Shown in pieces: positions 1 through 64,000 of a stretch of 64,000 bases of DNA. The notes beneath the pieces were generated by a model that saw nothing but the letters and a program-made list of their open reading frames with translations, did not search any database and had not been told where the DNA came from. The stretch is from Bacteroidota bacterium (GTDB lineage Bacteria; Bacteroidota; Bacteroidia; UKL13-3). Every line of letters starts with the position of its first letter. Within the stretch, counting starts at the first letter, position 1. Position numbers and translations under genes: made by a program. The stretch spans positions 62,001-126,000 of the forward strand of contig JAIXWD010000020.1 of NCBI GenBank assembly GCA_027482225.1, in the 5' to 3' direction.

Positions 1-1441
1 CAATGTTATTTAATCCATATATACGCAATACCTCTTCGGCCACATCAGCATGTCGCGTAACGTCTGTTCTATAGGCGGGCACATCTAATAGTAACGAATC
101 TGTTGTTTCGTTTAAAATAGTAAAATCAAGTGCCAATAAGATGCGTTTAATTTCTTCAGCTTCAATATGCTGTCCAATTAAACTATAAAATTTGTCGAGG
201 TTAAAATCTACCTGCGCATGTTTAATTTCAGTAGGATATACATCAACCAATTTACTACTAACTGCACCACCTGCTGTTTCAATAATCAACTCTACAGCAC
301 GAGCCAATGCTCTAGTGGTTATTTCTACATCAGTACCACGCTCGTAACGAAAACTTGCGTCAGTACTCAGCCCATGGTGCTTTGCCGTTTTGCGCACTGA
401 AGCAGGATTAAATGTGGCGCTCTCCATAAAAATTTCGGTTGTATTGTTGTTTATACCACTTTGTAAACCACCAAATACACCACCAATTGCTATGGGCTTT
501 TCACCATCACAAATCATGCACTCGTTGCCTGTTAATGTTCTTTCTGTTTTATCTAAGGTGGTAAATTTTGTACCCGCATTAACTTTGCGAACAATAATTT
601 TTTGTCCGTATAAATTTGCGGCATCAAACGCATGAAGTGGTTGGCCTAACTCATGCATCACATAATTGGTTACATCAACAATATTATTAATTGGCGATAA
701 ACCAATAACACGCAAACGGTTTTGTAACCATGCAGGCGAATCGCCAACCCGAACACCACTGATGCTAATACCACTGTAACGCACACAATCTGTATCCTCT
801 ATGCTTACGCTAATTTTATCGGCATGTATGGTAGGTATTACAAAGTTTGATGTTTGACTTGAGCAATTGGTAACTGCTCGTAAATCTCTTGAAACACCCA
901 TGTGCGATGCTGCATCACCACGATTGGCCGTTAAACCAATTTCAATTAAATAATCGCTGTAGTTTTCGAAATAGTTGGTTGCAGGTGCACCAATATCATA
1001 ATTGTTGGGCAACACTAAAATACCATCATGACTCTCACCTAAGCCTAATTCATCTTCGGCACAAATCATTCCTTCACTTACTTCGCCTCTAATTTTTGAT
1101 TTCTTTATTTCAAACGGTTCGCCATTAGTTGGATGAACGATACAACCAACAGTAGCAACCAATACTTTTTGGCCTGCAGCTACATTTGGCGCTCCACATA
1201 CAATGTGTAATAATTCTGGTCCACCCACGTCAACAGTGGTAACACTTAATTTATCAGCATTGGGGTGCTTTGTGCAGGTTTTAACCTCACCCACAACTAT
1301 ACCTTCTAATCCACCTTTTATCGTGTTGTATGGTGTAATACCTTCCACTTCTAGTCCTGTTCCAGTTAAGAGCTCATCTATCTTTTCTGGACTGAGGCTT
1401 ACGTTTATAAGGGTATTTAACCAATTATATGATATTTTCAT
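1..1441 (-). CDS. pheT: Phenylalanyl-tRNA synthetase beta subunit, cut by the window edge
   Basis: The large subunit of the alpha2-beta2 phenylalanyl-tRNA synthetase, which charges tRNA-Phe in the cytoplasm. The reading frame starts at ATG 1441-1439 with MKISYNWLNTL, the usual PheT start, and stays open to base 1, giving about 480 of the roughly 800 residues. Visible parts in order are the N-terminal domain, an EMAP/tRNA-binding OB fold (about residues 40-150, with GGPELLHIVCGAPNV), the B3/B4 editing domain, including DASFRYERGTD, and the start of the B5 domain. The C-terminal anticodon-binding region lies outside the window. A -7-like box TATTTTCG reads on the minus strand at 1490-1497, giving a leader of about 48 bases; I see no clear -33 box. 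Identification is firm. Confidence 0.96.
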   Translation of the reverse strand, partial: MKISYNWLNTLINVSLSPEKIDELLTGTGLEVEGITPYNTIKGGLEGIVVGEVKTCTKHPNADKLSVTTVDVGGPELLHIVCGAPNVAAGQKVLVATVGCIVHPTNGEPFEIKKSKIRGEVSEGMICAEDELGLGESHDGILVLPNNYDIGAPATNYFENYSDYLIEIGLTANRGDAASHMGVSRDLRAVTNCSSQTSNFVIPTIHADKISVSIEDTDCVRYSGISISGVRVGDSPAWLQNRLRVIGLSPINNIVDVTNYVMHELGQPLHAFDAANLYGQKIIVRKVNAGTKFTTLDKTERTLTGNECMICDGEKPIAIGGVFGGLQSGINNNTTEIFMESATFNPASVRKTAKHHGLSTDASFRYERGTDVEITTRALARAVELIIETAGGAVSSKLVDVYPTEIKHAQVDFNLDKFYSLIGQHIEAEEIKRILLALDFTILNETTDSLLLDVPAYRTDVTRHADVAEEVLRIYGLNNI

Positions 1442-1678
1442 TTGCTGCTTAACTTAATATGACTTGCTGCCGCATTTTTTTAATGTGTGCGAAAATAACA
1501 AAAAAGCCTTATGCACCCTATCCTTTAAATTAATTTTGGTTTGGGTTGAAAAACAAAGCAGTACATGAGATGACAATGATTTTAATATAAATCAGTTTTT
1601 TCTGCACTGTGTATATCTTGGCGAATAACCTATATCACCATTCATAAATTTAGCTGTTAATTTGCTAAAAAATAAGTA

Positions 1679-2038
1679 ATGGCTAAACCAACTTTAGTTT
1701 TAGGTGCCACACCTAACCCTGATAGATATGCATACAAAGCAACAATGATGCTTTCAAGCTATGGTCATCCGGTTGTTTTGTATGGAAACAAGGAGGGTGA
1801 AATTGCTGGAATGCCAATTCATCTTGCAGCGCCTCAGGTAGAAGTGGATACGGTAACCTTATACGTTGGTCCACAAAATCAACCACCTTATTATGATTAT
1901 GTTGTTGGATTAAATCCCAAACGCGTGATATTTAACCCTGGAACCGAGAATACATATTTTGAAAATTTATTAAAAGAAAATAATATTGAACCTGTTATTG
2001 CATGTACTTTGGTGATGTTAACAACAGGACAGTATTAA
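1679..2038 (+). CDS. CoA-binding (CoA_binding_2/YccU-like) protein
   Basis: A 119-residue single-domain Rossmann protein. The N-terminus TLVLGATPNPDRYAYKA matches the nucleotide-binding loop of the CoA_binding_2 family (YccU/YbdD-type small proteins), followed by GHPVVLYGNKEGEIAGMPI and a later VGLNPKRVIFNPGTEN segment, both typical of that family. These proteins bind CoA or a nucleotide in the cytoplasm, but their cellular role is mostly unknown. There is no signal peptide or membrane helix. The gene starts 238 bases from the divergent pheT start and is followed after 31 bases by an exported TPR lipoprotein, with which it may be cotranscribed. The fold is clear; a precise function cannot be given. 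Confidence 0.8.
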   Translation: MAKPTLVLGATPNPDRYAYKATMMLSSYGHPVVLYGNKEGEIAGMPIHLAAPQVEVDTVTLYVGPQNQPPYYDYVVGLNPKRVIFNPGTENTYFENLLKENNIEPVIACTLVMLTTGQY

Positions 2039-2069
2039 TAAAATAACCATTACGCATACATTAAACCAT

Positions 2070-2612
2070 ATGAAAAAAAATATACAATTTATTTTAGCCC
2101 TTGTGGCGTTAGTTGTTGTGGCTTGTCAATCGCCTAAAGAAAAAGCCTTACAAGCAATTGAAGCACTGCAAGCACAAGACAGTGTATTTAGCATAGAAAA
2201 CATGGCCAAAGAAAAAGATGCCTACTTGGCCTTTGCTGATAAATACCCTGATGATGAGCGTGCGCCTGAGTTTTTATTTAAAGCAGGACAAAGTATGGGT
2301 GCCATCGCTTCACAAAAAAAGGATATGAAATTGCATGAGGAATCGATTACTATTTTTAAACGTATTCAAGAAAATTATCCTGACCATCATTATGCTGAGG
2401 AAGCCTTGTTTTTAACAGGTTTTGTTTACGAAAATCATATGGGAAATATTACGAAAGCAAAAGCAACATACGAAGAATTTATTAAGAAATACCCTAAAAG
2501 TGAGTTGGCCGAAGACGCTCATTTTGCAATTGAAAACTTAGGCATATCGCCAGAAGATATTATAAAGCGTGCCCAACAAGATACAGCTGCTGATAGTACA
2601 ATGGTAAATTAA
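2070..2612 (+). CDS. TPR-containing lipoprotein
   Basis: A 180-residue exported protein. Residues 1-18 are a lipoprotein signal ending in VVVAC, so Cys19 should be lipidated. The mature part is helical with TPR-like units: one around FADKYPDDERAPEFLFKAG, a second around FKRIQENYPDHHYAEEALF and a third around YEEFIKKYPKSELAEDAHF. The repeated pattern of YP/D and A-E-A residues resembles BamD/YbgF (CpoB)-type envelope TPR proteins. It is shorter than BamD (about 240-270 residues), so I do not name it BamD. Its stop codon abuts the stop codon of the convergent cdaA gene with no spacer (TAA at 2610-2612, complement of TAA at 2613-2615). Envelope location is well supported; the partner is unknown. 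Confidence 0.8.
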   Translation: MKKNIQFILALVALVVVACQSPKEKALQAIEALQAQDSVFSIENMAKEKDAYLAFADKYPDDERAPEFLFKAGQSMGAIASQKKDMKLHEESITIFKRIQENYPDHHYAEEALFLTGFVYENHMGNITKAKATYEEFIKKYPKSELAEDAHFAIENLGISPEDIIKRAQQDTAADSTMVN

Positions 2613-3428
2613 TTACCTTGCACTCAGCAAATCGGTACTAAATTCCTTGTTTAAAAAATCAAGAATATCTTGACGCGAAATGTTTTCGGTTACTTTTCCT
2701 TCTATGGCATAAGCCATTGTACCCCTTTCCTCGCTTACAATCAATGCCAAAGCATCTGTTTGTTCTGTAATGCCTATTGCTGATAAATGACGCAGTCCAT
2801 ACTTGCTTTGGTATTCGGGATTTTCGCTAATTGGTAAAACAGCATTAGCAGCCTTAATTTTACCATTTGCTATAATAACTGCACCATCATGTAATGGGCT
2901 TGTTTTGTTAAAAATACTTAAAAGTAATTTTTTACTAATGTGTGCATCTAGTATCTCGCCACTTGCCCCAATAAATTTCATTTCACTGGTTTTTGGGAAA
3001 ATCAATAAAGCCCCGGTGTGTGTTGATGCCAATATTTCGCAGGTGTCTGCAATATCTTCATAGTTGGTATTGAAGTTCTTTTCCACTTTCCAATTCCAAG
3101 GTAAAAATCTAATTATAGATTGGTTTTCTCTAGCCAATCGGCCTCTGCCAATTAACAATAAAAACTTTCTAATTTCTTGTTGAAATACAATAAGTATGGC
3201 TAAAAAACCCACTTTGGTAAACTCACCCAAAACAGTTTCCATTAGCGGCATTTTAAAAAATCGCACCAATAACCAAGCAAAATAAATAGTCAGTAATCCA
3301 GCCATCATATTAAATGCTAAACTACCTTTTAACATGCGGTATAATTGGTAAATAACACCAATTAACAACAACAAATCAATTAGGTTTATTAGGGTAAAAT
3401 GATAACTGTAAATTTCAAATATTTCCAT
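2613..3428 (-). CDS. cdaA: Diadenylate cyclase CdaA (DisA_N family)
   Basis: A membrane enzyme that condenses two ATP into cyclic di-AMP, a messenger in osmolyte and cell-wall control. The 271 residues begin with three hydrophobic helices (about residues 12-32, 36-56 and 62-84), followed by a cytoplasmic DisA_N domain. Both catalytic motifs are present: HDGAVII (the DGA motif, near residue 180) and RHLSAIGI (the RHR-type motif, near 213). The length matches the CdaA family. The gene overlaps the 3' end of folP by 14 bases, and the folP-cdaA pairing is common in Bacteroidota. No CdaR-like regulator or GlmM follows, unlike in Firmicutes. Confidence 0.93.
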   Translation of the reverse strand: MEIFEIYSYHFTLINLIDLLLLIGVIYQLYRMLKGSLAFNMMAGLLTIYFAWLLVRFFKMPLMETVLGEFTKVGFLAILIVFQQEIRKFLLLIGRGRLARENQSIIRFLPWNWKVEKNFNTNYEDIADTCEILASTHTGALLIFPKTSEMKFIGASGEILDAHISKKLLLSIFNKTSPLHDGAVIIANGKIKAANAVLPISENPEYQSKYGLRHLSAIGITEQTDALALIVSEERGTMAYAIEGKVTENISRQDILDFLNKEFSTDLLSAR

Positions 3429-4284
3429 AAGTAGCTTTTACAATGTTAATGCATTCCATGGCTTCCTTTACATCATGTACGCGTAAAATTTTAGCTCCTT
3501 TTAAAAGTGCAATAGTATGAACAACAGAGGTTCCATTTAATGCGCCTGCGGCATCTGTATTGATCACATTTTGTATCATTTTTTTGCGAGAAACACCAAC
3601 TAAAATAGGTAATTCTGTTATATTAAAATGATGAAGATTTTTTAACAGCTCATAATTTTGTTCTTGTGTTTTAGCAAATCCAAATCCAGGATCAATAATT
3701 AAATCAACAATTCCTGCTTTCTTAGCTTCCGTAATTTTTTGATTAAAGTATTCCAAAACATCCAAAGTAACATCATCATACTGCGTATGCTGTTGCATTG
3801 TTTTGGGCGTTCCACGTTTATGCATCATAATGTAGGGAACAAAACTCAATTGGGCAACGGTGGCTAACATATCTGCATCATCTTCGCCACTACTAATGTC
3901 ATTAATTATATGAGCGCCAGCATCAATTGCATATTTTGCAACTTTGGCCCTAAATGTATCAATGGATAAAATAGCATCAGGTAAATATTTATGAAGGTGT
4001 TCAACCGCAGGCACCACTCGGTTTATTTCCTCATCAATACTTACCTCGGCAGCTCCCGGACGGGTGCTGTAGCCTCCAATGTCAATAAATGTTGCGCCAT
4101 GTGCAATCATGCTTTCTGCATTTTTAAGCAATTCGTCAAGTGCTTGCATCCGGCTTCCTTCGAAAAAACTATCGGGTGTAATATTTAAAATACCCATAAC
4201 TGCTGGTTGGCTTAATACCAGTAGTTTACCACGGCAGTTTAGTGATAATTTTGTATTGTGCGCTTGTAATTTGGGTATGTCCAT
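3415..4284 (-). CDS. folP: Dihydropteroate synthase
   Basis: Joins p-aminobenzoate to hydroxymethyl-dihydropterin pyrophosphate in folate synthesis; this is the sulfonamide target. The 289 residues carry the two family signatures: VMGILNITPDSFFEGS (about residues 29-44) and IDIGGYSTRPGA (about 67-78). Also present are IDTFRAKVA, LIIDPGFGFAKT (about 195-206) and GVSRKKMI (the pABA/sulfonamide-binding SRK motif). The length is normal. It is first in a two-gene unit with cdaA, which it overlaps by 14 bases. The 5' end lies only about 10-37 bases from the divergent DUF1599 gene, so the two promoters must be very close or overlap the opposite gene. Confidence 0.96.
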   Translation of the reverse strand: MDIPKLQAHNTKLSLNCRGKLLVLSQPAVMGILNITPDSFFEGSRMQALDELLKNAESMIAHGATFIDIGGYSTRPGAAEVSIDEEINRVVPAVEHLHKYLPDAILSIDTFRAKVAKYAIDAGAHIINDISSGEDDADMLATVAQLSFVPYIMMHKRGTPKTMQQHTQYDDVTLDVLEYFNQKITEAKKAGIVDLIIDPGFGFAKTQEQNYELLKNLHHFNITELPILVGVSRKKMIQNVINTDAAGALNGTSVVHTIALLKGAKILRVHDVKEAMECINIVKATYGNI

Positions 4285-4293
4285 TATTTTTGT

Positions 4294-4869
4294 GTGCTTT
4301 ACAAATTAAACATTACCATTTTGATAAATCAAACATCAACACAATTCGATAACGTTATTAATAAGTGTCGACACATATTTTTAAATAAAAGTAAAGATTA
4401 TGGCACATCATGGCGCGTGATGCGATTGAGTTCAATTGCCGATCAAATATTTATTAAGGCACAAAGGATTCGTACCATTGAGGAAAATGGTAGCATGCAA
4501 ATAAATGAAGGTATTGAAAGTGAGTTTATGGGTATAGTAAATTATTGTGTAATTGGTTTAATTCAGATGGAATTAAAAGATGAAGGTAATTTAGATATTG
4601 ACATAGATACATTAACCAATTTGTATGATAAACATGTGCTTGAAACCAAAACGTTGATGATGCAAAAAAACCATGATTACGGTGAAGCTTGGCGTGATAT
4701 GTTGGTGAGTACTTTTACCGATATGATCTTGATGCGGTTATTACGAATTCGTCAAATACAATTATCAAACGGACAAACTATAATGAGCGAAGGTATAGAT
4801 GCCAATTTTCAGGATATGATTAATTATGGTGTGTTTGCCTTGATACATTTAAATGAAAAAGTTAAATAA
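4294..4869 (+). CDS. DUF1599 domain protein with duplicated domain
   Basis: A 191-residue cytoplasmic protein of the DUF1599 family, common in Bacteroidota. Two copies of the same unit are visible: KDYGTSWRVMR ... KAQRIRTIEENG in the first half and HDYGEAWRDML ... LLRIRQIQLSNG in the second, each followed by a GIxxxFxxxINYxVxxLI segment. DUF1599 has been linked to nucleotide-modification proteins, but no reaction can be read here. The longest frame begins at GTG 4294, nine bases from the divergent folP start. An in-frame TTG at 4321 gives MINQTSTQFDNVIN, which resembles the usual family N-terminus better. The next gene is the DoxX-family protein, a neighbour often kept in this phylum. Confidence 0.8.
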   Translation: MLYKLNITILINQTSTQFDNVINKCRHIFLNKSKDYGTSWRVMRLSSIADQIFIKAQRIRTIEENGSMQINEGIESEFMGIVNYCVIGLIQMELKDEGNLDIDIDTLTNLYDKHVLETKTLMMQKNHDYGEAWRDMLVSTFTDMILMRLLRIRQIQLSNGQTIMSEGIDANFQDMINYGVFALIHLNEKVK

Positions 4870-4950
4870 AACTATTATTTATAAATTAAGTTTATTCAAT
4901 TATTGATTAACGAAATTGCGTTAATTACTTTTAACAACATATTATAACAT

Positions 4951-6099
4951 ATGAAATTATTAACTCAAATAAGTAGAATTTTAGTTGGTGTATTGTTCAT
5001 CATTTCAGGACTTATAAAAGCCAATGATACCATAGGTTTCAGCTATAAATTGGCAGAGTATTTCGAAATTTTTAACATGCACTTTTTTGTTGATTATGCA
5101 GTAAGTATGGCCATGTTTATCTGTATTTTCGAAATTATGGTAGGTATTGCATTGTTAATTGGTGCTTACACCAGATTAAACATGTGGTTACTGTTATTGA
5201 TGATTGTGTTTTTTACGCTATTAACAGGTTACAGTGCCATAACTAATAAAGTAACAGATTGCGGTTGTTTCGGTGATGCCATAAAATTAAAACCAGTTGA
5301 ATCATTTTTAAAAGATGTGCTGTTGTTGGTGTTTATTCTAATTATGTTTATCGGTCAAAAACACATCAAACCCATTGTATCTAACAAAACGATTGTTAGT
5401 ATAGCGCTTGGTGTATCACTATTGGTAATTACTTTTTTTACTTTTAACACTTATATGTTTTTGCCTAAAATAGATTTCTTGCCATACAAAGTTGGCAATG
5501 ATATTGGCCAATTAATGACTTTACCACCAGATGCCAAACGCGACTCTGTTGTTATGGTATTTATATACGAAAAAGATGGTAAACAATTTGAATTTGGAGT
5601 GAATGAGGTAGGTAATGTTGATGATACCTATAAGTTTGTTGATAGGATAGATAAAGTTATTGTAGAAGGTGATAAAGCTCCGATACATGATTTTAAATTG
5701 TTTGATGTAAATGGGCAAGACTATACCGATACATTATTATTTCAAAAAGGATTTAGGATGGTTTTGGTTCAAACCAATATATTGAAATCGAGAACAGGTA
5801 TTGAACCACAAATTGCGCAATTAGCAAATGATTGTGCGCTTGCTGGTATTCCATTTTGGGCATTAACAAATACCACTTTAACAGAAGTTGAACCATATCG
5901 CCACGAACATCAATTTGCCTTTAATTATTACAACATGGATGTTACGCCACTTAAATCTATGGTACGCAGTAATCCTGGTTTACTATTGATGAAAGATAAT
6001 GTAGTAATTAAAAAGTGGAGTGCATACGGAATACCTACCTTCGAGAAAGTAAAACTATACATGGAAGGTAAAGTTGGTCCAAGAGGAATTAGGAAATAA
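4951..6099 (+). CDS. DoxX-family membrane protein (BT_3928 type) with a thioredoxin-like C-terminal part
   Basis: 382 residues. The first 140 or so form four membrane helices of the DoxX/MauE type, starting ISRILVGVLFIISGLIKAND. A VTDCGCFGDAIKL loop contains the Cys-Gly-Cys pair typical of MauE-like redox partners. A further helix lies near residues 148-170. The rest is a soluble domain with LVQTNILKSRTG and an ending like a degraded thioredoxin fold; no CxxC is present there. Bacteroidota proteins of this BT_3928 type commonly sit next to DUF1599 and tpiA. Here DUF1599 lies immediately upstream and tpiA about 3.5 kb downstream. A role in membrane-linked thiol or electron transfer is inferred only. 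Confidence 0.8.
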   Translation: MKLLTQISRILVGVLFIISGLIKANDTIGFSYKLAEYFEIFNMHFFVDYAVSMAMFICIFEIMVGIALLIGAYTRLNMWLLLLMIVFFTLLTGYSAITNKVTDCGCFGDAIKLKPVESFLKDVLLLVFILIMFIGQKHIKPIVSNKTIVSIALGVSLLVITFFTFNTYMFLPKIDFLPYKVGNDIGQLMTLPPDAKRDSVVMVFIYEKDGKQFEFGVNEVGNVDDTYKFVDRIDKVIVEGDKAPIHDFKLFDVNGQDYTDTLLFQKGFRMVLVQTNILKSRTGIEPQIAQLANDCALAGIPFWALTNTTLTEVEPYRHEHQFAFNYYNMDVTPLKSMVRSNPGLLLMKDNVVIKKWSAYGIPTFEKVKLYMEGKVGPRGIRK

Positions 6100-6141
6100 A
6101 AATAAAATTATGGCTGCTTATTATTAGGCAGCCATTTCAAT

Positions 6142-6654
6142 ATGCATATTTATTTAATAGGATTTATGGCTGTTGGTAAAACTACCTTTGGTAAAAGGTT
6201 GGCTAAGGCTTTATCTATGCCATTTTTAGACACTGATAATTTGATTGAACAATGCACTAGTAATACCATAGAACGATTGTTTATTGAGAAAGGTGAAGAT
6301 GCATTTAGGGAAATTGAAGCTCATGTGTTGAGAAATTTACCTAATGAAAAGCCACATGTAATTGCCACAGGAGGTGGATTGCCCTGTTACCATGATAATA
6401 TGTTGTTTATGAAAAATGAGGGTCTAACGGTGTTTTTAAAAGCTGAGCCTGCATTTATTTATAGCAGATTGGTTCGTGCAAAAAGGCCAAGACCTTTAGT
6501 AAAAGGACTTAAAGGTGATGAATTATTACAGTTTATTACCCGAATATTAACCGAAAGGATACCGTTTTATGCCCAAAGCGAGTTGGTTATTGAGCTACCC
6601 GAAAAAAGTGACAAAAGCCTTGTTAATACTGTGGTTTTAGCCTATAAAAGTTAG
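6142..6654 (+). CDS. aroK: Shikimate kinase
   Basis: Phosphorylates shikimate at the 3-hydroxyl with ATP, step five of chorismate synthesis. The 170 residues contain the P-loop GFMAVGKTTFG (residues 7-17), the FLDTDNLIE segment (shikimate-binding Asp, about 29-37), EKGEDAFREIE (substrate-binding Arg), ATGGGLPC (the glycine-rich shikimate site) and RAKRPRPLV in the lid. The length is typical. It begins 42 bases after the DoxX gene and could be cotranscribed with it. The later genes of the pathway (aroB, aroA, aroC) are clustered at 41-45 kb in this window, so aroK stands apart from them. Confidence 0.95.
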   Translation: MHIYLIGFMAVGKTTFGKRLAKALSMPFLDTDNLIEQCTSNTIERLFIEKGEDAFREIEAHVLRNLPNEKPHVIATGGGLPCYHDNMLFMKNEGLTVFLKAEPAFIYSRLVRAKRPRPLVKGLKGDELLQFITRILTERIPFYAQSELVIELPEKSDKSLVNTVVLAYKS

Positions 6655-6749
6655 TATGTTTAAAGGGGTAAATGCCGTGAAACCCTGATATTGTTGAAAA
6701 CCTGTGAAAATCTAATTTGAAAAAAATATCAAAAAACCTAGGCAGGTAC

Positions 6750-6779
6750 TTGTTTTATTCAGCATTGTTGCTAAGTTTG
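6750..6779 (+). promoter_or_regulatory. Promoter of the HU gene
   Basis: A Bacteroidota-type promoter: TTG at 6750-6752, 19 bases, then a perfect -7 box TAAGTTTG at 6772-6779. It predicts a start near 6785 and a leader of about 32 bases before the HU ATG at 6818. Confidence 0.55.
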
Positions 6780-6817
6780 TTATGGTAAAACAACAAACAC
6801 TTTAATTATTATCAACT

Positions 6818-7090
6818 ATGAACAAGTCTGATTTAATCGACAAAATCGCACATGATGCGAAATTAACAAAGGTTCAAGCATCTGCTGCTTTAGATTCATT
6901 TATGGCTGCAACTCAAGGCGCTTTGAAGAAAGGTGACAAACTTATTTTAGTAGGTTTCGGAACTTTCTCTGTAACTAAGCGTGCAGCACGTAAAGGTCGT
7001 AACCCACAAACAGGTAAAGAAATTAACATCCCAGCAAAAAAGGTTGTTAAATTCAAAGCTGGTGCTGGCTTACAAGCTAAGGTTAAGTAA
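6818..7090 (+). CDS. HU family DNA-binding protein
   Basis: A 90-residue nucleoid protein of the HU/IHF family, which binds and bends DNA as a dimer. The N-terminus MNKSDLIDKIAHDAKLTK and the segment GDKLILVGFGTFSVTKRAARKGRNPQTGKE are typical; the latter contains the beta-arm with the conserved RNPQTG tip (about residues 62-67). It ends FKAGAGLQAKVK. Length and sequence match HU rather than IHF, though the assignment rests on sequence only. It has its own promoter and a very strong terminator, as expected for an abundant monocistronic message. Confidence 0.95.
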   Translation: MNKSDLIDKIAHDAKLTKVQASAALDSFMAATQGALKKGDKLILVGFGTFSVTKRAARKGRNPQTGKEINIPAKKVVKFKAGAGLQAKVK

Positions 7091-7112
7091 TTAATACTTG
7101 ATCAAAAAATTA

Positions 7113-7144
7113 AAAATCCCATTCGCAAGAATGGGATTTTTTTT
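7113..7144 (+). terminator. Terminator after the HU gene
   Basis: A perfect 12-base-pair stem (7113-7124 with 7129-7140) closed by a GCAA tetraloop, followed by a run of T reaching 7144. Confidence 0.92.
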
Positions 7145-7296
7145 GTGGCTAGTTGAATAATTTATTGTCTAGTTGAATTCAATATTCTTCATTCAAGATT
7201 CAGTATTAGCTCCGCTTAACTGCGTTTCGATATTTCGAAATATTGTTTGGTGTTACTACTTTCGATTTTCGGATTTCGATTTTTTATTTTCCATGA

Positions 7297-7803
7297 TTAA
7301 CTCAAATACACATCTACCTTACCTTTGCTGATGGTTACTTCAATGTGTTCTTGTAAAGTTGTACTTAATGCTGTGCCTACATAATTGGCTTTTACTGGGA
7401 AAGAAATGTGGTTTCTATCTACTAAAACCAACGTTTGTATTTTACGGGCTTTGTCGTTAACTAAAGGTATTAATGAATAGAGCATGGTTTTGCCGGTGTT
7501 TAATACATCATCAACCACAATCACTACTTTATCTTTAACGCTGATTTTATTGTTACTTAATGTAATCTGTTTTTTTGCAGGATTAGTTTTATCAAGCACA
7601 ATATCAGTGGTAGAGAGTTTTATTTTACAAATTTCAGCCAATTCTTTGCAAAGCAATTCTGCAACTTTTACACCGCGTCCTTCAATTCCTGCAACAACCA
7701 GTTCTTTTTCGTTAAAGTTATTTTCGTAAACCTGGTAAGCCAAGCGTTTAAGTATTTGTTTAACTTGTTTGTCGCTTAAAATTTGGGTTTTGTCACTCTT
7801 CAT
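7297..7803 (-). CDS. Phosphoribosyltransferase-family protein
   Basis: A type I PRTase fold protein of 168 residues from ATG 7803-7801. The PRPP-binding motif VVIVVDDVLNTGKTM (two acidic residues, then TGK) is clear, and VAGIEGRGVKVAELL supplies the upstream loop. Proteins like this include PyrR and orotate- or hypoxanthine-type enzymes. The substrate cannot be assigned, although the PyrR-like overall order makes uracil/UMP plausible. The frame can be extended to a TTG at 7830, but the ATG is preferred: a 14-base perfect palindrome lies directly upstream of it and would otherwise fall inside coding sequence. It is transcribed away from rpmE2. No hairpin terminator is visible after its stop. 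Confidence 0.82.
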   Translation of the reverse strand: MKSDKTQILSDKQVKQILKRLAYQVYENNFNEKELVVAGIEGRGVKVAELLCKELAEICKIKLSTTDIVLDKTNPAKKQITLSNNKISVKDKVVIVVDDVLNTGKTMLYSLIPLVNDKARKIQTLVLVDRNHISFPVKANYVGTALSTTLQEHIEVTISKGKVDVYLS

Positions 7804-7817
7804 ACTACAATTGTAGT
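7804..7817. promoter_or_regulatory. Perfect 14-base palindrome at the phosphoribosyltransferase start
   Basis: ACTACAATTGTAGT is its own reverse complement and touches the ATG of the minus-strand PRTase gene. It could be an operator or a small hairpin over the translation start. Function is inferred. Confidence 0.4.
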
Positions 7818-7903
7818 GATTTTTCGCCAAAAAATAATTTCATGGCTTGAAGCCCAATCATATGAACAAGTTTTGGTTAACTATTAAATTTTTGTCTAAA
7901 TAT

Positions 7904-7933
7904 TTTGGCACTAATGAAAATTTCATATATTTG
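7904..7933 (+). promoter_or_regulatory. Promoter of rpmE2
   Basis: TTTG at 7904-7907, an 18-base spacer, and a perfect -7 box TATATTTG at 7926-7933. The predicted transcript start is just past 7938, about 20 bases before the ATG at 7961. Confidence 0.7.
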
Positions 7934-7960
7934 CCCCCTCAAAAAGTAATTAAAGCAGAG

Positions 7961-8212
7961 ATGAAAGCAGATATCCACCCAAAAAATTATAGAATGGTTG
8001 TGTTCAAGGACATGTCAAACGACTATTCATTCATAACTCGTTCGACTGTAGACACTAAAGAAACTGTTAAATGGGAAGACGGCAACGAATATCCGTTGTT
8101 TAAATTGGAGATTTCACATAAATCTCATCCATTCTTTACCGGAACCAACATGTTAATTGACACTGCTGGTCGTATTGATAAATTCAACAAACGTTACGCT
8201 AAGAAAAAATAA
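7961..8212 (+). CDS. rpmE2: Ribosomal protein L31, type B
   Basis: An 83-residue large-subunit protein of the type B (zinc-free) L31 class. It begins [19 protein letters not shown], contains [16 protein letters not shown] and ends FNKRYAKKK. The four cysteines of the zinc-binding C+ form are absent. The frame is open for 38 codons upstream, but the ATG at 7961 gives the family's conserved N-terminus and sits correctly behind the promoter at 7904-7933. In some bacteria type B L31 replaces the zinc form during zinc limitation; no zinc operator is visible here and this may be the only copy. A terminator follows. Confidence 0.96.
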
Positions 8213-8240
8213 TTCGGTTATTTTTTTAACAATATTGTAA

Positions 8241-8268
8241 AAGCCTTCCATTATGGAGGGCTTTTTTT
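8241..8268 (+). terminator. Terminator after rpmE2
   Basis: A 10-base-pair stem with one G-T pair (8241-8250 with 8254-8263), a three-base loop and a run of seven T ending at 8268. Confidence 0.88.
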
Positions 8269-8281
8269 ATATACTCGCAGT

Positions 8282-9487
8282 ATGAATGTGATTCTATTTG
8301 ATGGTAAAAACCGCAATAATTTATTGCCCTTTACTTTTACTCGTCCGGTTGCCGAAATTAGAATTGGTATATTAACCATTACCGAGAAATGGGCTAAATA
8401 TGCTGGTGTTCAGCCTTCATTTAAAACCCAAGATTATTTAAGTGTAAAATACCCTGCTGTAACAGCTCAACATAACTTAATGATTAACGGCAGTGTTTGC
8501 CCCAATCATTTACTTTGGAGCGAAATAACCCAACTTAAAACAGGTGAGGCCTTATACTTAAAAGATACCTTGGTTGCATGCAACATCACATCAGTTGAAG
8601 TGTTTGATTTTTCGGAAGAACAGTTTGCTCCCGAAACTCAAATTCAATCATCACAAATAGATACCATTGTTGTTGCCCATTCGTATGATATTTTTTCAAA
8701 AAATGGAAAGGCCATCGAGGAAGATTTTGATTTAATCACAAAAGGTCGTGTAAGTGCGCCTATTTCATCAACCACCCAAACTGTAAACCCCGAGCGTATT
8801 TTTATTGAACCGGGAGCCACCGTTGAGTATAGTATTTTAAATGCTTCAACCGGACCTATATACATTGGTGCTAATGCTGAAGTGATGGAAGGTTGTAAAG
8901 TACGCGGACCTTTTGCTTTATGCGAACACGGTGGATTGAAAATGGATGCCAAAATTTATGGCCCAACAACAGTTGGCCCGCATTGTAAAGTAGGTGGCGA
9001 AGTAAACAATGTGGTATTTTTTGCATACAGCAATAAAGGTCATGATGGTTTTATGGGCAATGCCGTAGTAGGCGAGTGGGTTAATATTGGTGCAGATACC
9101 AATAACAGCAATCTGAAAAATACATACGAAGAAGTAAAACTCTGGAATTACAACACAGAACGATTTGAAAAAACCGGATTAACTTTTTGTGGTGTAATGC
9201 TGGCCGATCATGCTAAATGTGGCATTAACACCATGTTTAACACAGGCACAGTAGTAGGTGTAGGTGCAAATATATTTGGTGCAGGTTTCCCGCGTAATTT
9301 TATTCCAAGTTTTGCCTGGGGTGGAGCGCAAGGTTTCGATACGTTTGTGTTAAACAAATTTTATAAAACAGCCGAAGCCATGTGTGCACGTAGAAACATT
9401 GTTTTTACGGATGAAGATAAAGCCATTACGAAATACGTTTTTGAACAAACCGCCAAGTTTAGGTTTTGGGAGAAAGGGAGTGAGTAA
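8282..9487 (+). CDS. GlmU-family putative sugar nucleotidyltransferase
   Basis: 401 residues. The N-terminal part starts MNVILFDGKNRNNLLPFTFTRP, the form seen in Bacteroidota GlmU-like proteins. It lacks the standard LAAGxGTRM nucleotide loop of true GlmU. From about residue 170 the chain becomes a left-handed beta-helix with hexapeptide-like turns, as in GPIYIGANAEVMEGCKVRG and GPTTVGPHCKVGGEVNN, then AWGGAQGFDTFVLNKFY near the end. It probably handles a sugar phosphate or nucleotide sugar in the cytoplasm. I do not call it GlmU because the usual pyrophosphorylase signature is missing. It lies 90 bases upstream of tpiA on the same strand, 14 bases past the rpmE2 terminator. Confidence 0.82.
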   Translation: MNVILFDGKNRNNLLPFTFTRPVAEIRIGILTITEKWAKYAGVQPSFKTQDYLSVKYPAVTAQHNLMINGSVCPNHLLWSEITQLKTGEALYLKDTLVACNITSVEVFDFSEEQFAPETQIQSSQIDTIVVAHSYDIFSKNGKAIEEDFDLITKGRVSAPISSTTQTVNPERIFIEPGATVEYSILNASTGPIYIGANAEVMEGCKVRGPFALCEHGGLKMDAKIYGPTTVGPHCKVGGEVNNVVFFAYSNKGHDGFMGNAVVGEWVNIGADTNNSNLKNTYEEVKLWNYNTERFEKTGLTFCGVMLADHAKCGINTMFNTGTVVGVGANIFGAGFPRNFIPSFAWGGAQGFDTFVLNKFYKTAEAMCARRNIVFTDEDKAITKYVFEQTAKFRFWEKGSE

Positions 9488-9576
9488 GATATTGAATGTG
9501 GAATGATATAAACAAGAATTTAATATTATAAATTAGTATTTAATATTCAGGAACAAATAACCAATCAACGTATATT

Positions 9577-10341
9577 ATGAGAAAGAAAATTATAGCAGGT
9601 AACTGGAAAATGAACAAATCTTTTGAGGAAGGGATGGCATTAGTTACTGAAGTTACCGGAATGGTAAAAGACGAATACCAAGGCAGTGCGCACGTGGTAA
9701 TTATCCCTCCGTTTATTCATATTAACGCAGTAAGCCGAATGGTAGCCGAAAGCAAGAATATATTTAGTGGAGCACAAAATTGCAGTAACCACGATAGCGG
9801 TGCATACACAGGTGAAGTAAGTGCCAGTATGATTAAAAGCTGTGGTGCCGAGTATGTAATAATTGGTCATAGTGAGCGCAGACAATACTTTAACGAAACC
9901 AATGATTGGTTGGCACGTAAAGTTGATGCGGTGTTAAAAAATAATTTAATAGCTATCTATTGCTGTGGCGAAACATTAGAAGAGCGCGAGAGCAACACAC
10001 ACTTTGATGTATTGAAAGAACAAGTAAGCGAAGGTTTGTTTAATTTAACTGCTGAGCAATTTGCTAACGTAGTTATTGCATACGAACCGGTTTGGGCTAT
10101 TGGTACAGGCAAAACTGCAAGTACAGCACAAGCGCAAGAAGTACATGCGTTTATTCGTGGGTTGGTGCGTGAGCATTACAACAACGAATTGGCCGATAAC
10201 TTAACCATACAATATGGTGGAAGTGTAAAAGCGGATTATGCAGTAGAGTTGTTCTCTGCTCCTGATATTGATGGTGCTTTAGTTGGAGGTGCAGCATTAC
10301 AAAGCCGCAGCTTTGTAGATATTGTTAAAGCAATGAAGTAG
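9577..10341 (+). CDS. tpiA: Triosephosphate isomerase
   Basis: Interconverts dihydroxyacetone phosphate and glyceraldehyde 3-phosphate in glycolysis and gluconeogenesis. The 254 residues have the catalytic Lys in GNWKMNKS (near residue 12), the catalytic His in IIGHSERRQYF (near 99), and the catalytic Glu in AYEPVWAIGTGKTAS (near 170, with the flexible loop). They also have the phosphate-binding QYGGSVKADYA and GALVGGAAL. The length and all key residues are normal. It is followed by a terminator. Confidence 0.97.
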   Translation: MRKKIIAGNWKMNKSFEEGMALVTEVTGMVKDEYQGSAHVVIIPPFIHINAVSRMVAESKNIFSGAQNCSNHDSGAYTGEVSASMIKSCGAEYVIIGHSERRQYFNETNDWLARKVDAVLKNNLIAIYCCGETLEERESNTHFDVLKEQVSEGLFNLTAEQFANVVIAYEPVWAIGTGKTASTAQAQEVHAFIRGLVREHYNNELADNLTIQYGGSVKADYAVELFSAPDIDGALVGGAALQSRSFVDIVKAMK

Positions 10342-10363
10342 GTTTAAATTTAATTTATAGGAT

Positions 10364-10395
10364 AAAAGTCGAGCAGTCTTGTTCGACTTTTTTTG
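10364..10395 (+). terminator. Terminator after tpiA
   Basis: A 12-base-pair stem with one G-T pair (10364-10375 with 10380-10391), a GTCT loop and T's continuing to 10395. Confidence 0.88.
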
Positions 10396-10463
10396 TGGGA
10401 AAAAACACCCAAAAACAAAACAAGTAAAACAGTAAATTGCCCCTTCATACGTTTTTAGAATAC

Positions 10464-13400
10464 ATGAAGAAGCTCGTAATTTTAATTTCAATCATCAGTT
10501 TTGCTCTTGTTGCGCATGCCCAGCGTAGTTTTAGCTTTGATGTGCTGCAATATCCAAACGATTTAGATGATTATTTTGATGAAAGTGGAAGCAGTAAAGC
10601 AAAAGATGCTGTGGCTGAATTTATCAGTTATTACAACTCGGGTAAGTTTACAAATAACCAAAAAATACAGGTGATAAGGCTTACCAATCAAATGTTAAGC
10701 TACAACTATCAACCCAGTCCACATTTCGAAAATTATTTTAATGCCATTAATGGCTTGGTGGTAAATGGTTTGGTTTCTAAGTTTGATAATTGGCACAAAG
10801 CCACCGAAAAAGCATTCAATCAGGGCAAAGATGAGTGTTATAATTTTTTGCAAATTTCACGCAATGTATTGTATGATAAAGTACTGTTACAAACACCAGG
10901 TATTAACTGGACTACCACCAATTTGGATGTTGATTTTACCAGTAAAACTACACCCTTATTTATTTTTAAGAATACCGATTTATATGGTATAACCCCCGGT
11001 GATACATTGGAAATTTACCGTACCTCAGGTACATATGATGCAGCCAAAGACATGTGGTACGGAAGAGGCGGACGTACAGATTTTACACGTGTGGGTTTAG
11101 ATAGTGCAAAGGTTTTTTGCGATTTAAAAGGATATAAACTCAACTTAGCTGATGGCACGCTAAACGCAGATTCGGCCATGTTTAATTATGTGGGTTTGCT
11201 TAATACCCCGCTCATAGGTAAGCTATCTGATAGGGCCATGGCCAAATCAGCTGGAAATAAATCGCTGTATCCTCAATTCGATTCTTACATCAAAAACTTT
11301 AACCAACTAAGTTTTGGGAGAGGTAAATACTCGGGAGGTTTTGGTATGCGTGGTGATGAAATTATGTTTAGGGGTGGCGATAGCACTACGGCCGATTTTG
11401 TGTTTTATTTTAAGAATAAACCCGTGTTGCGCATAGCAGCGAAAGAAATGATTCTACGCAACGATAAAATTGCAACCCTAAAAGCAGCTGTTTCTATTTA
11501 CCTCGAGAAGGATTCTATTTATCATCCGCAATTGGAGGTTAATTATAAAATTGGTAACGAATACATTTCATTGTATAGAAACAAACGCCAAGGGGTGAGT
11601 AGCACACCATTTTACGATAGTTACCATAAAGTAGAATTTTATTGCGATGAAATTAAATGGGACTTAAACAATCCATCAATCGATATTGATATGATTAACG
11701 ATGATGAACCAGCACGATTTGAGTCAGTAAATTATTTTAGGGATGTAAGGTATGAGCGCATTCAAGGTATGTTAGGCTATAACCCTTTGCAACGCGTTAA
11801 ATTGTATTTAGAGAAGCGCAATATCAAAGGATTTAGTATAAAGGATTACGCAGCTGATTTTAAGAGCGACCCTAGTGCCATTAGGCAGCAAATGATTGAA
11901 TTAAACGATTATGGTTTTGTAACGTTTGATGAAAAACGTGATTATGTTACCGAAAAACGAAAGTTAAAGGATTATGTAAATGCGCATTATGGTTCAACAG
12001 ATTATGATGCAATCACGTTCTTATCCGTAATTGGAAAACAAGTGCCTAACGCATCCATAAGTTTAATAAATAGCGATTTGCAAATTGAAGGCGTGCCTCA
12101 GTTTTATTTTAGCGATTCACAAAATGTTTACATCATTCCACGTGATCAACGAGTAACATTAAAGAAGAATCGCAACATGGATTTTTCTGGTAAACTACGC
12201 GCAGGTAAGGCTGATTTTTATGGTAACGGTTTTAGTTTCGACTATACATCTTTTCAAGTACGTTTAAATAACGTTGATTCGATGAAGTTTTTGTTTCGTG
12301 ATTCAAAACTAGGGGTTGATTTACCTATTAAAAGTGCGCTACAAAACATTTATGGGACACTTGCAATTGATCATCCATTCAACAAAAGTGGACGAAAGAA
12401 ATTTCCAGGTTACCCAATTTTTAAATCCGATGTTGGTTCTAAGGTTTATTATGATAAGCCATCAACCCAAAATGGGGTGTATGATAGAAACCGATTTTAT
12501 TTTGACGTAGAACCATTTACCATGGATAGCTTGAATGAGTTAGACTTAGAAAAAATGTCGTTGGCTGGAACCTTGGTTTCGGGTGGTATAATTCCCGATT
12601 TAAAATATGCTTTGTACCTCCAGCCTGATAAGTCTTTAGGTTTTAAATTAAAACGTAACGATGTTGGTTATCCGATGTATGGTGGTAAAGGACGTGGTTT
12701 CGTTGATTTATCATTGAGTGATGAAGGTTTTTTTGGAATAGGAGAAATTAATTATTTGGCATCTGTTTCTAAATCGGATCAGTTTGTGATGTTGCTCGAT
12801 TCTCTAAATGGGCAGTGTAAAACATTTGATAACAAGCGAACAGGTACATATCCTGATGTAGTTGCCACAAACATATACAACCATTGGATACCTTACCAAG
12901 ATACCATGTTGGTTACGCGAACAGAGGCTATAATACCTTTTAGTAATAACAGAGCTACACTTGATGGTACTATTATTTATACACCTAATAGCATGCATGC
13001 CAAAGGTTCAATTAATTTGGAAGAAGCACAATTAACATCGTTTGACTTTTGGTTACAACCCGATCAGATTTTAAGTGATGATGCATTTTTTAAGTTATTT
13101 GATTTAAAAGATTCAACCAAGTTTGCCTTTCGTTCGTCATCTGTTAATGCTAGGGTTGATTTAGAAAATAGGTTAGGCGATTTTAAATACAATGAAAAAG
13201 GTATCTTAAATTCTTTCTTTAATTACAACTTATATGCAGGTTCTTTTGATGAATTTTTCTGGCGTATGGATCCCAAAACAATTGATTTTAAATCGGCCAT
13301 GCCTGATGGTAATAATACCTATTTGGTATCTACCCATCCGCAACAAGATGCATTAAAGTTTACCACATCAGTTACTACTTTAGCCATAAAAGATTTTACC

Positions 13401-14822
13401 ATGTATGCTAAAAAGGTACCTTTTATTGCAGTAGGCGATGCGCAAGTTTTTCCTGATAGCAACAAAACAACCATCAGAGGTAATGCAGATATGGATGTGT
13501 TGAATCGCGCTAAAATTCAGGCCGATACCATAAATCGTTTTCATAAAATTGATAGCGTAAGCATTAAAATAGCAGGTAAGTTTAATGTATTAGGTACAGG
13601 TAAATATGAATACGTTGATAAGAAGAAAAACGTGCAGAAATTTTTCATGAATGAAATATACATCAATAAAGCACACCAACTTATTGGTAAATCAAATATT
13701 CCCGATACAATCAAATTTTATGTTGGTCCTAAAATTCAATTTAGAGGTAATGCAGTGTTAACCTCTGTAGTTAAAAACTTGGAATATGATGGTTATTTCT
13801 TGCCTATACATAAATTACCTTTGCCCAAAACAGATTGGTTTAGAAATGCTGCTGTAGTTAATCCCGATTCGGTATACATTAATGTAAAATCGCCAACTAA
13901 AAACATGAACCAACAAACCATTTATAACGGGTTTAATATAAGTAATGACTCTGCTCATGTTTACACTATGTTCTTTACACGTAAGCGTAACCAGAGCGAT
14001 CCAGAAATACTTAAAGTAGAAGGTACCTTGTTTTACGATGAAAAAAATAGTGAGTTTAAGATGGGTAGTTTTGAAAAACTATTTAATAACTCATACAAAG
14101 GAAACTTAATGGTAGTTAACGAACAAAAGAGAAGTATTACCGGAGAAGGTAGGGTTAACTTGGGTTATGAAACAACTAAGTTTGAAGTAAGCAGTGCAGG
14201 TCAATTGAACTACAGTTTGGTGGACACTAGTTTCAGAATGAATTTGGTCATGTTACTCAATTTCCCTTTCCCACAACCTGCTTTAAGGGCCATGCATGAT
14301 TCATTAACAGACCAATCTTTAGCAGCAGAAACACCAAAATTTGATGCAACTTTTTTAAGTAATGCTTTGGCCGAGTTAGTTGATGATAAAAATATAAAAA
14401 GAGTAGTAGAAGAGATACAAGAAGACAATTCAATTAAGTTGATTAATAACTTAGAGAAAACTATTTTTATATCAGAGTTAAATATGAAATGGAATCCTCT
14501 TACTAAATCGTTGCAATCGGAAGGTGATATAGGTATTAATTCTTTTGATAAATACAAGCTTGAAAGAAAAGTGAAAGGAAAGATGGAATTGATAAAACGA
14601 AGAAGTGGTGATGACTTTACTTTGTTTATTCAAAGTATAGCGGGAAGTTGGTATTATTTTAAATTCCAAAAAGGAGTAATGTATACAGTAGGTTCTGATG
14701 CCTTGTATAATAAATTGATTAAGGATAATATTGATAAAATTTCTAAAAATGACGATTATAAACTTCGCTTAGCCAATATTTCGGCCAAGAATCAGTTTTT
14801 ACGCGCTACAAATAAAAAATAA
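10464..14822 (+). CDS. Very large exported protein of unknown function
   Basis: 1452 residues from ATG 10464, chosen because it begins a clean signal peptide (MKKLVILISIISFALVAHAQ, probable cleavage after AHA-Q). An in-frame ATG 27 bases upstream would spoil the signal. After the signal there are no other membrane helices. Most of the chain, from about residue 290 onward, alternates short hydrophobic and polar stretches as in beta-rich surface or periplasmic proteins, with many N, D, Y and K residues. There is no lipobox and no T9SS sorting domain; the C-terminus ends in basic residues. I recognise no catalytic motif. It resembles in size and texture the long beta-rich AsmA/TamB-type proteins, but this is only an impression. 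The next gene, plsY, starts one base after its stop codon. Confidence 0.75.
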   Translation: MKKLVILISIISFALVAHAQRSFSFDVLQYPNDLDDYFDESGSSKAKDAVAEFISYYNSGKFTNNQKIQVIRLTNQMLSYNYQPSPHFENYFNAINGLVVNGLVSKFDNWHKATEKAFNQGKDECYNFLQISRNVLYDKVLLQTPGINWTTTNLDVDFTSKTTPLFIFKNTDLYGITPGDTLEIYRTSGTYDAAKDMWYGRGGRTDFTRVGLDSAKVFCDLKGYKLNLADGTLNADSAMFNYVGLLNTPLIGKLSDRAMAKSAGNKSLYPQFDSYIKNFNQLSFGRGKYSGGFGMRGDEIMFRGGDSTTADFVFYFKNKPVLRIAAKEMILRNDKIATLKAAVSIYLEKDSIYHPQLEVNYKIGNEYISLYRNKRQGVSSTPFYDSYHKVEFYCDEIKWDLNNPSIDIDMINDDEPARFESVNYFRDVRYERIQGMLGYNPLQRVKLYLEKRNIKGFSIKDYAADFKSDPSAIRQQMIELNDYGFVTFDEKRDYVTEKRKLKDYVNAHYGSTDYDAITFLSVIGKQVPNASISLINSDLQIEGVPQFYFSDSQNVYIIPRDQRVTLKKNRNMDFSGKLRAGKADFYGNGFSFDYTSFQVRLNNVDSMKFLFRDSKLGVDLPIKSALQNIYGTLAIDHPFNKSGRKKFPGYPIFKSDVGSKVYYDKPSTQNGVYDRNRFYFDVEPFTMDSLNELDLEKMSLAGTLVSGGIIPDLKYALYLQPDKSLGFKLKRNDVGYPMYGGKGRGFVDLSLSDEGFFGIGEINYLASVSKSDQFVMLLDSLNGQCKTFDNKRTGTYPDVVATNIYNHWIPYQDTMLVTRTEAIIPFSNNRATLDGTIIYTPNSMHAKGSINLEEAQLTSFDFWLQPDQILSDDAFFKLFDLKDSTKFAFRSSSVNARVDLENRLGDFKYNEKGILNSFFNYNLYAGSFDEFFWRMDPKTIDFKSAMPDGNNTYLVSTHPQQDALKFTTSVTTLAIKDFTMYAKKVPFIAVGDAQVFPDSNKTTIRGNADMDVLNRAKIQADTINRFHKIDSVSIKIAGKFNVLGTGKYEYVDKKKNVQKFFMNEIYINKAHQLIGKSNIPDTIKFYVGPKIQFRGNAVLTSVVKNLEYDGYFLPIHKLPLPKTDWFRNAAVVNPDSVYINVKSPTKNMNQQTIYNGFNISNDSAHVYTMFFTRKRNQSDPEILKVEGTLFYDEKNSEFKMGSFEKLFNNSYKGNLMVVNEQKRSITGEGRVNLGYETTKFEVSSAGQLNYSLVDTSFRMNLVMLLNFPFPQPALRAMHDSLTDQSLAAETPKFDATFLSNALAELVDDKNIKRVVEEIQEDNSIKLINNLEKTIFISELNMKWNPLTKSLQSEGDIGINSFDKYKLERKVKGKMELIKRRSGDDFTLFIQSIAGSWYYFKFQKGVMYTVGSDALYNKLIKDNIDKISKNDDYKLRLANISAKNQFLRATNKK

Positions 14823-14823
14823 C

Positions 14824-15471
14824 ATGAACGAACAAATTTTAATTACCATAGCTTGTTTAACTGCGTATCTATTGGGCTCTATACCTAATAGTGTTTGGAT
14901 AGGTAAAACATTTTTTGGTGTTGATGTGCGTGAACACGGAAGTGGAAATGCGGGTGCAACCAATACTTTGCGTGTATTAGGTAAGCCAGCTGGATTTACA
15001 GTTTTGTTTCTCGATTTTTCTAAGGGATTTGTAGCTGCAAGTTTGGTGTTTTGGCCAGGATTGATTTTAAATACAAATCACACGATAGAATACAAAATGG
15101 TGTTTGGTGCTATGGCTGTATTAGGTCATATTTATCCAGTTTTTGCAGGTTTTAGGGGTGGAAAAGGAATTGCAACAGTAATTGGTGTTGTTGCAGGAAT
15201 GGATTGGATGTTGGCTTTAGCGTGCTTTATTACTTTTGTAGTAGTTGTGGCCATAACCAAATACATATCAGTAGGTTCTATGTTATCGGGTTTAATTAGT
15301 CCGCTTTATGCAGGTTTGATACACCATTGGGAGGAAAAAAATTTAGTGTACTTTTGTATCGTAGTTGGGTTGTTGGTTGTTTATACCCATCGCAGTAACA
15401 TAAAACGATTAAGAAAAGGGGAAGAGAGCCGCTTTTCATTAACTAAAAAACCAACACAGGTAAAAAGTTAG
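14824..15471 (+). CDS. plsY: Glycerol-3-phosphate acyltransferase PlsY
   Basis: An inner-membrane enzyme that transfers an acyl group from acyl phosphate to glycerol 3-phosphate, the first acylation in phospholipid synthesis. The 215 residues form several membrane helices and contain the family motifs LLGSIPNSVWIGK (about residues 16-28), REHGSGNAGATNTLR (about 36-50) and GHIYPVFAGFRGGKGIAT (about 100-117). The last of these has the glycine-rich acyl phosphate site. It starts one base after the large exported protein's stop and six bases before clpS, so these three genes are probably one transcript. Identification is firm. Confidence 0.95.
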   Translation: MNEQILITIACLTAYLLGSIPNSVWIGKTFFGVDVREHGSGNAGATNTLRVLGKPAGFTVLFLDFSKGFVAASLVFWPGLILNTNHTIEYKMVFGAMAVLGHIYPVFAGFRGGKGIATVIGVVAGMDWMLALACFITFVVVVAITKYISVGSMLSGLISPLYAGLIHHWEEKNLVYFCIVVGLLVVYTHRSNIKRLRKGEESRFSLTKKPTQVKS

Positions 15472-15477
15472 TGCATT

Positions 15478-15756
15478 ATGAGAGAGTTTTTAATTGAAGA
15501 AGAATTAGCCGAAGTATTAGACGAAGTAACCGACCGTCAGAAGTTAGTTTTACATAATGACGACATCAATACTTTCGATCATGTAATTGATTGTTTGGTG
15601 CGTATCTGCAAACACGATGAATTACAAGCAGAACAATGTGCTTTGTTGGTTCACACCAAGGGTAAAGCCACGGTTAAAACAGGTGCTCGTGGCGATTTAA
15701 TTGCCATGTGTCAAGCATTACTTGATGAAGGTTTAAACGCAACCATTGGAGATTAA
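15478..15756 (+). CDS. clpS: ClpS, adaptor for the ClpAP/ClpCP protease
   Basis: A 92-residue adaptor that delivers N-degron substrates to the Clp AAA+ unfoldase. The core LVLHNDDINTFDHVIDCL (about residues 22-39) holds the NDD motif that contacts the substrate N-terminal residue. AEQCALLVHTKGKATVKTG is the conserved second half. The N-terminal extension is short and acidic, as in other Bacteroidota forms. It follows plsY after six bases. Confidence 0.93.
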   Translation: MREFLIEEELAEVLDEVTDRQKLVLHNDDINTFDHVIDCLVRICKHDELQAEQCALLVHTKGKATVKTGARGDLIAMCQALLDEGLNATIGD

Positions 15757-15811
15757 TTCTCCATTTTCAATTGTATAATTATTCGACAATTAAGGTTTTA
15801 AAATAAAACAC

Positions 15812-16510
15812 ATGTTAAAAAAAGTTGTGAAAAATGCCGAAGAGGCAGTTAAAGATATTACAGATGGAGCTACTATTATGCTTGGAGGATTTGGATTGTG
15901 TGGTATTCCAGAAAATAGTATTACGGCATTGGTTAACAAAGGCGTAAAAAACCTAACCTGCATAAGTAACAATGCTGGGGTTGATGATTTCGGAATTGGA
16001 TTGATGCTTAAAACACGTCAAGTAAAAAAAATGATTGCCTCTTATGTTGGCGAAAATGCGGAGTTCGAAAGGCAGTTGTTAAGTGGTGAGCTAGAAGTGG
16101 AGTTAATCCCTCAGGGAACCTTGGCAACACGTTGCATGGCAACAGGCTATGGCATACCAGCAATTTATACACCCGCAGGCGTTGGCACAGAAGTGGCCGA
16201 AGGCAAAGAAACGCGTGAGTTTGATGGTAAAACCTATTTAATGGAACATGCCTTTAAAAGTGATTTTGCAATAGTTAAAGCTTGGAAGGGCGATACACAT
16301 GGGAATTTGATTTTCCGTGCTACCTCCCGTAATTTTAATCCGCTTATGGCAATGGCTGGTAAAATTACCATCGTAGAGGTTGAGGAGTTGGTTCAACCTG
16401 GAGAATTAGACCCAGATATGATTCATACTCCTGGTATTTATGTAAATCGAATATTTAAAGGTGTTAATTACGAAAAACGCATTGAGCAAATTACCGTAAC
16501 CAAACGCTAA
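15812..16510 (+). CDS. scoA: 3-oxoacid CoA-transferase subunit A
   Basis: The alpha subunit of a two-subunit succinyl-CoA:3-oxoacid (or acetate/acetoacetate) CoA transferase. The 232 residues include the glycine-rich [16 protein letters not shown] (about residues 26-41), the LTCISNNAG segment and [19 protein letters not shown] (about 125-143). These match the SCOT alpha signature. It is followed 18 bases later by scoB. The pair lets the cell use or make acetoacetate by moving CoA between acids; which acid pair is preferred cannot be read from the sequence. Confidence 0.93.
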
Positions 16511-16528
16511 ACATTAACAAACAAAAAC

Positions 16529-17185
16529 ATGCTGGATAAATTTGGTATAGCGAAACGTATCGCAAAAGAATTACAAGATGGTTACTATGTAAATTTAGGT
16601 ATTGGTATACCTACATTAGTAGCCAATTATGTACCTCATGATATTGAGGTAATCTTGCAATCAGAAAATGGATTGTTAGGTATTGGTCCTTTTCCTTTTG
16701 AAGAAGATGTAGATGCCGATTTAATTAATGCAGGCAAACAAACCGTTACTACCACAAAAGGTTCGAGCTTTTTTGATAGTGCCATGAGTTTCGGGATGAT
16801 CCGCAGTGGACGTGTAGATTTAACCGTTTTAGGCGCCATGGAAGTGGCTGATAACGGAGATATTGCCAATTGGAAAATTCCAGGTAAAATGGTTAAAGGT
16901 ATGGGCGGTGCTATGGATTTAGTAGCTAGTGCAAAAAATATTATTGTAGCCATGCAACATGTAAACAAAGCAGGTGAGAGTAAATTGTTGAGTAATTGCT
17001 CCCTACCAATTACTGGTTTAGGTTGCGTAAAAAAAGTAGTAACAGAATTAGGGGTTTTTGATATTACTCCAGATGGTTTTAAATGTATTGAATACGCTAC
17101 GGGTGTTAGTTTAGATTACATCAAAGAAAAAACATTAGGTCGTTTGATTATTGCCGATGATGTGAAAGAAATGAGCATTGAATAA
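16529..17185 (+). CDS. scoB: 3-oxoacid CoA-transferase subunit B
   Basis: The beta subunit carrying the catalytic glutamate, which forms the glutamyl-CoA thioester. The 218 residues include LGIGIPTLVANYVP (about residues 23-36) and SENGLLGIGPFP, where Glu46 is the expected active-site residue. Also present are GSSFFDSAMSFGMIR and LGAMEVADNGDIANW, both highly conserved in SCOT beta subunits. The length is normal. It forms an operon with scoA directly upstream; no terminator hairpin was found before the mdh promoter. Confidence 0.94.
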   Translation: MLDKFGIAKRIAKELQDGYYVNLGIGIPTLVANYVPHDIEVILQSENGLLGIGPFPFEEDVDADLINAGKQTVTTTKGSSFFDSAMSFGMIRSGRVDLTVLGAMEVADNGDIANWKIPGKMVKGMGGAMDLVASAKNIIVAMQHVNKAGESKLLSNCSLPITGLGCVKKVVTELGVFDITPDGFKCIEYATGVSLDYIKEKTLGRLIIADDVKEMSIE

Positions 17186-17275
17186 ATCGATAACTCTTTA
17201 ATATACCATTTTGCTTGCTAACCATCAACCTATTAACATGTAAACGAAAATACTTTAAAATCTGAAAACTATCAT

Positions 17276-17305
17276 TTTGGATTCTGCTTAGCATGCTTAT
17301 TTTCG
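17276..17305 (+). promoter_or_regulatory. Promoter of mdh
   Basis: TTTG at 17276-17279, an 18-base spacer, and TATTTTCG at 17298-17305 (TAnnTTTG with one change, T to C). This -7 variant recurs at several genes in the window. It leaves about 45 bases before the ATG at 17351. Confidence 0.6.
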
Positions 17306-17350
17306 CACCACCTTAATAATTATAAAATTTAATTAATCACAATATACAAC

Positions 17351-18292
17351 ATGACAAAAGTATCAGTTATCGGAGCAGGTGCAGTTGGTGCTACAACTGC
17401 TGATGTTATTGCTTACCGCGAGTTAGCAGACGAAGTAGTTTTATTAGATGTAAAAGAAGGTTTTGCAGAAGGTAAAGCGTTAGATATTTACCAAACCACT
17501 TCTTTATTAGGCATGAAAACCCGCGTTAGCGGTACTACAAACGATTACAGCAAAACAGCTAATTCCGATGTGGTGGTTATTACATCGGGTATTCCTCGTA
17601 AACCGGGTATGACTCGTGAAGAGTTAATCGGCACAAATGCTAATATCGTTAAAACCGTTACTGAAAACGTGTTAAAACACTCTCCAAATGCAATTATAGT
17701 AGTGGTGTCAAACCCAATGGATACCATGACTTACCTAGCACTTAAAGCTAGTGGTATATCTAAAAATCGCATCATTGGTATGGGTGGTTTATTGGACAGC
17801 GCTCGTTTTAAAGGTTATTTAGGTTTGGCATTAAACCAACCTACTGCCGATATTCAAGGTACAGTAATTGGTGGTCATGGAGATACTACAATGATTCCTT
17901 TAACCCGTTTAGCTACCTTAAACGGTATATCGGTTTCAAGCCATTTGAACGCAAATCAATTAAAAGAAATTAGTGATGCAACTATGGTTGGTGGTGCAAC
18001 CTTAACTAAATTATTAGGTACATCTGCTTGGTATGCTCCAGGTGCAGCAAGTGCTTTTTTAGTTGAGAGTATTGTGCGCGACCAAAAACGTGTAATGCCA
18101 TGCTGTGTATATCTAGATGGCGAATATGGTCAAAAAGATATTTGTCTGGGTGTTCCTGTTACTATTGGTAAAAACGGTTGGGAAGCAATAATTGATTATA
18201 ACCTAAATGATGCTGAAAAAGCTGAATTTGCTAAAAGTGCTGATGCAGTTAGAAGTATGAATGCAGTACTTACCGAAACAGGTGTATTGTAA
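17351..18292 (+). CDS. mdh: Malate dehydrogenase
   Basis: Oxidises malate to oxaloacetate with NAD in the TCA cycle. The 313 residues begin with the NAD-binding loop VIGAGAVGATTADVIA (about residues 6-21). Substrate-binding arginines lie in RKPGMTREEL and NRIIGMGG, and the catalytic His is in GGHGDTTMIP. The type is the lactate-dehydrogenase-like malate dehydrogenase usual in Bacteroidota and Chlorobi. It has its own promoter and terminator and is probably monocistronic. Confidence 0.96.
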   Translation: MTKVSVIGAGAVGATTADVIAYRELADEVVLLDVKEGFAEGKALDIYQTTSLLGMKTRVSGTTNDYSKTANSDVVVITSGIPRKPGMTREELIGTNANIVKTVTENVLKHSPNAIIVVVSNPMDTMTYLALKASGISKNRIIGMGGLLDSARFKGYLGLALNQPTADIQGTVIGGHGDTTMIPLTRLATLNGISVSSHLNANQLKEISDATMVGGATLTKLLGTSAWYAPGAASAFLVESIVRDQKRVMPCCVYLDGEYGQKDICLGVPVTIGKNGWEAIIDYNLNDAEKAEFAKSADAVRSMNAVLTETGVL

Positions 18293-18325
18293 TATTAAAT
18301 TCAAATTTTTTGATTTATCATTATT

Positions 18326-18360
18326 AAAGAGACGTTTCATCATGAAGCGTCTCTTTGTTT
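18326..18360 (+). terminator. Terminator after mdh
   Basis: An outer nine-base-pair stem (18326-18334 with 18348-18356) extends inward through one G-T pair and TTC/GAA. It is followed by a T-rich tail. Confidence 0.85.
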
Positions 18361-18379
18361 TTAATACTTTGTTTAAAGT

Positions 18380-18814
18380 ATGAAGTATAAAATTAAAATA
18401 GAGATATGTGAGTTGGAGAAGAAAAACTATCACTTGTTTGTAATAATTAAAATTGGTGATCAAACTTCACGTTTACTTGTAGACACCGGAGCAAGCAAAA
18501 CAGTTTTTGATAGCGAACGTGTGTTGCAATTCGTACATGAAAAAAAAATTAAAAAAAACGATAGCAAATCCGTAGGATTAGGTGTGGCCGAAATGGAAAC
18601 TAAAGTTGTTAAGTTAAAAAATGTAACTATAGGTAAACTGTCCTTAAATAAATTAGATGTTGCTATTTTACCAATTGGCCATGTTAATCAAACCTATAAG
18701 CAAATAAATTTACCACCAATTGATGGTGTGCTTGGCAGTGATTTTTTTATGAAATTCAAAGCTGTTATAAATTATCGAAAAGCAGAAATTATTATTCATA
18801 CAACCAAAAACTAA
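18380..18814 (+). CDS. Retropepsin-like aspartic protease, single domain
   Basis: A 144-residue protein with one retropepsin domain. The active-site triplet is in LLVDTGASKTVFD (Asp35-Thr-Gly-Ala), and the second conserved part is GVLGSDFFMKFKAVINY, which fits the ILG motif and flap end of retroviral-type proteases. With only one DTG it would need to act as a homodimer. There is no signal peptide or membrane helix, so it is probably cytoplasmic. It is not linked to any mobile element here. It sits alone between the mdh terminator and a TerB-like gene. Substrate unknown. Confidence 0.82.
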   Translation: MKYKIKIEICELEKKNYHLFVIIKIGDQTSRLLVDTGASKTVFDSERVLQFVHEKKIKKNDSKSVGLGVAEMETKVVKLKNVTIGKLSLNKLDVAILPIGHVNQTYKQINLPPIDGVLGSDFFMKFKAVINYRKAEIIIHTTKN

Positions 18815-18878
18815 CCGCATTTATTTGTTTGATTACAAAATTTATTTTACCTTTCTACCTGATTAAAAAGTATACGTT

Positions 18879-19244
18879 ATGCAAACGCAGTTTATAAATA
18901 ATATGAGTAAAGTAGAGGCAGGATTTCATATGTTGATGCTGTTGTCTTTGGCCGATGGGAAAGTGCAACAATCAGAAAGTGATGTTGTTATAGATTTTTT
19001 AAATGATCATTTTGATGGACAATTAGATTTAATAAAAGAACAAGCTTTTTTAAGGGCACTTCCAATAGAAGAGTATGAGAAACATTTTTTGGAAACAGCC
19101 CAACATTTTTATACGATCAGCAATGAAGACGAACGTCATACCCTAACGCACTTTGCAATGGAAGTAGCCATGGCAGATGAAGCTATGCAATCAACAGAAA
19201 ATAAGTTGATTAATATCCTATACGATACTTGGGATATTGAATAA
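18879..19244 (+). CDS. TerB-like domain protein
   Basis: A 121-residue all-helical acidic protein. LMLLSLADGKVQQSESDVV (about residues 18-36) is typical of the TerB/DjlA N-terminal helical domain, in which acidic residues after an ADG turn can bind metal. A second similar turn, VAMADEAMQSTENKLI, occurs near residue 104. TerB-like domains occur in stress and tellurite-resistance loci, but no ter genes are nearby and no such role is claimed. A terminator follows, so the retropepsin and this gene may form a small unit. Confidence 0.72.
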   Translation: MQTQFINNMSKVEAGFHMLMLLSLADGKVQQSESDVVIDFLNDHFDGQLDLIKEQAFLRALPIEEYEKHFLETAQHFYTISNEDERHTLTHFAMEVAMADEAMQSTENKLINILYDTWDIE

Positions 19245-19256
19245 CTATTTAGGAAG

Positions 19257-19285
19257 CCGCATGTAGAAATACTTGCGGTTTTTTT
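19257..19285 (+). terminator. Terminator after the TerB-like gene
   Basis: CCGCA at 19257-19261 pairs with TGCGG at 19274-19278, and an inner GTA/TAC helix closes a GAAA loop. Seven T's follow. Confidence 0.8.
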
Positions 19286-19347
19286 GTTTTTTGATCAATT
19301 CATGTACCCAATTATTTTTGATTTTCTGACAAATATCACCCTTATTC

Positions 19348-19379
19348 TTATTTAGACTAAGTCTATTTAAATATATTTG
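19348..19379 (+). promoter_or_regulatory. TonB-receptor promoter with overlapping inverted-repeat operator
   Basis: A perfect -7 box TATATTTG lies at 19372-19379. Immediately upstream is an inverted repeat: TAGACT at 19353-19358, A, AGTCTA at 19360-19365, extended by outer TTA/TAA pairs to 19348-19370. It covers the place of the -33 box, so a bound repressor would block transcription. By position and shape it could be an iron (Fur- or DtxR-type) operator; this is an inference. Confidence 0.55.
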
Positions 19380-19404
19380 CTACTGATTTAAATAGTTATT
19401 ATTT

Positions 19405-21783
19405 ATGAAGAAAGCTTTATATATACTAATGCTTATGATGGTAGCTATCTCTTTGAAAGCCTCTAACGTAAAGGGAGTTTTAGTTAGTGAAACTGGGGAG
19501 ACTATTGCCAATCAAATGTTGTACTTAACCAATGGTGCACAAACCACCACCAACAACGAAGGTGCATTTGTGTTTCTAGAAGTGTTAAAAGGAAACTATG
19601 AATTAAAAACTGAAAAAGTCGGACAGTTAATCAGTTTACACTTTTTTAAAGTTGAAAATGAAAACAAGGATGTTGAACTAGGTAATATTTTTTTAAGAAA
19701 TAATTTTCAGTTACCCGAAATAGAAATAAAAGATCAAAGCCTAATTATTGGCATTGAGCGTATGCCTGATGTAAAAGACAATGTAATTTACTCAGGTAAA
19801 AAAACGGAGGTTATTCGTTTGTCTACAGCATCTGCTAACCTGGCTCAAAACAATTCACGACAAATATTTGCTAAAGTACCAGGAATACAGGTTTGGGAAA
19901 GTGATGGAAGTGGCGTGCAAATGGGCGTAGCAACAAGGGGTTTAAGCCCTAATAGAATGTGGGAGTTTAACACCCGTCAAAATGGTTATGATATTTCTGC
20001 AGATCCATTTGGTTATCCAGAAGCTTATTACACGCCTTCTGTTGAGTCGTTGGATAGAATTGAAGTGATAAGAGGCGCTGCATCTTTGCAATATGGTGCA
20101 CAGTTTGGTGGGGTTATTAATTATGTTAAAAAACGTTCAGTAAGTGGAAAAAAAATTGGTATTGAAAGTGCTCAAACTATAGGTAGTTACGGTATGTTTA
20201 GCACGTTTAATGCAATTGGTGGTAGCTATAAAAAGTTTAGTTACTACGCCAATATAAACTATCGCAAATCGGATGGATGGAGACATAACAATGGTTACAA
20301 TACCTGGAATGGTTATGTTAATTTGGGCTATCAACTCAGCAAAAAAACAATCATCAATGCAGAATTTACCCGCATGGATCAGTTGGTGCAACAACCCGGT
20401 GGTTTAACCGATTCTATGTTTAACACCAATGCTAAACAGTCTGTGCGCAGTCGCAATTGGTTTAAGGTAGTTTGGAATATTGCAGCACTAAACTTTGATT
20501 ACCAAATTAACAGCAACAACAAATTAAATATTAAAGCTTTTGGTTTGATGGGCGAACGTTCAAGTATTGGTTTTATGAATACAGTAAGTATTGCTGATAC
20601 AAAAGATGCAAATGGAGTTTATGGTCTACGACTTGTTGATCAGGATTTATACAACAACTATGGTTTAGAGGCTCGTCATTTATACACTTACCGTTTAGGT
20701 AAACAAAAACAAACGTTAGCAGTAGGTGCACGATATTATGTCGGAAATACCGATAGGATTCAGAATGAATTTGGTAACCGAGGAATAGATTATAGTTTAT
20801 CAACCGAACACAACGTATTAAAACGAGACCTTAATTTTAAAACGCATAATGTTGCATTATTTGCCGAGCATTTATTTAATTTAAACAAACGTTTAAGCAT
20901 AACTCCTGGTGTTCGTTACGAGTATTTAAAAAATACAGCAAACGGTATTTTAGATACAAAAAATGTTGACAGAGAAAGCTCACGCGGTTTTGCATTATTG
21001 GGTGTTGGGGCACAATATAAAGTAACAAGTAATACCAATATTTATGCTAATTACACTCAAGGTTATCGTCCAGTATTGTTTAGTGATATTTCTGTTGCTA
21101 CAACCGATTCTATTAATCCTGATTTAAAAGATGCATCAGGTTATAACTTAGATTTAGGTTATCGAGGAAACTTTGGCCGATTAGTTAGTTTTGATGTAAG
21201 TGCTTACATCTTGTATTACGGCAATCGTATTGGAACATATACGGTTAAAGGTAAAAATTACCGAACCAATATTGGTGCATCAGAAAGCCGTGGTGTTGAA
21301 AGTTACATTGAAATATCTCCAACCAATTTATTTAAAACATTTAAAGGTGGACATATTAGTTTGTTTGCTACCATGGCATTTACACAAGCTGAGTATGTAT
21401 CTTGGAACGACTCTGACATCAACAAAAACCAAAAAGGAAAACGTGTAGAAAATGCACCAAAATACATTCACCGTTTTGGGTTAACATACCGCTATAAAAC
21501 ATTCAGTACATCGTTGCAATATAGCATGGTAGGCGATGCATTTGCTGATGCATTAAACACAACTAAACCAAATGCTACTGCAACAACAGGTTTAATTCCA
21601 AGTTATGAAGTAGCCGATTGGTCGTTTCAATTAACAGTTAAAAAATTATACAACATAAACGGTGGTATCAACAATATTTTTGATACTAAATACTTTACCC
21701 GCAGAGCAGTTGGATACCCAGGTCCGGGATTATTGCCGGCTGAAGGACGTTTATGGTATATTGGTGTGGGTGTTAAAATTTAG
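19405..21783 (+). CDS. TonB-dependent receptor, FecA-like
   Basis: A 792-residue outer-membrane transporter. The order is a signal peptide (residues 1-19), a carboxypeptidase-regulatory-like beta domain (about 22-100, as in GVLVSETGETIANQ), then a plug domain. The plug has FAKVPGIQVWESDGSG and ATRGLSPNRMWEFNTRQNG, and ends DRIEVIRGAASLQYGAQFGG. A 22-strand barrel runs to the C-terminus. The plug wording is close to ferric-dicitrate (FecA) receptors. There is no SusD-like gene next to it, so a carbohydrate SusC role is unlikely and a chelated-iron substrate is more probable. The inverted repeat over its promoter agrees with metal control. No FecR or FecI pair is adjacent. Confidence 0.9.
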   Translation: MKKALYILMLMMVAISLKASNVKGVLVSETGETIANQMLYLTNGAQTTTNNEGAFVFLEVLKGNYELKTEKVGQLISLHFFKVENENKDVELGNIFLRNNFQLPEIEIKDQSLIIGIERMPDVKDNVIYSGKKTEVIRLSTASANLAQNNSRQIFAKVPGIQVWESDGSGVQMGVATRGLSPNRMWEFNTRQNGYDISADPFGYPEAYYTPSVESLDRIEVIRGAASLQYGAQFGGVINYVKKRSVSGKKIGIESAQTIGSYGMFSTFNAIGGSYKKFSYYANINYRKSDGWRHNNGYNTWNGYVNLGYQLSKKTIINAEFTRMDQLVQQPGGLTDSMFNTNAKQSVRSRNWFKVVWNIAALNFDYQINSNNKLNIKAFGLMGERSSIGFMNTVSIADTKDANGVYGLRLVDQDLYNNYGLEARHLYTYRLGKQKQTLAVGARYYVGNTDRIQNEFGNRGIDYSLSTEHNVLKRDLNFKTHNVALFAEHLFNLNKRLSITPGVRYEYLKNTANGILDTKNVDRESSRGFALLGVGAQYKVTSNTNIYANYTQGYRPVLFSDISVATTDSINPDLKDASGYNLDLGYRGNFGRLVSFDVSAYILYYGNRIGTYTVKGKNYRTNIGASESRGVESYIEISPTNLFKTFKGGHISLFATMAFTQAEYVSWNDSDINKNQKGKRVENAPKYIHRFGLTYRYKTFSTSLQYSMVGDAFADALNTTKPNATATTGLIPSYEVADWSFQLTVKKLYNINGGINNIFDTKYFTRRAVGYPGPGLLPAEGRLWYIGVGVKI

Positions 21784-21851
21784 TTTTTATTGTTGGAGGT
21801 TGTTATACATCAAAGCGATTCTGATTGGTTTCAGGTTCGTTTTTTCATTTG

Positions 21852-22433
21852 TTAATTTTCTATTTCAAACCAAACCTCTTTACCCGCACGTGGCGTTATA
21901 GAATTTAAACTTGGTATGAAACTGATGTATTTGAAGTAAGGTTTAAAATAGGTTTCGTATTCTATTGTTTTACCTCCAAATGGCGGGCCTCCATCAAAGT
22001 TGGTATTAAATAATAAACCCACTAGTTTACCATTGGGCGTTAGCAGTTCATGCATGTGTTTTGCATATTCGGCTCTTAATTTTGGATTAATGGCACAAAA
22101 AAATGTTTGTTCAATGATTAAATCATATTTAGCTTGATGCTCAAAAAAATCATTGCAAAAAACGTGAAGTTTATCAGCCTTGATAAATTCTTTAAGTTTA
22201 GCTCTTAGGTGTTCGGTTAAGTTAGCTGCAATATCTATTACCGATAAATGATTAAATCCTTGTTGCAACAAATATTCAGCTTCGTATGCATTGCCACAAC
22301 CCGGAATTAATATCCGTAAATTTTTATTGGTTAATTGATCAATGTACTTTTTTATAGCTGGCGAAACAACCTTTATGTCCCACCCTGTTTGGCCTTGTTG
22401 CCACTTTGTTTCCCAAAACGCTTTATCTGTAAT
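21852..22433 (-). CDS. Thiopurine-methyltransferase-like SAM methyltransferase with no standard start codon
   Basis: About 193 residues of a TPMT-family SAM-dependent methyltransferase. The family N-terminus FWETKWQQGQTGWDIKV is readable, followed by SAM motif I ILIPGCGNAYEAEYL, then DLIIEQTFFCAI and LLFNTNFDGGPPFGG. The frame ends upstream at a TGA, and the only codons left before FWETK are AAC ATT ACA GAT AAA GCG. So there is no ATG, GTG, TTG or CTG start before motif I. The first standard start (TTG 22271) would delete motif I. Either ATT at 22433 is used, or one extra A in the AAA run just upstream has broken a TTG-AAC-ATT start. Substrate unknown. Confidence 0.75.
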   Translation of the reverse strand: MTDKAFWETKWQQGQTGWDIKVVSPAIKKYIDQLTNKNLRILIPGCGNAYEAEYLLQQGFNHLSVIDIAANLTEHLRAKLKEFIKADKLHVFCNDFFEHQAKYDLIIEQTFFCAINPKLRAEYAKHMHELLTPNGKLVGLLFNTNFDGGPPFGGKTIEYETYFKPYFKYISFIPSLNSITPRAGKEVWFEIEN

Positions 22434-22469
22434 GTTTCAAAATAATTATAATTATACGCCTAAATACCT

Positions 22470-22477
22470 TAATTTTG
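22470..22477 (+). promoter_or_regulatory. Probable -7 box of the transaldolase gene
   Basis: TAATTTTG is a perfect TAnnTTTG match 18 bases before the ATG. No good TTTG lies at -33. Confidence 0.4.
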
Positions 22478-22495
22478 TAAGCAAATTTAATCTTA

Positions 22496-23152
22496 ATGAA
22501 ATTTTTTATTGATACAGCCAACTTGGCTCAAATTACTGAGGCAAACGACCTTGGAATTTTAGATGGTGTTACCACCAATCCTTCTTTAATGGCTAAAGAG
22601 GGCATTGCGGGTGAAGCAGCCGTTTTAAAACACTATGTTGATATATGTAACATCGTTGATGGTGATGTTAGTGCAGAAGTGATTAGCACCGATTATGAAG
22701 GCATGATTGCTGAAGGTGAAAAACTTTCAGCATTGCATCAAAATATTGTGGTTAAAATTCCGATGATTAAAGATGGTATTAAAGCCATTAAGTATTTTTC
22801 ATCAAAAGGTATTCGTACAAACTGTACTTTAATTTTTAGCTCTGGGCAAGCCATTTTAGCTGCAAAAGCTGGAGCTACATATATCTCTCCGTTTGTTGGA
22901 AGATTAGATGATATCAGCTACGATGGTATGCAATTGATTGCAGAAATTTCTCAAATTTTTACAGTGCAAGGTTATCAAACCCAAATTTTAGCAGCATCAA
23001 TCCGTAACCCAATTCATATTATTAAATCTGCGCAATACGGTGCACATGTTATTACCAGTCCATTAAGTGCTATTTTAGCATTGTTAAATCATCCGTTAAC
23101 TGATAAAGGTTTAGCACAATTTTTAGCTGATCACAAAAAAGCGAACAGCTAA
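22496..23152 (+). CDS. Transaldolase / fructose-6-phosphate aldolase family
   Basis: A small transaldolase of 218 residues (the TalC/MipB/FSA subgroup), acting in the non-oxidative pentose phosphate pathway or on fructose 6-phosphate. The N-terminus MKFFIDTANLAQI and GVTTNPSLMAKEG (about residues 24-36) are conserved. The Schiff-base lysine is Lys87 in NIVVKIPM. ISPFVGRLDDI follows. The length excludes the longer E. coli TalB class. Transaldolase and F6P aldolase activity cannot be separated from sequence alone. It has its own promoter and terminator. Confidence 0.92.
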   Translation: MKFFIDTANLAQITEANDLGILDGVTTNPSLMAKEGIAGEAAVLKHYVDICNIVDGDVSAEVISTDYEGMIAEGEKLSALHQNIVVKIPMIKDGIKAIKYFSSKGIRTNCTLIFSSGQAILAAKAGATYISPFVGRLDDISYDGMQLIAEISQIFTVQGYQTQILAASIRNPIHIIKSAQYGAHVITSPLSAILALLNHPLTDKGLAQFLADHKKANS

Positions 23153-23177
23153 TTTTTTCTTGTAAAGAATATTTTAT

Positions 23178-23208
23178 AAAGGTCGGTTTTATACCGACCT
23201 TTTTTTGT
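23178..23208 (+). terminator. Terminator after transaldolase
   Basis: A perfect 10-base-pair stem (23178-23187 with 23193-23202), a five-base loop and a T run. Confidence 0.9.
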
Positions 23209-23388
23209 TTAATAATACTGAAGAATTAAAACTAAATCCTGATAATTAAACATATAATTGAATAGCCTTAGCAAGCTTACATTGAATAGATGAATATAAT
23301 TAAATTGCTATCTGTAATGTCGATTTTATTCATGGTAAACTGCATTATAGGATTTTAAATAAAAGTAATTTTAAAATTAACTATTTGT

Positions 23389-25152
23389 TTATCTCATCAC
23401 CATTTCAAAAGTATCTTCAGGAATATCACCAACCTCCATCACCAAAAATCCATCAAGCGAGTTGTTAAATTTTGGGTCGATATTAAAGGCTATGATTTTT
23501 GCATTTTGCTTTAAATACTTTTTAAGCAATACCGGTATTTTAGTTTGATCCACTTCAATGTCCGATATCATGTTATCAAGTACTTTAATGTCGTTTTTCG
23601 ACATGTCTTTTAATGCAGATCCTTCACCTTTGTGTTGATACTTGTACTTTTTACGGGGTTTAACAGCCTCTGATAATTCATCATCAAAATGGTTTTTACG
23701 GATAAAATCAACCAACAAATCTTTTGATAATGAAGTGAAATTATTACTAATACTTACAGGGCCAATTAAGTATTTATACCTTCCGGGATATTGTTGTAAA
23801 AACGCATTCACCCCTTTCCAAAGTAGCATCAAACTGTAGGGCTTACGTTGGTATTCTTTAGTAATAAAGGAACGTCCAAGTTCTAAACTATTTTTCAAAA
23901 CAGGATTAAAGTCTTTATGTATTTTAAATAACTCGTTTAAGTAAAATCCTTTTTTCTTGTAACGCCTATGTAGCACATCACCCAAGCCAATGCGGTATGC
24001 GCCTACAATTTTTTTATGCGTTTCATCCCAAATAAATAAATGTTTATAATTTAAGTCGTACTCATCTGTATCGCAACTTTGGTTGGTGCCTTCTCCGACC
24101 TCTCTAAATGTAATTTCGCGTAACCTTGAGATTTCCCTTAACACACTTGGAATATTTCGAGCCCCGGCAATGTATACTTTATAATGATCATAAGTTAATA
24201 ACAAACTCTTTGCAGATAATTGTGCTAAATCTTGTTCAATAAGTTGTGTCGGAGTTTCACTAATGATTTGATGAGGCTCATCAGGTTTCTTAAACTTTAG
24301 TTTAGAAATAAAAGATTCATGTTCTATCTCTAAAGATGATTCTAAAGCATACGTTTTAGCGCGTAAAAATCGAAGCAATTCATTGGGGTCGTTAAACTCG
24401 TTAATGGTTTTTATATTGATGGGTTTACCAATACGTATCTGTATTTTTTCCTTTGTCTTATTAAATAACTCAGATGGTAATTTGGCTGTACGCAAAGCTG
24501 GATGCACCAATCCAAGTAAATTAAATGCGATGCTGTTATGACCGCTAAAATAAACTGGTACAACTTTAACTTGTGCTTTTAAAATCATCTTACCTACAAC
24601 AGGATTCCATTGTTTATCACTAATTTTCAAGGTGTTTAATTTCAATGATGAAACCTCGCCTGCTGGAAATATGCCTATTGGATGACCTTCTTTTAAAGCA
24701 TACAAACACTTTTTAATACCACTAATATTTATGCCTGTTTTACTGCTTGTTTCGAATGGGTTAACGGGCACAAAGTTTTCTTTTAATGCGGGTATAAGTT
24801 GTAAAATCAAGTTTGCCATTATCTTAAAATCTGGTCTGGCTTGAGTAAGGATGCGCAATAACATCAAACCATCTATACCCCCATATGGGTGATTAGCTAC
24901 CACAATGAAAGGTTCATGTTGGGGTATATTTTTCAGTTCCTCAACATTAAACTCATAAGCCACTTGAAGTTCATTTAATATTTCATCAGCAAATTCCATA
25001 CCTTTTGTGTCAGCATGATTTGCATATAATTGATTTACCTTCTCAAGTTGCAATGCTTTTATAATCAAAGGCGCGAGCGATGCTAACTTCAGTTTCTGTA
25101 ACTTTAAACCTCTACTTACTGCATCTTTACTTATCAAATCTTCTTTAGACAT
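23389..25152 (-). CDS. Bifunctional acyltransferase: PlsC-like domain fused to a GNAT (OlsB-like) domain
   Basis: 587 residues with two acyltransferase modules. The N-terminal half is a lysophospholipid acyltransferase (PlsC/hemolysin type): VVANHPYGGIDG (about residues 84-95) is the catalytic His-Asp block, and GIFPAGEVS is the FPEG-type acceptor motif. From about residue 315 there is an OlsB-like N-acyltransferase: ISRLREITFREVGEGTN, then FIWDETHKKIVGAYRIGLGDV and LELGRSFITKEYQRKPY. This order is that of OlsF of Serratia and Flavobacterium johnsoniae, which makes ornithine lipid by N- and then O-acylation. The related Gls enzymes of Bacteroides make glycine lipids. An aminolipid product is therefore likely, but the amino acid is unknown. 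It lies head to head with DUF58. Confidence 0.85.
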   Translation of the reverse strand: MSKEDLISKDAVSRGLKLQKLKLASLAPLIIKALQLEKVNQLYANHADTKGMEFADEILNELQVAYEFNVEELKNIPQHEPFIVVANHPYGGIDGLMLLRILTQARPDFKIMANLILQLIPALKENFVPVNPFETSSKTGINISGIKKCLYALKEGHPIGIFPAGEVSSLKLNTLKISDKQWNPVVGKMILKAQVKVVPVYFSGHNSIAFNLLGLVHPALRTAKLPSELFNKTKEKIQIRIGKPINIKTINEFNDPNELLRFLRAKTYALESSLEIEHESFISKLKFKKPDEPHQIISETPTQLIEQDLAQLSAKSLLLTYDHYKVYIAGARNIPSVLREISRLREITFREVGEGTNQSCDTDEYDLNYKHLFIWDETHKKIVGAYRIGLGDVLHRRYKKKGFYLNELFKIHKDFNPVLKNSLELGRSFITKEYQRKPYSLMLLWKGVNAFLQQYPGRYKYLIGPVSISNNFTSLSKDLLVDFIRKNHFDDELSEAVKPRKKYKYQHKGEGSALKDMSKNDIKVLDNMISDIEVDQTKIPVLLKKYLKQNAKIIAFNIDPKFNNSLDGFLVMEVGDIPEDTFEMVMR

Positions 25153-25276
25153 AGTTATGGTTATTAATGTTGCAAAATTGTTAGCCGTACATTAACCCCG
25201 TGTTACCAATATATTAATTATGCATAAATTCACTCCTTTGTTTTATTTTGCGGTGCAAATTTTAGTTAATCTTCAT

Positions 25277-26179
25277 ATGTTATCGCCCGAAACCCTCTTA
25301 TATACTAGCAATCTTGAGTTATTGGCAACTCAAGTGGTTGAAGGTTTTATTACTGGTTTGCATAAAAGTCCTTTTCACGGTTTTTCAGTTGAGTTTGCAG
25401 AACATCGTTTATATAATACCGGAGAAAGTACCAAACACATTGATTGGAAATTATATGGACGAACTGATAAATTGTTTGTTAAACGTTACGAGGAGGAGAC
25501 CAATTTACGTTGTCATTTGGTTATTGATACATCAGGCAGTATGTTTTACCCCTTGGAGGGTTTAAATAAAATGCGCTTCAGTGTATTGGCAACTGCCTCC
25601 CTTATGCAATTACTTCGAAAGCAACGTGATGCTTGCGGACTTTCATTATTTGATGAAGATTTATATTACCATAGTGAGTGTAAAGTTTCGCAAACTCATA
25701 TACGCATGTTGTATGCTAAAATGGAAGAGCTTTTAAAGCCCGCTCTTAAAAAAACTAAATCAAATATTGCCCAAAGTTTACATCGTTTAGCCGAACGTTT
25801 ACATCGCAGATCACTGGTGATTATATTTAGTGATATGTTTGGTGATGTATCAAAAAATGATGAATTGTTTGCAGCTTTACAACATTTAAAATACAACAAG
25901 CATGAGGTGGTATTATTTCATGTATTGGATAACAAAACCGAACACGAATTCGACTTTGTTAACCGGCCTTATTTGTTTGTGGATAGTGAAACAGGAGAAC
26001 AAATGAAGCTATTTCCTGCCCAAGTTAAACAACAATATTTAACTGCATTAAATAATCATCAACAGCAACTTAAATTAAAGTGTGCACAGTATAAAATTGA
26101 ATTTATTGAAGCCAATGTTGGCAATGATTTTAGCCAAGTATTATTACCATTTTTAGTTAAACGGAACAAGATGAAGTAA
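25277..26179 (+). CDS. DUF58 protein with vWA-like domain
   Basis: 300 residues from ATG 25277, which fits the family N-terminus MLSPETLLYTSNLELLATQ better than an in-frame ATG 57 bases upstream. The DUF58 core is clear: GFSVEFAEHRLYNTGESTKH and DWKLYGRTDKLFVKRYEEE. It is followed by a von Willebrand A-type loop, LVIDTSGSMFY, with the DxSxS metal site. In many genomes DUF58 is paired with a MoxR AAA+ ATPase and membrane vWA proteins as a chaperone-like set. No such partner is in this window, so it is an isolated member here. A hairpin follows, shared with convergent tyrS. Confidence 0.85.
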   Translation: MLSPETLLYTSNLELLATQVVEGFITGLHKSPFHGFSVEFAEHRLYNTGESTKHIDWKLYGRTDKLFVKRYEEETNLRCHLVIDTSGSMFYPLEGLNKMRFSVLATASLMQLLRKQRDACGLSLFDEDLYYHSECKVSQTHIRMLYAKMEELLKPALKKTKSNIAQSLHRLAERLHRRSLVIIFSDMFGDVSKNDELFAALQHLKYNKHEVVLFHVLDNKTEHEFDFVNRPYLFVDSETGEQMKLFPAQVKQQYLTALNNHQQQLKLKCAQYKIEFIEANVGNDFSQVLLPFLVKRNKMK

Positions 26180-26234
26180 TTTGTTAGGTTTTAACTTGGA
26201 TGTTAAGCATCGGTTGATTATTTAGTTAAAAAAA

Positions 26235-26268
26235 AAACGCTCTAGCAGTTCATACTACTAAAGCGTTT
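26235..26268. terminator. Bidirectional terminator between DUF58 and tyrS
   Basis: AAACGCT at 26235-26241 pairs with AGCGTTT at 26262-26268. An inner TAG/CTA helix forms after one mismatch. Both sides are A/T rich, so it can serve the two convergent genes. Confidence 0.7.
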
Positions 26269-26285
26269 GTTACATTCCATTTTAA

Positions 26286-27581
26286 TTATATCGCTATTAT
26301 TAAAAAATAATTCTTCTTTCCTTTTTGTGCTATCAGGTACTTACCATTTATTAAAAAAGAAGTATTTATGGGTGTCTCCATGTTTTCAAGTTTTTGCTTA
26401 TTTATACTTACACCACCACCTTGTATCATTTTTTTGGCTTCACCTTTAGAAGGAAATACTTGTGTTTTTTCAGCTAAAAAATCAACTGGAAGTATTCCTT
26501 CTTCCAATTCGGCTTTACTAACATTAAATTGAGGTACACCATCAAATATATCTAAAAAAGTTGTTTCACTCAATTGTGCAAATGCTACTGCAGTAGCATT
26601 GCCAAACAATATATTACTAGCTTCTACTGCATTGTTATATTCAACCTCCCCATGCACACGTATGGTAATATCTTTTGCCAATGCTTTTTGTAAAGCTCGT
26701 GTGTGTGGAGCAGCAGCTTGTTCAATCTCTATATTTTCAATCTCTTGTTTGGGTAACAGGGTGAAAATTCGTATCCAATTTTTAGCGTCTTCATCACTTG
26801 CATTTAACCAAAATTGGTAAAATTTATATGGAGATGTTTTTTTAGTATCTAACCAAACTGCGCCACTTTCTGTTTTACCAAATTTAGTTCCGTCTGATTT
26901 TTTGATGAGTTGGGTAGTTAATGCAAATGCTTCACCACTGTCTTTTCTTCTAATTAACTCAGTGCCTGTTACAATATTTCCCCATTGGTCGCTGCCACCC
27001 ATTTGTATTTTTATACCATGGTTTTTCCATAAGTAATAAAAATCGTAACCCTGCACCAATTGGTAGGTAAACTCAGTAAATGATAATCCGTTGTCGCCCT
27101 CTAATCGTCTTTTAACACTGTCTTTAGCCATCATGTAGTTTACAGTAATGTGTTTACCTACATCACGTATAAACGCTAAAAAGTTAAAGTGTTTAAACCA
27201 ATCATAATTATTAACCATCACTGCGCTGTTAGCGCCACAATTAAAGTTCAAAAACTTTTCGAGTTGCGTATGTATACAAGCCACATTGTGGTTTAATGTT
27301 TCTTCGTTTAATAAATTTCGTTCTGCATTTTTTCCGCTGGGGTCGCCCACCATTCCTGTAGCACCGCCTACCAATGCAAACGGTTTATGACCTGCGCGTT
27401 GAAAATGTATAAGGGTCATTACTTGCATTAAATGCCCCACATGAAGCGAGTCTGCGGTAGGGTCAAAACCGATATAACCGCTCACCATTTCTTTGGTCAG
27501 TAATTCTTCGGTTCCAGGCATCATGTCATGTAACATGCCTCTCCAACTCATTTCTTCAGCAAAATTTATAGTACTTATCAT
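26286..27581 (-). CDS. tyrS: Tyrosyl-tRNA synthetase
   Basis: Charges tRNA-Tyr. It has 431 residues from ATG 27581-27579 ([17 protein letters not shown]); a longer frame exists but would run through the promoter. Class I signatures are present: SLHVGHL (the HIGH motif), [14 protein letters not shown] (tyrosine pocket) and KFGKTESG (the KMSKS equivalent in bacterial TyrRS). The C-terminal S4-like RNA-binding domain (about residues 365-431) includes [19 protein letters not shown]. The gene starts only six bases after a -7 box, predicting a leaderless mRNA. Confidence 0.96.
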
Positions 27582-27587
27582 TAAATG

Positions 27588-27617
27588 CGAAAATAAGCTT
27601 TTTGTATGGAACACAAA
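27588..27617 (-). promoter_or_regulatory. Promoter of tyrS
   Basis: Read on the minus strand: TTTG at 27617-27614, an 18-base spacer, TATTTTCG at 27595-27588, then six bases (CATTTA) and the ATG at 27581. The transcript should begin at or very near the start codon. Confidence 0.6.
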
Positions 27618-27629
27618 TGGAGAACTTTT

Positions 27630-27660
27630 TTTGTATTGAGTTGCAGTTCCATTACTTTCG
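27630..27660 (+). promoter_or_regulatory. Promoter of the LYS1-like dehydrogenase gene
   Basis: TTTG at 27630-27633, a 19-base spacer, TACTTTCG at 27653-27660, then six bases (CAATGC) and the ATG at 27667. It is back to back with the tyrS promoter, 12 bases away. Confidence 0.55.
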
Positions 27661-27666
27661 CAATGC

Positions 27667-28866
27667 ATGAAAACTATCGCAATTATACGTGAACAAAAGC
27701 ATCCTGCTGATTTGCGTACGCCTTTAATACCGCAAGCTTGTGTGGAAGTTCAACAGAAATTTCCAGGGGTTAAAGTTATTGTTCAAACCTCTGATTCACG
27801 TTGTTTTAGTGATGAAGCATACCGCATTTTGGGTATTGAGGTGAAGGAGGATATTTCGGAAGCAGATATTTTGTTAGGCGTAAAAGAAGTTCCACCAGAA
27901 GCTTTAATTGCCAATAAAACGTATTTGTTCTTTTCACACACCATTAAAAAACAAGCTTATAATCGCAAATTGTTGCGTGCAGTTTTAGAGAAAAATATAA
28001 CCCTTGTTGACTATGAAACTTTGGTGTGGGATGGTGGTAACCGAATTATTGGTTTTGGCCGATATGCGGGTATAGTTGGTGCGCATTATGCCTTTTTAAT
28101 GTGGGGTAAAAAACATGGTACCTATTATTTAAAGCCTGCCAATAAATGTGTTGACATGAATGACATGTATGCGCAATACAATGAGATTACTTTGCCACCA
28201 ATGAAAATTGTATTGTGTGGTGACGGGCGAGTTGCGCATGGGGTATTAGAAGTGATGAAAAAACTAAAAATACATCATGTAACTCCTGAGGAGTTTTTAG
28301 AAAATCAATATGACCACCCAGTATATGTACAATTACGCAGCGAAGATTATTATGAACGTAAAGACGGACGAGAATGGGATAAATCTGATTTTTACAAACA
28401 TCCTGAAGATTACCGCAGTAGGTTTGCTCGCTATTATAAAAAGGCCGATGTATTTATAAATGCCGTGTTTTGGCATGCAGGTATTGAGCCCTTTTTTACA
28501 CGTGAAGAAATGAAAGGCAATGACTTTAACATTAAAGTAATTTCTGACATTAGTTGTGATGTTCCTGGCCCATTACCAAGTACCATAAAAAGTACAACCA
28601 TTGAAGATCCTTATTTTGGTTACAATCCATTTTTAAATGCCGAGGTTGATCCCTTCAAGAAAGAAAGTATTGATGTGCAAGCAGTGGGTAATTTACCTTG
28701 CGAGTTACCAATTGATGCATCAAGAGAATTTGGAGAACAACTAATACGACATGTATTGCCATTCTTATTAATTGACGACAAAGAACATATTATTAAAAAT
28801 GCCACCATTGCCCATGCAGGCAAATTAACCGATAAGTATAGCTACTTGCAGGATTATGTTGATTAA
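27667..28866 (+). CDS. Saccharopine dehydrogenase (LYS1)-like / alanine dehydrogenase N-domain oxidoreductase
   Basis: 399 residues of the alanine dehydrogenase/PNT superfamily. The N-terminus [20 protein letters not shown] is the AlaDh_PNT_N domain. A nucleotide-binding loop [18 protein letters not shown] lies at about residues 179-196. The C-terminal [19 protein letters not shown] closely follows the pattern of fungal lysine-forming saccharopine dehydrogenase (LYS1), as does [12 protein letters not shown]. The expected reaction is NAD-dependent oxidation of saccharopine or a related substrate. Because dapB, an enzyme of the diaminopimelate route, is also in this window, the role is more likely catabolic or on another imine, but this is not proven. 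Confidence 0.8.
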
Positions 28867-29173
28867 TATGAATTATTCATCTTAGCATAATTTTATTTGC
28901 AAAATTTATGGGGCATTAAATTTAACGTAGTATAATTTGTCATCATAATTTAATAGTGATTATCGTGTATATTTTTAATTAAATAACAGGTGATTAGGAT
29001 ATAAATTATTGTTAATCGGATTGAATATCAGGATTTGAATGAACAGCATAATCCTATCTATTATTCGCACAAGGTTTTATTAGAGCAGAAATTGAGGCCT
29101 ATATTAAAAATAATTTTCACAGTTAACTGATTATACTGTTTTTTTGCTCCACTTTAATTTAAACATTTTATAC
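28867..29173. other. Non-coding stretch between the LYS1-like gene and the ABC exporter
   Basis: 307 bases, strongly AT rich, with no credible reading frame and no RNA gene that I recognise. It has a loose inverted repeat AGGATT/AATCCT near 29030-29054 and a TTTG-rich segment near 28891-28940 that may hold a promoter. Nothing else is supported. Confidence 0.5.
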
Positions 29174-31060
29174 ATGGCACGCGGAAGAGGTAATTTTAAT
29201 AGCAACGGAAAACAAAAAGACGAAGGGGAGAAAGTGAAAATATCCAAAGAGAGTTTAAAGCAAGCTCTGGTGTTATTTACTTACCTAAAACCATACCGTA
29301 CCAAATTTATATTAAGCATGGTGTTTATTGCACTATCAGCTTTTACAACTAGTTTGTTCCCATTTTTTTTAGGTAAAATGATTGATGCCGCTGCACCCGG
29401 AAGTTCAACAGGAATGATGGGTGGTGCACCAAGTATGATTGAAGGCTTGGGTTTAAAAGATGTAAAATGGACTTTGAATTTTACGTTGGTGTTGATTTTT
29501 GTGCAGTTGGGTTTCCAAACCATATTTTCTTTTATGCGTGTTTATTTGCTAACTGAGGTAGGAGAGAAGTCGCTGGCAGACATGCGCAGAGATGTGTACA
29601 GTAAATTGCTGAGTATGCCCATGAGTTATTTTACCGAAAAACGTGTAGGCGAGTTAAGTAATCGCATCTCCTCAGATTTATCTCAAATACAAGATGCCAT
29701 TTCCTTTACGCTTGCCGAGTTTTTGAGGGGCATATTTACCTTAATAATTGGCTTAGGATTTATATTTTGGATCAGTACTAAATTGGCTTTGGTGATGTTG
29801 GCTGTGGTTCCTGTAATTGCGGTGTTGGCCGTTGTATTTGGCATGCGCATTCGAAAAATGGCCCGCAAGGCACAAGATCAATTGGCAGAGAGTGGAACCA
29901 TTGTGCAAGAAACGTTTCAAGGAATAAGCATTGTAAAAGCTTTTACCAGCGAGGTGTACGAAATTTCACGTTATGTAAAAAGTGTATATGCGGTAGTTGA
30001 TACGGCAATTGCCAATGCGCGTTACCGTGGGGCATTTATTTCGTTTATGATTTTTAGTGTGTTTGGAGCCATTGCATTTGTCATGTGGTATGGTGCAAAC
30101 ATGATTCAAACCGGAGAGTTAACCATGGGTTCGTTAACCATGTTTGTTATCTTCAGTATGTTTGTGGGTGGCACGTTTGCCGGCTTTGCCGATATGTTTA
30201 GTCAATTGCAAAAAACTTTAGGTGCCACACAAAGTGTTCGTGAAATATTACGTGCCGAGGGAGAACCTGTGGAACTAACTCAAATTGCTATTGAGTCGCA
30301 ATATGTGTTAAAAGGTAATGTAACCTTTAAGCAAGTTGCGTTTAGTTACCCAAGTCGTAGTGATGTAAGTGTATTAAAAGACATTACGCTTACGGCTAAC
30401 AATGGCGAGCAAATCGCTTTAGTTGGTCCAAGTGGTGCAGGTAAAAGTACCATAGCCAGTTTGTTGTTAAAGTTTTACGAACCAACATCAGGCAGTATTT
30501 TGTTTGATGATAAAGATGGTATCAGCTTTCCATTAACACAATTACGTAAGCAGATGGCATTTGTGCCTCAAGATGTTATTTTATTTGGCGGCACCATTGC
30601 CGAAAATATTGCTTATGGTAAATTGGGCGCTACTGCCCAAGAAATTGCCGATGCGGCAATCAAAGCCAATGCCCACGATTTTATCTGCAAGTTTCCTGAA
30701 GGTTATGAAACTATAGTAGGAGAACGTGGGATAAAATTAAGTGGTGGCCAACGTCAACGTATAGCCATTGCGCGTGCAATTTTAAAAGACCCCGCTATTT
30801 TAATTTTGGATGAGGCCACTTCATCGTTGGATAGTGAAAGTGAACAATTGGTACAAGAAGCATTAGATAATTTAATGAAGAACAGAACCAGTTTTGTAAT
30901 TGCTCACCGTTTAAGTACCATACGCAACGCACACAAAATAGTGGTAATAGATAAAGGAACCGTAGCCGAACAAGGTTCACACGAGCAGTTAATGGCCAAC
31001 AATGGCCTTTATCGCAAACTAAACGATATGCAATTTGAGTTTGGCAGTGTGGTAGTTTAG
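29174..31060 (+). CDS. ABC exporter, fused permease and ATPase (MsbA-like)
   Basis: 628 residues from ATG 29174 (MARGRGNFNSNGKQ). Six membrane helices fill about residues 45-345 (ABC transporter type 1 domain), followed by an ATPase domain: Walker A VGPSGAGKST (near 423), signature LSGGQRQRIAIARA, Walker B ILILDEATSSLDSES and the switch IAHRLSTI. A half transporter like this works as a homodimer. Bacteroidota relatives are usually annotated as lipid or multidrug exporters of the MsbA class. The segment at about residues 70-95, rich in Gly and Met (STGMMGGAPSM), is a long extracytoplasmic loop between the first two helices. Substrate not determinable. Confidence 0.92.
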   Translation: MARGRGNFNSNGKQKDEGEKVKISKESLKQALVLFTYLKPYRTKFILSMVFIALSAFTTSLFPFFLGKMIDAAAPGSSTGMMGGAPSMIEGLGLKDVKWTLNFTLVLIFVQLGFQTIFSFMRVYLLTEVGEKSLADMRRDVYSKLLSMPMSYFTEKRVGELSNRISSDLSQIQDAISFTLAEFLRGIFTLIIGLGFIFWISTKLALVMLAVVPVIAVLAVVFGMRIRKMARKAQDQLAESGTIVQETFQGISIVKAFTSEVYEISRYVKSVYAVVDTAIANARYRGAFISFMIFSVFGAIAFVMWYGANMIQTGELTMGSLTMFVIFSMFVGGTFAGFADMFSQLQKTLGATQSVREILRAEGEPVELTQIAIESQYVLKGNVTFKQVAFSYPSRSDVSVLKDITLTANNGEQIALVGPSGAGKSTIASLLLKFYEPTSGSILFDDKDGISFPLTQLRKQMAFVPQDVILFGGTIAENIAYGKLGATAQEIADAAIKANAHDFICKFPEGYETIVGERGIKLSGGQRQRIAIARAILKDPAILILDEATSSLDSESEQLVQEALDNLMKNRTSFVIAHRLSTIRNAHKIVVIDKGTVAEQGSHEQLMANNGLYRKLNDMQFEFGSVVV

Positions 31061-31135
31061 TAATACATGTTTGGTAGTAGCAAAAAAACTTTGCATTACT
31101 ACTAACTCTTAAAATTTTCGGTAATTTCGAATATC

Positions 31136-33745
31136 ATGAAAAAATTAATAGGCACTGTTTTTTGCATATCTTATTTTTTAAATTTTAGTTGGGCTTTTTT
31201 ACCTCAACCTTATTTATTGTCGCCAACATCAGGTGTGCAGTTAAAAGTTTTTGAAGTTTCAGTTGCAGTAAATACTGTATCACAAGCAACGGGTTATCAA
31301 TTTCAATTTGATTCTGTTATCACTTTTTCTAGCTTGTATTTGGAATCTGTTCATTCGGCTACCATCAGTGCTTATTCCCCTTCATGCCGTAAGGGTTTAA
31401 AAGTATTTTGGCGAGCGCGAGCATACAAATCAGGAGATACATCAGCGTGGTCTGATACATACAACTTTACAACGGCTATTAAAATGGTAAATAATAGCCC
31501 AGCAACAAATACTACAGGAGCGCTCAGGACACTTAACGCATATCCAGTAACCATATTTAAACAAGCAACATACTTATTTAAAGTGGATACATCACCTACA
31601 TTTAACTCTCCATTGTATGTTTTTAAAACACAACCTAATGCGTTTTTTATTGATACTCCCTTGTTTCAATTTGGACGAAAACTTTATTGGACATGCACAG
31701 CAATTAACATTGATGGAGATACGCTTGACTGGTCTGATGTAGCAAATTATACTATTTACACGCAACCATTACTTAATAACATTTCGGCAAATATCTACCC
31801 TAGGAATATTTTAACTTGGCCAACAACCGGTTCGGCTATGGTTGAGTTACAGTGGGATACTGCAGCAGATTTTTCATCGGTGAGGTTGCGAACAAAAAAT
31901 TTGGCTCCGGTAAACACACAAGATACACAGTATAATTTATTGTTTGATAGGCGCTACTATTTTAGAATTAGAGCAAAGTTTGGTAATAATGTTTCGGCAT
32001 GGTCGGTAGTGCGCAATGCAATGGTATTTGGTATTGGTGCTATAACATCGCCAGGTAATGCAACTAGTACGGTTATTTTAAAACCTACCATAAATTGGGC
32101 ATTACGCACCGGTGCAACCAGTCAATTACAACTTTATGCCGATTCGGCACTAACACAATTATTATTAGATACACTAACTTCTGCTACCTCAATTATATAT
32201 CCTGGTAATTTAAGGTTAAATACAAAGTACTATACTCGTTTGCGCCACATGCATGCATCAGATACAACAGCGTGGAGTAACACTTGGTTTAAAACTTATA
32301 CAGGGCAAATAAATTTAGGTCAGCCTAGTAATAATGCCGTTAATCAAGATGTGAGGTTGCGTTTTTATGTTAGAAAAGATACGTGGGCTGATAAAGCTGT
32401 AATTGAAATTGATTCAGGCTCCGTATTTAGTGCTAATCCAACAAGGTTTTTTATTAGCAGCGATTCGTTAAAATATGATGGGACTTTTTATCATTATATA
32501 GATACATCAGTTGGATATGGAGGAACATTTGTGTGGCGTGCCTATCAAATAATGGGAACCGACACCGCAGCGCCTGCTGCGGCCAGAGTTTTTAAAACCA
32601 AAACAGTTCCTTCACTTTATTTTCCGCCAAATGGTATGATAGGAATTGGTACAAGCACCGGTGCTTTAATAACTGGTATAAACGGATCTGAGCGTGTGCA
32701 GTGGCAATTAGATACAACAACACAATTTAACTCGCCTGAGTTAGTCCAAGGAAACGATTTACATATACCAGATGATTTTACACCTCAGTATGTAAATTTA
32801 AACTTGCCAAACGACAGACTTTTTGAAAAAACGTATTACTGGCGTGCAAGATGCATGAATAGAATGGATACCTCCAAGTGGACCAATCCATTCAGTTTTT
32901 CAACCACAACTCAAATGCAGTTACTTACTCCAGTTAATAATGCAACGGGTGTTTCTATTCGTCCTTACTTAAGTTGGAGTATTCAAGGTTCTGTTATCGA
33001 TTTTGGATATCAATACCAATTAATAAACGATACGTTGCTTGGTACACCACAAACCAAAACGCTAATAGGAACAGAACAAGCCGGTGATACCGCAATATGC
33101 GGATATTCCACAAAATATTATTGGCGTGCACGCGCATTTCACTCCCGCGATACAAGCCGTTGGTCTGCATATAGTGCATTTAGCACTGTTGGCAGGCCAG
33201 TTATTGGAACACCAATTTTGATATCGCCTGCAAATGGCCAATTAAATGTTCCACTTTCACAACTTACTTTAAGTTGGGGTATAGCTACAAACGCATTAAG
33301 TTACGATGCACAAGTAGCAACTGACGAGCAATTTAATACAATAGTTGCAAGTGGAAATACCTCTTTAAGGAGTGTATATTTCAACGGGCAACAAGCTAAT
33401 ACTAAATATTGGTGGCGTGTGAGAGGTCGCATAGACACACTTATTGGTTCTTGGTCTGCGCCTCGTTGGTTTCAAACAGTAGCTCCCGTTGGATTAAATA
33501 CTTTTGAAGTTAATCCCTATAATTCTATCTATCCTAATCCTGCAAATCAAAAATTCATTTTAGAAACGCAACAACCATCAACTGTTGTTGTATATGATTT
33601 ATTAGGTACTAAAATATTAGCATCCACAGCAGAAAATACCTTTCACGAGTGCGAAACAAAAACTTGGAAACAGGGTATTTATTTGGTGAAAATAACTATT
33701 AATCAGCGGACTATTATTAAAAAAATTGAAGTAATACATCCATAA
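31136..33745 (+). CDS. Large repeat-rich surface protein with T9SS C-terminal sorting domain
   Basis: 869 residues: a signal peptide (residues 1-20), a chain of fibronectin-III-like repeats, then a type A T9SS sorting domain (about residues 790-869, YPNPANQKF ... DLLGTKI ... GIYLVKI). At least seven copies of a short hallmark can be read: VFWRARAYKSGDTSAWS, YWTCTAINIDGDTLDWS, YFRIRAKFGNNVSAWS, YTRLRHMHASDTTAWS, YYWRARCMNRMDTSKWT, YYWRARAFHSRDTSRWS and YWWRVRGRIDTLIGSWS, spaced about 90-100 residues. The protein should be exported by type IX secretion and cell-surface linked. No enzyme domain is visible, so adhesion or scaffolding is likely. A -7-like box TAATTTCG at 31122-31129 ends six bases before its ATG. 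Confidence 0.88.
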   Translation: MKKLIGTVFCISYFLNFSWAFLPQPYLLSPTSGVQLKVFEVSVAVNTVSQATGYQFQFDSVITFSSLYLESVHSATISAYSPSCRKGLKVFWRARAYKSGDTSAWSDTYNFTTAIKMVNNSPATNTTGALRTLNAYPVTIFKQATYLFKVDTSPTFNSPLYVFKTQPNAFFIDTPLFQFGRKLYWTCTAINIDGDTLDWSDVANYTIYTQPLLNNISANIYPRNILTWPTTGSAMVELQWDTAADFSSVRLRTKNLAPVNTQDTQYNLLFDRRYYFRIRAKFGNNVSAWSVVRNAMVFGIGAITSPGNATSTVILKPTINWALRTGATSQLQLYADSALTQLLLDTLTSATSIIYPGNLRLNTKYYTRLRHMHASDTTAWSNTWFKTYTGQINLGQPSNNAVNQDVRLRFYVRKDTWADKAVIEIDSGSVFSANPTRFFISSDSLKYDGTFYHYIDTSVGYGGTFVWRAYQIMGTDTAAPAAARVFKTKTVPSLYFPPNGMIGIGTSTGALITGINGSERVQWQLDTTTQFNSPELVQGNDLHIPDDFTPQYVNLNLPNDRLFEKTYYWRARCMNRMDTSKWTNPFSFSTTTQMQLLTPVNNATGVSIRPYLSWSIQGSVIDFGYQYQLINDTLLGTPQTKTLIGTEQAGDTAICGYSTKYYWRARAFHSRDTSRWSAYSAFSTVGRPVIGTPILISPANGQLNVPLSQLTLSWGIATNALSYDAQVATDEQFNTIVASGNTSLRSVYFNGQQANTKYWWRVRGRIDTLIGSWSAPRWFQTVAPVGLNTFEVNPYNSIYPNPANQKFILETQQPSTVVVYDLLGTKILASTAENTFHECETKTWKQGIYLVKITINQRTIIKKIEVIHP

Positions 33746-33772
33746 AAAACGCCCCGGAAATCGGGGCGTTTT

Positions 33773-33774
<2 letters not shown>
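33744..33774. terminator. Bidirectional terminator between the T9SS protein and the ABC-F gene
   Basis: A perfect 13-base-pair stem (33744-33756 with 33762-33774), rich in GC at the centre, with A6 and T6 on the two outer sides. It can stop both convergent transcripts and overlaps the last bases of both genes. Confidence 0.92.
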
Positions 33775-35395
<1,621 letters not shown>

Positions 35396-35624
35396 TTACA
35401 AATTTGAGGCCGCGAAAGTACGAAAAAGAGTTTAATGTTGGGAAGATTAAGTTGAGTAGGTAAATTAATAAGGCTTAACCCGTATACCTTAGCAAGAATT
35501 GAGTTTTGATTAAGATTAAATGTATAGCGAATTTATTAAATTCAATTGCTGAATAAAGAAACAAATACATTCTTATAGAATTTAATTTAGGATGACTTTA
35601 TCAGATAAAACGTAGTTAACTGGT

Positions 35625-36572
35625 TTATTCTTCCTCTTCCTCTGGCGGTGCTTCTTCATTATAACTAAAGTAAGTTTCGCCAATAGCCAAGAGTAGGTCT
35701 TTTACTTCATCTGCCTTTTCGGAATCTTTTTGTTTTTCGTATGCAACAACCAGGTTACGCAATATTCTTTTGATAATAGACAAATTACCGCATGCTTCAA
35801 AATAATCGGGTTGTGGTTCTATTTTAATTTGGCGTAAGAACTGTTCAAGGTTAGCCCTACTAAACACTGCACCATTGTTAAAGGCATTGATGTAAAACAA
35901 TACACGTCCTTCTCGAAAATCGTGCTGTGTTTTTAAGTTAAAAGGATCATTAAATAGCAGTTGTTTGTTCTCTTCTTTGTATGCGCAAACAAAATGTTGA
36001 GGTAGGTTTACTCCAAAAATAGGCAGGTGTAGCCTTTGTCCTAGCAAAATATAAATAACCGCCATCATAATGGGGTTACCCTTTCGTGTTTCTAACACAA
36101 CATTTATAAAGGAGTTATCTGGTGCGTGGTAGTTTTCTGTATTGCCTTTAAATCCTAATTCGTTGTACAAAACACTGTTTATAATACGTACTTTTTCATA
36201 CGGACTTAAATCATGGTGCATATCAAGCCATATATCTAATCGAATTTTATCTATATGGTTAATAATATCTTGTTCATTTAAATTTGGATACTGGTAACGT
36301 GCAATCAAGTAAATACCCGTTAGCAGATCTTGTTCTGATGAGCTGAACCAATCTGCAAAATCCTTTAATAGTTCGGAATATTGTATACGATGTACTACTT
36401 GTAAAAGCCTATTTTGTTGGGTTGTATTTTGCAGTTTATTACACTCGCTTTCCAAAATTGGAATAGCATCTTTGCCTAATGATAGAAGTTTACTTTCCAC
36501 ATGGTTAAGTACCTCTTGGTCATCATCATCAAGCAAAGCAACTAACGAATGAATTTCCCTTTCGTTTATCAT
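35625..36572 (-). CDS. SirB1/transglutaminase-like family protein
   Basis: 315 residues. The N-terminus is helical and acidic (HEAT-like). The middle carries the SirB1-type transglutaminase-core 2 domain: PYEKVRIINSVLYNELGFKG, then VVLETRKGNPIMMAVIYI and GQRLHLPIFGVNLPQHFVC. A cysteine at the usual transglutaminase position is not evident, as in other SirB1 proteins, so catalysis is doubtful. The tail ends in a run of glutamates (EEAPPEEEEE). It lies 16 bases downstream of topA on the same strand and is likely cotranscribed with it. Function unknown. Confidence 0.8.
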   Translation of the reverse strand: MINEREIHSLVALLDDDDQEVLNHVESKLLSLGKDAIPILESECNKLQNTTQQNRLLQVVHRIQYSELLKDFADWFSSSEQDLLTGIYLIARYQYPNLNEQDIINHIDKIRLDIWLDMHHDLSPYEKVRIINSVLYNELGFKGNTENYHAPDNSFINVVLETRKGNPIMMAVIYILLGQRLHLPIFGVNLPQHFVCAYKEENKQLLFNDPFNLKTQHDFREGRVLFYINAFNNGAVFSRANLEQFLRQIKIEPQPDYFEACGNLSIIKRILRNLVVAYEKQKDSEKADEVKDLLLAIGETYFSYNEEAPPEEEEE

Positions 36573-36588
36573 GCTTTATTTGGTGTAG

Positions 36589-39144
36589 CTATTTTTTTGA
36601 CATTTTTTTAGCAGTTGTTTTTTTAGCAGTTGCTTTCTTAACAGCCACTTTTTTAGGTGCCTTTTTTGCAAATGCGTCTGGTTCTTCTATTTCAATAAGT
36701 TTTTTTACTTCATCTAAGGTAATGTTTGCAAGGTCATCGGTAGTATACTTTTCGCCATCTTTCTTGCGTGCTATCTTAATCATCTTTTTACCAAAGCGTA
36801 TAAAAGGCCCCCATCTGCCGTTTTCAAGGGCAATCTTTTCATCATCCCATTGTTGTATAAAACGATTGGCTTCTTTGTCTATTTTCTTAGCAATCAACTC
36901 ATCCATTTGTGGTTGGGTAAGTTCATCAAAATTATAATTGCGAGGCACGTTGATGTACAAATCGTTCCATTTTATAAATGGACCAAAGCGACCTTTGCCT
37001 TTTGTAATAGGTTTGTTTTTAAAAGTACCAACTGGAGCATCTGCTGTTTGTTTAGCGTTAATTACTTCAGCAACACGAGTTAAATCTACTTCCATTAATT
37101 CTTCGCCTTTGGGCAATGATATAAAATCATCTCCCCACTTAACATATGGCCCATAACGACCTACATTAACAGATACTTCTTTGCCCAGATATTCGCCAAG
37201 TGTACGGGGTAATTTAAATAATTCTAAGGCTTCTTCTAATGATATTGAATCGATGCGCTGACTTTGAAGCAACTTGCCATATTGTGGTTTTTCCTCTTCA
37301 GTGGCTTCGCCTAATTGTACATAAGGGCCAAATTTACCCACTTTAGCGTAAATATTTTTACCCGTTAACGGATCAACACCAAGGGTACGTTCTCCACTTT
37401 GTCGCTCTGCTGTTTCAGTTGTTTTTTCTACCTCTTCATGAAACGGTTTGTAGAAATCCGCAATCATCTTATTCCATTGTATTTGGCCACGAGCAATTTC
37501 ATCAAACTCTTTTTCTACGTTTGCTGTAAAGTTATAATCCATAATTTTATCAAAGTGTTTTGATAAAAAGTCGGTTACTATCATGCCAATATCACTAGGG
37601 AAAAGTTTTGCTTTTTCGCTTCCGTATTTCTCTGATTTCACTTCACGTTTAATTTCACCTTTTTCTAAAGTTAAATTAGTAAAGTTACGCTCTTTCCCGT
37701 CACGGTCTTCTTTTACCACATACCCTCGTTTTTGTATGGTACTAATTGTTGGTGCGTAGGTTGATGGACGACCAATTCCTAACTCTTCTAATTTTTTTAC
37801 CAAGCTGGCCTCTGTGTAACGTGGGGCAGGACGAGTAAATTTCTCTGCAGCATCCATGTTAATTAAAGTAAGTTTTTCGCCTACTTTTAAAGGGGGAAGC
37901 ATTTTGCTGTTTTCATTTTCGGATTCATCATCCGTACTTTCTAAATATACTTTTAAGAAACCATCAAACTTCAATACTTCTCCTGTTGCAGTTAAGGTAT
38001 CGGGTAATGTACTTACACCTATTTGTGCAATGGTACGTTCTATTTGCGCTTTGCTCATTTGCGAGGCGATAGCACGTTTATAAATTAAATCGTAAAGTCT
38101 TTTTTCTTGAGGGGTACCATCAATATCTATATTTTCAAAATAGGTAGGTCGTATGGCCTCGTGAGCTTCTTGTGCACTATCGTTTTTAGTGGTGTAACGT
38201 TTAGGATTGCTGTATTGTGTACCAAAGTTTTTGGTAATATAATCTTTGGCCGCTCCTATTGCAAGTTCACTTAAGTTTACACTGTCAGTACGCATATAAG
38301 TAATCAATCCATGTTCATATAGTTTTTGAGCAATACTCATGGTAGTACTTACACCATATCCTAGTTTCCTACTTGCTTCTTGTTGTAGTGTTGAAGTGGT
38401 AAATGGAGGAGCAGGAGATTTTTCTGCGGGTTTAACATCTAAATTATTTATGGTAAAATCGGCATTAATACATTTTTGTAAGAAGGCCATTGCATCGGCT
38501 TCTTTATCAAAACGTTTTGATAATTCGGCATCCATTTGTTTGCCACTTACATTAAAATGTGCTACAATTTTAAAGGCAGAAGAGTGGCTAAAGTTGTTAA
38601 TTTCTCTTTCACGCTCAACAATCAATCTCACGGCAACAGATTGTACACGACCTGCACTCAAGTTGCCTTTTATTTTTTTCCAAAGTACTGGTGATAATTC
38701 AAAACCTACTAACCTATCTAATACCCTTCTTGCTTGTTGTGCATTTACTAGGTTATAATCTATTCCTCTAGGGTTTTCTATTGCACGTAAAATAGCAGGC
38801 TTAGTAATTTCATGAAAAACAATGCGCTTGGTGTTTTCTGGTGTTAATTTTAGCACCTCGCTTAAATGCCATGAAATGGCTTCACCCTCACGGTCCTCAT
38901 CGGATGCTAACCAAACCATATCACTTTGTGCGGCTAGTTTTTTTAACTCACTTACTACAGCTTTTTTCTCTGCAGGTACTTCATATTGAGGTTCGAAATT
39001 CTTATCAATTCTGATGGCTTCGTCACCTTTCGCTAAATCACGTATATGGCCATAACAGCTTTTTACGGTATAGTCTTTACCTAAAAATTTCTCTATGGTT
39101 TTTGCCTTTGCAGGCGACTCAACTATCACAAGGTTCTTTGTCAT
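36589..39144 (-). CDS. topA: DNA topoisomerase I
   Basis: A type IA enzyme that relaxes negative supercoils. The 851 residues start with a Toprim domain (MTKNLVIVESPAKAKTIEKF, then ASDEDREGEAISWHL with the acidic metal triad). The catalytic Tyr is in LITYMRTDSVNL, near residue 300. The later part has several repeats of the form GRYGPYVKWGDD / GRFGPFIKWNDL / GRWGPFIRFGKK (topoisomerase C-terminal repeat) in place of zinc ribbons. It ends in a lysine/alanine-rich tail of about 25 residues, common in Bacteroidota TopA and probably DNA-binding. All key residues are present. Confidence 0.96.
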   Translation of the reverse strand: MTKNLVIVESPAKAKTIEKFLGKDYTVKSCYGHIRDLAKGDEAIRIDKNFEPQYEVPAEKKAVVSELKKLAAQSDMVWLASDEDREGEAISWHLSEVLKLTPENTKRIVFHEITKPAILRAIENPRGIDYNLVNAQQARRVLDRLVGFELSPVLWKKIKGNLSAGRVQSVAVRLIVEREREINNFSHSSAFKIVAHFNVSGKQMDAELSKRFDKEADAMAFLQKCINADFTINNLDVKPAEKSPAPPFTTSTLQQEASRKLGYGVSTTMSIAQKLYEHGLITYMRTDSVNLSELAIGAAKDYITKNFGTQYSNPKRYTTKNDSAQEAHEAIRPTYFENIDIDGTPQEKRLYDLIYKRAIASQMSKAQIERTIAQIGVSTLPDTLTATGEVLKFDGFLKVYLESTDDESENENSKMLPPLKVGEKLTLINMDAAEKFTRPAPRYTEASLVKKLEELGIGRPSTYAPTISTIQKRGYVVKEDRDGKERNFTNLTLEKGEIKREVKSEKYGSEKAKLFPSDIGMIVTDFLSKHFDKIMDYNFTANVEKEFDEIARGQIQWNKMIADFYKPFHEEVEKTTETAERQSGERTLGVDPLTGKNIYAKVGKFGPYVQLGEATEEEKPQYGKLLQSQRIDSISLEEALELFKLPRTLGEYLGKEVSVNVGRYGPYVKWGDDFISLPKGEELMEVDLTRVAEVINAKQTADAPVGTFKNKPITKGKGRFGPFIKWNDLYINVPRNYNFDELTQPQMDELIAKKIDKEANRFIQQWDDEKIALENGRWGPFIRFGKKMIKIARKKDGEKYTTDDLANITLDEVKKLIEIEEPDAFAKKAPKKVAVKKATAKKTTAKKMSKK

Positions 39145-39176
39145 ACGGCAATATTACTAACTTATATAAAAACAAA

Positions 39177-39202
39177 AAACAGTGAGTTAACGCTCACTGT
39201 TT
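39177..39202 (-). terminator. Terminator after the M43 protease gene
   Basis: A 10-base-pair stem (39177-39186 with 39193-39202). On the minus strand it is followed by a T-rich tract, as needed for the gene ending at 39226. Confidence 0.82.
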
Positions 39203-39225
39203 CGGTACGCACGTTACAATTTTTT

Positions 39226-41070
39226 TTAGTTTACAACAAGTTTGTGCGCAAATGTTCCATTTTGTGTGGTAACATTTATCAGGTAAATGCCTGCTTTTAA
39301 ACCACTACGATCTATTGCCAAGCTATGCATACCCGCTTGCATTTCGCCTTGTTGGAATGTGCTTACTTTACGACCTGTTACATCACAAATATTAATTTCA
39401 ATGTGTTGTGTTTGTTTCAACTCAAACTGGGCATAAGCAGAACCTTCCATAGGGTTAGGGTACACATTAAATGCCATTTCTTGTTTTAAATTATCCAACA
39501 ATCCTGTTGATGAAGTAATTGAAAAATCATCAATAAAGGTGTTGTTACCCCTTAAATTTCTTAACTCAAAACGTATGCGTGCATTGGTCATGCTTAGATA
39601 TGGTGTCAAGTCAAAAGTTAATGTGGTCCATTGCGATGTTTCGGTTGGAACTAGCTCTGTTGTTGGCATGCTCAATGATGGTGTTGCCGAGTATATTTTT
39701 GTTTCAGTTCTTCCAAAATCACCACTTATACCAATTTCTAAAACATCACCAGAATTTTTTCTGGCATTTGCTAAACGAACTTTTAATACCGGATTTGCTA
39801 ATGTAGAAATATCTATTAATGGTGAGTTAAATTCATCTCGAGTATGTGTGATAGCTAAAAGATTAAAATTACGAAATGCAATACTTTTTGTGCCATTATA
39901 ACCAATGTTATCTATTTTCCATCCATTTGCTCCGTTTTGCAGATTTTGTATACGCCATCCTGCAGCGGTAATATTTGCATCTTCAAATCCATAGCTATAA
40001 GGTGCTTTAATGTTTGATTGAGCTACTGATGCATAACTTCCATCTGGTAATATTCCTGCGGCAGCTAAGTTATTAGTTGAATAAATAGCACTTCTGTATA
40101 AACTCATTTCAGCAATAGCTCTTGCTTTCTGACCGATTGTATATGTATTGGCACATTTACCATCTAAATAATCCATATAATTATTAATCATATCTGGTAA
40201 ATCAGGATTATCACCTTTACATGAGTTTAATGTTGCATCACACACCGAACCATAATTTGCCTCAGATACAGGTGGTGTATCACATACACGATCACCTGCT
40301 GAAGAGCAATTTGATGCTGTTTGGCCTGTGCAACCATCTTGAAAAGGATGATACAATCCCACCCAATGTCCAACTTCGTGTGTTAAAGTACGGCCCATAT
40401 GGCTTGTGTTACCCGATTGTATACTTCCAACATAATCAGCACGAATTACAATACCATCATTGTTAGGAGCAAATGACATATAAAAAGGAAATTGTGCATA
40501 ACCTAGAACAGTTCCACCACTTGATCCCCCGAGGCTGATACTTTTTACAACCCAAATATTCAAGTATTTAGTACTATTCCACCTGCTTAATGCTTTTACA
40601 TTATCACTTGCATTTTCTGTGGCAGTGCTTTGTATACGGTTGATACCATCATGTCGAATGCCATTAGGGTCAACTTGTGCCAACCTAAATTCAAACTCCA
40701 TATCAGTTGCATTAGGGTTGGTACTTTTATCTCCATTAGTTCCTGCTTTTTTGCGAAAATCTTCGTTTAAAATACGCATTTGATCCATGATTTGTGCTTG
40801 GGTGATATTCTCTGAACCACCGTTATGTATAACATGAAATACAACTGGTATATATTTTACATTACCTTGTTTAGCAAAGTTTTTATTGGTTAATAAAGTA
40901 TTGGCAATTTTACTTGCTTCTTGGTTTCCTCTTTCTTCTTCTATAGCCAATAATGGATTGGCTTGTTTCATTTGATAATGAACATGGTCAGTTGCACAAG
41001 GAATAATCTCTTGAGCTTGTGTATTTATAAATGTTAATGAGAGGATGCTTGCTAATAAGATTTTTTTCAT
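39226..41070 (-). CDS. M43-family zinc metalloprotease with T9SS sorting domain
   Basis: 614 residues: a signal peptide (1-19), a short propeptide, and an M43 (cytophagalysin/pappalysin-type) catalytic domain with the extended zinc motif HEVGHWVGLYHPF. A downstream MNNYMDYLDGKC supplies the Met-turn region. A jelly-roll-like region at about residues 340-515 has paired beta strands. The T9SS type A sorting domain is at the end (VYPNPMEGSAYAQFEL ... GIYLINVTTQNG). It should be secreted and either released or surface-anchored, and degrade proteins outside the cell. It is followed by its own terminator and has no operon partners. Confidence 0.93.
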   Translation of the reverse strand: MKKILLASILSLTFINTQAQEIIPCATDHVHYQMKQANPLLAIEEERGNQEASKIANTLLTNKNFAKQGNVKYIPVVFHVIHNGGSENITQAQIMDQMRILNEDFRKKAGTNGDKSTNPNATDMEFEFRLAQVDPNGIRHDGINRIQSTATENASDNVKALSRWNSTKYLNIWVVKSISLGGSSGGTVLGYAQFPFYMSFAPNNDGIVIRADYVGSIQSGNTSHMGRTLTHEVGHWVGLYHPFQDGCTGQTASNCSSAGDRVCDTPPVSEANYGSVCDATLNSCKGDNPDLPDMINNYMDYLDGKCANTYTIGQKARAIAEMSLYRSAIYSTNNLAAAGILPDGSYASVAQSNIKAPYSYGFEDANITAAGWRIQNLQNGANGWKIDNIGYNGTKSIAFRNFNLLAITHTRDEFNSPLIDISTLANPVLKVRLANARKNSGDVLEIGISGDFGRTETKIYSATPSLSMPTTELVPTETSQWTTLTFDLTPYLSMTNARIRFELRNLRGNNTFIDDFSITSSTGLLDNLKQEMAFNVYPNPMEGSAYAQFELKQTQHIEINICDVTGRKVSTFQQGEMQAGMHSLAIDRSGLKAGIYLINVTTQNGTFAHKLVVN

Positions 41071-41242
41071 TTAAATAGTTTGATCAACTTTTGGTGTTTT
41101 TCAATTTGCAAGATAGAACTAAAATATTAAATAATAGTGGCATGGCACTTATCAACTTACCAAACTTTTATATTTTAGGTGTTGGTATACAGTAGCTTGA
41201 TGCGAATTAAATATGGTTAGAAATAGTTATAATTTTAACTTA

Positions 41243-42319
41243 TCAATTAATAGCATTATTTCTAAGTACAAAATCGGCCAGAACCAACGCAGACATAGCT
41301 TCTATTATGGGCACTGCTCTTGGAACCACACAAGGGTCGTGCCTTCCGCTTGCTGCCAATGTAATTTCTTCTCCTTGGTTTGATATAGTTTGTTGCTCAC
41401 TTCTTATAGTGGCCACAGGTTTAAATGCGCATTTAAAAAATATAGGTTCTCCATTACTTATGCCGCCTTGTACCCCACCACTGTTATTGGTACGTGTTTG
41501 TATTCCAGTTTCAGTTATATAAAACTCGTCATTATGTGCACTACCAAATGCGTGTGCAGCATCAAAACCACTTCCAATTTCAAATCCTTTACAGGCATTT
41601 ATGCTTAACATGGCTTTACCTAATTCGGCATTTAGTTTATCAAATACTGGTTCGCCCAATCCAGCAGGCACATTTTTAATTATACATGTAATTGCTCCAC
41701 CAACACTGTCGCCTCTTTTTCCTGTTTGGGTAATCAATTCAATCATTTGTTTTGATGTGTTTTCATCTGGGCAACGCACCATACTTTTTTCAATGTTTGA
41801 AACATCTATTTGATCTGGAATGGTTTGTAATTTAACAGGCCCAACCTGACTAACATAGGCATTGATAAAGATGCCTTTTTCTGCTAAAAATAATTTAGCA
41901 ACTGCACCTGCTAAAACACGTGCTACGGTTTCGCGGGCCGATGATCTTCCTCCGCCCCGGTAATCGCGTATACCATATTTGGTTTGATAGGTATAGTCGG
42001 CATGAGATGGACGAAACACATCTTTTAAATGCGAGTAATCTTGGCTTCGTTGATCGTTGTTGCGCACCATCATGCAAATAGGTGCTCCAGTAGTTTTTCC
42101 TTCAAATACCCCCGATAAAATTTCAAACGATTCGTCTTCATTTCTCGAAGTGGTAATTGCGCTTTGTCCTGGTTTGCGTTTATTTAATTCGGCCTGTATA
42201 AAATCTAAATCAATACTTAAATTACCTGGACAGCCATCAATAACAACACCCAAAGCTGGTCCATGACTTTCACCAAAAGTAGTGATGCGAAAAAGTTGTC
42301 CATATGTATTTCCTGCCAT
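41243..42319 (-). CDS. aroC: Chorismate synthase
   Basis: Eliminates phosphate from EPSP to give chorismate, using reduced FMN. The 358 residues contain [17 protein letters not shown] (about residues 16-32), [18 protein letters not shown] (about 118-135), the invariant [13 protein letters not shown] and [16 protein letters not shown] near the C-terminus. It is last in the aroB-aroA-aroC cluster, 57 bases after aroA. A perfect -7-like box TATATTTG (complement of 42351-42358) lies in that gap, so a separate internal promoter is possible. Confidence 0.97.
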
Positions 42320-42376
42320 GTTAAATTTTGTTAGTTGTCTGGATGATTTTCAAATATAAATGGAATTTGGCTTTTA

Positions 42377-43615
42377 CTACTCAACCGTAATTTCAAAACC
42401 AACCTGGTGTAAATCATCCCAAAAATGCGGGTACGATTTTTCTACCACTTCGCTATCATTAATCACTACTTCATCAAATAACAAAGCCAACGGAGCCAAA
42501 GCCATTGCCATGCGGTGATCTTGATACGTATTAAACGATGTTGGTTTTATTAAGTTTTGTTCAATAATTTTATTAATTTGTAGCTTGCTGCCATTTTGGG
42601 TGATATCAAATCCACATTTACCCAGTTCGGTACACAATGCTGTTAAGCGTTTACTCTCTTTTGCTTCTAAGTGTGCAACGTTTATAAACGTGCAAGGTAT
42701 GTTTAATGCACACATCAACACAGCCATTGCAGGCACCATGTCTGGGTAATTTAACATGTCGTAACATGCATTTTCTAAAAAGTTATTGTTTTTGGTAAGC
42801 AACGCACCTTGTGAGTTATACTGCGTACTGATGCCAAAACGTTCCATGTAATTGGCAATAATCGCATCGCCTTGGGTACTATTGGGTGTAAGTTTATTGA
42901 GGGTGATATTACCTTCTTTTGCCAAGGCCAACAACAGATACCAAAAAGCAGCAGCACTCCAATCGGGTTCAATAAAAAAAGTATCTGGTGCAGTTTGGTT
43001 TTGATATGGTTTTATCACCACATCATCATCATGTACATTAACATCAATTCCAAATTGTTCTAATAAATCGGCAGTTAAAGTTATGTATGATTTGGAAACC
43101 GTATTTTTACCTAAACGAATGGATAAACCATTTTTAAAATTTGGTGCCACCAACATCAACGCACTAACAAACTGACTGCTTAAAGATGCATCAACAGCTA
43201 CCACACCGCCATGTAGTTTTTTACCTTTAATTCGCAAAGGTGCAAAGCCTATTTTGTCAATATATTCGATGTCGGCACCAAGTGTTGTTAATGCATCATA
43301 CAAAGCGCCAATTGGCCGGTTATGCATGCGTTCGCTACCTTTTAACACAATATCTATATTGGGTGTAGTAGCATAATATGCGGTTAAAAAACGCATGCAA
43401 GTTCCAGCATTTTTTACATCAACAGTTCCGTTGTTTTGTTGCAGAGCGAATTGCATAATTAAGCTATCATCTGCAGTAGAAATATTTTGAATTTGGGTGT
43501 TTACCCCTAAAACTTTTTGCAAAAGAAGTACACGGTTACAAATACTTTTTGATGCAGGAAGTGTAATGTTACCTGTTAATTGTTTAGTTGGATGTTTTAT
43601 CCGAAGGTTACTCAT
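42377..43615 (-). CDS. aroA: 3-phosphoshikimate 1-carboxyvinyltransferase (EPSP synthase)
   Basis: Transfers enolpyruvate from PEP to shikimate 3-phosphate. It has 412 residues from ATG 43615-43613. Motifs: LPASKSICNRVLLL (SKS of substrate binding), AGTCMRFLTAYYA (the GTxxR region, here GTCMRF), EPDWSAAAFWYLL and DHRMAMALAPLAL near the C-terminus. The frame could be extended upstream, but this ATG overlaps the aroB stop by ATGA (43612-43615), the classic sign of translational coupling. Confidence 0.95.
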   Translation of the reverse strand: MSNLRIKHPTKQLTGNITLPASKSICNRVLLLQKVLGVNTQIQNISTADDSLIMQFALQQNNGTVDVKNAGTCMRFLTAYYATTPNIDIVLKGSERMHNRPIGALYDALTTLGADIEYIDKIGFAPLRIKGKKLHGGVVAVDASLSSQFVSALMLVAPNFKNGLSIRLGKNTVSKSYITLTADLLEQFGIDVNVHDDDVVIKPYQNQTAPDTFFIEPDWSAAAFWYLLLALAKEGNITLNKLTPNSTQGDAIIANYMERFGISTQYNSQGALLTKNNNFLENACYDMLNYPDMVPAMAVLMCALNIPCTFINVAHLEAKESKRLTALCTELGKCGFDITQNGSKLQINKIIEQNLIKPTSFNTYQDHRMAMALAPLALLFDEVVINDSEVVEKSYPHFWDDLHQVGFEITVE

Positions 43616-44670
43616 AACCCATCGTAATAATTTAAGGCAAGTGCTATTTGAGCATCTGAACAAGTATAATCGAAACCAGCTTTGCCAATTCGTTTTAGTA
43701 AGCTAAAGTTGATGTTTTGGTTACTATTCTTTTTGTCTTGGCGCATATACTTAATTAATTCAGGCGATAAAATATTGCGCAACGAATATTTAGGGAAGTG
43801 CTGTAAAATCACTTCACTAATTAATCTCAATTCTCTACCGCTTAAGCCATTATGTTCTTTAGATAAAAACGCCTCGCAAATCATACCAATGGCAATTGCT
43901 TCGCCATGCTTAAGTGGATTCTTGTCGTGTATTATAGAGTAAGACTCTATAGCATGTCCAATAGTATGTCCGAAGTTTAGCACTTTACGTAAGCCATCTT
44001 CAATAGGGTCTTTTTTAACAATTTGAGTTTTAATCTTAATAGAGCCATGAATTAAATGGCTCATGCTTTCTGAATCAATATTTTTTACCCGGATTACTTT
44101 TTCCCAATATTCTTCCATAGCTACCAGGCCATGTTTAATAATTTCGGCAAAACCATTTATTAATTCTCTTTTGGGTAATGTGGACAAAAAATCTACACTT
44201 ACAAATACCGAACTCGGGTTTTTTATAATACCAACAGCATTTTTAATGCCCATGTAATCTACTCCTAACTTTCCACCTATGCTACTATCAACCATGGCTA
44301 AAAGTGTTGTTGGAACATTTATAAAATCAATTCCACGTTTAAAAGTTGCTGCCGCAAAACCACCCATATCACCAATAACACCTCCACCTAAATTAATTAA
44401 TGCAGTTTGTTTATCGGCTTGATTTTTTATTAGTTCATCCCAAATAAATTGTAAGTTGTTAACTGTCTTGTTATCTTCACCACTGGCTATTTTTATTACT
44501 TTAACGTCAAAAAGAGTTTTGGTTAAAATGGGTAAACAGTGCTTTTCAGTATTTTCGTCAACTAGCACAAATACCTGCGAGTACGAGCGTTCAATTAACT
44601 GTTCTAACAGTAAATCAAATACTTCAGGGCCTATGTAAATACTATAATCCTTTTGGTTGTACTCTTTCAA
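43612..44670 (-). CDS. aroB: 3-dehydroquinate synthase
   Basis: An NAD- and metal-dependent enzyme forming 3-dehydroquinate. The 352 residues include NLGGGVIGDMGGFAAATFKRG (the nucleotide loop, in part) and TTLLAMVDSSIGGKLGVD. The metal ligands fall in FAEIIKHGLV, LNFGHTIGHAIES and LKHGEAIAIGM. The start is TTG at 44670-44668 (read KEYNQKDYSIYIG); no ATG is in frame upstream. It heads the aroB-aroA-aroC cluster. Together with aroK at 6.1 kb, four of the seven chorismate-pathway genes are in this window. Confidence 0.95.
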   Translation of the reverse strand: MKEYNQKDYSIYIGPEVFDLLLEQLIERSYSQVFVLVDENTEKHCLPILTKTLFDVKVIKIASGEDNKTVNNLQFIWDELIKNQADKQTALINLGGGVIGDMGGFAAATFKRGIDFINVPTTLLAMVDSSIGGKLGVDYMGIKNAVGIIKNPSSVFVSVDFLSTLPKRELINGFAEIIKHGLVAMEEYWEKVIRVKNIDSESMSHLIHGSIKIKTQIVKKDPIEDGLRKVLNFGHTIGHAIESYSIIHDKNPLKHGEAIAIGMICEAFLSKEHNGLSGRELRLISEVILQHFPKYSLRNILSPELIKYMRQDKKNSNQNINFSLLKRIGKAGFDYTCSDAQIALALNYYDGL

Positions 44671-44724
44671 GCGGGTAAAAATTAATAATTGGTTTATGGC
44701 AAAAAATAGCTAAGTGCGATTATT

Positions 44725-44753
44725 TTTGCGCAAACAAATTTGTGGTATTTTCG
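44725..44753 (+). promoter_or_regulatory. Promoter of proline dehydrogenase
   Basis: TTTG at 44725-44728, a 17-base spacer, and TATTTTCG at 44746-44753. The GTG start follows at 44783. Confidence 0.5.
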
Positions 44754-44782
44754 GTTAAATTAATAATTAAGTAATAAAAACT

Positions 44783-45979
44783 GTGCAAACCAATATACAA
44801 AATAAGCCCTTAGCCTTAAGTTTCGATAATACTGAAATTGCTTTTAAGTCGAAAAGTAACAGCGAATTAACACAATCATTCTTGTTGTTTAAAGCCATTG
44901 GATATAACTGGCTAGTAAAGATGGGTCCGCCAATGGTAAATGGAGCATTTAGTATAGGTTTACCCATAAAAGGGTTAATTAAAAGCACAGTTTTTAAACA
45001 ATTTTGTGGTGGAGAAAGCATGGATGATTGTAACAAAACCATAGACCAACTTTATGGTTATGGTGTAGGTACTATTTTAGATTACAGTGTAGAAGGAGAA
45101 GAAAAAGAGGAAAGTTTTAATGCCACTGTTACCGAGACGCTAGAAACCATTAACAAAGCCCAAAACAATCCTAAAATACCATTTTGTGTTTTTAAAGTTA
45201 CTGGCTTGGCTAGGTTTGATTTATTGGCAAAAGTTTCGGCCAAAGAAATCTTAACAATGAATGAAGAAACTGAGTGGGGTCTTGTAAGAAATCGCATATA
45301 TCAAATTTGTAAAATGGCACATTTAAAAAATGTGCGAGTTTTTATTGATGCGGAGGAATCTTGGATTCAAACCGCTATTGATGATTTAGCAAACGATATG
45401 ATGCATGAATTTAACAAAGAAAAATGTATTGTATACAACACCATTCAATTATACCGCCACGATAGATTAGCTTTTGTAAAAGATAGTTTTGATGATGCAG
45501 TTAAGCATAACTATTACTTAGGTTTAAAATTGGTACGCGGAGCTTATATGGAAAAAGAAAGAGCGCGTGCATCTAAAATAGGCTATCCAAGCCCAATACA
45601 ACCTGATAAGTTAAGTACCGATAAAGACTACAACAATGCACTAAGCTATTGCATTGATCATTTAGATAGGATAAGTCTTTGTGCAGGATCACATAACGAA
45701 CAAAGCAGTATGTTGTTAACTGAATTAATGTCACAAAAAAAATTGGCCAATAACGACCAACGGATTTATTTTTCGCAGTTATTCGGCATGAGTGATCACA
45801 TTAGTTTTAACCTATCAAGTGCAGGATATAATGTGGCTAAATATTTGCCCTATGGCCCAGTAAAAGCAGTAATGCCTTATTTGTTCAGGCGTGCAGCAGA
45901 AAACACTTCAGTGAAAGGTCAGGCAGGAAGAGAGCTAACATTGATTAGCAGAGAGGTTGAGCGCAGAAAGAAAGGTTAA
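44783..45979 (+). CDS. Proline dehydrogenase
   Basis: An FAD enzyme oxidising proline to pyrroline-5-carboxylate, the first step of proline use. It has 398 residues from a GTG start. The TIM-barrel signatures are LKLVRGAYMEKERARASKIG, CAGSHNEQSSMLL and YLPYGPVKAVMPYLFRRA (FAD and proline contacts). The protein is the stand-alone form, not the PutA fusion. The partner P5C dehydrogenase is not in this window. Its TAA overlaps the stop codon of the convergent membrane-protein gene by three bases, with no terminator between them. Confidence 0.93.
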   Translation: MQTNIQNKPLALSFDNTEIAFKSKSNSELTQSFLLFKAIGYNWLVKMGPPMVNGAFSIGLPIKGLIKSTVFKQFCGGESMDDCNKTIDQLYGYGVGTILDYSVEGEEKEESFNATVTETLETINKAQNNPKIPFCVFKVTGLARFDLLAKVSAKEILTMNEETEWGLVRNRIYQICKMAHLKNVRVFIDAEESWIQTAIDDLANDMMHEFNKEKCIVYNTIQLYRHDRLAFVKDSFDDAVKHNYYLGLKLVRGAYMEKERARASKIGYPSPIQPDKLSTDKDYNNALSYCIDHLDRISLCAGSHNEQSSMLLTELMSQKKLANNDQRIYFSQLFGMSDHISFNLSSAGYNVAKYLPYGPVKAVMPYLFRRAAENTSVKGQAGRELTLISREVERRKKG

Positions 45980-46971
45980 GTTTTTTTCACTTTGTTTTGT
46001 AACCCTAGCATACTTACCATTATCATGGCGAAGTAGGCTAACCAAAATGGTCGGCCATCGGCATAAGTTGAGATAAATGCAAAAGTATACATGGCAAATG
46101 TGGTTGCTAATAATATTAGGGAGGCCCAACTTAATGATTTGTTAGTTTTCATAGAAGATTTAATGCTGAATAAGTATATTAATCCAACAAAACCCATTGT
46201 TAAAATTGGTGCTAATAGGGAGTTTATACGATTTAAATTAAGTCTTATGTTATCTAGGTTAATAACCCAAAACATATTGTTTTTTTCTCCTGGTGTAAGG
46301 TAAGCGTATTGCCTTACCAAATAACTCTCTGCTAAATATGTGGCAATTAAAATTAAACCCAATACAAATGCATATTTCCTTTTGTCTTTCATGAAAAGAT
46401 AAGCCACAGTAAATGGTAATACCACTACAATACTTTCTTTTGCTAAAAAGCCCAAAATAAATGAACACATAAATAACCACCAAGATTGTTTAAGTGTTGC
46501 ATAAATACAAGTGCCTACAAAAAACATGACACCTGCATCAACATAACCAATGGTGGTGTAATAAAAAGCAGGAAATGATACAATAAACAACATCATTCCT
46601 AACCAAACATACCCCTTACTAATTTTTAAATACAACATACTATAGTATAACATAAACATACTAAGAAGCAGTAGTATTTGGTTTACAATATTAATGGCAG
46701 TTAGTGGCTCAAAAGGTAAACTAGCTGCAATACATGGCACAAGCATTCGCCAATTAGAGGCAGGTCGAATTACATCAGTAGGTGTTTCACCTCTAAAATA
46801 CTCTACATAAGCGATAAAATATCTTGCATCATTAAGTGGTCTTTTAACTATTGTATTATTTCGGTTAAAGCGAACACTTGTTACGGTTACAAATAAAATT
46901 GTTGTAACTAAGCATAGCCAAAGTGTTGATTTATTGGATAAGAATTGTGCTATTAAGTGCAGTGCTTTCAA
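45976..46971 (-). CDS. Multi-spanning membrane protein, GT-C-like
   Basis: 331 residues with about nine or ten hydrophobic helices. The first external loop holds NDARYFIAYVEYFRG, whose Asp-Ala-Arg after the first helix resembles the metal/donor-binding Asp of GT-C glycosyltransferases. A later loop has LGFLAKESIVVVLPF. No full family signature can be named, and it is shorter than typical GT39 proteins (450-550 residues), so it may be a small GT-C-like protein or an unrelated membrane protein. It is convergent with proline dehydrogenase. No cell-wall glycan genes are adjacent. Confidence 0.7.
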   Translation of the reverse strand: MKALHLIAQFLSNKSTLWLCLVTTILFVTVTSVRFNRNNTIVKRPLNDARYFIAYVEYFRGETPTDVIRPASNWRMLVPCIAASLPFEPLTAINIVNQILLLLSMFMLYYSMLYLKISKGYVWLGMMLFIVSFPAFYYTTIGYVDAGVMFFVGTCIYATLKQSWWLFMCSFILGFLAKESIVVVLPFTVAYLFMKDKRKYAFVLGLILIATYLAESYLVRQYAYLTPGEKNNMFWVINLDNIRLNLNRINSLLAPILTMGFVGLIYLFSIKSSMKTNKSLSWASLILLATTFAMYTFAFISTYADGRPFWLAYFAMIMVSMLGLQNKVKKT

Positions 46972-47349
46972 TTATTAAATTGGATTTTGTGGGTGTGAAA
47001 TTAGTAGAAATATGTGTAATTGTAATTTATAGCCTAAGTGGCTATTATTCATGGCATAACATAACTGTTACTAATTATTTGAAAGTTTAATTACAAAACG
47101 TAATAATGAAATAAAATTTGGAATGATGAGCGCGGCAAGAATTTCCGTTCCAAAAAATGCCGTGAAATTTTGTTTTTTATGTTGATAATAGGGAAAAAAT
47201 ATGGGTTGTTTCACGCACAGGTAATAATGTAAGTAATTGGTATATAGTGTATAAAAAATATCCACACCCATGTGGATACAATAAAGTAAGGTTGTATATA
47301 TGTTGATGTCGTGAAACATTTTATTTGATACTTCAGGTTAGAATAAAAT
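46972..47349. other. Intergenic region before the UPF0173-parAB cluster with parS-like half sites
   Basis: 378 bases without a credible gene; a short open frame here looks spurious. It holds TGTTTCACG at 47207-47215 and its exact reverse complement CGTGAAACA at 47310-47318. Each matches nine bases of one side of the bacterial parS consensus. Between them lies the palindrome TATCCACA-CCCA-TGTGGATA (47259-47278), which matches two inverted DnaA boxes at 8 of 9 positions each. The same palindrome, read on the minus strand, is followed by TTTTTT and could be a weak terminator. A full 16-base parS was not found. Confidence 0.5.
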
Positions 47350-48036
47350 ATGCAGTTAACATACTTAGGTCATTCATGTTTCCAGATAGAGATGAGCGGA
47401 AAGCTTATCATATTTGATCCATTTATTCGGGGAAATGAATTGGCTGCTAAAATAGTGTTTTCAGAACTTAAAGCTGATTTCATTATGGTATCGCATGGGC
47501 ATGAAGATCATACAGCAGATTTGGTTGATTTGGCTAAACAAACAGGTGCAACTGTAGTGGCAAACTGGGAAATTCATGCATGGATAAATAAACAAGGCAT
47601 TACCAATACACACCCAATGAATATTGGTGGTAAATGGACTTTTGATTTTGGAACTGTGCAAATGGTTTATGCTGCTCATTCAAGTTCATTGCCTGACGGT
47701 AGTTATGGAGGAACAGCTGTTGGATTTGTGCTATCAAATGAAGCGAACAACGAAGCCATTTATTACGCGGGTGATACAGGATTGCATAGTGATATGAGTT
47801 ATATAGGTGAGCAGTATCGCATTAATTTAGCCATTTTGCCAATTGGAGATAATTTCACCATGGGGTATGTTGATGCTAACCGTGCTGCCGATATGTTGGG
47901 TTGCGAAAAAGTAGTAGCTATGCATTTTGATACATTTAATTATATAAAAGTTGATCACGAAAAGGCAATAAACTATTTCGAAAAGCACGAAAAAACATTA
48001 ATTATTCCAGCTGTAGGCAGCATTATAACCATTTAA
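47350..48036 (+). CDS. UPF0173 metal-dependent hydrolase
   Basis: 228 residues of the metallo-beta-lactamase fold, UPF0173 subgroup. The metal-binding motif reads SHGHEDHTADL (about residues 48-58; the usual form is HxHxDH). AAHSSSLPDG and the later YYAGDTGLHSDM and VVAMHFDTFNYIKVD supply further ligands. It ends NYFEKHEKTLIIPAVGSI, close to the family consensus. The substrate is unknown. It lies 26 bases upstream of parA and could be in the same transcript. Confidence 0.9.
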   Translation: MQLTYLGHSCFQIEMSGKLIIFDPFIRGNELAAKIVFSELKADFIMVSHGHEDHTADLVDLAKQTGATVVANWEIHAWINKQGITNTHPMNIGGKWTFDFGTVQMVYAAHSSSLPDGSYGGTAVGFVLSNEANNEAIYYAGDTGLHSDMSYIGEQYRINLAILPIGDNFTMGYVDANRAADMLGCEKVVAMHFDTFNYIKVDHEKAINYFEKHEKTLIIPAVGSIITI

Positions 48037-48062
48037 TAAATTAACAAACGACAATCATAATC

Positions 48063-48866
48063 ATGGGAAAAATAATATCAGTAGTAAATCAAAAAGGTGG
48101 TGTAGGTAAAACTACAACTGCCGTTAACTTGGCCGCAAGTTTAGCAGTATTAGAATACAAAATATTAGTGGTAGATGCGGATCCTCAAGCTAACACAACA
48201 TCTCACTTAGGTTTCGATCCTAAAAATGTGGAGCTGGGTTTGTACGAGGTGATGATTAACGATGTATTAGCCAGAGAAGCCATCATAAAAACTGAAGTTG
48301 ACTTTTTAGATTTACTTCCTTCTAATATTGACTTAGTGGGTGCCGAAATTGAATTGATTAATGTTCCTAATCGTGAGCGTGTGTTGCGTCACGCATTAGA
48401 TCCAATTAAAAAAGATTACGATTTTATTATTATTGATTGTTCACCATCATTAGGTTTAATTACCACCAATTCTCTTACAGCAAGTGATAGTGTAATTATT
48501 CCAGTGCAGTGCGAGTATTTTGCATTGGAAGGTTTGGGTAAATTATTAAACACAATAAAAATTGTTCAAAGCAGCATTAATCCCGATTTGCAAATAGAAG
48601 GTTTATTATTAACCATGTATGATATGCGCTTACGCTTAAGTAACCAAGTTGTTGAAGAAGTGAAAATGCACTTCCAACAAATGGTATTTGATACCATTAT
48701 ACAGCGAAACACCCGTTTAAGTGAGGCACCTAGTTTTGGGAAACCAGTAATTGCTTATGATGCCGAATGTAAGGGTACTATCAACTACTTAAATTTAGCC
48801 AAAGAGTTGTTGCAAAAAAATGGTTTAACTAAAATGAACATGTTTGAGTCGATCACACTCAATTAA
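48063..48866 (+). CDS. parA: ParA chromosome-partitioning ATPase
   Basis: A Walker-type ATPase that moves ParB-parS complexes along the nucleoid. The 267 residues carry the deviant Walker A VNQKGGVGKTTTAVNLAASL (residues 8-27), VVDADPQANTT (Walker A') and FIIIDCSPSLGLIT (Walker B). There is no N-terminal DNA-binding extension, as in chromosomal Soj/ParA. parB follows after 36 bases, then DUF5683, dapB and lepB, a cluster order often kept in this phylum. Confidence 0.95.
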   Translation: MGKIISVVNQKGGVGKTTTAVNLAASLAVLEYKILVVDADPQANTTSHLGFDPKNVELGLYEVMINDVLAREAIIKTEVDFLDLLPSNIDLVGAEIELINVPNRERVLRHALDPIKKDYDFIIIDCSPSLGLITTNSLTASDSVIIPVQCEYFALEGLGKLLNTIKIVQSSINPDLQIEGLLLTMYDMRLRLSNQVVEEVKMHFQQMVFDTIIQRNTRLSEAPSFGKPVIAYDAECKGTINYLNLAKELLQKNGLTKMNMFESITLN

Positions 48867-48902
48867 TTGTTTAATTACAAAAAATATAAACAACATTATT
48901 TT

Positions 48903-49808
48903 ATGAGTCAACCAAAAAAAAGTGGACTAGGCCGTGGATTAAGCGCTTTACTTTCTGATGCTAGCACGGATATTACCAATACAGCAACAGAAGCAAGACC
49001 CGCTAATTCAATCAGCGAAATATCAATAAGCCAAATACAAGCAAACCCATTCCAACCTCGAACAGAGTTTGAAGAAGTGGCTTTAGCAGAATTAGCAGAG
49101 TCGATTAAAATACATGGTGTTATACAACCCATTACAGTTCGTAAAATGGGTTACGATAGCTACCAAATTATTTCTGGTGAACGCAGAACACGTGCAAGTA
49201 TTTTAGCAGGATTATCAAGAATTCCTGCATATATACGTGTAGCAAACGACCAAGAAATGCTAGAAATGGCATTGATTGAAAATATTCAACGCGAAGAATT
49301 AAACCCAATTGAAATTGGATTAAGTTACAAGCGTTTAATGGAAGAATGCAGTTTAAAACAAGATGAAGTAGGAGATAGGGTTGGTAAAAACAGAAGCACG
49401 GTTACTAATTACTTACGTTTATTAAAGTTACCCGATTCTGTTCAGCTTGCTCTTAAAGAAGGCAAAATTAGTATGGGCCACGCGCGTGCTATTATTAACG
49501 TTGACGATCCTAAGAAACAGGAGTGGATGTTAGAGCAAATGTTGGCAAACGAGTTAAGTGTGCGTAGTGTAGAAAACCTAGTACGTGAAGAAAATGCCAA
49601 GCCTAATGATATAAAAGCAAGTAAAACCCCGGCTAAACCTAATAAATCGGAAACATTGGTGGAGTATCAAAAAAGTTTAAGTGATAGGTTTAATACCAAA
49701 ATTAGCATTAAAGCTGATGATAAAGGACGTGGAAATATTAAAATCCCATTCCGTTCGCAAGCAGAATTACAAAGAATTTTAGACTTGATGCAATTAGATG
49801 AAAATTAA
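48903..49808 (+). CDS. parB: ParB chromosome-partitioning DNA-binding protein
   Basis: A CTP-dependent DNA clamp that loads at parS. It has 301 residues from ATG 48903, which gives the family N-terminus SGLGRGLSALLSD. Signature parts are QIQANPFQPRTEF, SGERRTRASILAG (the C motif for CTP, GERRxRA) and ENIQREELNPIEIG. A helix-turn-helix region DRVGKNRSTVTNYLRLLKLP (about residues 160-179) and a dimerising tail follow. The frame is open a little further upstream, but the ATG fits ParB. A terminator follows. Confidence 0.95.
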   Translation: MSQPKKSGLGRGLSALLSDASTDITNTATEARPANSISEISISQIQANPFQPRTEFEEVALAELAESIKIHGVIQPITVRKMGYDSYQIISGERRTRASILAGLSRIPAYIRVANDQEMLEMALIENIQREELNPIEIGLSYKRLMEECSLKQDEVGDRVGKNRSTVTNYLRLLKLPDSVQLALKEGKISMGHARAIINVDDPKKQEWMLEQMLANELSVRSVENLVREENAKPNDIKASKTPAKPNKSETLVEYQKSLSDRFNTKISIKADDKGRGNIKIPFRSQAELQRILDLMQLDEN

Positions 49809-49828
49809 TTGACATGAATTTTATATTT

Positions 49829-49865
49829 AAAAACGCCAAACGTCTTGCACGTTTGGCGTTTTTTT
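49829..49865 (+). terminator. Terminator after parB
   Basis: A stem of about 13-15 base pairs centred on a CTTGC loop: AACGCCAAACGT pairs with the right arm, and seven T's follow. Confidence 0.92.
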
Positions 49866-50028
49866 ATCCCTGACATACTGCGCATTAATGTCGAAATTAT
49901 TTTGCCTAAGGCTGCTTAAATACGATAACATACAGATCACGAATAATTTATATAAGTTCATTAGCCCCTGTTAAAACTTACTTCTAATAAATTAATGCCA
50001 CCTAACCATTCAGATCTTTTGTGCTCGC

Positions 50029-50094
50029 TTTGGTTTATAACCAATTCAAATACATTTGTGGTAAATATTTCTCTCCATTAGTACCTAAAGGTAC
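50029..50094 (+). promoter_or_regulatory. Promoter of the DUF5683 gene and a leader inverted repeat
   Basis: TTTG at 50029-50032, an 18-base spacer and a perfect TACATTTG at 50051-50058. The predicted leader contains the inverted repeat GTACCT-AA-AGGTAC (50081-50094). A second TACATTTG is at 50120-50127. These elements, with the parB terminator, are all I can find in the 331-base gap 49809-50139. Confidence 0.6.
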
Positions 50095-50139
50095 ATTTAA
50101 AATTCCACCCTATTTTGTTTACATTTGCCATTGTTAAAA

Positions 50140-50766
50140 ATGAATAGTAAGTACATATTAGGTGTTATAATGGTTTTGACTTTGTGTGTAAGCACCAAAG
50201 CTTTAGCTCAAGGCCCTATCAATGATAGTTTAACATCAATACCTTTTGGCTATAGTAACGATACCGCATACAAAAATATCAAGAGTAATAAAGCTTCTAA
50301 AAAAGACACCTCTACTTTTGTAAAACACTCACCTAAAAAGGCAACCCTATTATCTGTTTTTTTACCAGGTGCTGGACAAGCATACAATAAAAAGTATTGG
50401 AAAATACCCATAGTTTATGCCGCGGAAGGTGCTTTAGTTTATAGCGTTATTTTTTATACCAAACAATACAACAATTTTAAAGCGGCATACTCCGAGCGTG
50501 TAACAACAGGATATAATATGGATGGATTTTACAATCAGTTTCAAACCCCAACCTTGCAAAATTTTCGTGATTCATACCGCTATAACCGTGATTTATCATA
50601 CATAGGTTTAGGTGCTGTATACATTTTACAGCTTGTTGATGCTGCTGTTGATGCTCATTTTTTTGATTTTAAAATAACAGATGATTTGTCAATAAATATA
50701 CAACCCACCTATCAATTTGTGGGCTCTATTCCAAGTTCTCAACTTTTATTTACGTTTAAGTTTTAA
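50140..50766 (+). CDS. DUF5683 family exported protein
   Basis: 208 residues from ATG 50140. A signal peptide ends STKALAQ (about residues 1-24). The diagnostic part of DUF5683 is ATLLSVFLPGAGQAYNKKYW (about residues 70-89), followed by KIPIVYAAEGALVYSVIFY, a membrane-like helix. The protein ends in a beta-rich stretch with a terminal Phe, as in envelope proteins. The family is common in Bacteroidota, and its usual place between parB and dapB is kept here. Role unknown; an envelope function is inferred from the signal peptide. Confidence 0.85.
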   Translation: MNSKYILGVIMVLTLCVSTKALAQGPINDSLTSIPFGYSNDTAYKNIKSNKASKKDTSTFVKHSPKKATLLSVFLPGAGQAYNKKYWKIPIVYAAEGALVYSVIFYTKQYNNFKAAYSERVTTGYNMDGFYNQFQTPTLQNFRDSYRYNRDLSYIGLGAVYILQLVDAAVDAHFFDFKITDDLSINIQPTYQFVGSIPSSQLLFTFKF

Positions 50767-50860
50767 AAAAATGAGAAGAATGTGTATTTTTACTACGAAT
50801 TTTAATTCCTGTTAACATTAATCCTCACAACCAACTACAACTCAATAAAAACATTATCAG

Positions 50861-51604
50861 ATGAAAATTGCATTATTAGGTTATGGCAAAATGGGTAAAG
50901 CAGTTGAAAAAATTGCACTTGCTAAAGGTCACGAAATTGTGTACAAAGTTAGTTTGGAAAACTCCTTCGATTTTATGCCTATTAGCTTGCAGAATGTAGA
51001 TGTTGCAATAGACTTTAGTATGCCAGATGCTGCAGTTGAAAACATCAATAAATGTTTTGAAGCAAAGGTTCCCTTAGTTATTGGTACCACAGGTTGGTAT
51101 GATCAGTTTGACAAGATTAAAAGCCGTTGTTTATCTGAAGAACAAAGCATGGTTCACAGCACCAACTTTAGTGTTGGTGTAAATATCTTCTTTAAGTTAA
51201 ATAAATTATTAGCTAAAATGATGGCAGAACAAGAAGATTATGATGTAATGATTGAGGAAATTCATCATACCGAGAAAAAAGACCATCCAAGCGGTACGGC
51301 TTTAACTTTAGTTAATCAAATATTAGCAGAAAGTAAATTTAAAGACAGCTATAAAGGCCGATTAATTTATAATGAAAACACCCCTTCGCAAAGTTTAAAA
51401 CCTAATGAGTTACTTATTGAATCAAAACGTGTTGCTGATGTTACAGGCGATCATTTTGTAAAATACGAATCTGTAATTGATGGCATAGAAATTCGCCATG
51501 TAGCTAAATCACGTTATGGTTTTGCAAAAGGTGCAGTGCTAGCAGCAGAGTGGTTAATAGGTAAAAAAGGTATTTATACTATGGAAGATATTTTAAATCT
51601 TTAA
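50861..51604 (+). CDS. dapB: 4-hydroxy-tetrahydrodipicolinate reductase
   Basis: Reduces hydroxy-tetrahydrodipicolinate with NAD(P)H in the diaminopimelate/lysine route. The 247 residues begin MKIALLGYGKMGKAVEKIA (the GxGxMG dinucleotide loop). They contain VIGTTGWYDQ, ASTNFSVGVN-type STNFSVGVNIF, and IEEIHHTEKKDHPSGTAL (the substrate-binding HH and KxxPSGTA). The length is normal. It shows that the cell makes meso-diaminopimelate for peptidoglycan and lysine. Confidence 0.95.
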   Translation: MKIALLGYGKMGKAVEKIALAKGHEIVYKVSLENSFDFMPISLQNVDVAIDFSMPDAAVENINKCFEAKVPLVIGTTGWYDQFDKIKSRCLSEEQSMVHSTNFSVGVNIFFKLNKLLAKMMAEQEDYDVMIEEIHHTEKKDHPSGTALTLVNQILAESKFKDSYKGRLIYNENTPSQSLKPNELLIESKRVADVTGDHFVKYESVIDGIEIRHVAKSRYGFAKGAVLAAEWLIGKKGIYTMEDILNL

Positions 51605-51718
51605 TTGACCTTCCGCAATTAATTTTATCCGTTTAACAAAATTTAAACAGAGAATGAAGGTTTGCTCGTTTTATTATAACAAGTAAGACAATCATCACAA
51701 TAAACTAACTAATAAAAC

Positions 51719-52966
51719 ATGTACAATAAATTTTTTGCCATGCTTAATAAGCGCGAACAATATAGCTTTTGGCTAATGAGTGGCATCAACTTGTTCTTCT
51801 TTATTATTATGAGCTTTGTAACTGGCTCATCTTTTGTTACCAATATCCTATTTTTTATATTGATACAAGCAGCTATAATTGGCTACTACATTTTTGTTAA
51901 TCGTTTTAAACGTAAAACCAAATCACGCGAGTGGATTGATGCGATTGCATTTGCAGTTGTTGCAGCTACCTTAATTCGTACGTTTTTTATAGAAGCATAT
52001 ACCATACCTACTTCATCAATGGAAAAATCGTTATTGGTTGGCGATTTTTTATTTGTAAGTAAGGTAAATTACGGGGCTCGTGCTCCTATTACCCCTGTTA
52101 GTTTCCCATTTGCCCACAATACCATGCCTTTAGTTGGTGGTAATTCATACATCGAGTGGCCAAATATGCCTTACATGCGTTTACCAGGTTTTCAAAAAAT
52201 AAAAAATAATGATGTAGTGGTATTTAACTATCCTGCAGAAGATGGACGACCATTAGATAAAAAAGAAAATTACATTAAACGATGTTTAGGTATTGCAGGT
52301 GATAGCTTAGCTGTAATTAATCAGCAGGTCTTTATTAATGGAGTAGCAGTGGAAAATCCGCCTAAAATGCAGTTTAAATATTATGTTCAAACTGATGGTT
52401 CATTTGATGAAAAGGTTGCTAAACGTAATGATATTACCGAGGGAGGACGTGTAAGCGATCAAGGAGATTTTGAATTGTTGTTAACTAAAAATGCCAAAGA
52501 AGATTTGTTGCAACAAAGTTGGGTAAAAAAAGTAGAGAATACTTTACAAGCCAAAGGTGCTGGTGCTGCATATATCTTTCCGTTTAAAGAGAATTGGGGT
52601 TGGAACGTAGATAATTTTGGTGCCATATACATACCTAAAGAAGGCGATGTAATTAAACTTGATACCGTAACTTACTTTATTTATGAACGTGCTATTAAGG
52701 TATACGAAAATAATCCAACACTTGAAATGAAAGACAATAAAGTATATTTAGAAGGTAATGAAATTACTTCTTATACTTTTAAGCAAAACTATTATTTTAT
52801 GATGGGTGATAACCGCCATAACTCTGCCGATTCTCGCTTTTGGGGGTTTGTACCCGAAGACCATATTGTGGGTAAGGCATTGTTTACTTGGATGAGTTTA
52901 GATCCGAATGAAACGAATATTTTTAAGAAAATACGTTGGAATAGAATTTTTAGAGGGATTAATTAA
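51719..52966 (+). CDS. lepB: Signal peptidase I
   Basis: Cleaves signal peptides from exported proteins at the inner membrane. The 415 residues start with three hydrophobic segments (about 19-36, 39-60 and 74-92), then the catalytic Ser100 in PTSSMEKSLLVGDF and the catalytic Lys187 in ENYIKRCLGIAGD. The C-terminal box is GDNRHNSADSRFWGFVPE. A long insertion (about residues 210-300), typical of Bacteroidota LepB, separates the catalytic blocks. It ends the parAB-DUF5683-dapB-lepB series and has a strong terminator. Confidence 0.95.
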   Translation: MYNKFFAMLNKREQYSFWLMSGINLFFFIIMSFVTGSSFVTNILFFILIQAAIIGYYIFVNRFKRKTKSREWIDAIAFAVVAATLIRTFFIEAYTIPTSSMEKSLLVGDFLFVSKVNYGARAPITPVSFPFAHNTMPLVGGNSYIEWPNMPYMRLPGFQKIKNNDVVVFNYPAEDGRPLDKKENYIKRCLGIAGDSLAVINQQVFINGVAVENPPKMQFKYYVQTDGSFDEKVAKRNDITEGGRVSDQGDFELLLTKNAKEDLLQQSWVKKVENTLQAKGAGAAYIFPFKENWGWNVDNFGAIYIPKEGDVIKLDTVTYFIYERAIKVYENNPTLEMKDNKVYLEGNEITSYTFKQNYYFMMGDNRHNSADSRFWGFVPEDHIVGKALFTWMSLDPNETNIFKKIRWNRIFRGIN

Positions 52967-52984
52967 TCATTTCGATTTGATATT

Positions 52985-53020
52985 AAAAAGCCGCTTTCAA
53001 TTTATTGAGAGCGGCTTTTT
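52985..53020. terminator. Bidirectional terminator between lepB and the asparaginase gene
   Basis: A 16-base-pair stem, TTTA loop, with AAAAA and TTTTT on either side (52985-53000 with 53005-53020, one G-T pair). It serves both convergent genes. Confidence 0.93.
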
Positions 53021-53023
53021 CTG

Positions 53024-54052
53024 TTATACAATTTTTAAAGTTGCTAATTGCTTTAATAATGTTTCGCTTACTTTAATTGCTCCAGTGGTAAGTTTGTTAA
53101 AGTTAATAATAGGAGATTGTAAATGATGTTGCAATGGTTCCAAATCTTTTGTGCTAAATAATCCGCTGGCATTTATCAATGCTTGTGCAACATTATATTG
53201 CGGTAACATTTTACCGTCATCAATCTTAATACATACTCCAAGTTTTTGCTCAGTAAATGTCATGCAAAAAATACCTTCAGCACCTGTTTTACCTATGATT
53301 TTAGGTGCAGTAATTTGCATCATATCTGTACAATATCTTTTGCTTCCAGCAACCATAAAAGGGTAATTACTAACTGTGTTTACTACAACTTTACAAGCTG
53401 CCTTTACGGCATGAGGTAAATGGTTGTTGCTCACTAAATTTTTATAAGCTATAGCCTGATTTTTTACAGGTACACTAAAAATGGGTGCACTACAACCATC
53501 TAAGGCAGTTATCATTTGTTGTTCGGGGTATTCATACATTAAGGCACAAATTTGTTTAATGGCTTTTTGTAATGGGTGGTTTGGGTTGATGTAATTTTCA
53601 ATTGGCCAATTCATAAGTACACATGTGGCTAACATACCAGCATGTTTACCGCTGCAATTGTTGTGTATGTGATGTGGCTTAACATCGCCTTTTATTAATG
53701 CATTGGCATCTTTTTTACTGCTTGGGTATTGAGGTCCACAATTTAAATTATCTGGGTTTAATCCAATTTTTTTTAAGATGGCATTCACTACAATCAAGTG
53801 TTCGCTTTCTGCATTGTGAGAGCCACACATTACAGCAATTTCTTCTAATGTAAAATTAAATTTATCTATTCCACCATTAATAATAAGTGGAATTACCTGA
53901 AGCAGTTTCATGGCACTTCTTGGGTAACACAATTGTTCTGTATCACCCACGCTAAATATAATTTCATTTTGTTGGTTAACAATACAAATTACACCTCGGT
54001 GAAAGCTTTCTAATAAACCACCTCTATATACTTCAACTAAAATTGGATTCAT
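53024..54052 (-). CDS. Asparaginase, type II (Rhizobium etli AnsA family)
   Basis: 342 residues of the Asparaginase_II family, unrelated in sequence to the usual AnsA/AnsB. Conserved blocks include NPILVEVYRGGLLESFHRG, then DTEQLCYPRSAMKLLQVIPL (about residues 36-55, with the catalytic-type PRSxMK). Also present are HNNCSGKHAGMLATC and ALDGCSAPIFSVPV. These match the thermolabile AnsII of Rhizobium etli. It hydrolyses asparagine to aspartate. A perfect -7 box TACATTTG ends six bases before the ATG (complement of 54059-54066), so the mRNA is probably leaderless. Its stop is next to the shared lepB terminator. Confidence 0.9.
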   Translation of the reverse strand: MNPILVEVYRGGLLESFHRGVICIVNQQNEIIFSVGDTEQLCYPRSAMKLLQVIPLIINGGIDKFNFTLEEIAVMCGSHNAESEHLIVVNAILKKIGLNPDNLNCGPQYPSSKKDANALIKGDVKPHHIHNNCSGKHAGMLATCVLMNWPIENYINPNHPLQKAIKQICALMYEYPEQQMITALDGCSAPIFSVPVKNQAIAYKNLVSNNHLPHAVKAACKVVVNTVSNYPFMVAGSKRYCTDMMQITAPKIIGKTGAEGIFCMTFTEQKLGVCIKIDDGKMLPQYNVAQALINASGLFSTKDLEPLQHHLQSPIINFNKLTTGAIKVSETLLKQLATLKIV

Positions 54053-54086
54053 AAACTACAAATGTAAAAATTATAGTGGGTTTAAA

Positions 54087-54953
54087 TTACCCAGTTGTTG
54101 TTCTTATGCTTAAAAATTGAGGTAATATTTCTATATCAAAACTATTCGATTCCATGTATTCGCCATCTAAATGTGCTTTTAGTTTTTGCGGTGAGTTTAA
54201 AGATATTTTTTTACACGTTTTATACTTTATAAACGATAGGGGTTTATCTAAATGCTTACCGTTTTCAATTATGGGCAAATACTTTAAACGTTTTAAAAGT
54301 GGTAACTTATTAATTATTATTAATTCAAGTAAGCCATCATTTACTTCTGCTAATGGTGCTACTTTAAATCCTCCCCCGTATGTTTTACCATTAGCGGCAC
54401 TTAGCATGAATAAATTTACTTCATGGTATTCTTCATCGGTAATGATTTTTACTTTAGTTTCATTATAGAACAGTAACAAACTGATAACGGTACTATAATA
54501 AGCAGCCTTCCCATTTAGTAATTTTTTTGCCATTAACTTTTTTACTACCCAGCCATCAAAGCCAATACCAACTCCGTTTATAAAAAGTTTTTTATTGCAA
54601 ATGCCCGCATCAATCTTTTTTGGAGTTGCAAATAATGCTGTTTCAATCTGGTGTTGTATTACTTGCTTACCATTAAGTATGGTAGCAATATCATTACCTG
54701 TACCACAACTAATAATGCCAATAGGTATATTTATATTTTTAAAATGATTGAGGGTATAGTTAATTGTACCATCACCACCCATGATGATTAAATCTGTTAA
54801 ATTATTTAAATTTTGAGGTAGGTTATTGGTAAATGACTGATAATTTAAACCATGCTGTTTAATGAAATTTTCTAATGAAGGTAAAAGCTTTAATGGTTTG
54901 CCTTTTCCAGATTGGGGATTACAAATAACAGCTATATTTCTAATACTCATCAA
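54087..54953 (-). CDS. Lipid kinase of the diacylglycerol kinase (YegS/DagK) family
   Basis: 288 residues of the DAGK catalytic fold, which phosphorylates a lipid hydroxyl with ATP. The blocks NPQSGKGKPLKLLP (residues 13-26), LIIMGGDGTINYTLNHF (the GGDGT nucleotide motif) and GISCGTGNDIA (the second glycine motif) are conserved. The C-terminal half has the lipid-binding beta part. The likely substrate is diacylglycerol or a related lipid; undecaprenol or sphingoid substrates are possible in this phylum. It begins five bases after the Sua5-type gene and is likely cotranscribed with it. Confidence 0.88.
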   Translation of the reverse strand: MMSIRNIAVICNPQSGKGKPLKLLPSLENFIKQHGLNYQSFTNNLPQNLNNLTDLIIMGGDGTINYTLNHFKNINIPIGIISCGTGNDIATILNGKQVIQHQIETALFATPKKIDAGICNKKLFINGVGIGFDGWVVKKLMAKKLLNGKAAYYSTVISLLLFYNETKVKIITDEEYHEVNLFMLSAANGKTYGGGFKVAPLAEVNDGLLELIIINKLPLLKRLKYLPIIENGKHLDKPLSFIKYKTCKKISLNSPQKLKAHLDGEYMESNSFDIEILPQFLSIRTTTG

Positions 54954-54958
54954 TAGTT

Positions 54959-55573
54959 TTACGAGTTTAATTGACCTTTACCTTGACGAATGATATGAAC
55001 CTCATCTTCACTACAATCAACAATGGTTGAAGGGATATTACCTCCAGCACCACCATCAATAACACAATCAACTATGTGATCAAACTTTTCATGAATTTCT
55101 TCAGGGTTTGTCATGTATTCTAATATTTCATCATCATGATGAATTGTTGTTACTACTAATGGAATACCTAATTCTTTAATTATGGTTTGTGCAATGGCAT
55201 TATCAGGCACACGTATGCCAATTGTTTTTTTAGTACCGCTAAAGTATTTGGTTACATTATTATTTGCTTTTAAAATAAATGTAAAAGGTCCAGGTAAATT
55301 ATTTTTAAGCAAACGAAAAACAGCCCTATCGATAACAGCGGTATAATCCGATATGTTTGACAAATCAGAGCAAATGAGGGAGAAGTTAACCTTTTCAGGT
55401 TTTTTACCTGATACACGTGCCATACGTTCAATTGCCTTTTTGCTATCTAATCTGCAAGCCATGGCATAAATGGTATCTGTAGGTACAATTATTACCCCAT
55501 CTTTTTGTAATATGTCCATCACCTTTTTTAGGTCACGTGGGTTTGGATTTTGAGGATGTAATTCAACTAACAT
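54959..55573 (-). CDS. Sua5/YciO/YrdC family protein, probable threonylcarbamoyl-AMP synthase
   Basis: 204 residues from ATG 55573-55571. Sua5/YrdC-fold proteins make threonylcarbamoyl-AMP for the t6A tRNA modification. Visible signatures are IIVPTDTIYAMACRLDSKKA (about residues 22-41) and PEKVNFSLICSDLSNIS. PGPFTFILKANNNV (the PGPxT motif) and IGIRVPDN follow. It is the shorter YciO-like version without the C-terminal Sua5 domain, so the t6A role is likely but not certain. It is first of a unit with the lipid kinase. Confidence 0.85.
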   Translation of the reverse strand: MLVELHPQNPNPRDLKKVMDILQKDGVIIVPTDTIYAMACRLDSKKAIERMARVSGKKPEKVNFSLICSDLSNISDYTAVIDRAVFRLLKNNLPGPFTFILKANNNVTKYFSGTKKTIGIRVPDNAIAQTIIKELGIPLVVTTIHHDDEILEYMTNPEEIHEKFDHIVDCVIDGGAGGNIPSTIVDCSEDEVHIIRQGKGQLNS

Positions 55574-55801
55574 AATGCTAAGGTAATACTTTGTGTGCAA
55601 AGCACTAAAAATGTATGGTATTTTTAGCTACCAATATAGAAAAGCTAAATTTGTTTTACAGTATTATTAATTGTTAAATGATAACTACTGTTATTAGCAT
55701 ATTGATGTTACTGATTTGATAAATAAATAATAGATATCTTATCTGTAATAAGATTTAAAATATAAAGTAAAGTATTTATTCAATTATTTATCCTGTGTTT
55801 T

Positions 55802-56407
55802 TTATTTTATGAGGGCTAATCCTTCTAATGCTGATTTATCATTAGGAGAAATTAACAACACCTTTTTAAATAATAGTTTTGCTTGAGGTAATTTGCCCAT
55901 GCGGTAATTAGTCCATGCATACATCAATATTCCATCATAATCAAATGGATAAAGATTTACTACCTTTTCAAATAAACTATTTGCTTGTGCATATTTTTTT
56001 CGGTTGTAATAAATAAAACCTAATTTATAGTTAACGGTACTATTTTTAGGGTCTATTTTTAGTATAGCCTGATATTGTAGAATCACGTCATCCCATTTAT
56101 TTAGCGCTGCAGCTGGGTATACATAACCTAATTTCGGTTCAATAGCATATGGCATTAATTGTATTGCTTTTTTATAAAAAATAATGGCATCACTATATGC
56201 ACCAGCCATATATTTTAAATAACCCAAACGTAAATTTAATTCATATGACTTTTCGTTGTATACCTGCATTAATGCTTTGCTAGCTTCATTAAAATTGCCG
56301 CTTTTCTCTGAAATATAACTTTTTTCGAATGCTGTTTGTAGGGTTGTTTCTTGAGCAAATATTGGATTTATGCCAAGCATTAATAATGTTAAAATTAAAA
56401 TTTTCAT
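55802..56407 (-). CDS. Exported TPR protein, last gene of the nine-gene envelope operon
   Basis: 201 residues. A signal peptide (MKILILTLLMLGINPIFAQ) precedes several tetratricopeptide repeats, with units around NLRLGYLKYMAGAYSDAIIF, VNYKLGFIYYNRKKYAQAN and YAWTNYRMGKLPQAKLLF. TPR units bind other proteins, so this may scaffold the envelope products of the genes before it. It starts nine bases after the beta-barrel gene on the same strand. No catalytic domain is seen. A weak seven-base-pair hairpin (55736-55754) lies downstream and could end the operon, though without a clear T tract. Confidence 0.85.
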   Translation of the reverse strand: MKILILTLLMLGINPIFAQETTLQTAFEKSYISEKSGNFNEASKALMQVYNEKSYELNLRLGYLKYMAGAYSDAIIFYKKAIQLMPYAIEPKLGYVYPAAALNKWDDVILQYQAILKIDPKNSTVNYKLGFIYYNRKKYAQANSLFEKVVNLYPFDYDGILMYAWTNYRMGKLPQAKLLFKKVLLISPNDKSALEGLALIK

Positions 56408-56416
56408 ATGTGTTTA

Positions 56417-57577
56417 TTAAAAAATATTTTTTATACCTAAACCTAATATTTTGTATTGATAATCGGTGTTACTTATTGTTTCTATTTTATTTTCTAACTG
56501 AAATATTCCTGTAATACGTATGGTTTTTGAAATATGTTTTGTAATGGATAATGCGTATCTATTTCGCGTAATATCAAAAGAATTATGAAGTAAAAATGCA
56601 TTTTGTTCTGTAAAGTTACGTGTATTGGCTTGTAAATAGCTCACAATTATATTTAATGAATTAATTGGTGAGTAATTAAGGTTATAAGATGTAATAATGT
56701 GTGATTTTTCGGTAAGGTTATTTGCATCTATATTAAGTATAAGCTTGGTGTTATTTAACGGGTAGTATGTTATTCCCGAAACTATTTGGAGTTGATCCAT
56801 ATAGTTTAAATTAGATTTTATGACATTGATTCCAAACAAACAATTTTTATAAAGTTTACTTGTTCCTAAACCCAAAACGTATTGTTCGCCTGATAATATT
56901 TGATTGCCAGTTAAATCTGAAGGATAGTTGGTAAGATTATATTCTGCTAAATGCATTATTCCAATAATTTTCCATCCTTTTTTTAGTGCTAATGATGTAT
57001 TCAGGTAATATTGTATTTGAGCTATATCTCCATAAAAACTATTTTGACTTAGATAAGTTATCCCATGGTAAGTAAGCAAATATTTTATAGGGAAAGTTGT
57101 ACCAATAGAAAGAAAATTTAAATTATTATATAGGCTCGTATTGTTACTTATTTTACTTCCAAAATCAAAATTAACAACATTATTTTTAACTTTATTTTGT
57201 TCACTTAATTGCCCGCCTTTTAATAGTTTGTATTGAGCTGTATTACCATGAGTATATTGTTGTGTTGCCCAGAAACAATAAGCAAGTTTTAATAATACCG
57301 CACTATCCGTTGGAAAATCGTGTAATGCATATTGTAAGTATGCATGTTGTTTAAATGGTTTGTTTAAAATATATGCGGCATCTGCAGCCATTTCAAAGGC
57401 CTCATGGTATCCAATGCCTATTTTGTGAATACTATCAGTGATTTGAATTACATTTTTCCAATTTCCTTTATTGTATTCTTCTTTAATTAATTTATCTACA
57501 CCTGAATTATAATACACTTGTGAGTTGGCACAAACAAACACAAAACAAAGTACAAAAAGAGATGTTAGTTTGTACAT
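56417..57577 (-). CDS. TPR-like N-domain plus outer-membrane beta-barrel protein (YaiO-like)
   Basis: 386 residues. A signal peptide (1-19) is followed by a helical TPR-like region (about 25-130, with EAFEMAADAAYILNKPFKQ). Then comes a long run of alternating polar/hydrophobic strands that ends in IKNIF, the aromatic C-terminus typical of outer-membrane barrels. The layout, TPR then barrel, is that of YaiO-type proteins, but I cannot confirm this family. It overlaps the 3' end of the urea-transporter/M23 gene by 13 bases, so the two are almost certainly translated from one message. It likely forms the outer-membrane part of the system. Confidence 0.75.
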   Translation of the reverse strand: MYKLTSLFVLCFVFVCANSQVYYNSGVDKLIKEEYNKGNWKNVIQITDSIHKIGIGYHEAFEMAADAAYILNKPFKQHAYLQYALHDFPTDSAVLLKLAYCFWATQQYTHGNTAQYKLLKGGQLSEQNKVKNNVVNFDFGSKISNNTSLYNNLNFLSIGTTFPIKYLLTYHGITYLSQNSFYGDIAQIQYYLNTSLALKKGWKIIGIMHLAEYNLTNYPSDLTGNQILSGEQYVLGLGTSKLYKNCLFGINVIKSNLNYMDQLQIVSGITYYPLNNTKLILNIDANNLTEKSHIITSYNLNYSPINSLNIIVSYLQANTRNFTEQNAFLLHNSFDITRNRYALSITKHISKTIRITGIFQLENKIETISNTDYQYKILGLGIKNIF

Positions 57578-59754
57578 GTTATTGTTTGAGCTGATTTATG
57601 GTTTGGGTTAATAACAATTTGCATCAGTTTGCCATCTTGTATTACTAATTTATAATTGCGCTCTTTTGTTTTTGAGTTAAAGTTGTATGCTTCAATTTTA
57701 CTCTCCATAACTATGTATGTAGGTGCTATCATATCGTCTATTTGTTTAAAATTCACCTGATAACTTACCTTTTTAAAAAGATAAAATGGAGCAATAATAT
57801 CCTGAAACCACAATGTAATAGGGTGATTAAATAACCCAATATCAATACTGTCTTTTATTGTTAAATCAGGATAATAGCCCAAGAGAATTTTATATGCTGC
57901 CAGATAAAAATCAAATAAATACGATTTTTTTGAACCGTGGTAACTGGTAAAATAAAATGTTGTACCATTATTTACAAAATAGGCGTATGCTTTAGTTTGT
58001 TGGCAATACAAATAGGTTTTATTCCATGCATCAACCATGCATTCCCAATTAATGCTAATTTTATTTCCTGCGTTCAGTATGGTTTCAAATGTAATTATTT
58101 GACCAGGTGTAAAATGTAAAGCTTTACCTAATAAAGGAGTTTTTATAGGTTGATGAATTTGGGCCCCTTCTTCTGGTATTTCGTTTTCGTGAAATTGGTA
58201 TTTTTCGTTTACCCTGCTTATAAAATGGTTTATGTGATAGCTTAAAGTTGCTGATCCAATAAAAGGAGTTGATTGCATTTGGAAATGCAAATGTGGTTCT
58301 GGCGATCTGCCAGAGCTTCCAGAGCTTGCCAACATTTGTCCTGCCCTTACATAATCGTTTAATTTTACCAGCATGGAATTCGCTTTTAGGTGTGATAGTT
58401 TACTATATAAGCCATCCGCATGTTTAATTACAATGCTATTTCCCCAGTTTTCTATCAAATCAACATCACCAATCTTATTGTCTTCTATACCATCAGCAAT
58501 TTCTACCACAAATCCATCTGCAGGTGCAAGTATTGGTAAGTTATAACAGTAAAAGTCTGTAACAGATGTACCAAGTGATTTAAAAGTATGCTTAGTTTCA
58601 TCCACTACAACAAAATCTAATGCATCACTCCAATTTTCTTTATGAGTTATTTTGCCATTATACCCCTGCGAAACAAACCACTCTCCAAAAAATGGTAGTT
58701 GAATATTAACCCATTTACTATTTTTGAATCGTGTGACATTATTGGAATAGTTGTACTTGTTTTTTTCGGGCGAAAAATTTTGATAGGTAACAGGAATTAA
58801 CCTGTGCAGGTAGGACCTTTGGCTTAATAACATCAACACAATTAATACTGTGATAACAAATGGGAAGGAAAATAATGGAAGTTGATATACAATTAGAATA
58901 CCATTTAAACCACTGATCAAAATGCCTATAATGGGCATTGATATGATAGCTAACATAAATGAAGCACGTGAAGGTATGAGATAAAAACCTCCTAATGCTA
59001 TTGCAGTAAGAATAAAGTTAAACCCAATATAACTGTAGTAAAGTTGAGAAAACTCTCCTGATAAGCCAAAATAAAATAGGTATCCTATACTAAATCCAAT
59101 AATGGAAAGTATAAATGCTATTCTCGACCAAATGATTAATCCAATTAAAATTAGGAAGCCTGCAATGATGTTGTATTGGAAGAATACTGCTGAGAGTGAT
59201 TTTAAATACACATCAACCACTTCAGGAAGTTGAATTTCCTCCATTTTGTTCATGAAGTTTACGAAACGATCGCCACCTAATAAATACCAATCGTTGTATC
59301 TGTATATGCTACTTTCGCTAAGTGTAATGTTATTATATGTACGAAGCCCAATAGTTATTAACCAAAGGCTAAATAGAAAAGATAAACTTAACGATGGTAA
59401 TTGGTATTTGGCCAAAACTGTATTGAACCAAACTGCAATAATTACACTAAGAATTGCAGCAACCAATAACAGCAGCAAATATGATGGTGTTATTTGATAT
59501 TGCGACCCTAAAACGAGGCCAATCATTAACGCATTATAACTATATACTCCATGGCCAATGTGTGTCCTATTTAATCCAATCCAATACGAAAAAGCCAAAC
59601 CAGACATGGTTGCTATGGCCCCGCTAATTCCCATAATGGGACTAACAAAAGAAGATAGCAATAGTAACCACGCAAATGTTTTACTATCTGCGAAAAACAA
59701 TTGCGAATAACTATTTATAAATCCTTTTCCGAATAATTGAATGTGGCTTTTCAA
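57565..59754 (-). CDS. Urea-transporter domain fused to an M23 metallopeptidase domain
   Basis: 729 residues. Residues 15-315 are about ten hydrophobic helices in two homologous halves of the UT urea-channel fold. The first half has FINSYSQLFFADSKTFAW and IGHGVYSYNALMIGLVLG; the second has LKSLSAVFFQYNIIAGFL and YIGFNFILTAIALGG. A linker (about 315-350) leads to an M23 LytM-type peptidase with intact ligands: His371 (THKENW), Asp380 (ALDF), His455 (KLSHL), and His488/His490 (PEPHLHF). The peptidase is followed by about 230 residues of unknown beta-rich sequence. The topology places the peptidase in the periplasm, where it could cut peptidoglycan stems or an exported substrate. Urea itself as solute is uncertain. 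Confidence 0.85.
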   Translation of the reverse strand: MKSHIQLFGKGFINSYSQLFFADSKTFAWLLLLSSFVSPIMGISGAIATMSGLAFSYWIGLNRTHIGHGVYSYNALMIGLVLGSQYQITPSYLLLLLVAAILSVIIAVWFNTVLAKYQLPSLSLSFLFSLWLITIGLRTYNNITLSESSIYRYNDWYLLGGDRFVNFMNKMEEIQLPEVVDVYLKSLSAVFFQYNIIAGFLILIGLIIWSRIAFILSIIGFSIGYLFYFGLSGEFSQLYYSYIGFNFILTAIALGGFYLIPSRASFMLAIISMPIIGILISGLNGILIVYQLPLFSFPFVITVLIVLMLLSQRSYLHRLIPVTYQNFSPEKNKYNYSNNVTRFKNSKWVNIQLPFFGEWFVSQGYNGKITHKENWSDALDFVVVDETKHTFKSLGTSVTDFYCYNLPILAPADGFVVEIADGIEDNKIGDVDLIENWGNSIVIKHADGLYSKLSHLKANSMLVKLNDYVRAGQMLASSGSSGRSPEPHLHFQMQSTPFIGSATLSYHINHFISRVNEKYQFHENEIPEEGAQIHQPIKTPLLGKALHFTPGQIITFETILNAGNKISINWECMVDAWNKTYLYCQQTKAYAYFVNNGTTFYFTSYHGSKKSYLFDFYLAAYKILLGYYPDLTIKDSIDIGLFNHPITLWFQDIIAPFYLFKKVSYQVNFKQIDDMIAPTYIVMESKIEAYNFNSKTKERNYKLVIQDGKLMQIVINPNHKSAQTITCTN

Positions 59755-59760
59755 TAGTTG

Positions 59761-61137
59761 TTATTTTAAAATATCTGATGCAAGTTCATGCTTTCTTAAA
59801 AAATCTGGCATAACTTCACTCGATTCTATATTTTCTATCGTTTCTTTATTGCGAATTAAATGCGATTTTCCATCAGTACCAATGATTACTACAGCAGGTC
59901 GCATAGCAATAAACTGCATCCATTGTGTCATGTTATATGCACCAACTGTATGTACAACTACATGGTCTTCTTTTCTTAATGGTGGCAAGGTAATATGACT
60001 TCTTACTACATCAATATTCATACATAATGGGCCATACATTACTGTGTCTTCCGTATAAGAACTAAATTCTTGCGCAGGGCTAATTTTATGATCGTACCAA
60101 AAAGAGGTGAACAAAATATTTACACCAAAATCCATAATGGTAGCTCTTCTTCCATCGCTTAAGCGTTTATTCGCTAGCACGCTTCCCAATAAATAACCTG
60201 CCTCATCAATTAGTGCCCTACCTGTTTCTAAAATTAGAAGTGGTAAATCACTTTCGGTAAATCCTGCATTTAGTAGTGCTGTGGTAATAGATTCTGCAAA
60301 TTGATCTATGGTAGGAGTGGTGTCGGCACCCGGAAGAAATGAACCTTTCAACGTATTTTTAGATGCAAAACCTCCACCCATATCGATGTATTGAATTGTT
60401 TTGCCGAATTTCTTTTTTATTCCCAATGCCAAATCAGATAACTTATAAGCTGCTGTAGCATATGCTTGAGGCGATAACATGAAAGTACCGATGTGACAAT
60501 GAACACCAATTAACTCAAGTCTATTGCCTAAAATTATTTTATTGATTGCATCCCATGCTTGTCCGTTTTCGTAGTTAAATCCAAAACGATCCCACATTGG
60601 ATAAATACCCGTATCCATATTTACGCGAATAGCAACATTTGGTCGTTTATTCATTTCTTCGGCTAACTCAGTTAAACGATAAAGTTCATCAAGATGATCA
60701 ATGTGGATAGGTGAGTTATTAGTTATTGCAAGTCTTAAATCATCATCACTTTTGTCAGGGCCGTTAAAAATAATTTTTGGTCCAGGTACTCCGTTGTTAA
60801 TTGCTTTTTGGTATTCAAACCCCGAAACAACTTCTGCCCATGATCCTTCTTGATGGAATATATTGCATACCGCATTGATATAATTGGTTTTATAACTCCA
60901 TGCGAATTGCACTTTGGGGTATCTAGTTTTAAATGCACGAACAGCCTCTCTGTATGTGTTTCTTATGGTTTCCTCACTTAGAACAAATAGTGGAGATCCG
61001 TATTCCTTTATCAAATCTTTTACTGCCAAACCATCAATATGACTTACAGGTGCATATTCTGTTTTGGTACCGAATTTATTCATCATTCCAGTATTGATTC
61101 TTTGTATTAAGGGGCGTTCGTAAATTTGCTTTTTCAT
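59761..61137 (-). CDS. PLP-dependent decarboxylase, DAP/ornithine decarboxylase (fold III) family
   Basis: 458 residues. The PLP lysine is Lys83 in FAWSYKTNYINAV. VHCHIGTFML (His213/His215), IQYIDMGGGFASKNTLK (the glycine loop, 254-257), LETGRALIDEAG (ExGR phosphate/substrate site) and YGPLCMNIDVV (Cys372, the partner-subunit cysteine) complete the active site of alanine-racemase-fold decarboxylases. DapDC is normally about 420 residues; this one has an N-terminal extension of about 30. As it lies between an ATP-grasp ligase and a transporter-peptidase rather than with lysine genes, it probably acts on a dedicated diamino acid or on a peptide-bound residue. Substrate not determinable. Confidence 0.85.
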   Translation of the reverse strand: MKKQIYERPLIQRINTGMMNKFGTKTEYAPVSHIDGLAVKDLIKEYGSPLFVLSEETIRNTYREAVRAFKTRYPKVQFAWSYKTNYINAVCNIFHQEGSWAEVVSGFEYQKAINNGVPGPKIIFNGPDKSDDDLRLAITNNSPIHIDHLDELYRLTELAEEMNKRPNVAIRVNMDTGIYPMWDRFGFNYENGQAWDAINKIILGNRLELIGVHCHIGTFMLSPQAYATAAYKLSDLALGIKKKFGKTIQYIDMGGGFASKNTLKGSFLPGADTTPTIDQFAESITTALLNAGFTESDLPLLILETGRALIDEAGYLLGSVLANKRLSDGRRATIMDFGVNILFTSFWYDHKISPAQEFSSYTEDTVMYGPLCMNIDVVRSHITLPPLRKEDHVVVHTVGAYNMTQWMQFIAMRPAVVIIGTDGKSHLIRNKETIENIESSEVMPDFLRKHELASDILK

Positions 61138-61154
61138 TTTTTTTTTCTAATTCG

Positions 61155-62201
61155 TTATAATTCACCTAGGGTAGAAATGATTTCAAATTCTTTCAGGTCA
61201 ACAATTTTATCGTATGAATAACGGATAAACATTTTACCAGTTTCATAGCTTTCATAAGGCTTTACATCTTCGCCAAGCGCAAGCCTAACAAGTGCTTCGG
61301 GATGATTTTGCCCCGCACCAACTGCTAAATAAACCCATGCTGGAAACCTTGGATTAATCTCAATCAAATAATATTCTCGCTTATCTGTTTTTATCATTTC
61401 CAATTCAAAACCACCTCTCCATTTATTTCCTTTTAACATGTTGCGAGCAATATTCATAAGGGTTTCGTCTTCTAAAGCTATACCAGCCCAAGCTTTGCCC
61501 TTATCTGTTATATATGTTTTGCGCATTGGCACAGCACCAATTAAATTTCCTTTTCCATCGCCAATTCCAGTAAGGTTTACTTCTATTCCTGGTGTAAATT
61601 GTTGTATTATTATAGGTAGTCCCCACTTGCTGCTTATTTTGTTAAATGCTGCCATGGCTTGATCTGGTGAATAGGCAACTGTTGCATCATAAAATTTGCC
61701 TTTAACTACTAATGGATAGCCGAATTCATGTGTTAATGCATGTATTTCGGCTGTACTATTAATTTGTTTACTTTTTGGCACCTTAATGCCATACTTTTCT
61801 CCAAAAGTATTTAAAGCCCATTTCTGTCTTTCTTCAAACTGCTCTAGTGCGGGCAAAAATGTATCTATACCCATTTTTTTTAGCGTGTCTTGAAGTTTTA
61901 TGAAGTTAAACAATTCCGCATCAAAGTTGGGAATTAATACATCAATTTTTTCTTGCTGATGTATGTATGTTAAACGAGTAATTAAACTTTGTTGACCGGC
62001 TGATGGTAGCGGTATTTGGTATGTTTTATCTACCAAATCGTGCATATAAATTCCCGGCTCCATTGTGTCGTATGATAAACCAATAATTCGAATTTCAAAT
62101 AGTTCGCTGTCTTTGAGTGCACGAATAACTGGTATGCCGGGACCAGGACTGTCAATGTTATTTAAACCTGAAACAGCAATAGTAATCTTCCGTTTACTCA
62201 T
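61155..62201 (-). CDS. ATP-grasp carboxylate-amine ligase
   Basis: 348 residues from ATG 62201-62199 (MSKRKITIAVSGLNN). The N-terminal part resembles the pre-ATP-grasp domain of CarB-like proteins (VSGLNNIDSPGPGIPVIRAL). The ATP-grasp core has PLVVKGKFYDATVA (phosphate/ATP-binding Lys), GIEVNLTGIGDGKGN, and GGFELEMIKTDKREYYLIEINPRF in part (acidic Mg ligands, NPRF). Such enzymes join a carboxylate, as an acylphosphate, to an amine. It overlaps the PqqD-like gene by eight bases and is followed by the decarboxylase gene after 17 bases. The acid and amine are unknown; an amino acid amide or peptide is inferred. Confidence 0.87.
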   Translation of the reverse strand: MSKRKITIAVSGLNNIDSPGPGIPVIRALKDSELFEIRIIGLSYDTMEPGIYMHDLVDKTYQIPLPSAGQQSLITRLTYIHQQEKIDVLIPNFDAELFNFIKLQDTLKKMGIDTFLPALEQFEERQKWALNTFGEKYGIKVPKSKQINSTAEIHALTHEFGYPLVVKGKFYDATVAYSPDQAMAAFNKISSKWGLPIIIQQFTPGIEVNLTGIGDGKGNLIGAVPMRKTYITDKGKAWAGIALEDETLMNIARNMLKGNKWRGGFELEMIKTDKREYYLIEINPRFPAWVYLAVGAGQNHPEALVRLALGEDVKPYESYETGKMFIRYSYDKIVDLKEFEIISTLGEL

Positions 62202-62442
62202 GGTAATCGGTAAGGTTAAATTGTTCAATCATTTTCAAAAAATCATATAAATCTTTTTCAATGGTTTCTTTATCAGTTTGGTAATCTTCAATTACCCTGT
62301 TTCTAATAGCATCTTCCGATTTGCCTTCTTGTAAATCTTTTAGGATGCTCAATCCAATTGGGTTTACCGAAAAAGAATCTCCATTTCCTGGATTAAATAC
62401 AAATCCTGTATCGCTTAGTGCGATATTCTTTAATAACTTCAT
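62194..62442 (-). CDS. PqqD-like (RiPP recognition element fold) protein
   Basis: 82 residues. The pattern FSVNPIGLSILKDLQEGKSE then DAIRNRVIEDYQTDKETIEKDLYDFLKMIEQFNL is that of the PqqD fold: a short beta hairpin and a helix pair, with the hydrophobic spacing of LNxxGxxIWxLLxxxxxxxEI. PqqD-like proteins hand a precursor peptide to a modifying enzyme. The adjacent ATP-grasp enzyme would be the natural partner, and the genes overlap. No precursor-peptide gene is visible between the operon genes, so the substrate may be elsewhere or may be a carrier-bound group. Confidence 0.8.
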   Translation of the reverse strand: MKLLKNIALSDTGFVFNPGNGDSFSVNPIGLSILKDLQEGKSEDAIRNRVIEDYQTDKETIEKDLYDFLKMIEQFNLTDYHE

Positions 62443-62456
62443 TTCAGTTAAGTTGT

Positions 62457-62996
62457 TTATGGTAAGGGGTAATGTTCATCTTTGGCTTGGTTATTTTGAT
62501 GCATTGCACCAGGTGCATGTGGACGTGGTGGTCTCATTAGCATACGCATTACTTCATCAATAATTACATCAAAATGTTGTTGTTGCTCAGCAGTGCAAAT
62601 TGCCCTCACTTTTCTAAAATGATTAAACGTGATGTGCTCAAGTTTCTCTTCATTTTGCATTATTCGAGCAATGTGTTGGTATGATGCAGTTGTATCTGGT
62701 TGGTCACTTTTTAACAAGTCGTACATGGCATCTTTTTCTACACGGATATTATCTTGTATATTTTTCATTTCTTGAAAATGTTCCTGACGAAGTTCTTCAA
62801 AAACTTTTTGTTGTTCTTTGTTTAAATCAAGTTTGCTAATGATAAAATCTTTCGGACCACCGATTGGTGCATGTGTTGTTATCATAGATAACGTGCTGAA
62901 GTCGATATATCTCCAAATGCTAGCAATTGTGCTTACATTAAGTATGGTTAATAAAATAACCAAAGTAAGCAACAGTTTAGTTTTGTTTATTCTCAT
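62457..62996 (-). CDS. Membrane-anchored Spy/CpxP/CnrX-like periplasmic sensor
   Basis: 179 residues. One N-terminal helix (about 8-28) anchors the protein and the rest is periplasmic. Two LTxxQ-like repeats, LDLNKEQQKVFEELRQEH (near residue 54) and ICTAEQQQHFDVIIDEV (near 132), are separated by helical coiled segments. A Pro/His-rich tail (RPPRPHAPGAMHQ) could bind metal. This is the layout of the heavy-metal-sensing CnrX/ZraP group and of Spy/CpxP stress proteins. It lies third in an operon after an ECF sigma factor and a short anti-sigma candidate, as in CnrYXH sets. The signal (metal or envelope stress) is not known. Confidence 0.75.
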   Translation of the reverse strand: MRINKTKLLLTLVILLTILNVSTIASIWRYIDFSTLSMITTHAPIGGPKDFIISKLDLNKEQQKVFEELRQEHFQEMKNIQDNIRVEKDAMYDLLKSDQPDTTASYQHIARIMQNEEKLEHITFNHFRKVRAICTAEQQQHFDVIIDEVMRMLMRPPRPHAPGAMHQNNQAKDEHYPLP

Positions 62997-63005
62997 GATT
63001 ATAAA

Positions 63006-63320
63006 TTAATAAAAGTAACTTGAAACATGCTCGTTGCCGAAATATTCTTGTGCTATCTTATGCAATTCCATTTGTTCATTTATTTGTTTTTGGGGTTGTT
63101 TAGTTACAGTCCAAATGGTTATCGCATTAAGCGAAATAAAAACTACTCCTGTAACAGCAATGCGCAAAAACCATGCTCCCGTATAATAAATTGGCTCTGG
63201 TGTTCCCGTTTTAATACGATTAATAATCTTATTGAACAAAAATGGAGATGCTTCCGCTCGTTGAATACTGTGTATGCTATTTACAGTATCGTCAATTATT
63301 TTATTGTTTGAATTAGTCAT
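63006..63320 (-). CDS. Short single-helix anti-sigma factor candidate
   Basis: 104 residues. A hydrophilic N-terminal half of about 45 residues (cytoplasmic) is followed by one strong membrane helix (WFLRIAVTGVVFISLNAITIW, in part) and a short polar tail. There is no family signature and no FecR domain. The place directly after an ECF sigma gene and before a periplasmic sensor, with single-spanning topology, is that of CnrY-like anti-sigma factors. It starts right after a seven-base-pair hairpin (63321-63342). The call rests on topology and context. Confidence 0.6.
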   Translation of the reverse strand: MTNSNNKIIDDTVNSIHSIQRAEASPFLFNKIINRIKTGTPEPIYYTGAWFLRIAVTGVVFISLNAITIWTVTKQPQKQINEQMELHKIAQEYFGNEHVSSYFY

Positions 63321-63342
63321 CTGTTATTTAGAAGTATAACAG
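63321..63342 (-). promoter_or_regulatory. Hairpin touching the anti-sigma start codon
   Basis: CTGTTAT and ATAACAG form a perfect seven-base-pair inverted repeat with an eight-base loop in the 44-base gap between the sigma and anti-sigma genes. Its last base touches the ATG, so it may lower translation of the anti-sigma or act as an operator. Inferred. Confidence 0.4.
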
Positions 63343-63364
63343 CATCAAAACTTGCGTTAACTGT

Positions 63365-63937
63365 TTATTTATTTTTATAATATTCAGATAACGTGATTCT
63401 TAAATTTCTAGTTGCCCTAAAAAGGAGCGATTCTACACTTGATGTTGTGGTATTCATTATTTCTGCAATTTCTTGATAAGATAATTGTTCAATTTTACTT
63501 AAAGTAAATGCAGTTTGTTGTTTAATAGTAAGCTTACTTATGGCCAAAAATAATACACTTGCATGTTCTTTGTTTTCAAGTGCAACACCTGGGTGTTCGA
63601 AATGCGGTTTATCATATACCAACTTATTTTCTTTATTAAATAGTGAGGTAAGTTGGGCAAACCTCTTTTTAGTTTTTTGTCTCTTTAAATAATCGTAACA
63701 TTTGGTTATGGTTATTTTATATATCCAGGTTTTTAAGGTCGATTCTTGTCTAAATTTTCCAATTGATTTATGTATTTCTATAAATACATCTTGGGTAATA
63801 TCTTCTGCTTCTGATTGTTGTTGCAAAATACTTAAAGCAGTGTTATATACCATGTTTGTGAACATGTTATAAAGCATTTTAAAAGCGGCTTCGTCACCAC
63901 CTAATATAGCTTCAATTAACTCTCTATCATTAAGCAT
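63365..63937 (-). CDS. ECF-type sigma-70 factor
   Basis: 190 residues of the RpoE/SigW-like ECF class. Region 2 runs over about residues 25-90 (AEDITQDVFIEIHKSIGKF, the -10 recognition helix, then TLKTWIYKITITKCYDYLKR). A linker of about 40 residues follows, then region 4 at about 130-185 (IEQLSYQEIAEIMNTTTSSV, the helix-turn-helix). Regions 1 and 3 are absent. It opens the nine-gene operon and probably controls it and its own transcription. The 10-base palindrome AAGTATACTT just upstream of the start may be a regulatory site. Confidence 0.93.
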   Translation of the reverse strand: MLNDRELIEAILGGDEAAFKMLYNMFTNMVYNTALSILQQQSEAEDITQDVFIEIHKSIGKFRQESTLKTWIYKITITKCYDYLKRQKTKKRFAQLTSLFNKENKLVYDKPHFEHPGVALENKEHASVLFLAISKLTIKQQTAFTLSKIEQLSYQEIAEIMNTTTSSVESLLFRATRNLRITLSEYYKNK

Positions 63938-63943
63938 TTATAC

Positions 63944-63953
63944 AAGTATACTT
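63944..63953 (-). promoter_or_regulatory. Palindrome AAGTATACTT upstream of the sigma gene
   Basis: A perfect 10-base palindrome six bases upstream of the sigma-factor ATG. It could be part of an autoregulated promoter or an operator. No standard -7 box was clear near it. Confidence 0.3.
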
Positions 63954-64000
63954 ACTTAAGTTCACACGATTCACTTCTTTTTGTATAAACAACAAATTAT

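Follow-up and report, generated by a model that had tools for sequence, protein, structure and literature searches.

The UT-M23 gene described here encodes a urea transporter (UT) channel domain and an M23 peptidase domain in one polypeptide, and the protein may be, with a probability of roughly 40%, the inner-membrane part of a conserved operon for the biosynthesis and export of a small molecule, with the M23 domain at the cytoplasmic mouth of the channel. The gene lies near one end of the window, i.e. the whole stretch of 64,000 nucleotides of Bacteroidota DNA that was analysed, together with genes for three cytosolic partners and two exported proteins (Table 1).

Table 1. The UT-M23 gene, its domains and the other operon genes, by position in the window
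Feature	Position	Strand	Basis and remarks
Exported TPR protein, 201 aa	55802..56407	(-)	Pfam TPR; 34/37 loci; signal peptides
Exported TPR + β-barrel-like outer-membrane protein, 386 aa	56417..57577	(-)	signal peptide, C-terminal aromatic residue
UT-M23 fusion gene	57565..59754	(-)	729 aa; TTG start 59754, stop 57565
C-terminal β-rich domain, residues 505-729	57568..58242	(-)	AF2, Foldseek; without Pfam family
M23 peptidase domain, residues ~353-505	58240..58698	(-)	Pfam PF01551, E 1.2e-15; invariant ligands; fold
UT channel domain, residues 13-309	58828..59718	(-)	Pfam PF03253, E 3.3e-52; Foldseek dvUT 3k3f; pore residues altered
Alanine-racemase-fold PLP decarboxylase	59761..61137	(-)	nearest FigC/FslC, DAP decarboxylase; co-occurs with fusion
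ATP-grasp ligase	61155..62228	(-)	profile matches; locus conservation
PqqD-like small protein, RRE fold, 82 aa	62194..62442	(-)	Pfam PF05402 above its cut-off, E 4.6e-10; TbiB1, E 3e-6; position conserved

The fusion and its distribution

The fusion is confirmed. The UT domain scores 177.9 bits in Pfam (cut-off 25), and the Peptidase_M23 match covers residues 405-494 with 57.9 bits (cut-off 28.7). The whole chain was modelled by AlphaFold2 from an alignment of 36 sequences with a pLDDT of 89. In a Foldseek comparison, the channel half resembles dvUT (3k3f; target-normalised TM 0.84) and the middle part the LytM/M23 domains of DipM, EnpA and EnvC (TM about 0.7). Chance can be excluded, since 32 further species in the sample have the same open architecture, at identities of 27-40%. 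An earlier, sequence-only reading of this DNA had placed a UT channel and an intact M23 site in one frame, and Pfam, fold and homologues all agree with it, its coordinates and residue numbers being correct. Two of the checks that it proposed, a structure prediction of the full chain and a family-wide search for the architecture, recovered both folds and found relatives of the same design. It left the minus strand unstated, and it overlooked the operon, which says more than any other part of the context.

The last 230 residues or so, which the same reading had left unassigned, indeed match no family in a Pfam search. Modelled alone, as it had also suggested, the 225-residue C-terminal domain gives a confident β-rich fold (AF2 pLDDT 89). 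The domain is fast evolving, and its best solved matches are LolA/YmcC-like half-barrels, a weak resemblance (Foldseek E 3e-3, TM ≤ 0.36) that falls short of an assignment. At one locus (L067, 1810-3408), a 532-residue relative stops just past the M23 domain, and the C-terminal domain can therefore be missing.

In a sample of 395 genomes drawn across Bacteroidota, 44 contain a UT domain scoring over the cut-off. The fusion is the commoner form (34 of the 44), in one frame in 33 genomes and in two frames in another, while ten genomes have a stand-alone UT. Among 58 relatives of the window's own genome, 24 carry the fusion, with identities of 38-100%. A search of 72,556 plasmids returned no full-length relative of UT-M23.

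In the two-frame case (G005, locus L063, 9950-10100), the gene is broken at a T7 run between UT and M23, and one additional T restores the frame, so that the split is probably a base-calling or sequencing error. It had been considered as natural evidence for a cytoplasmic M23 domain, which in the split form lacks a signal peptide, but was dropped for this reason and is not used as evidence on topology. Both ends of another contig (G124, C1) were also peculiar: a second, partly broken UT-M23 copy is found there, with an equal-scoring decarboxylase match at the contig start. These may perhaps be the overlapping ends of a circular contig.

A conserved operon

Segments of at most 20 kb that include the fusion gene were surveyed in 33 genomes and three MAG contigs (L032-L067). 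The gene order is PqqD / ATP-grasp / decarboxylase / UT-M23 / (barrel) / TPR, the barrel gene preceding the TPR gene in some clades and following it in others. ATP-grasp and decarboxylase genes are present in 37 of 37 loci, the PqqD-like gene in at least 31 and the TPR gene in 34. Neighbouring genes mostly overlap by 4-16 bp or are separated by less than 25 bp; in the window, the gene for the 386-residue barrel-like protein shares 13 bp with the fusion gene, its position being conserved in one clade. This protein has no Pfam match, and the barrel proteins were recognised by features alone and not through a family or a structure. Both the TPR and the barrel proteins carry signal peptides. For the ATP-grasp gene, the ATG at 62201 fits the family and is probably the true start, not the TTG listed upstream.

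Orthologues of the decarboxylase were sought in the same 395 genomes at E 1e-80 and were found in exactly the 34 that have the fusion and in none of the other 361 (Fisher p 7e-50, a value that overstates independence since the species are related). The one-to-one match itself is independent of this caveat about kinship. Moreover, the divergences of the UT, M23 and C-terminal parts, the decarboxylase and the ATP-grasp ligase are strongly correlated across 32 loci (r 0.80-0.93; 0.80-0.91 for UT, M23, decarboxylase and ATP-grasp). The constant company of enzyme and export genes suggests a role in the pathway of some small molecule, and not in taking up urea or cleaving the cell wall. A defence system was also considered and rejected, there being no PADLOC match.

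Directly upstream of the operon in the window (62457-63937), the encoded products are an ECF-type sigma factor, a small membrane protein and one Spy/LTXXQ-like protein. These are shared by the window's three closest relatives and are absent from most other loci.

The decarboxylase retains the PLP lysine and the HIGT, GGG and C/D motifs. Among solved relatives, the N-citrylornithine decarboxylase FigC (7kh2, E 9e-54) is the nearest and has GPxCMxxD and VGAYN in common with it; diaminopimelate decarboxylases and BtrK follow. With the FslC model it scores 225 bits against a curated cut-off of 500, which makes it a related enzyme and not the same one. FigC, SbnH, AcsE, MccE and BtrK fall into one group of decarboxylases that has no relation to polyamine synthesis, and several of its members use citrylated amino acids (PMC7857480). 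The closest solved relatives, FigC/FslC and BtrK of the butirosin pathway, act on conjugated amino acids, and formation of an amide conjugate by the ATP-grasp ligase, followed by decarboxylation, is a natural reading of the present operon. Such a conjugate-type decarboxylation is the slightly favoured prediction. The operon differs from those of FigC, FslC and BtrK in having an ATP-grasp ligase and a PqqD-like protein in place of an NIS synthetase or an acyl-carrier protein.

The PqqD-like protein resembles PqqD and the RREs of RiPP systems (TbiB1, MftB-like) in being a small RRE fold encoded upstream of modifying enzymes. Unlike in those systems, no precursor peptide was found: apart from the PqqD-like gene itself, no small ORF is conserved in the surveyed loci. 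A role for this protein as a carrier, through a conserved C-terminal Glu, was rejected, as its C-terminus is not conserved.

The M23 domain and its relatives

The M23 site is intact, as the sequence-only reading had stated: the five zinc ligands H371, D380, H455, H488 and H490 are unchanged in 33 of 33 non-redundant homologues. The domain shares the H...D...HxH ligands and the fold of LytM-type M23 enzymes such as DipM, ShyA and lysostaphin. It differs from them in its first motif, where H-x8-D is embedded in LPFxGEW..(T)H..W..AxDF, in the attached channel, in its predicted location on the cytoplasmic side and in being encoded in an operon with biosynthetic enzymes.

Members of the same subfamily (LPFxGEW...H...AxDF), at 33-41% identity, are found in haloarchaea, Thermus and Thermomicrobium (loci L090-L095; e.g. 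WP_309138759 and WP_266081979). Like the fusion protein, they have a hydrophobic N-terminal anchor, but this anchor is not a UT and they are without the C-terminal β domain. None of the operon enzymes was observed next to these genes. Haloarchaea are not known to have peptidoglycan, and the M23 subfamily is therefore not tied to that substrate. In a tree of M23 domains, nearly all of the fused ones cluster, at about the same distance from the anchored domains as from the exported ones, while that of L067 falls elsewhere. NCBIfam also gives a weak hit to PRK06148, a model that presumably describes M23-like domains within soluble multidomain enzymes and can be taken as a lead.

Orientation in the membrane

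The two repeats of UT channels are linked by a periplasmic loop (PMC2868824), which places both termini in the cytoplasm. In the fusion protein, the ten-helix UT fold also has its N- and C-terminal ends on one side, and neither the model nor the sequences show a hydrophobic segment or extra membrane helix between UT and M23. The loops on the side of the termini have a mean K+R count of 8.4, compared to 1.8 on the linker side, and the former is the larger in 32 of 32 homologues; the corresponding values for stand-alone UTs are 11.8 and 1.6. With the usual charge bias and no extra helix, the M23 and C-terminal domains are predicted to be cytoplasmic. This topology is predicted and not proven, but the M23 domain is probably on that side. 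The earlier proposal that the channel end and the peptidase come together on the periplasmic side is not supported by the charge bias or by the uninterrupted connection.

The alternative is that UT is inverted and M23 is periplasmic, where it would open or remodel the peptidoglycan at the site at which the TPR and barrel proteins cross the envelope, with the pore passing the small product of the operon. The nearest stand-alone M23 relatives in Bacteroidota have signal peptides or lipoboxes and are thus exported, as are the products of the genes downstream of the fusion. The fused M23 domain itself is exported-like according to a composition classifier (mean P 0.83), while the C-terminal domain is ambiguous; this is a simple classifier trained on 200 proteins from the collected loci, with an AUC of only 0.83. 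The weak fold matches of the C-terminal domain, including the LolA type, are also mostly to periplasmic proteins. However, an inverted UT would be expected to show a shifted positive-inside pattern, and it is unmoved, the linker-side loops being almost devoid of K and R in 32 of 32 homologues. The C-terminal domain has a Cys content of 0.76%, like the cytosolic operon enzymes (0.5-0.7%) and above the operon's exported proteins (0.1-0.2%), but exported stand-alone M23 proteins also reach 0.78%. The occurrence of the subfamily in haloarchaea also counts against a role in peptidoglycan remodelling. The alternative is rather unlikely.

An altered pore

Residues T130, T294 and E187 line the urea path of dvUT. 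Pore positions were compared by alignment to dvUT, its sequence taken from the PDB alignment, for 32 fused homologues and nine stand-alone Bacteroidota UTs. In the fused family, T130 is replaced by S in 30 of 32 and T294 by V, S or A in 29 of 32, while the E187 position is A, L, F, S, Y, I or M in all 32 and E or Q in none; the stand-alone proteins keep T, T and E/Q in 9 of 9. The hydrophobic part of the UT slot, which has been described together with its "oxygen ladder" (PMC2868824), is retained, with F27 kept as F in 32/32, L84 as L in 32/32, F190 as F in 28/32 and L247 as L in 26/32. The fusion protein therefore has the fold, the two repeated halves, the slot residues and the charge bias of dvUT, Yut and UreT (PF03253, TC 1.A.28), but differs from them in its three replaced pore residues, its lack of linkage to urease and the attached M23 and C-terminal domains. 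It scores 101.8 bits with the NCBIfam yut model, below the cut-off of 274.6.

Urease was counted only as a bona fide urease alpha subunit, excluding matches with E of about 1e-5 to 1e-4 over about half of the profile or less. By this count, 6 of the 10 genomes whose UT stands alone have urease, but only 1 of the 34 with the fusion (Fisher p 2e-4). In five of the six, it lies within about 7 kb of the UT on the same contig; in the single fusion genome, it is on another contig. None was found in the whole genome from which the window derives, which extends the sequence-only reading's remark that nothing nearby encodes urease. Urea, one of the solutes that it had considered, is disfavoured, as both pore threonines and the pore glutamate are replaced in the family. 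That reading had named two findings that would count against it: loss of the M23 ligands, which are instead invariant, and loss of the urea-pore residues, which has largely occurred.

The loss of polar pore residues from a retained fold could mean that UT is a non-conducting, trimeric membrane scaffold that clusters the M23 domain, the C-terminal domain and the operon enzymes at the inner membrane, and the stand-alone M23 relatives of haloarchaea and Thermus do have unrelated anchors at the equivalent place. Nevertheless, a plain anchor would have no need of the conserved slot F and L residues, and this alternative is unlikely. It is very improbable that the protein is a genuine importer of urea, ammonia or another small amide with a periplasmic peptidoglycan peptidase attached, as first proposed, since UT fold and slot residues are kept but the urea-path residues, the association with urease and the predicted topology all point the other way.

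Proposed mechanism

The favoured reading remains that of an inner-membrane component of a biosynthesis and export operon. The PqqD-like protein, the ATP-grasp ligase and the FigC/BtrK-kind decarboxylase would act in the cytoplasm to produce a metabolite that is amide-linked and decarboxylated. At the cytoplasmic mouth of a pore derived from a urea channel, the M23 domain would then cut an amide or peptide bond of the pathway, so that the product is released or trimmed. The small product might exit through the modified pore, and the TPR and barrel proteins would then assist its passage across the outer membrane. The direction of transport, the identity of the solute, the release step and the M23 substrate are points that we only infer. 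One argument against this reading is that the UT pore, with a width of 2-3 Å (PMC10541013), would be narrow for an acyl-diamine.

In its fullest form, which is a tentative proposal and somewhat doubtful, this would be a trans-envelope metabolite system made up of a UT-derived channel, an M23-type amidase at its cytoplasmic mouth, the PqqD-like, ATP-grasp and conjugate-decarboxylase partners and a TPR/β-barrel exit, in which a small amide metabolite would be made, trimmed and released. If true, one of its parts would be an M23 enzyme whose substrate is not peptidoglycan.

Concluding remarks

No description of a UT-M23 fusion or of the operon was found in the open-access literature. The fusion is more general than one sequence could show: the operon is present in about one in twelve of the sampled Bacteroidota genomes, and most UT domains there are of the fused form. 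Such proteins are prone to being mislabelled as urea transporters or as cell-wall peptidases, and the result cautions against both. It marks out a subfamily of UT proteins whose pore is altered, suggests that some M23 domains have substrates that are not peptidoglycan and offers a compact, testable gene set for a metabolite pathway.
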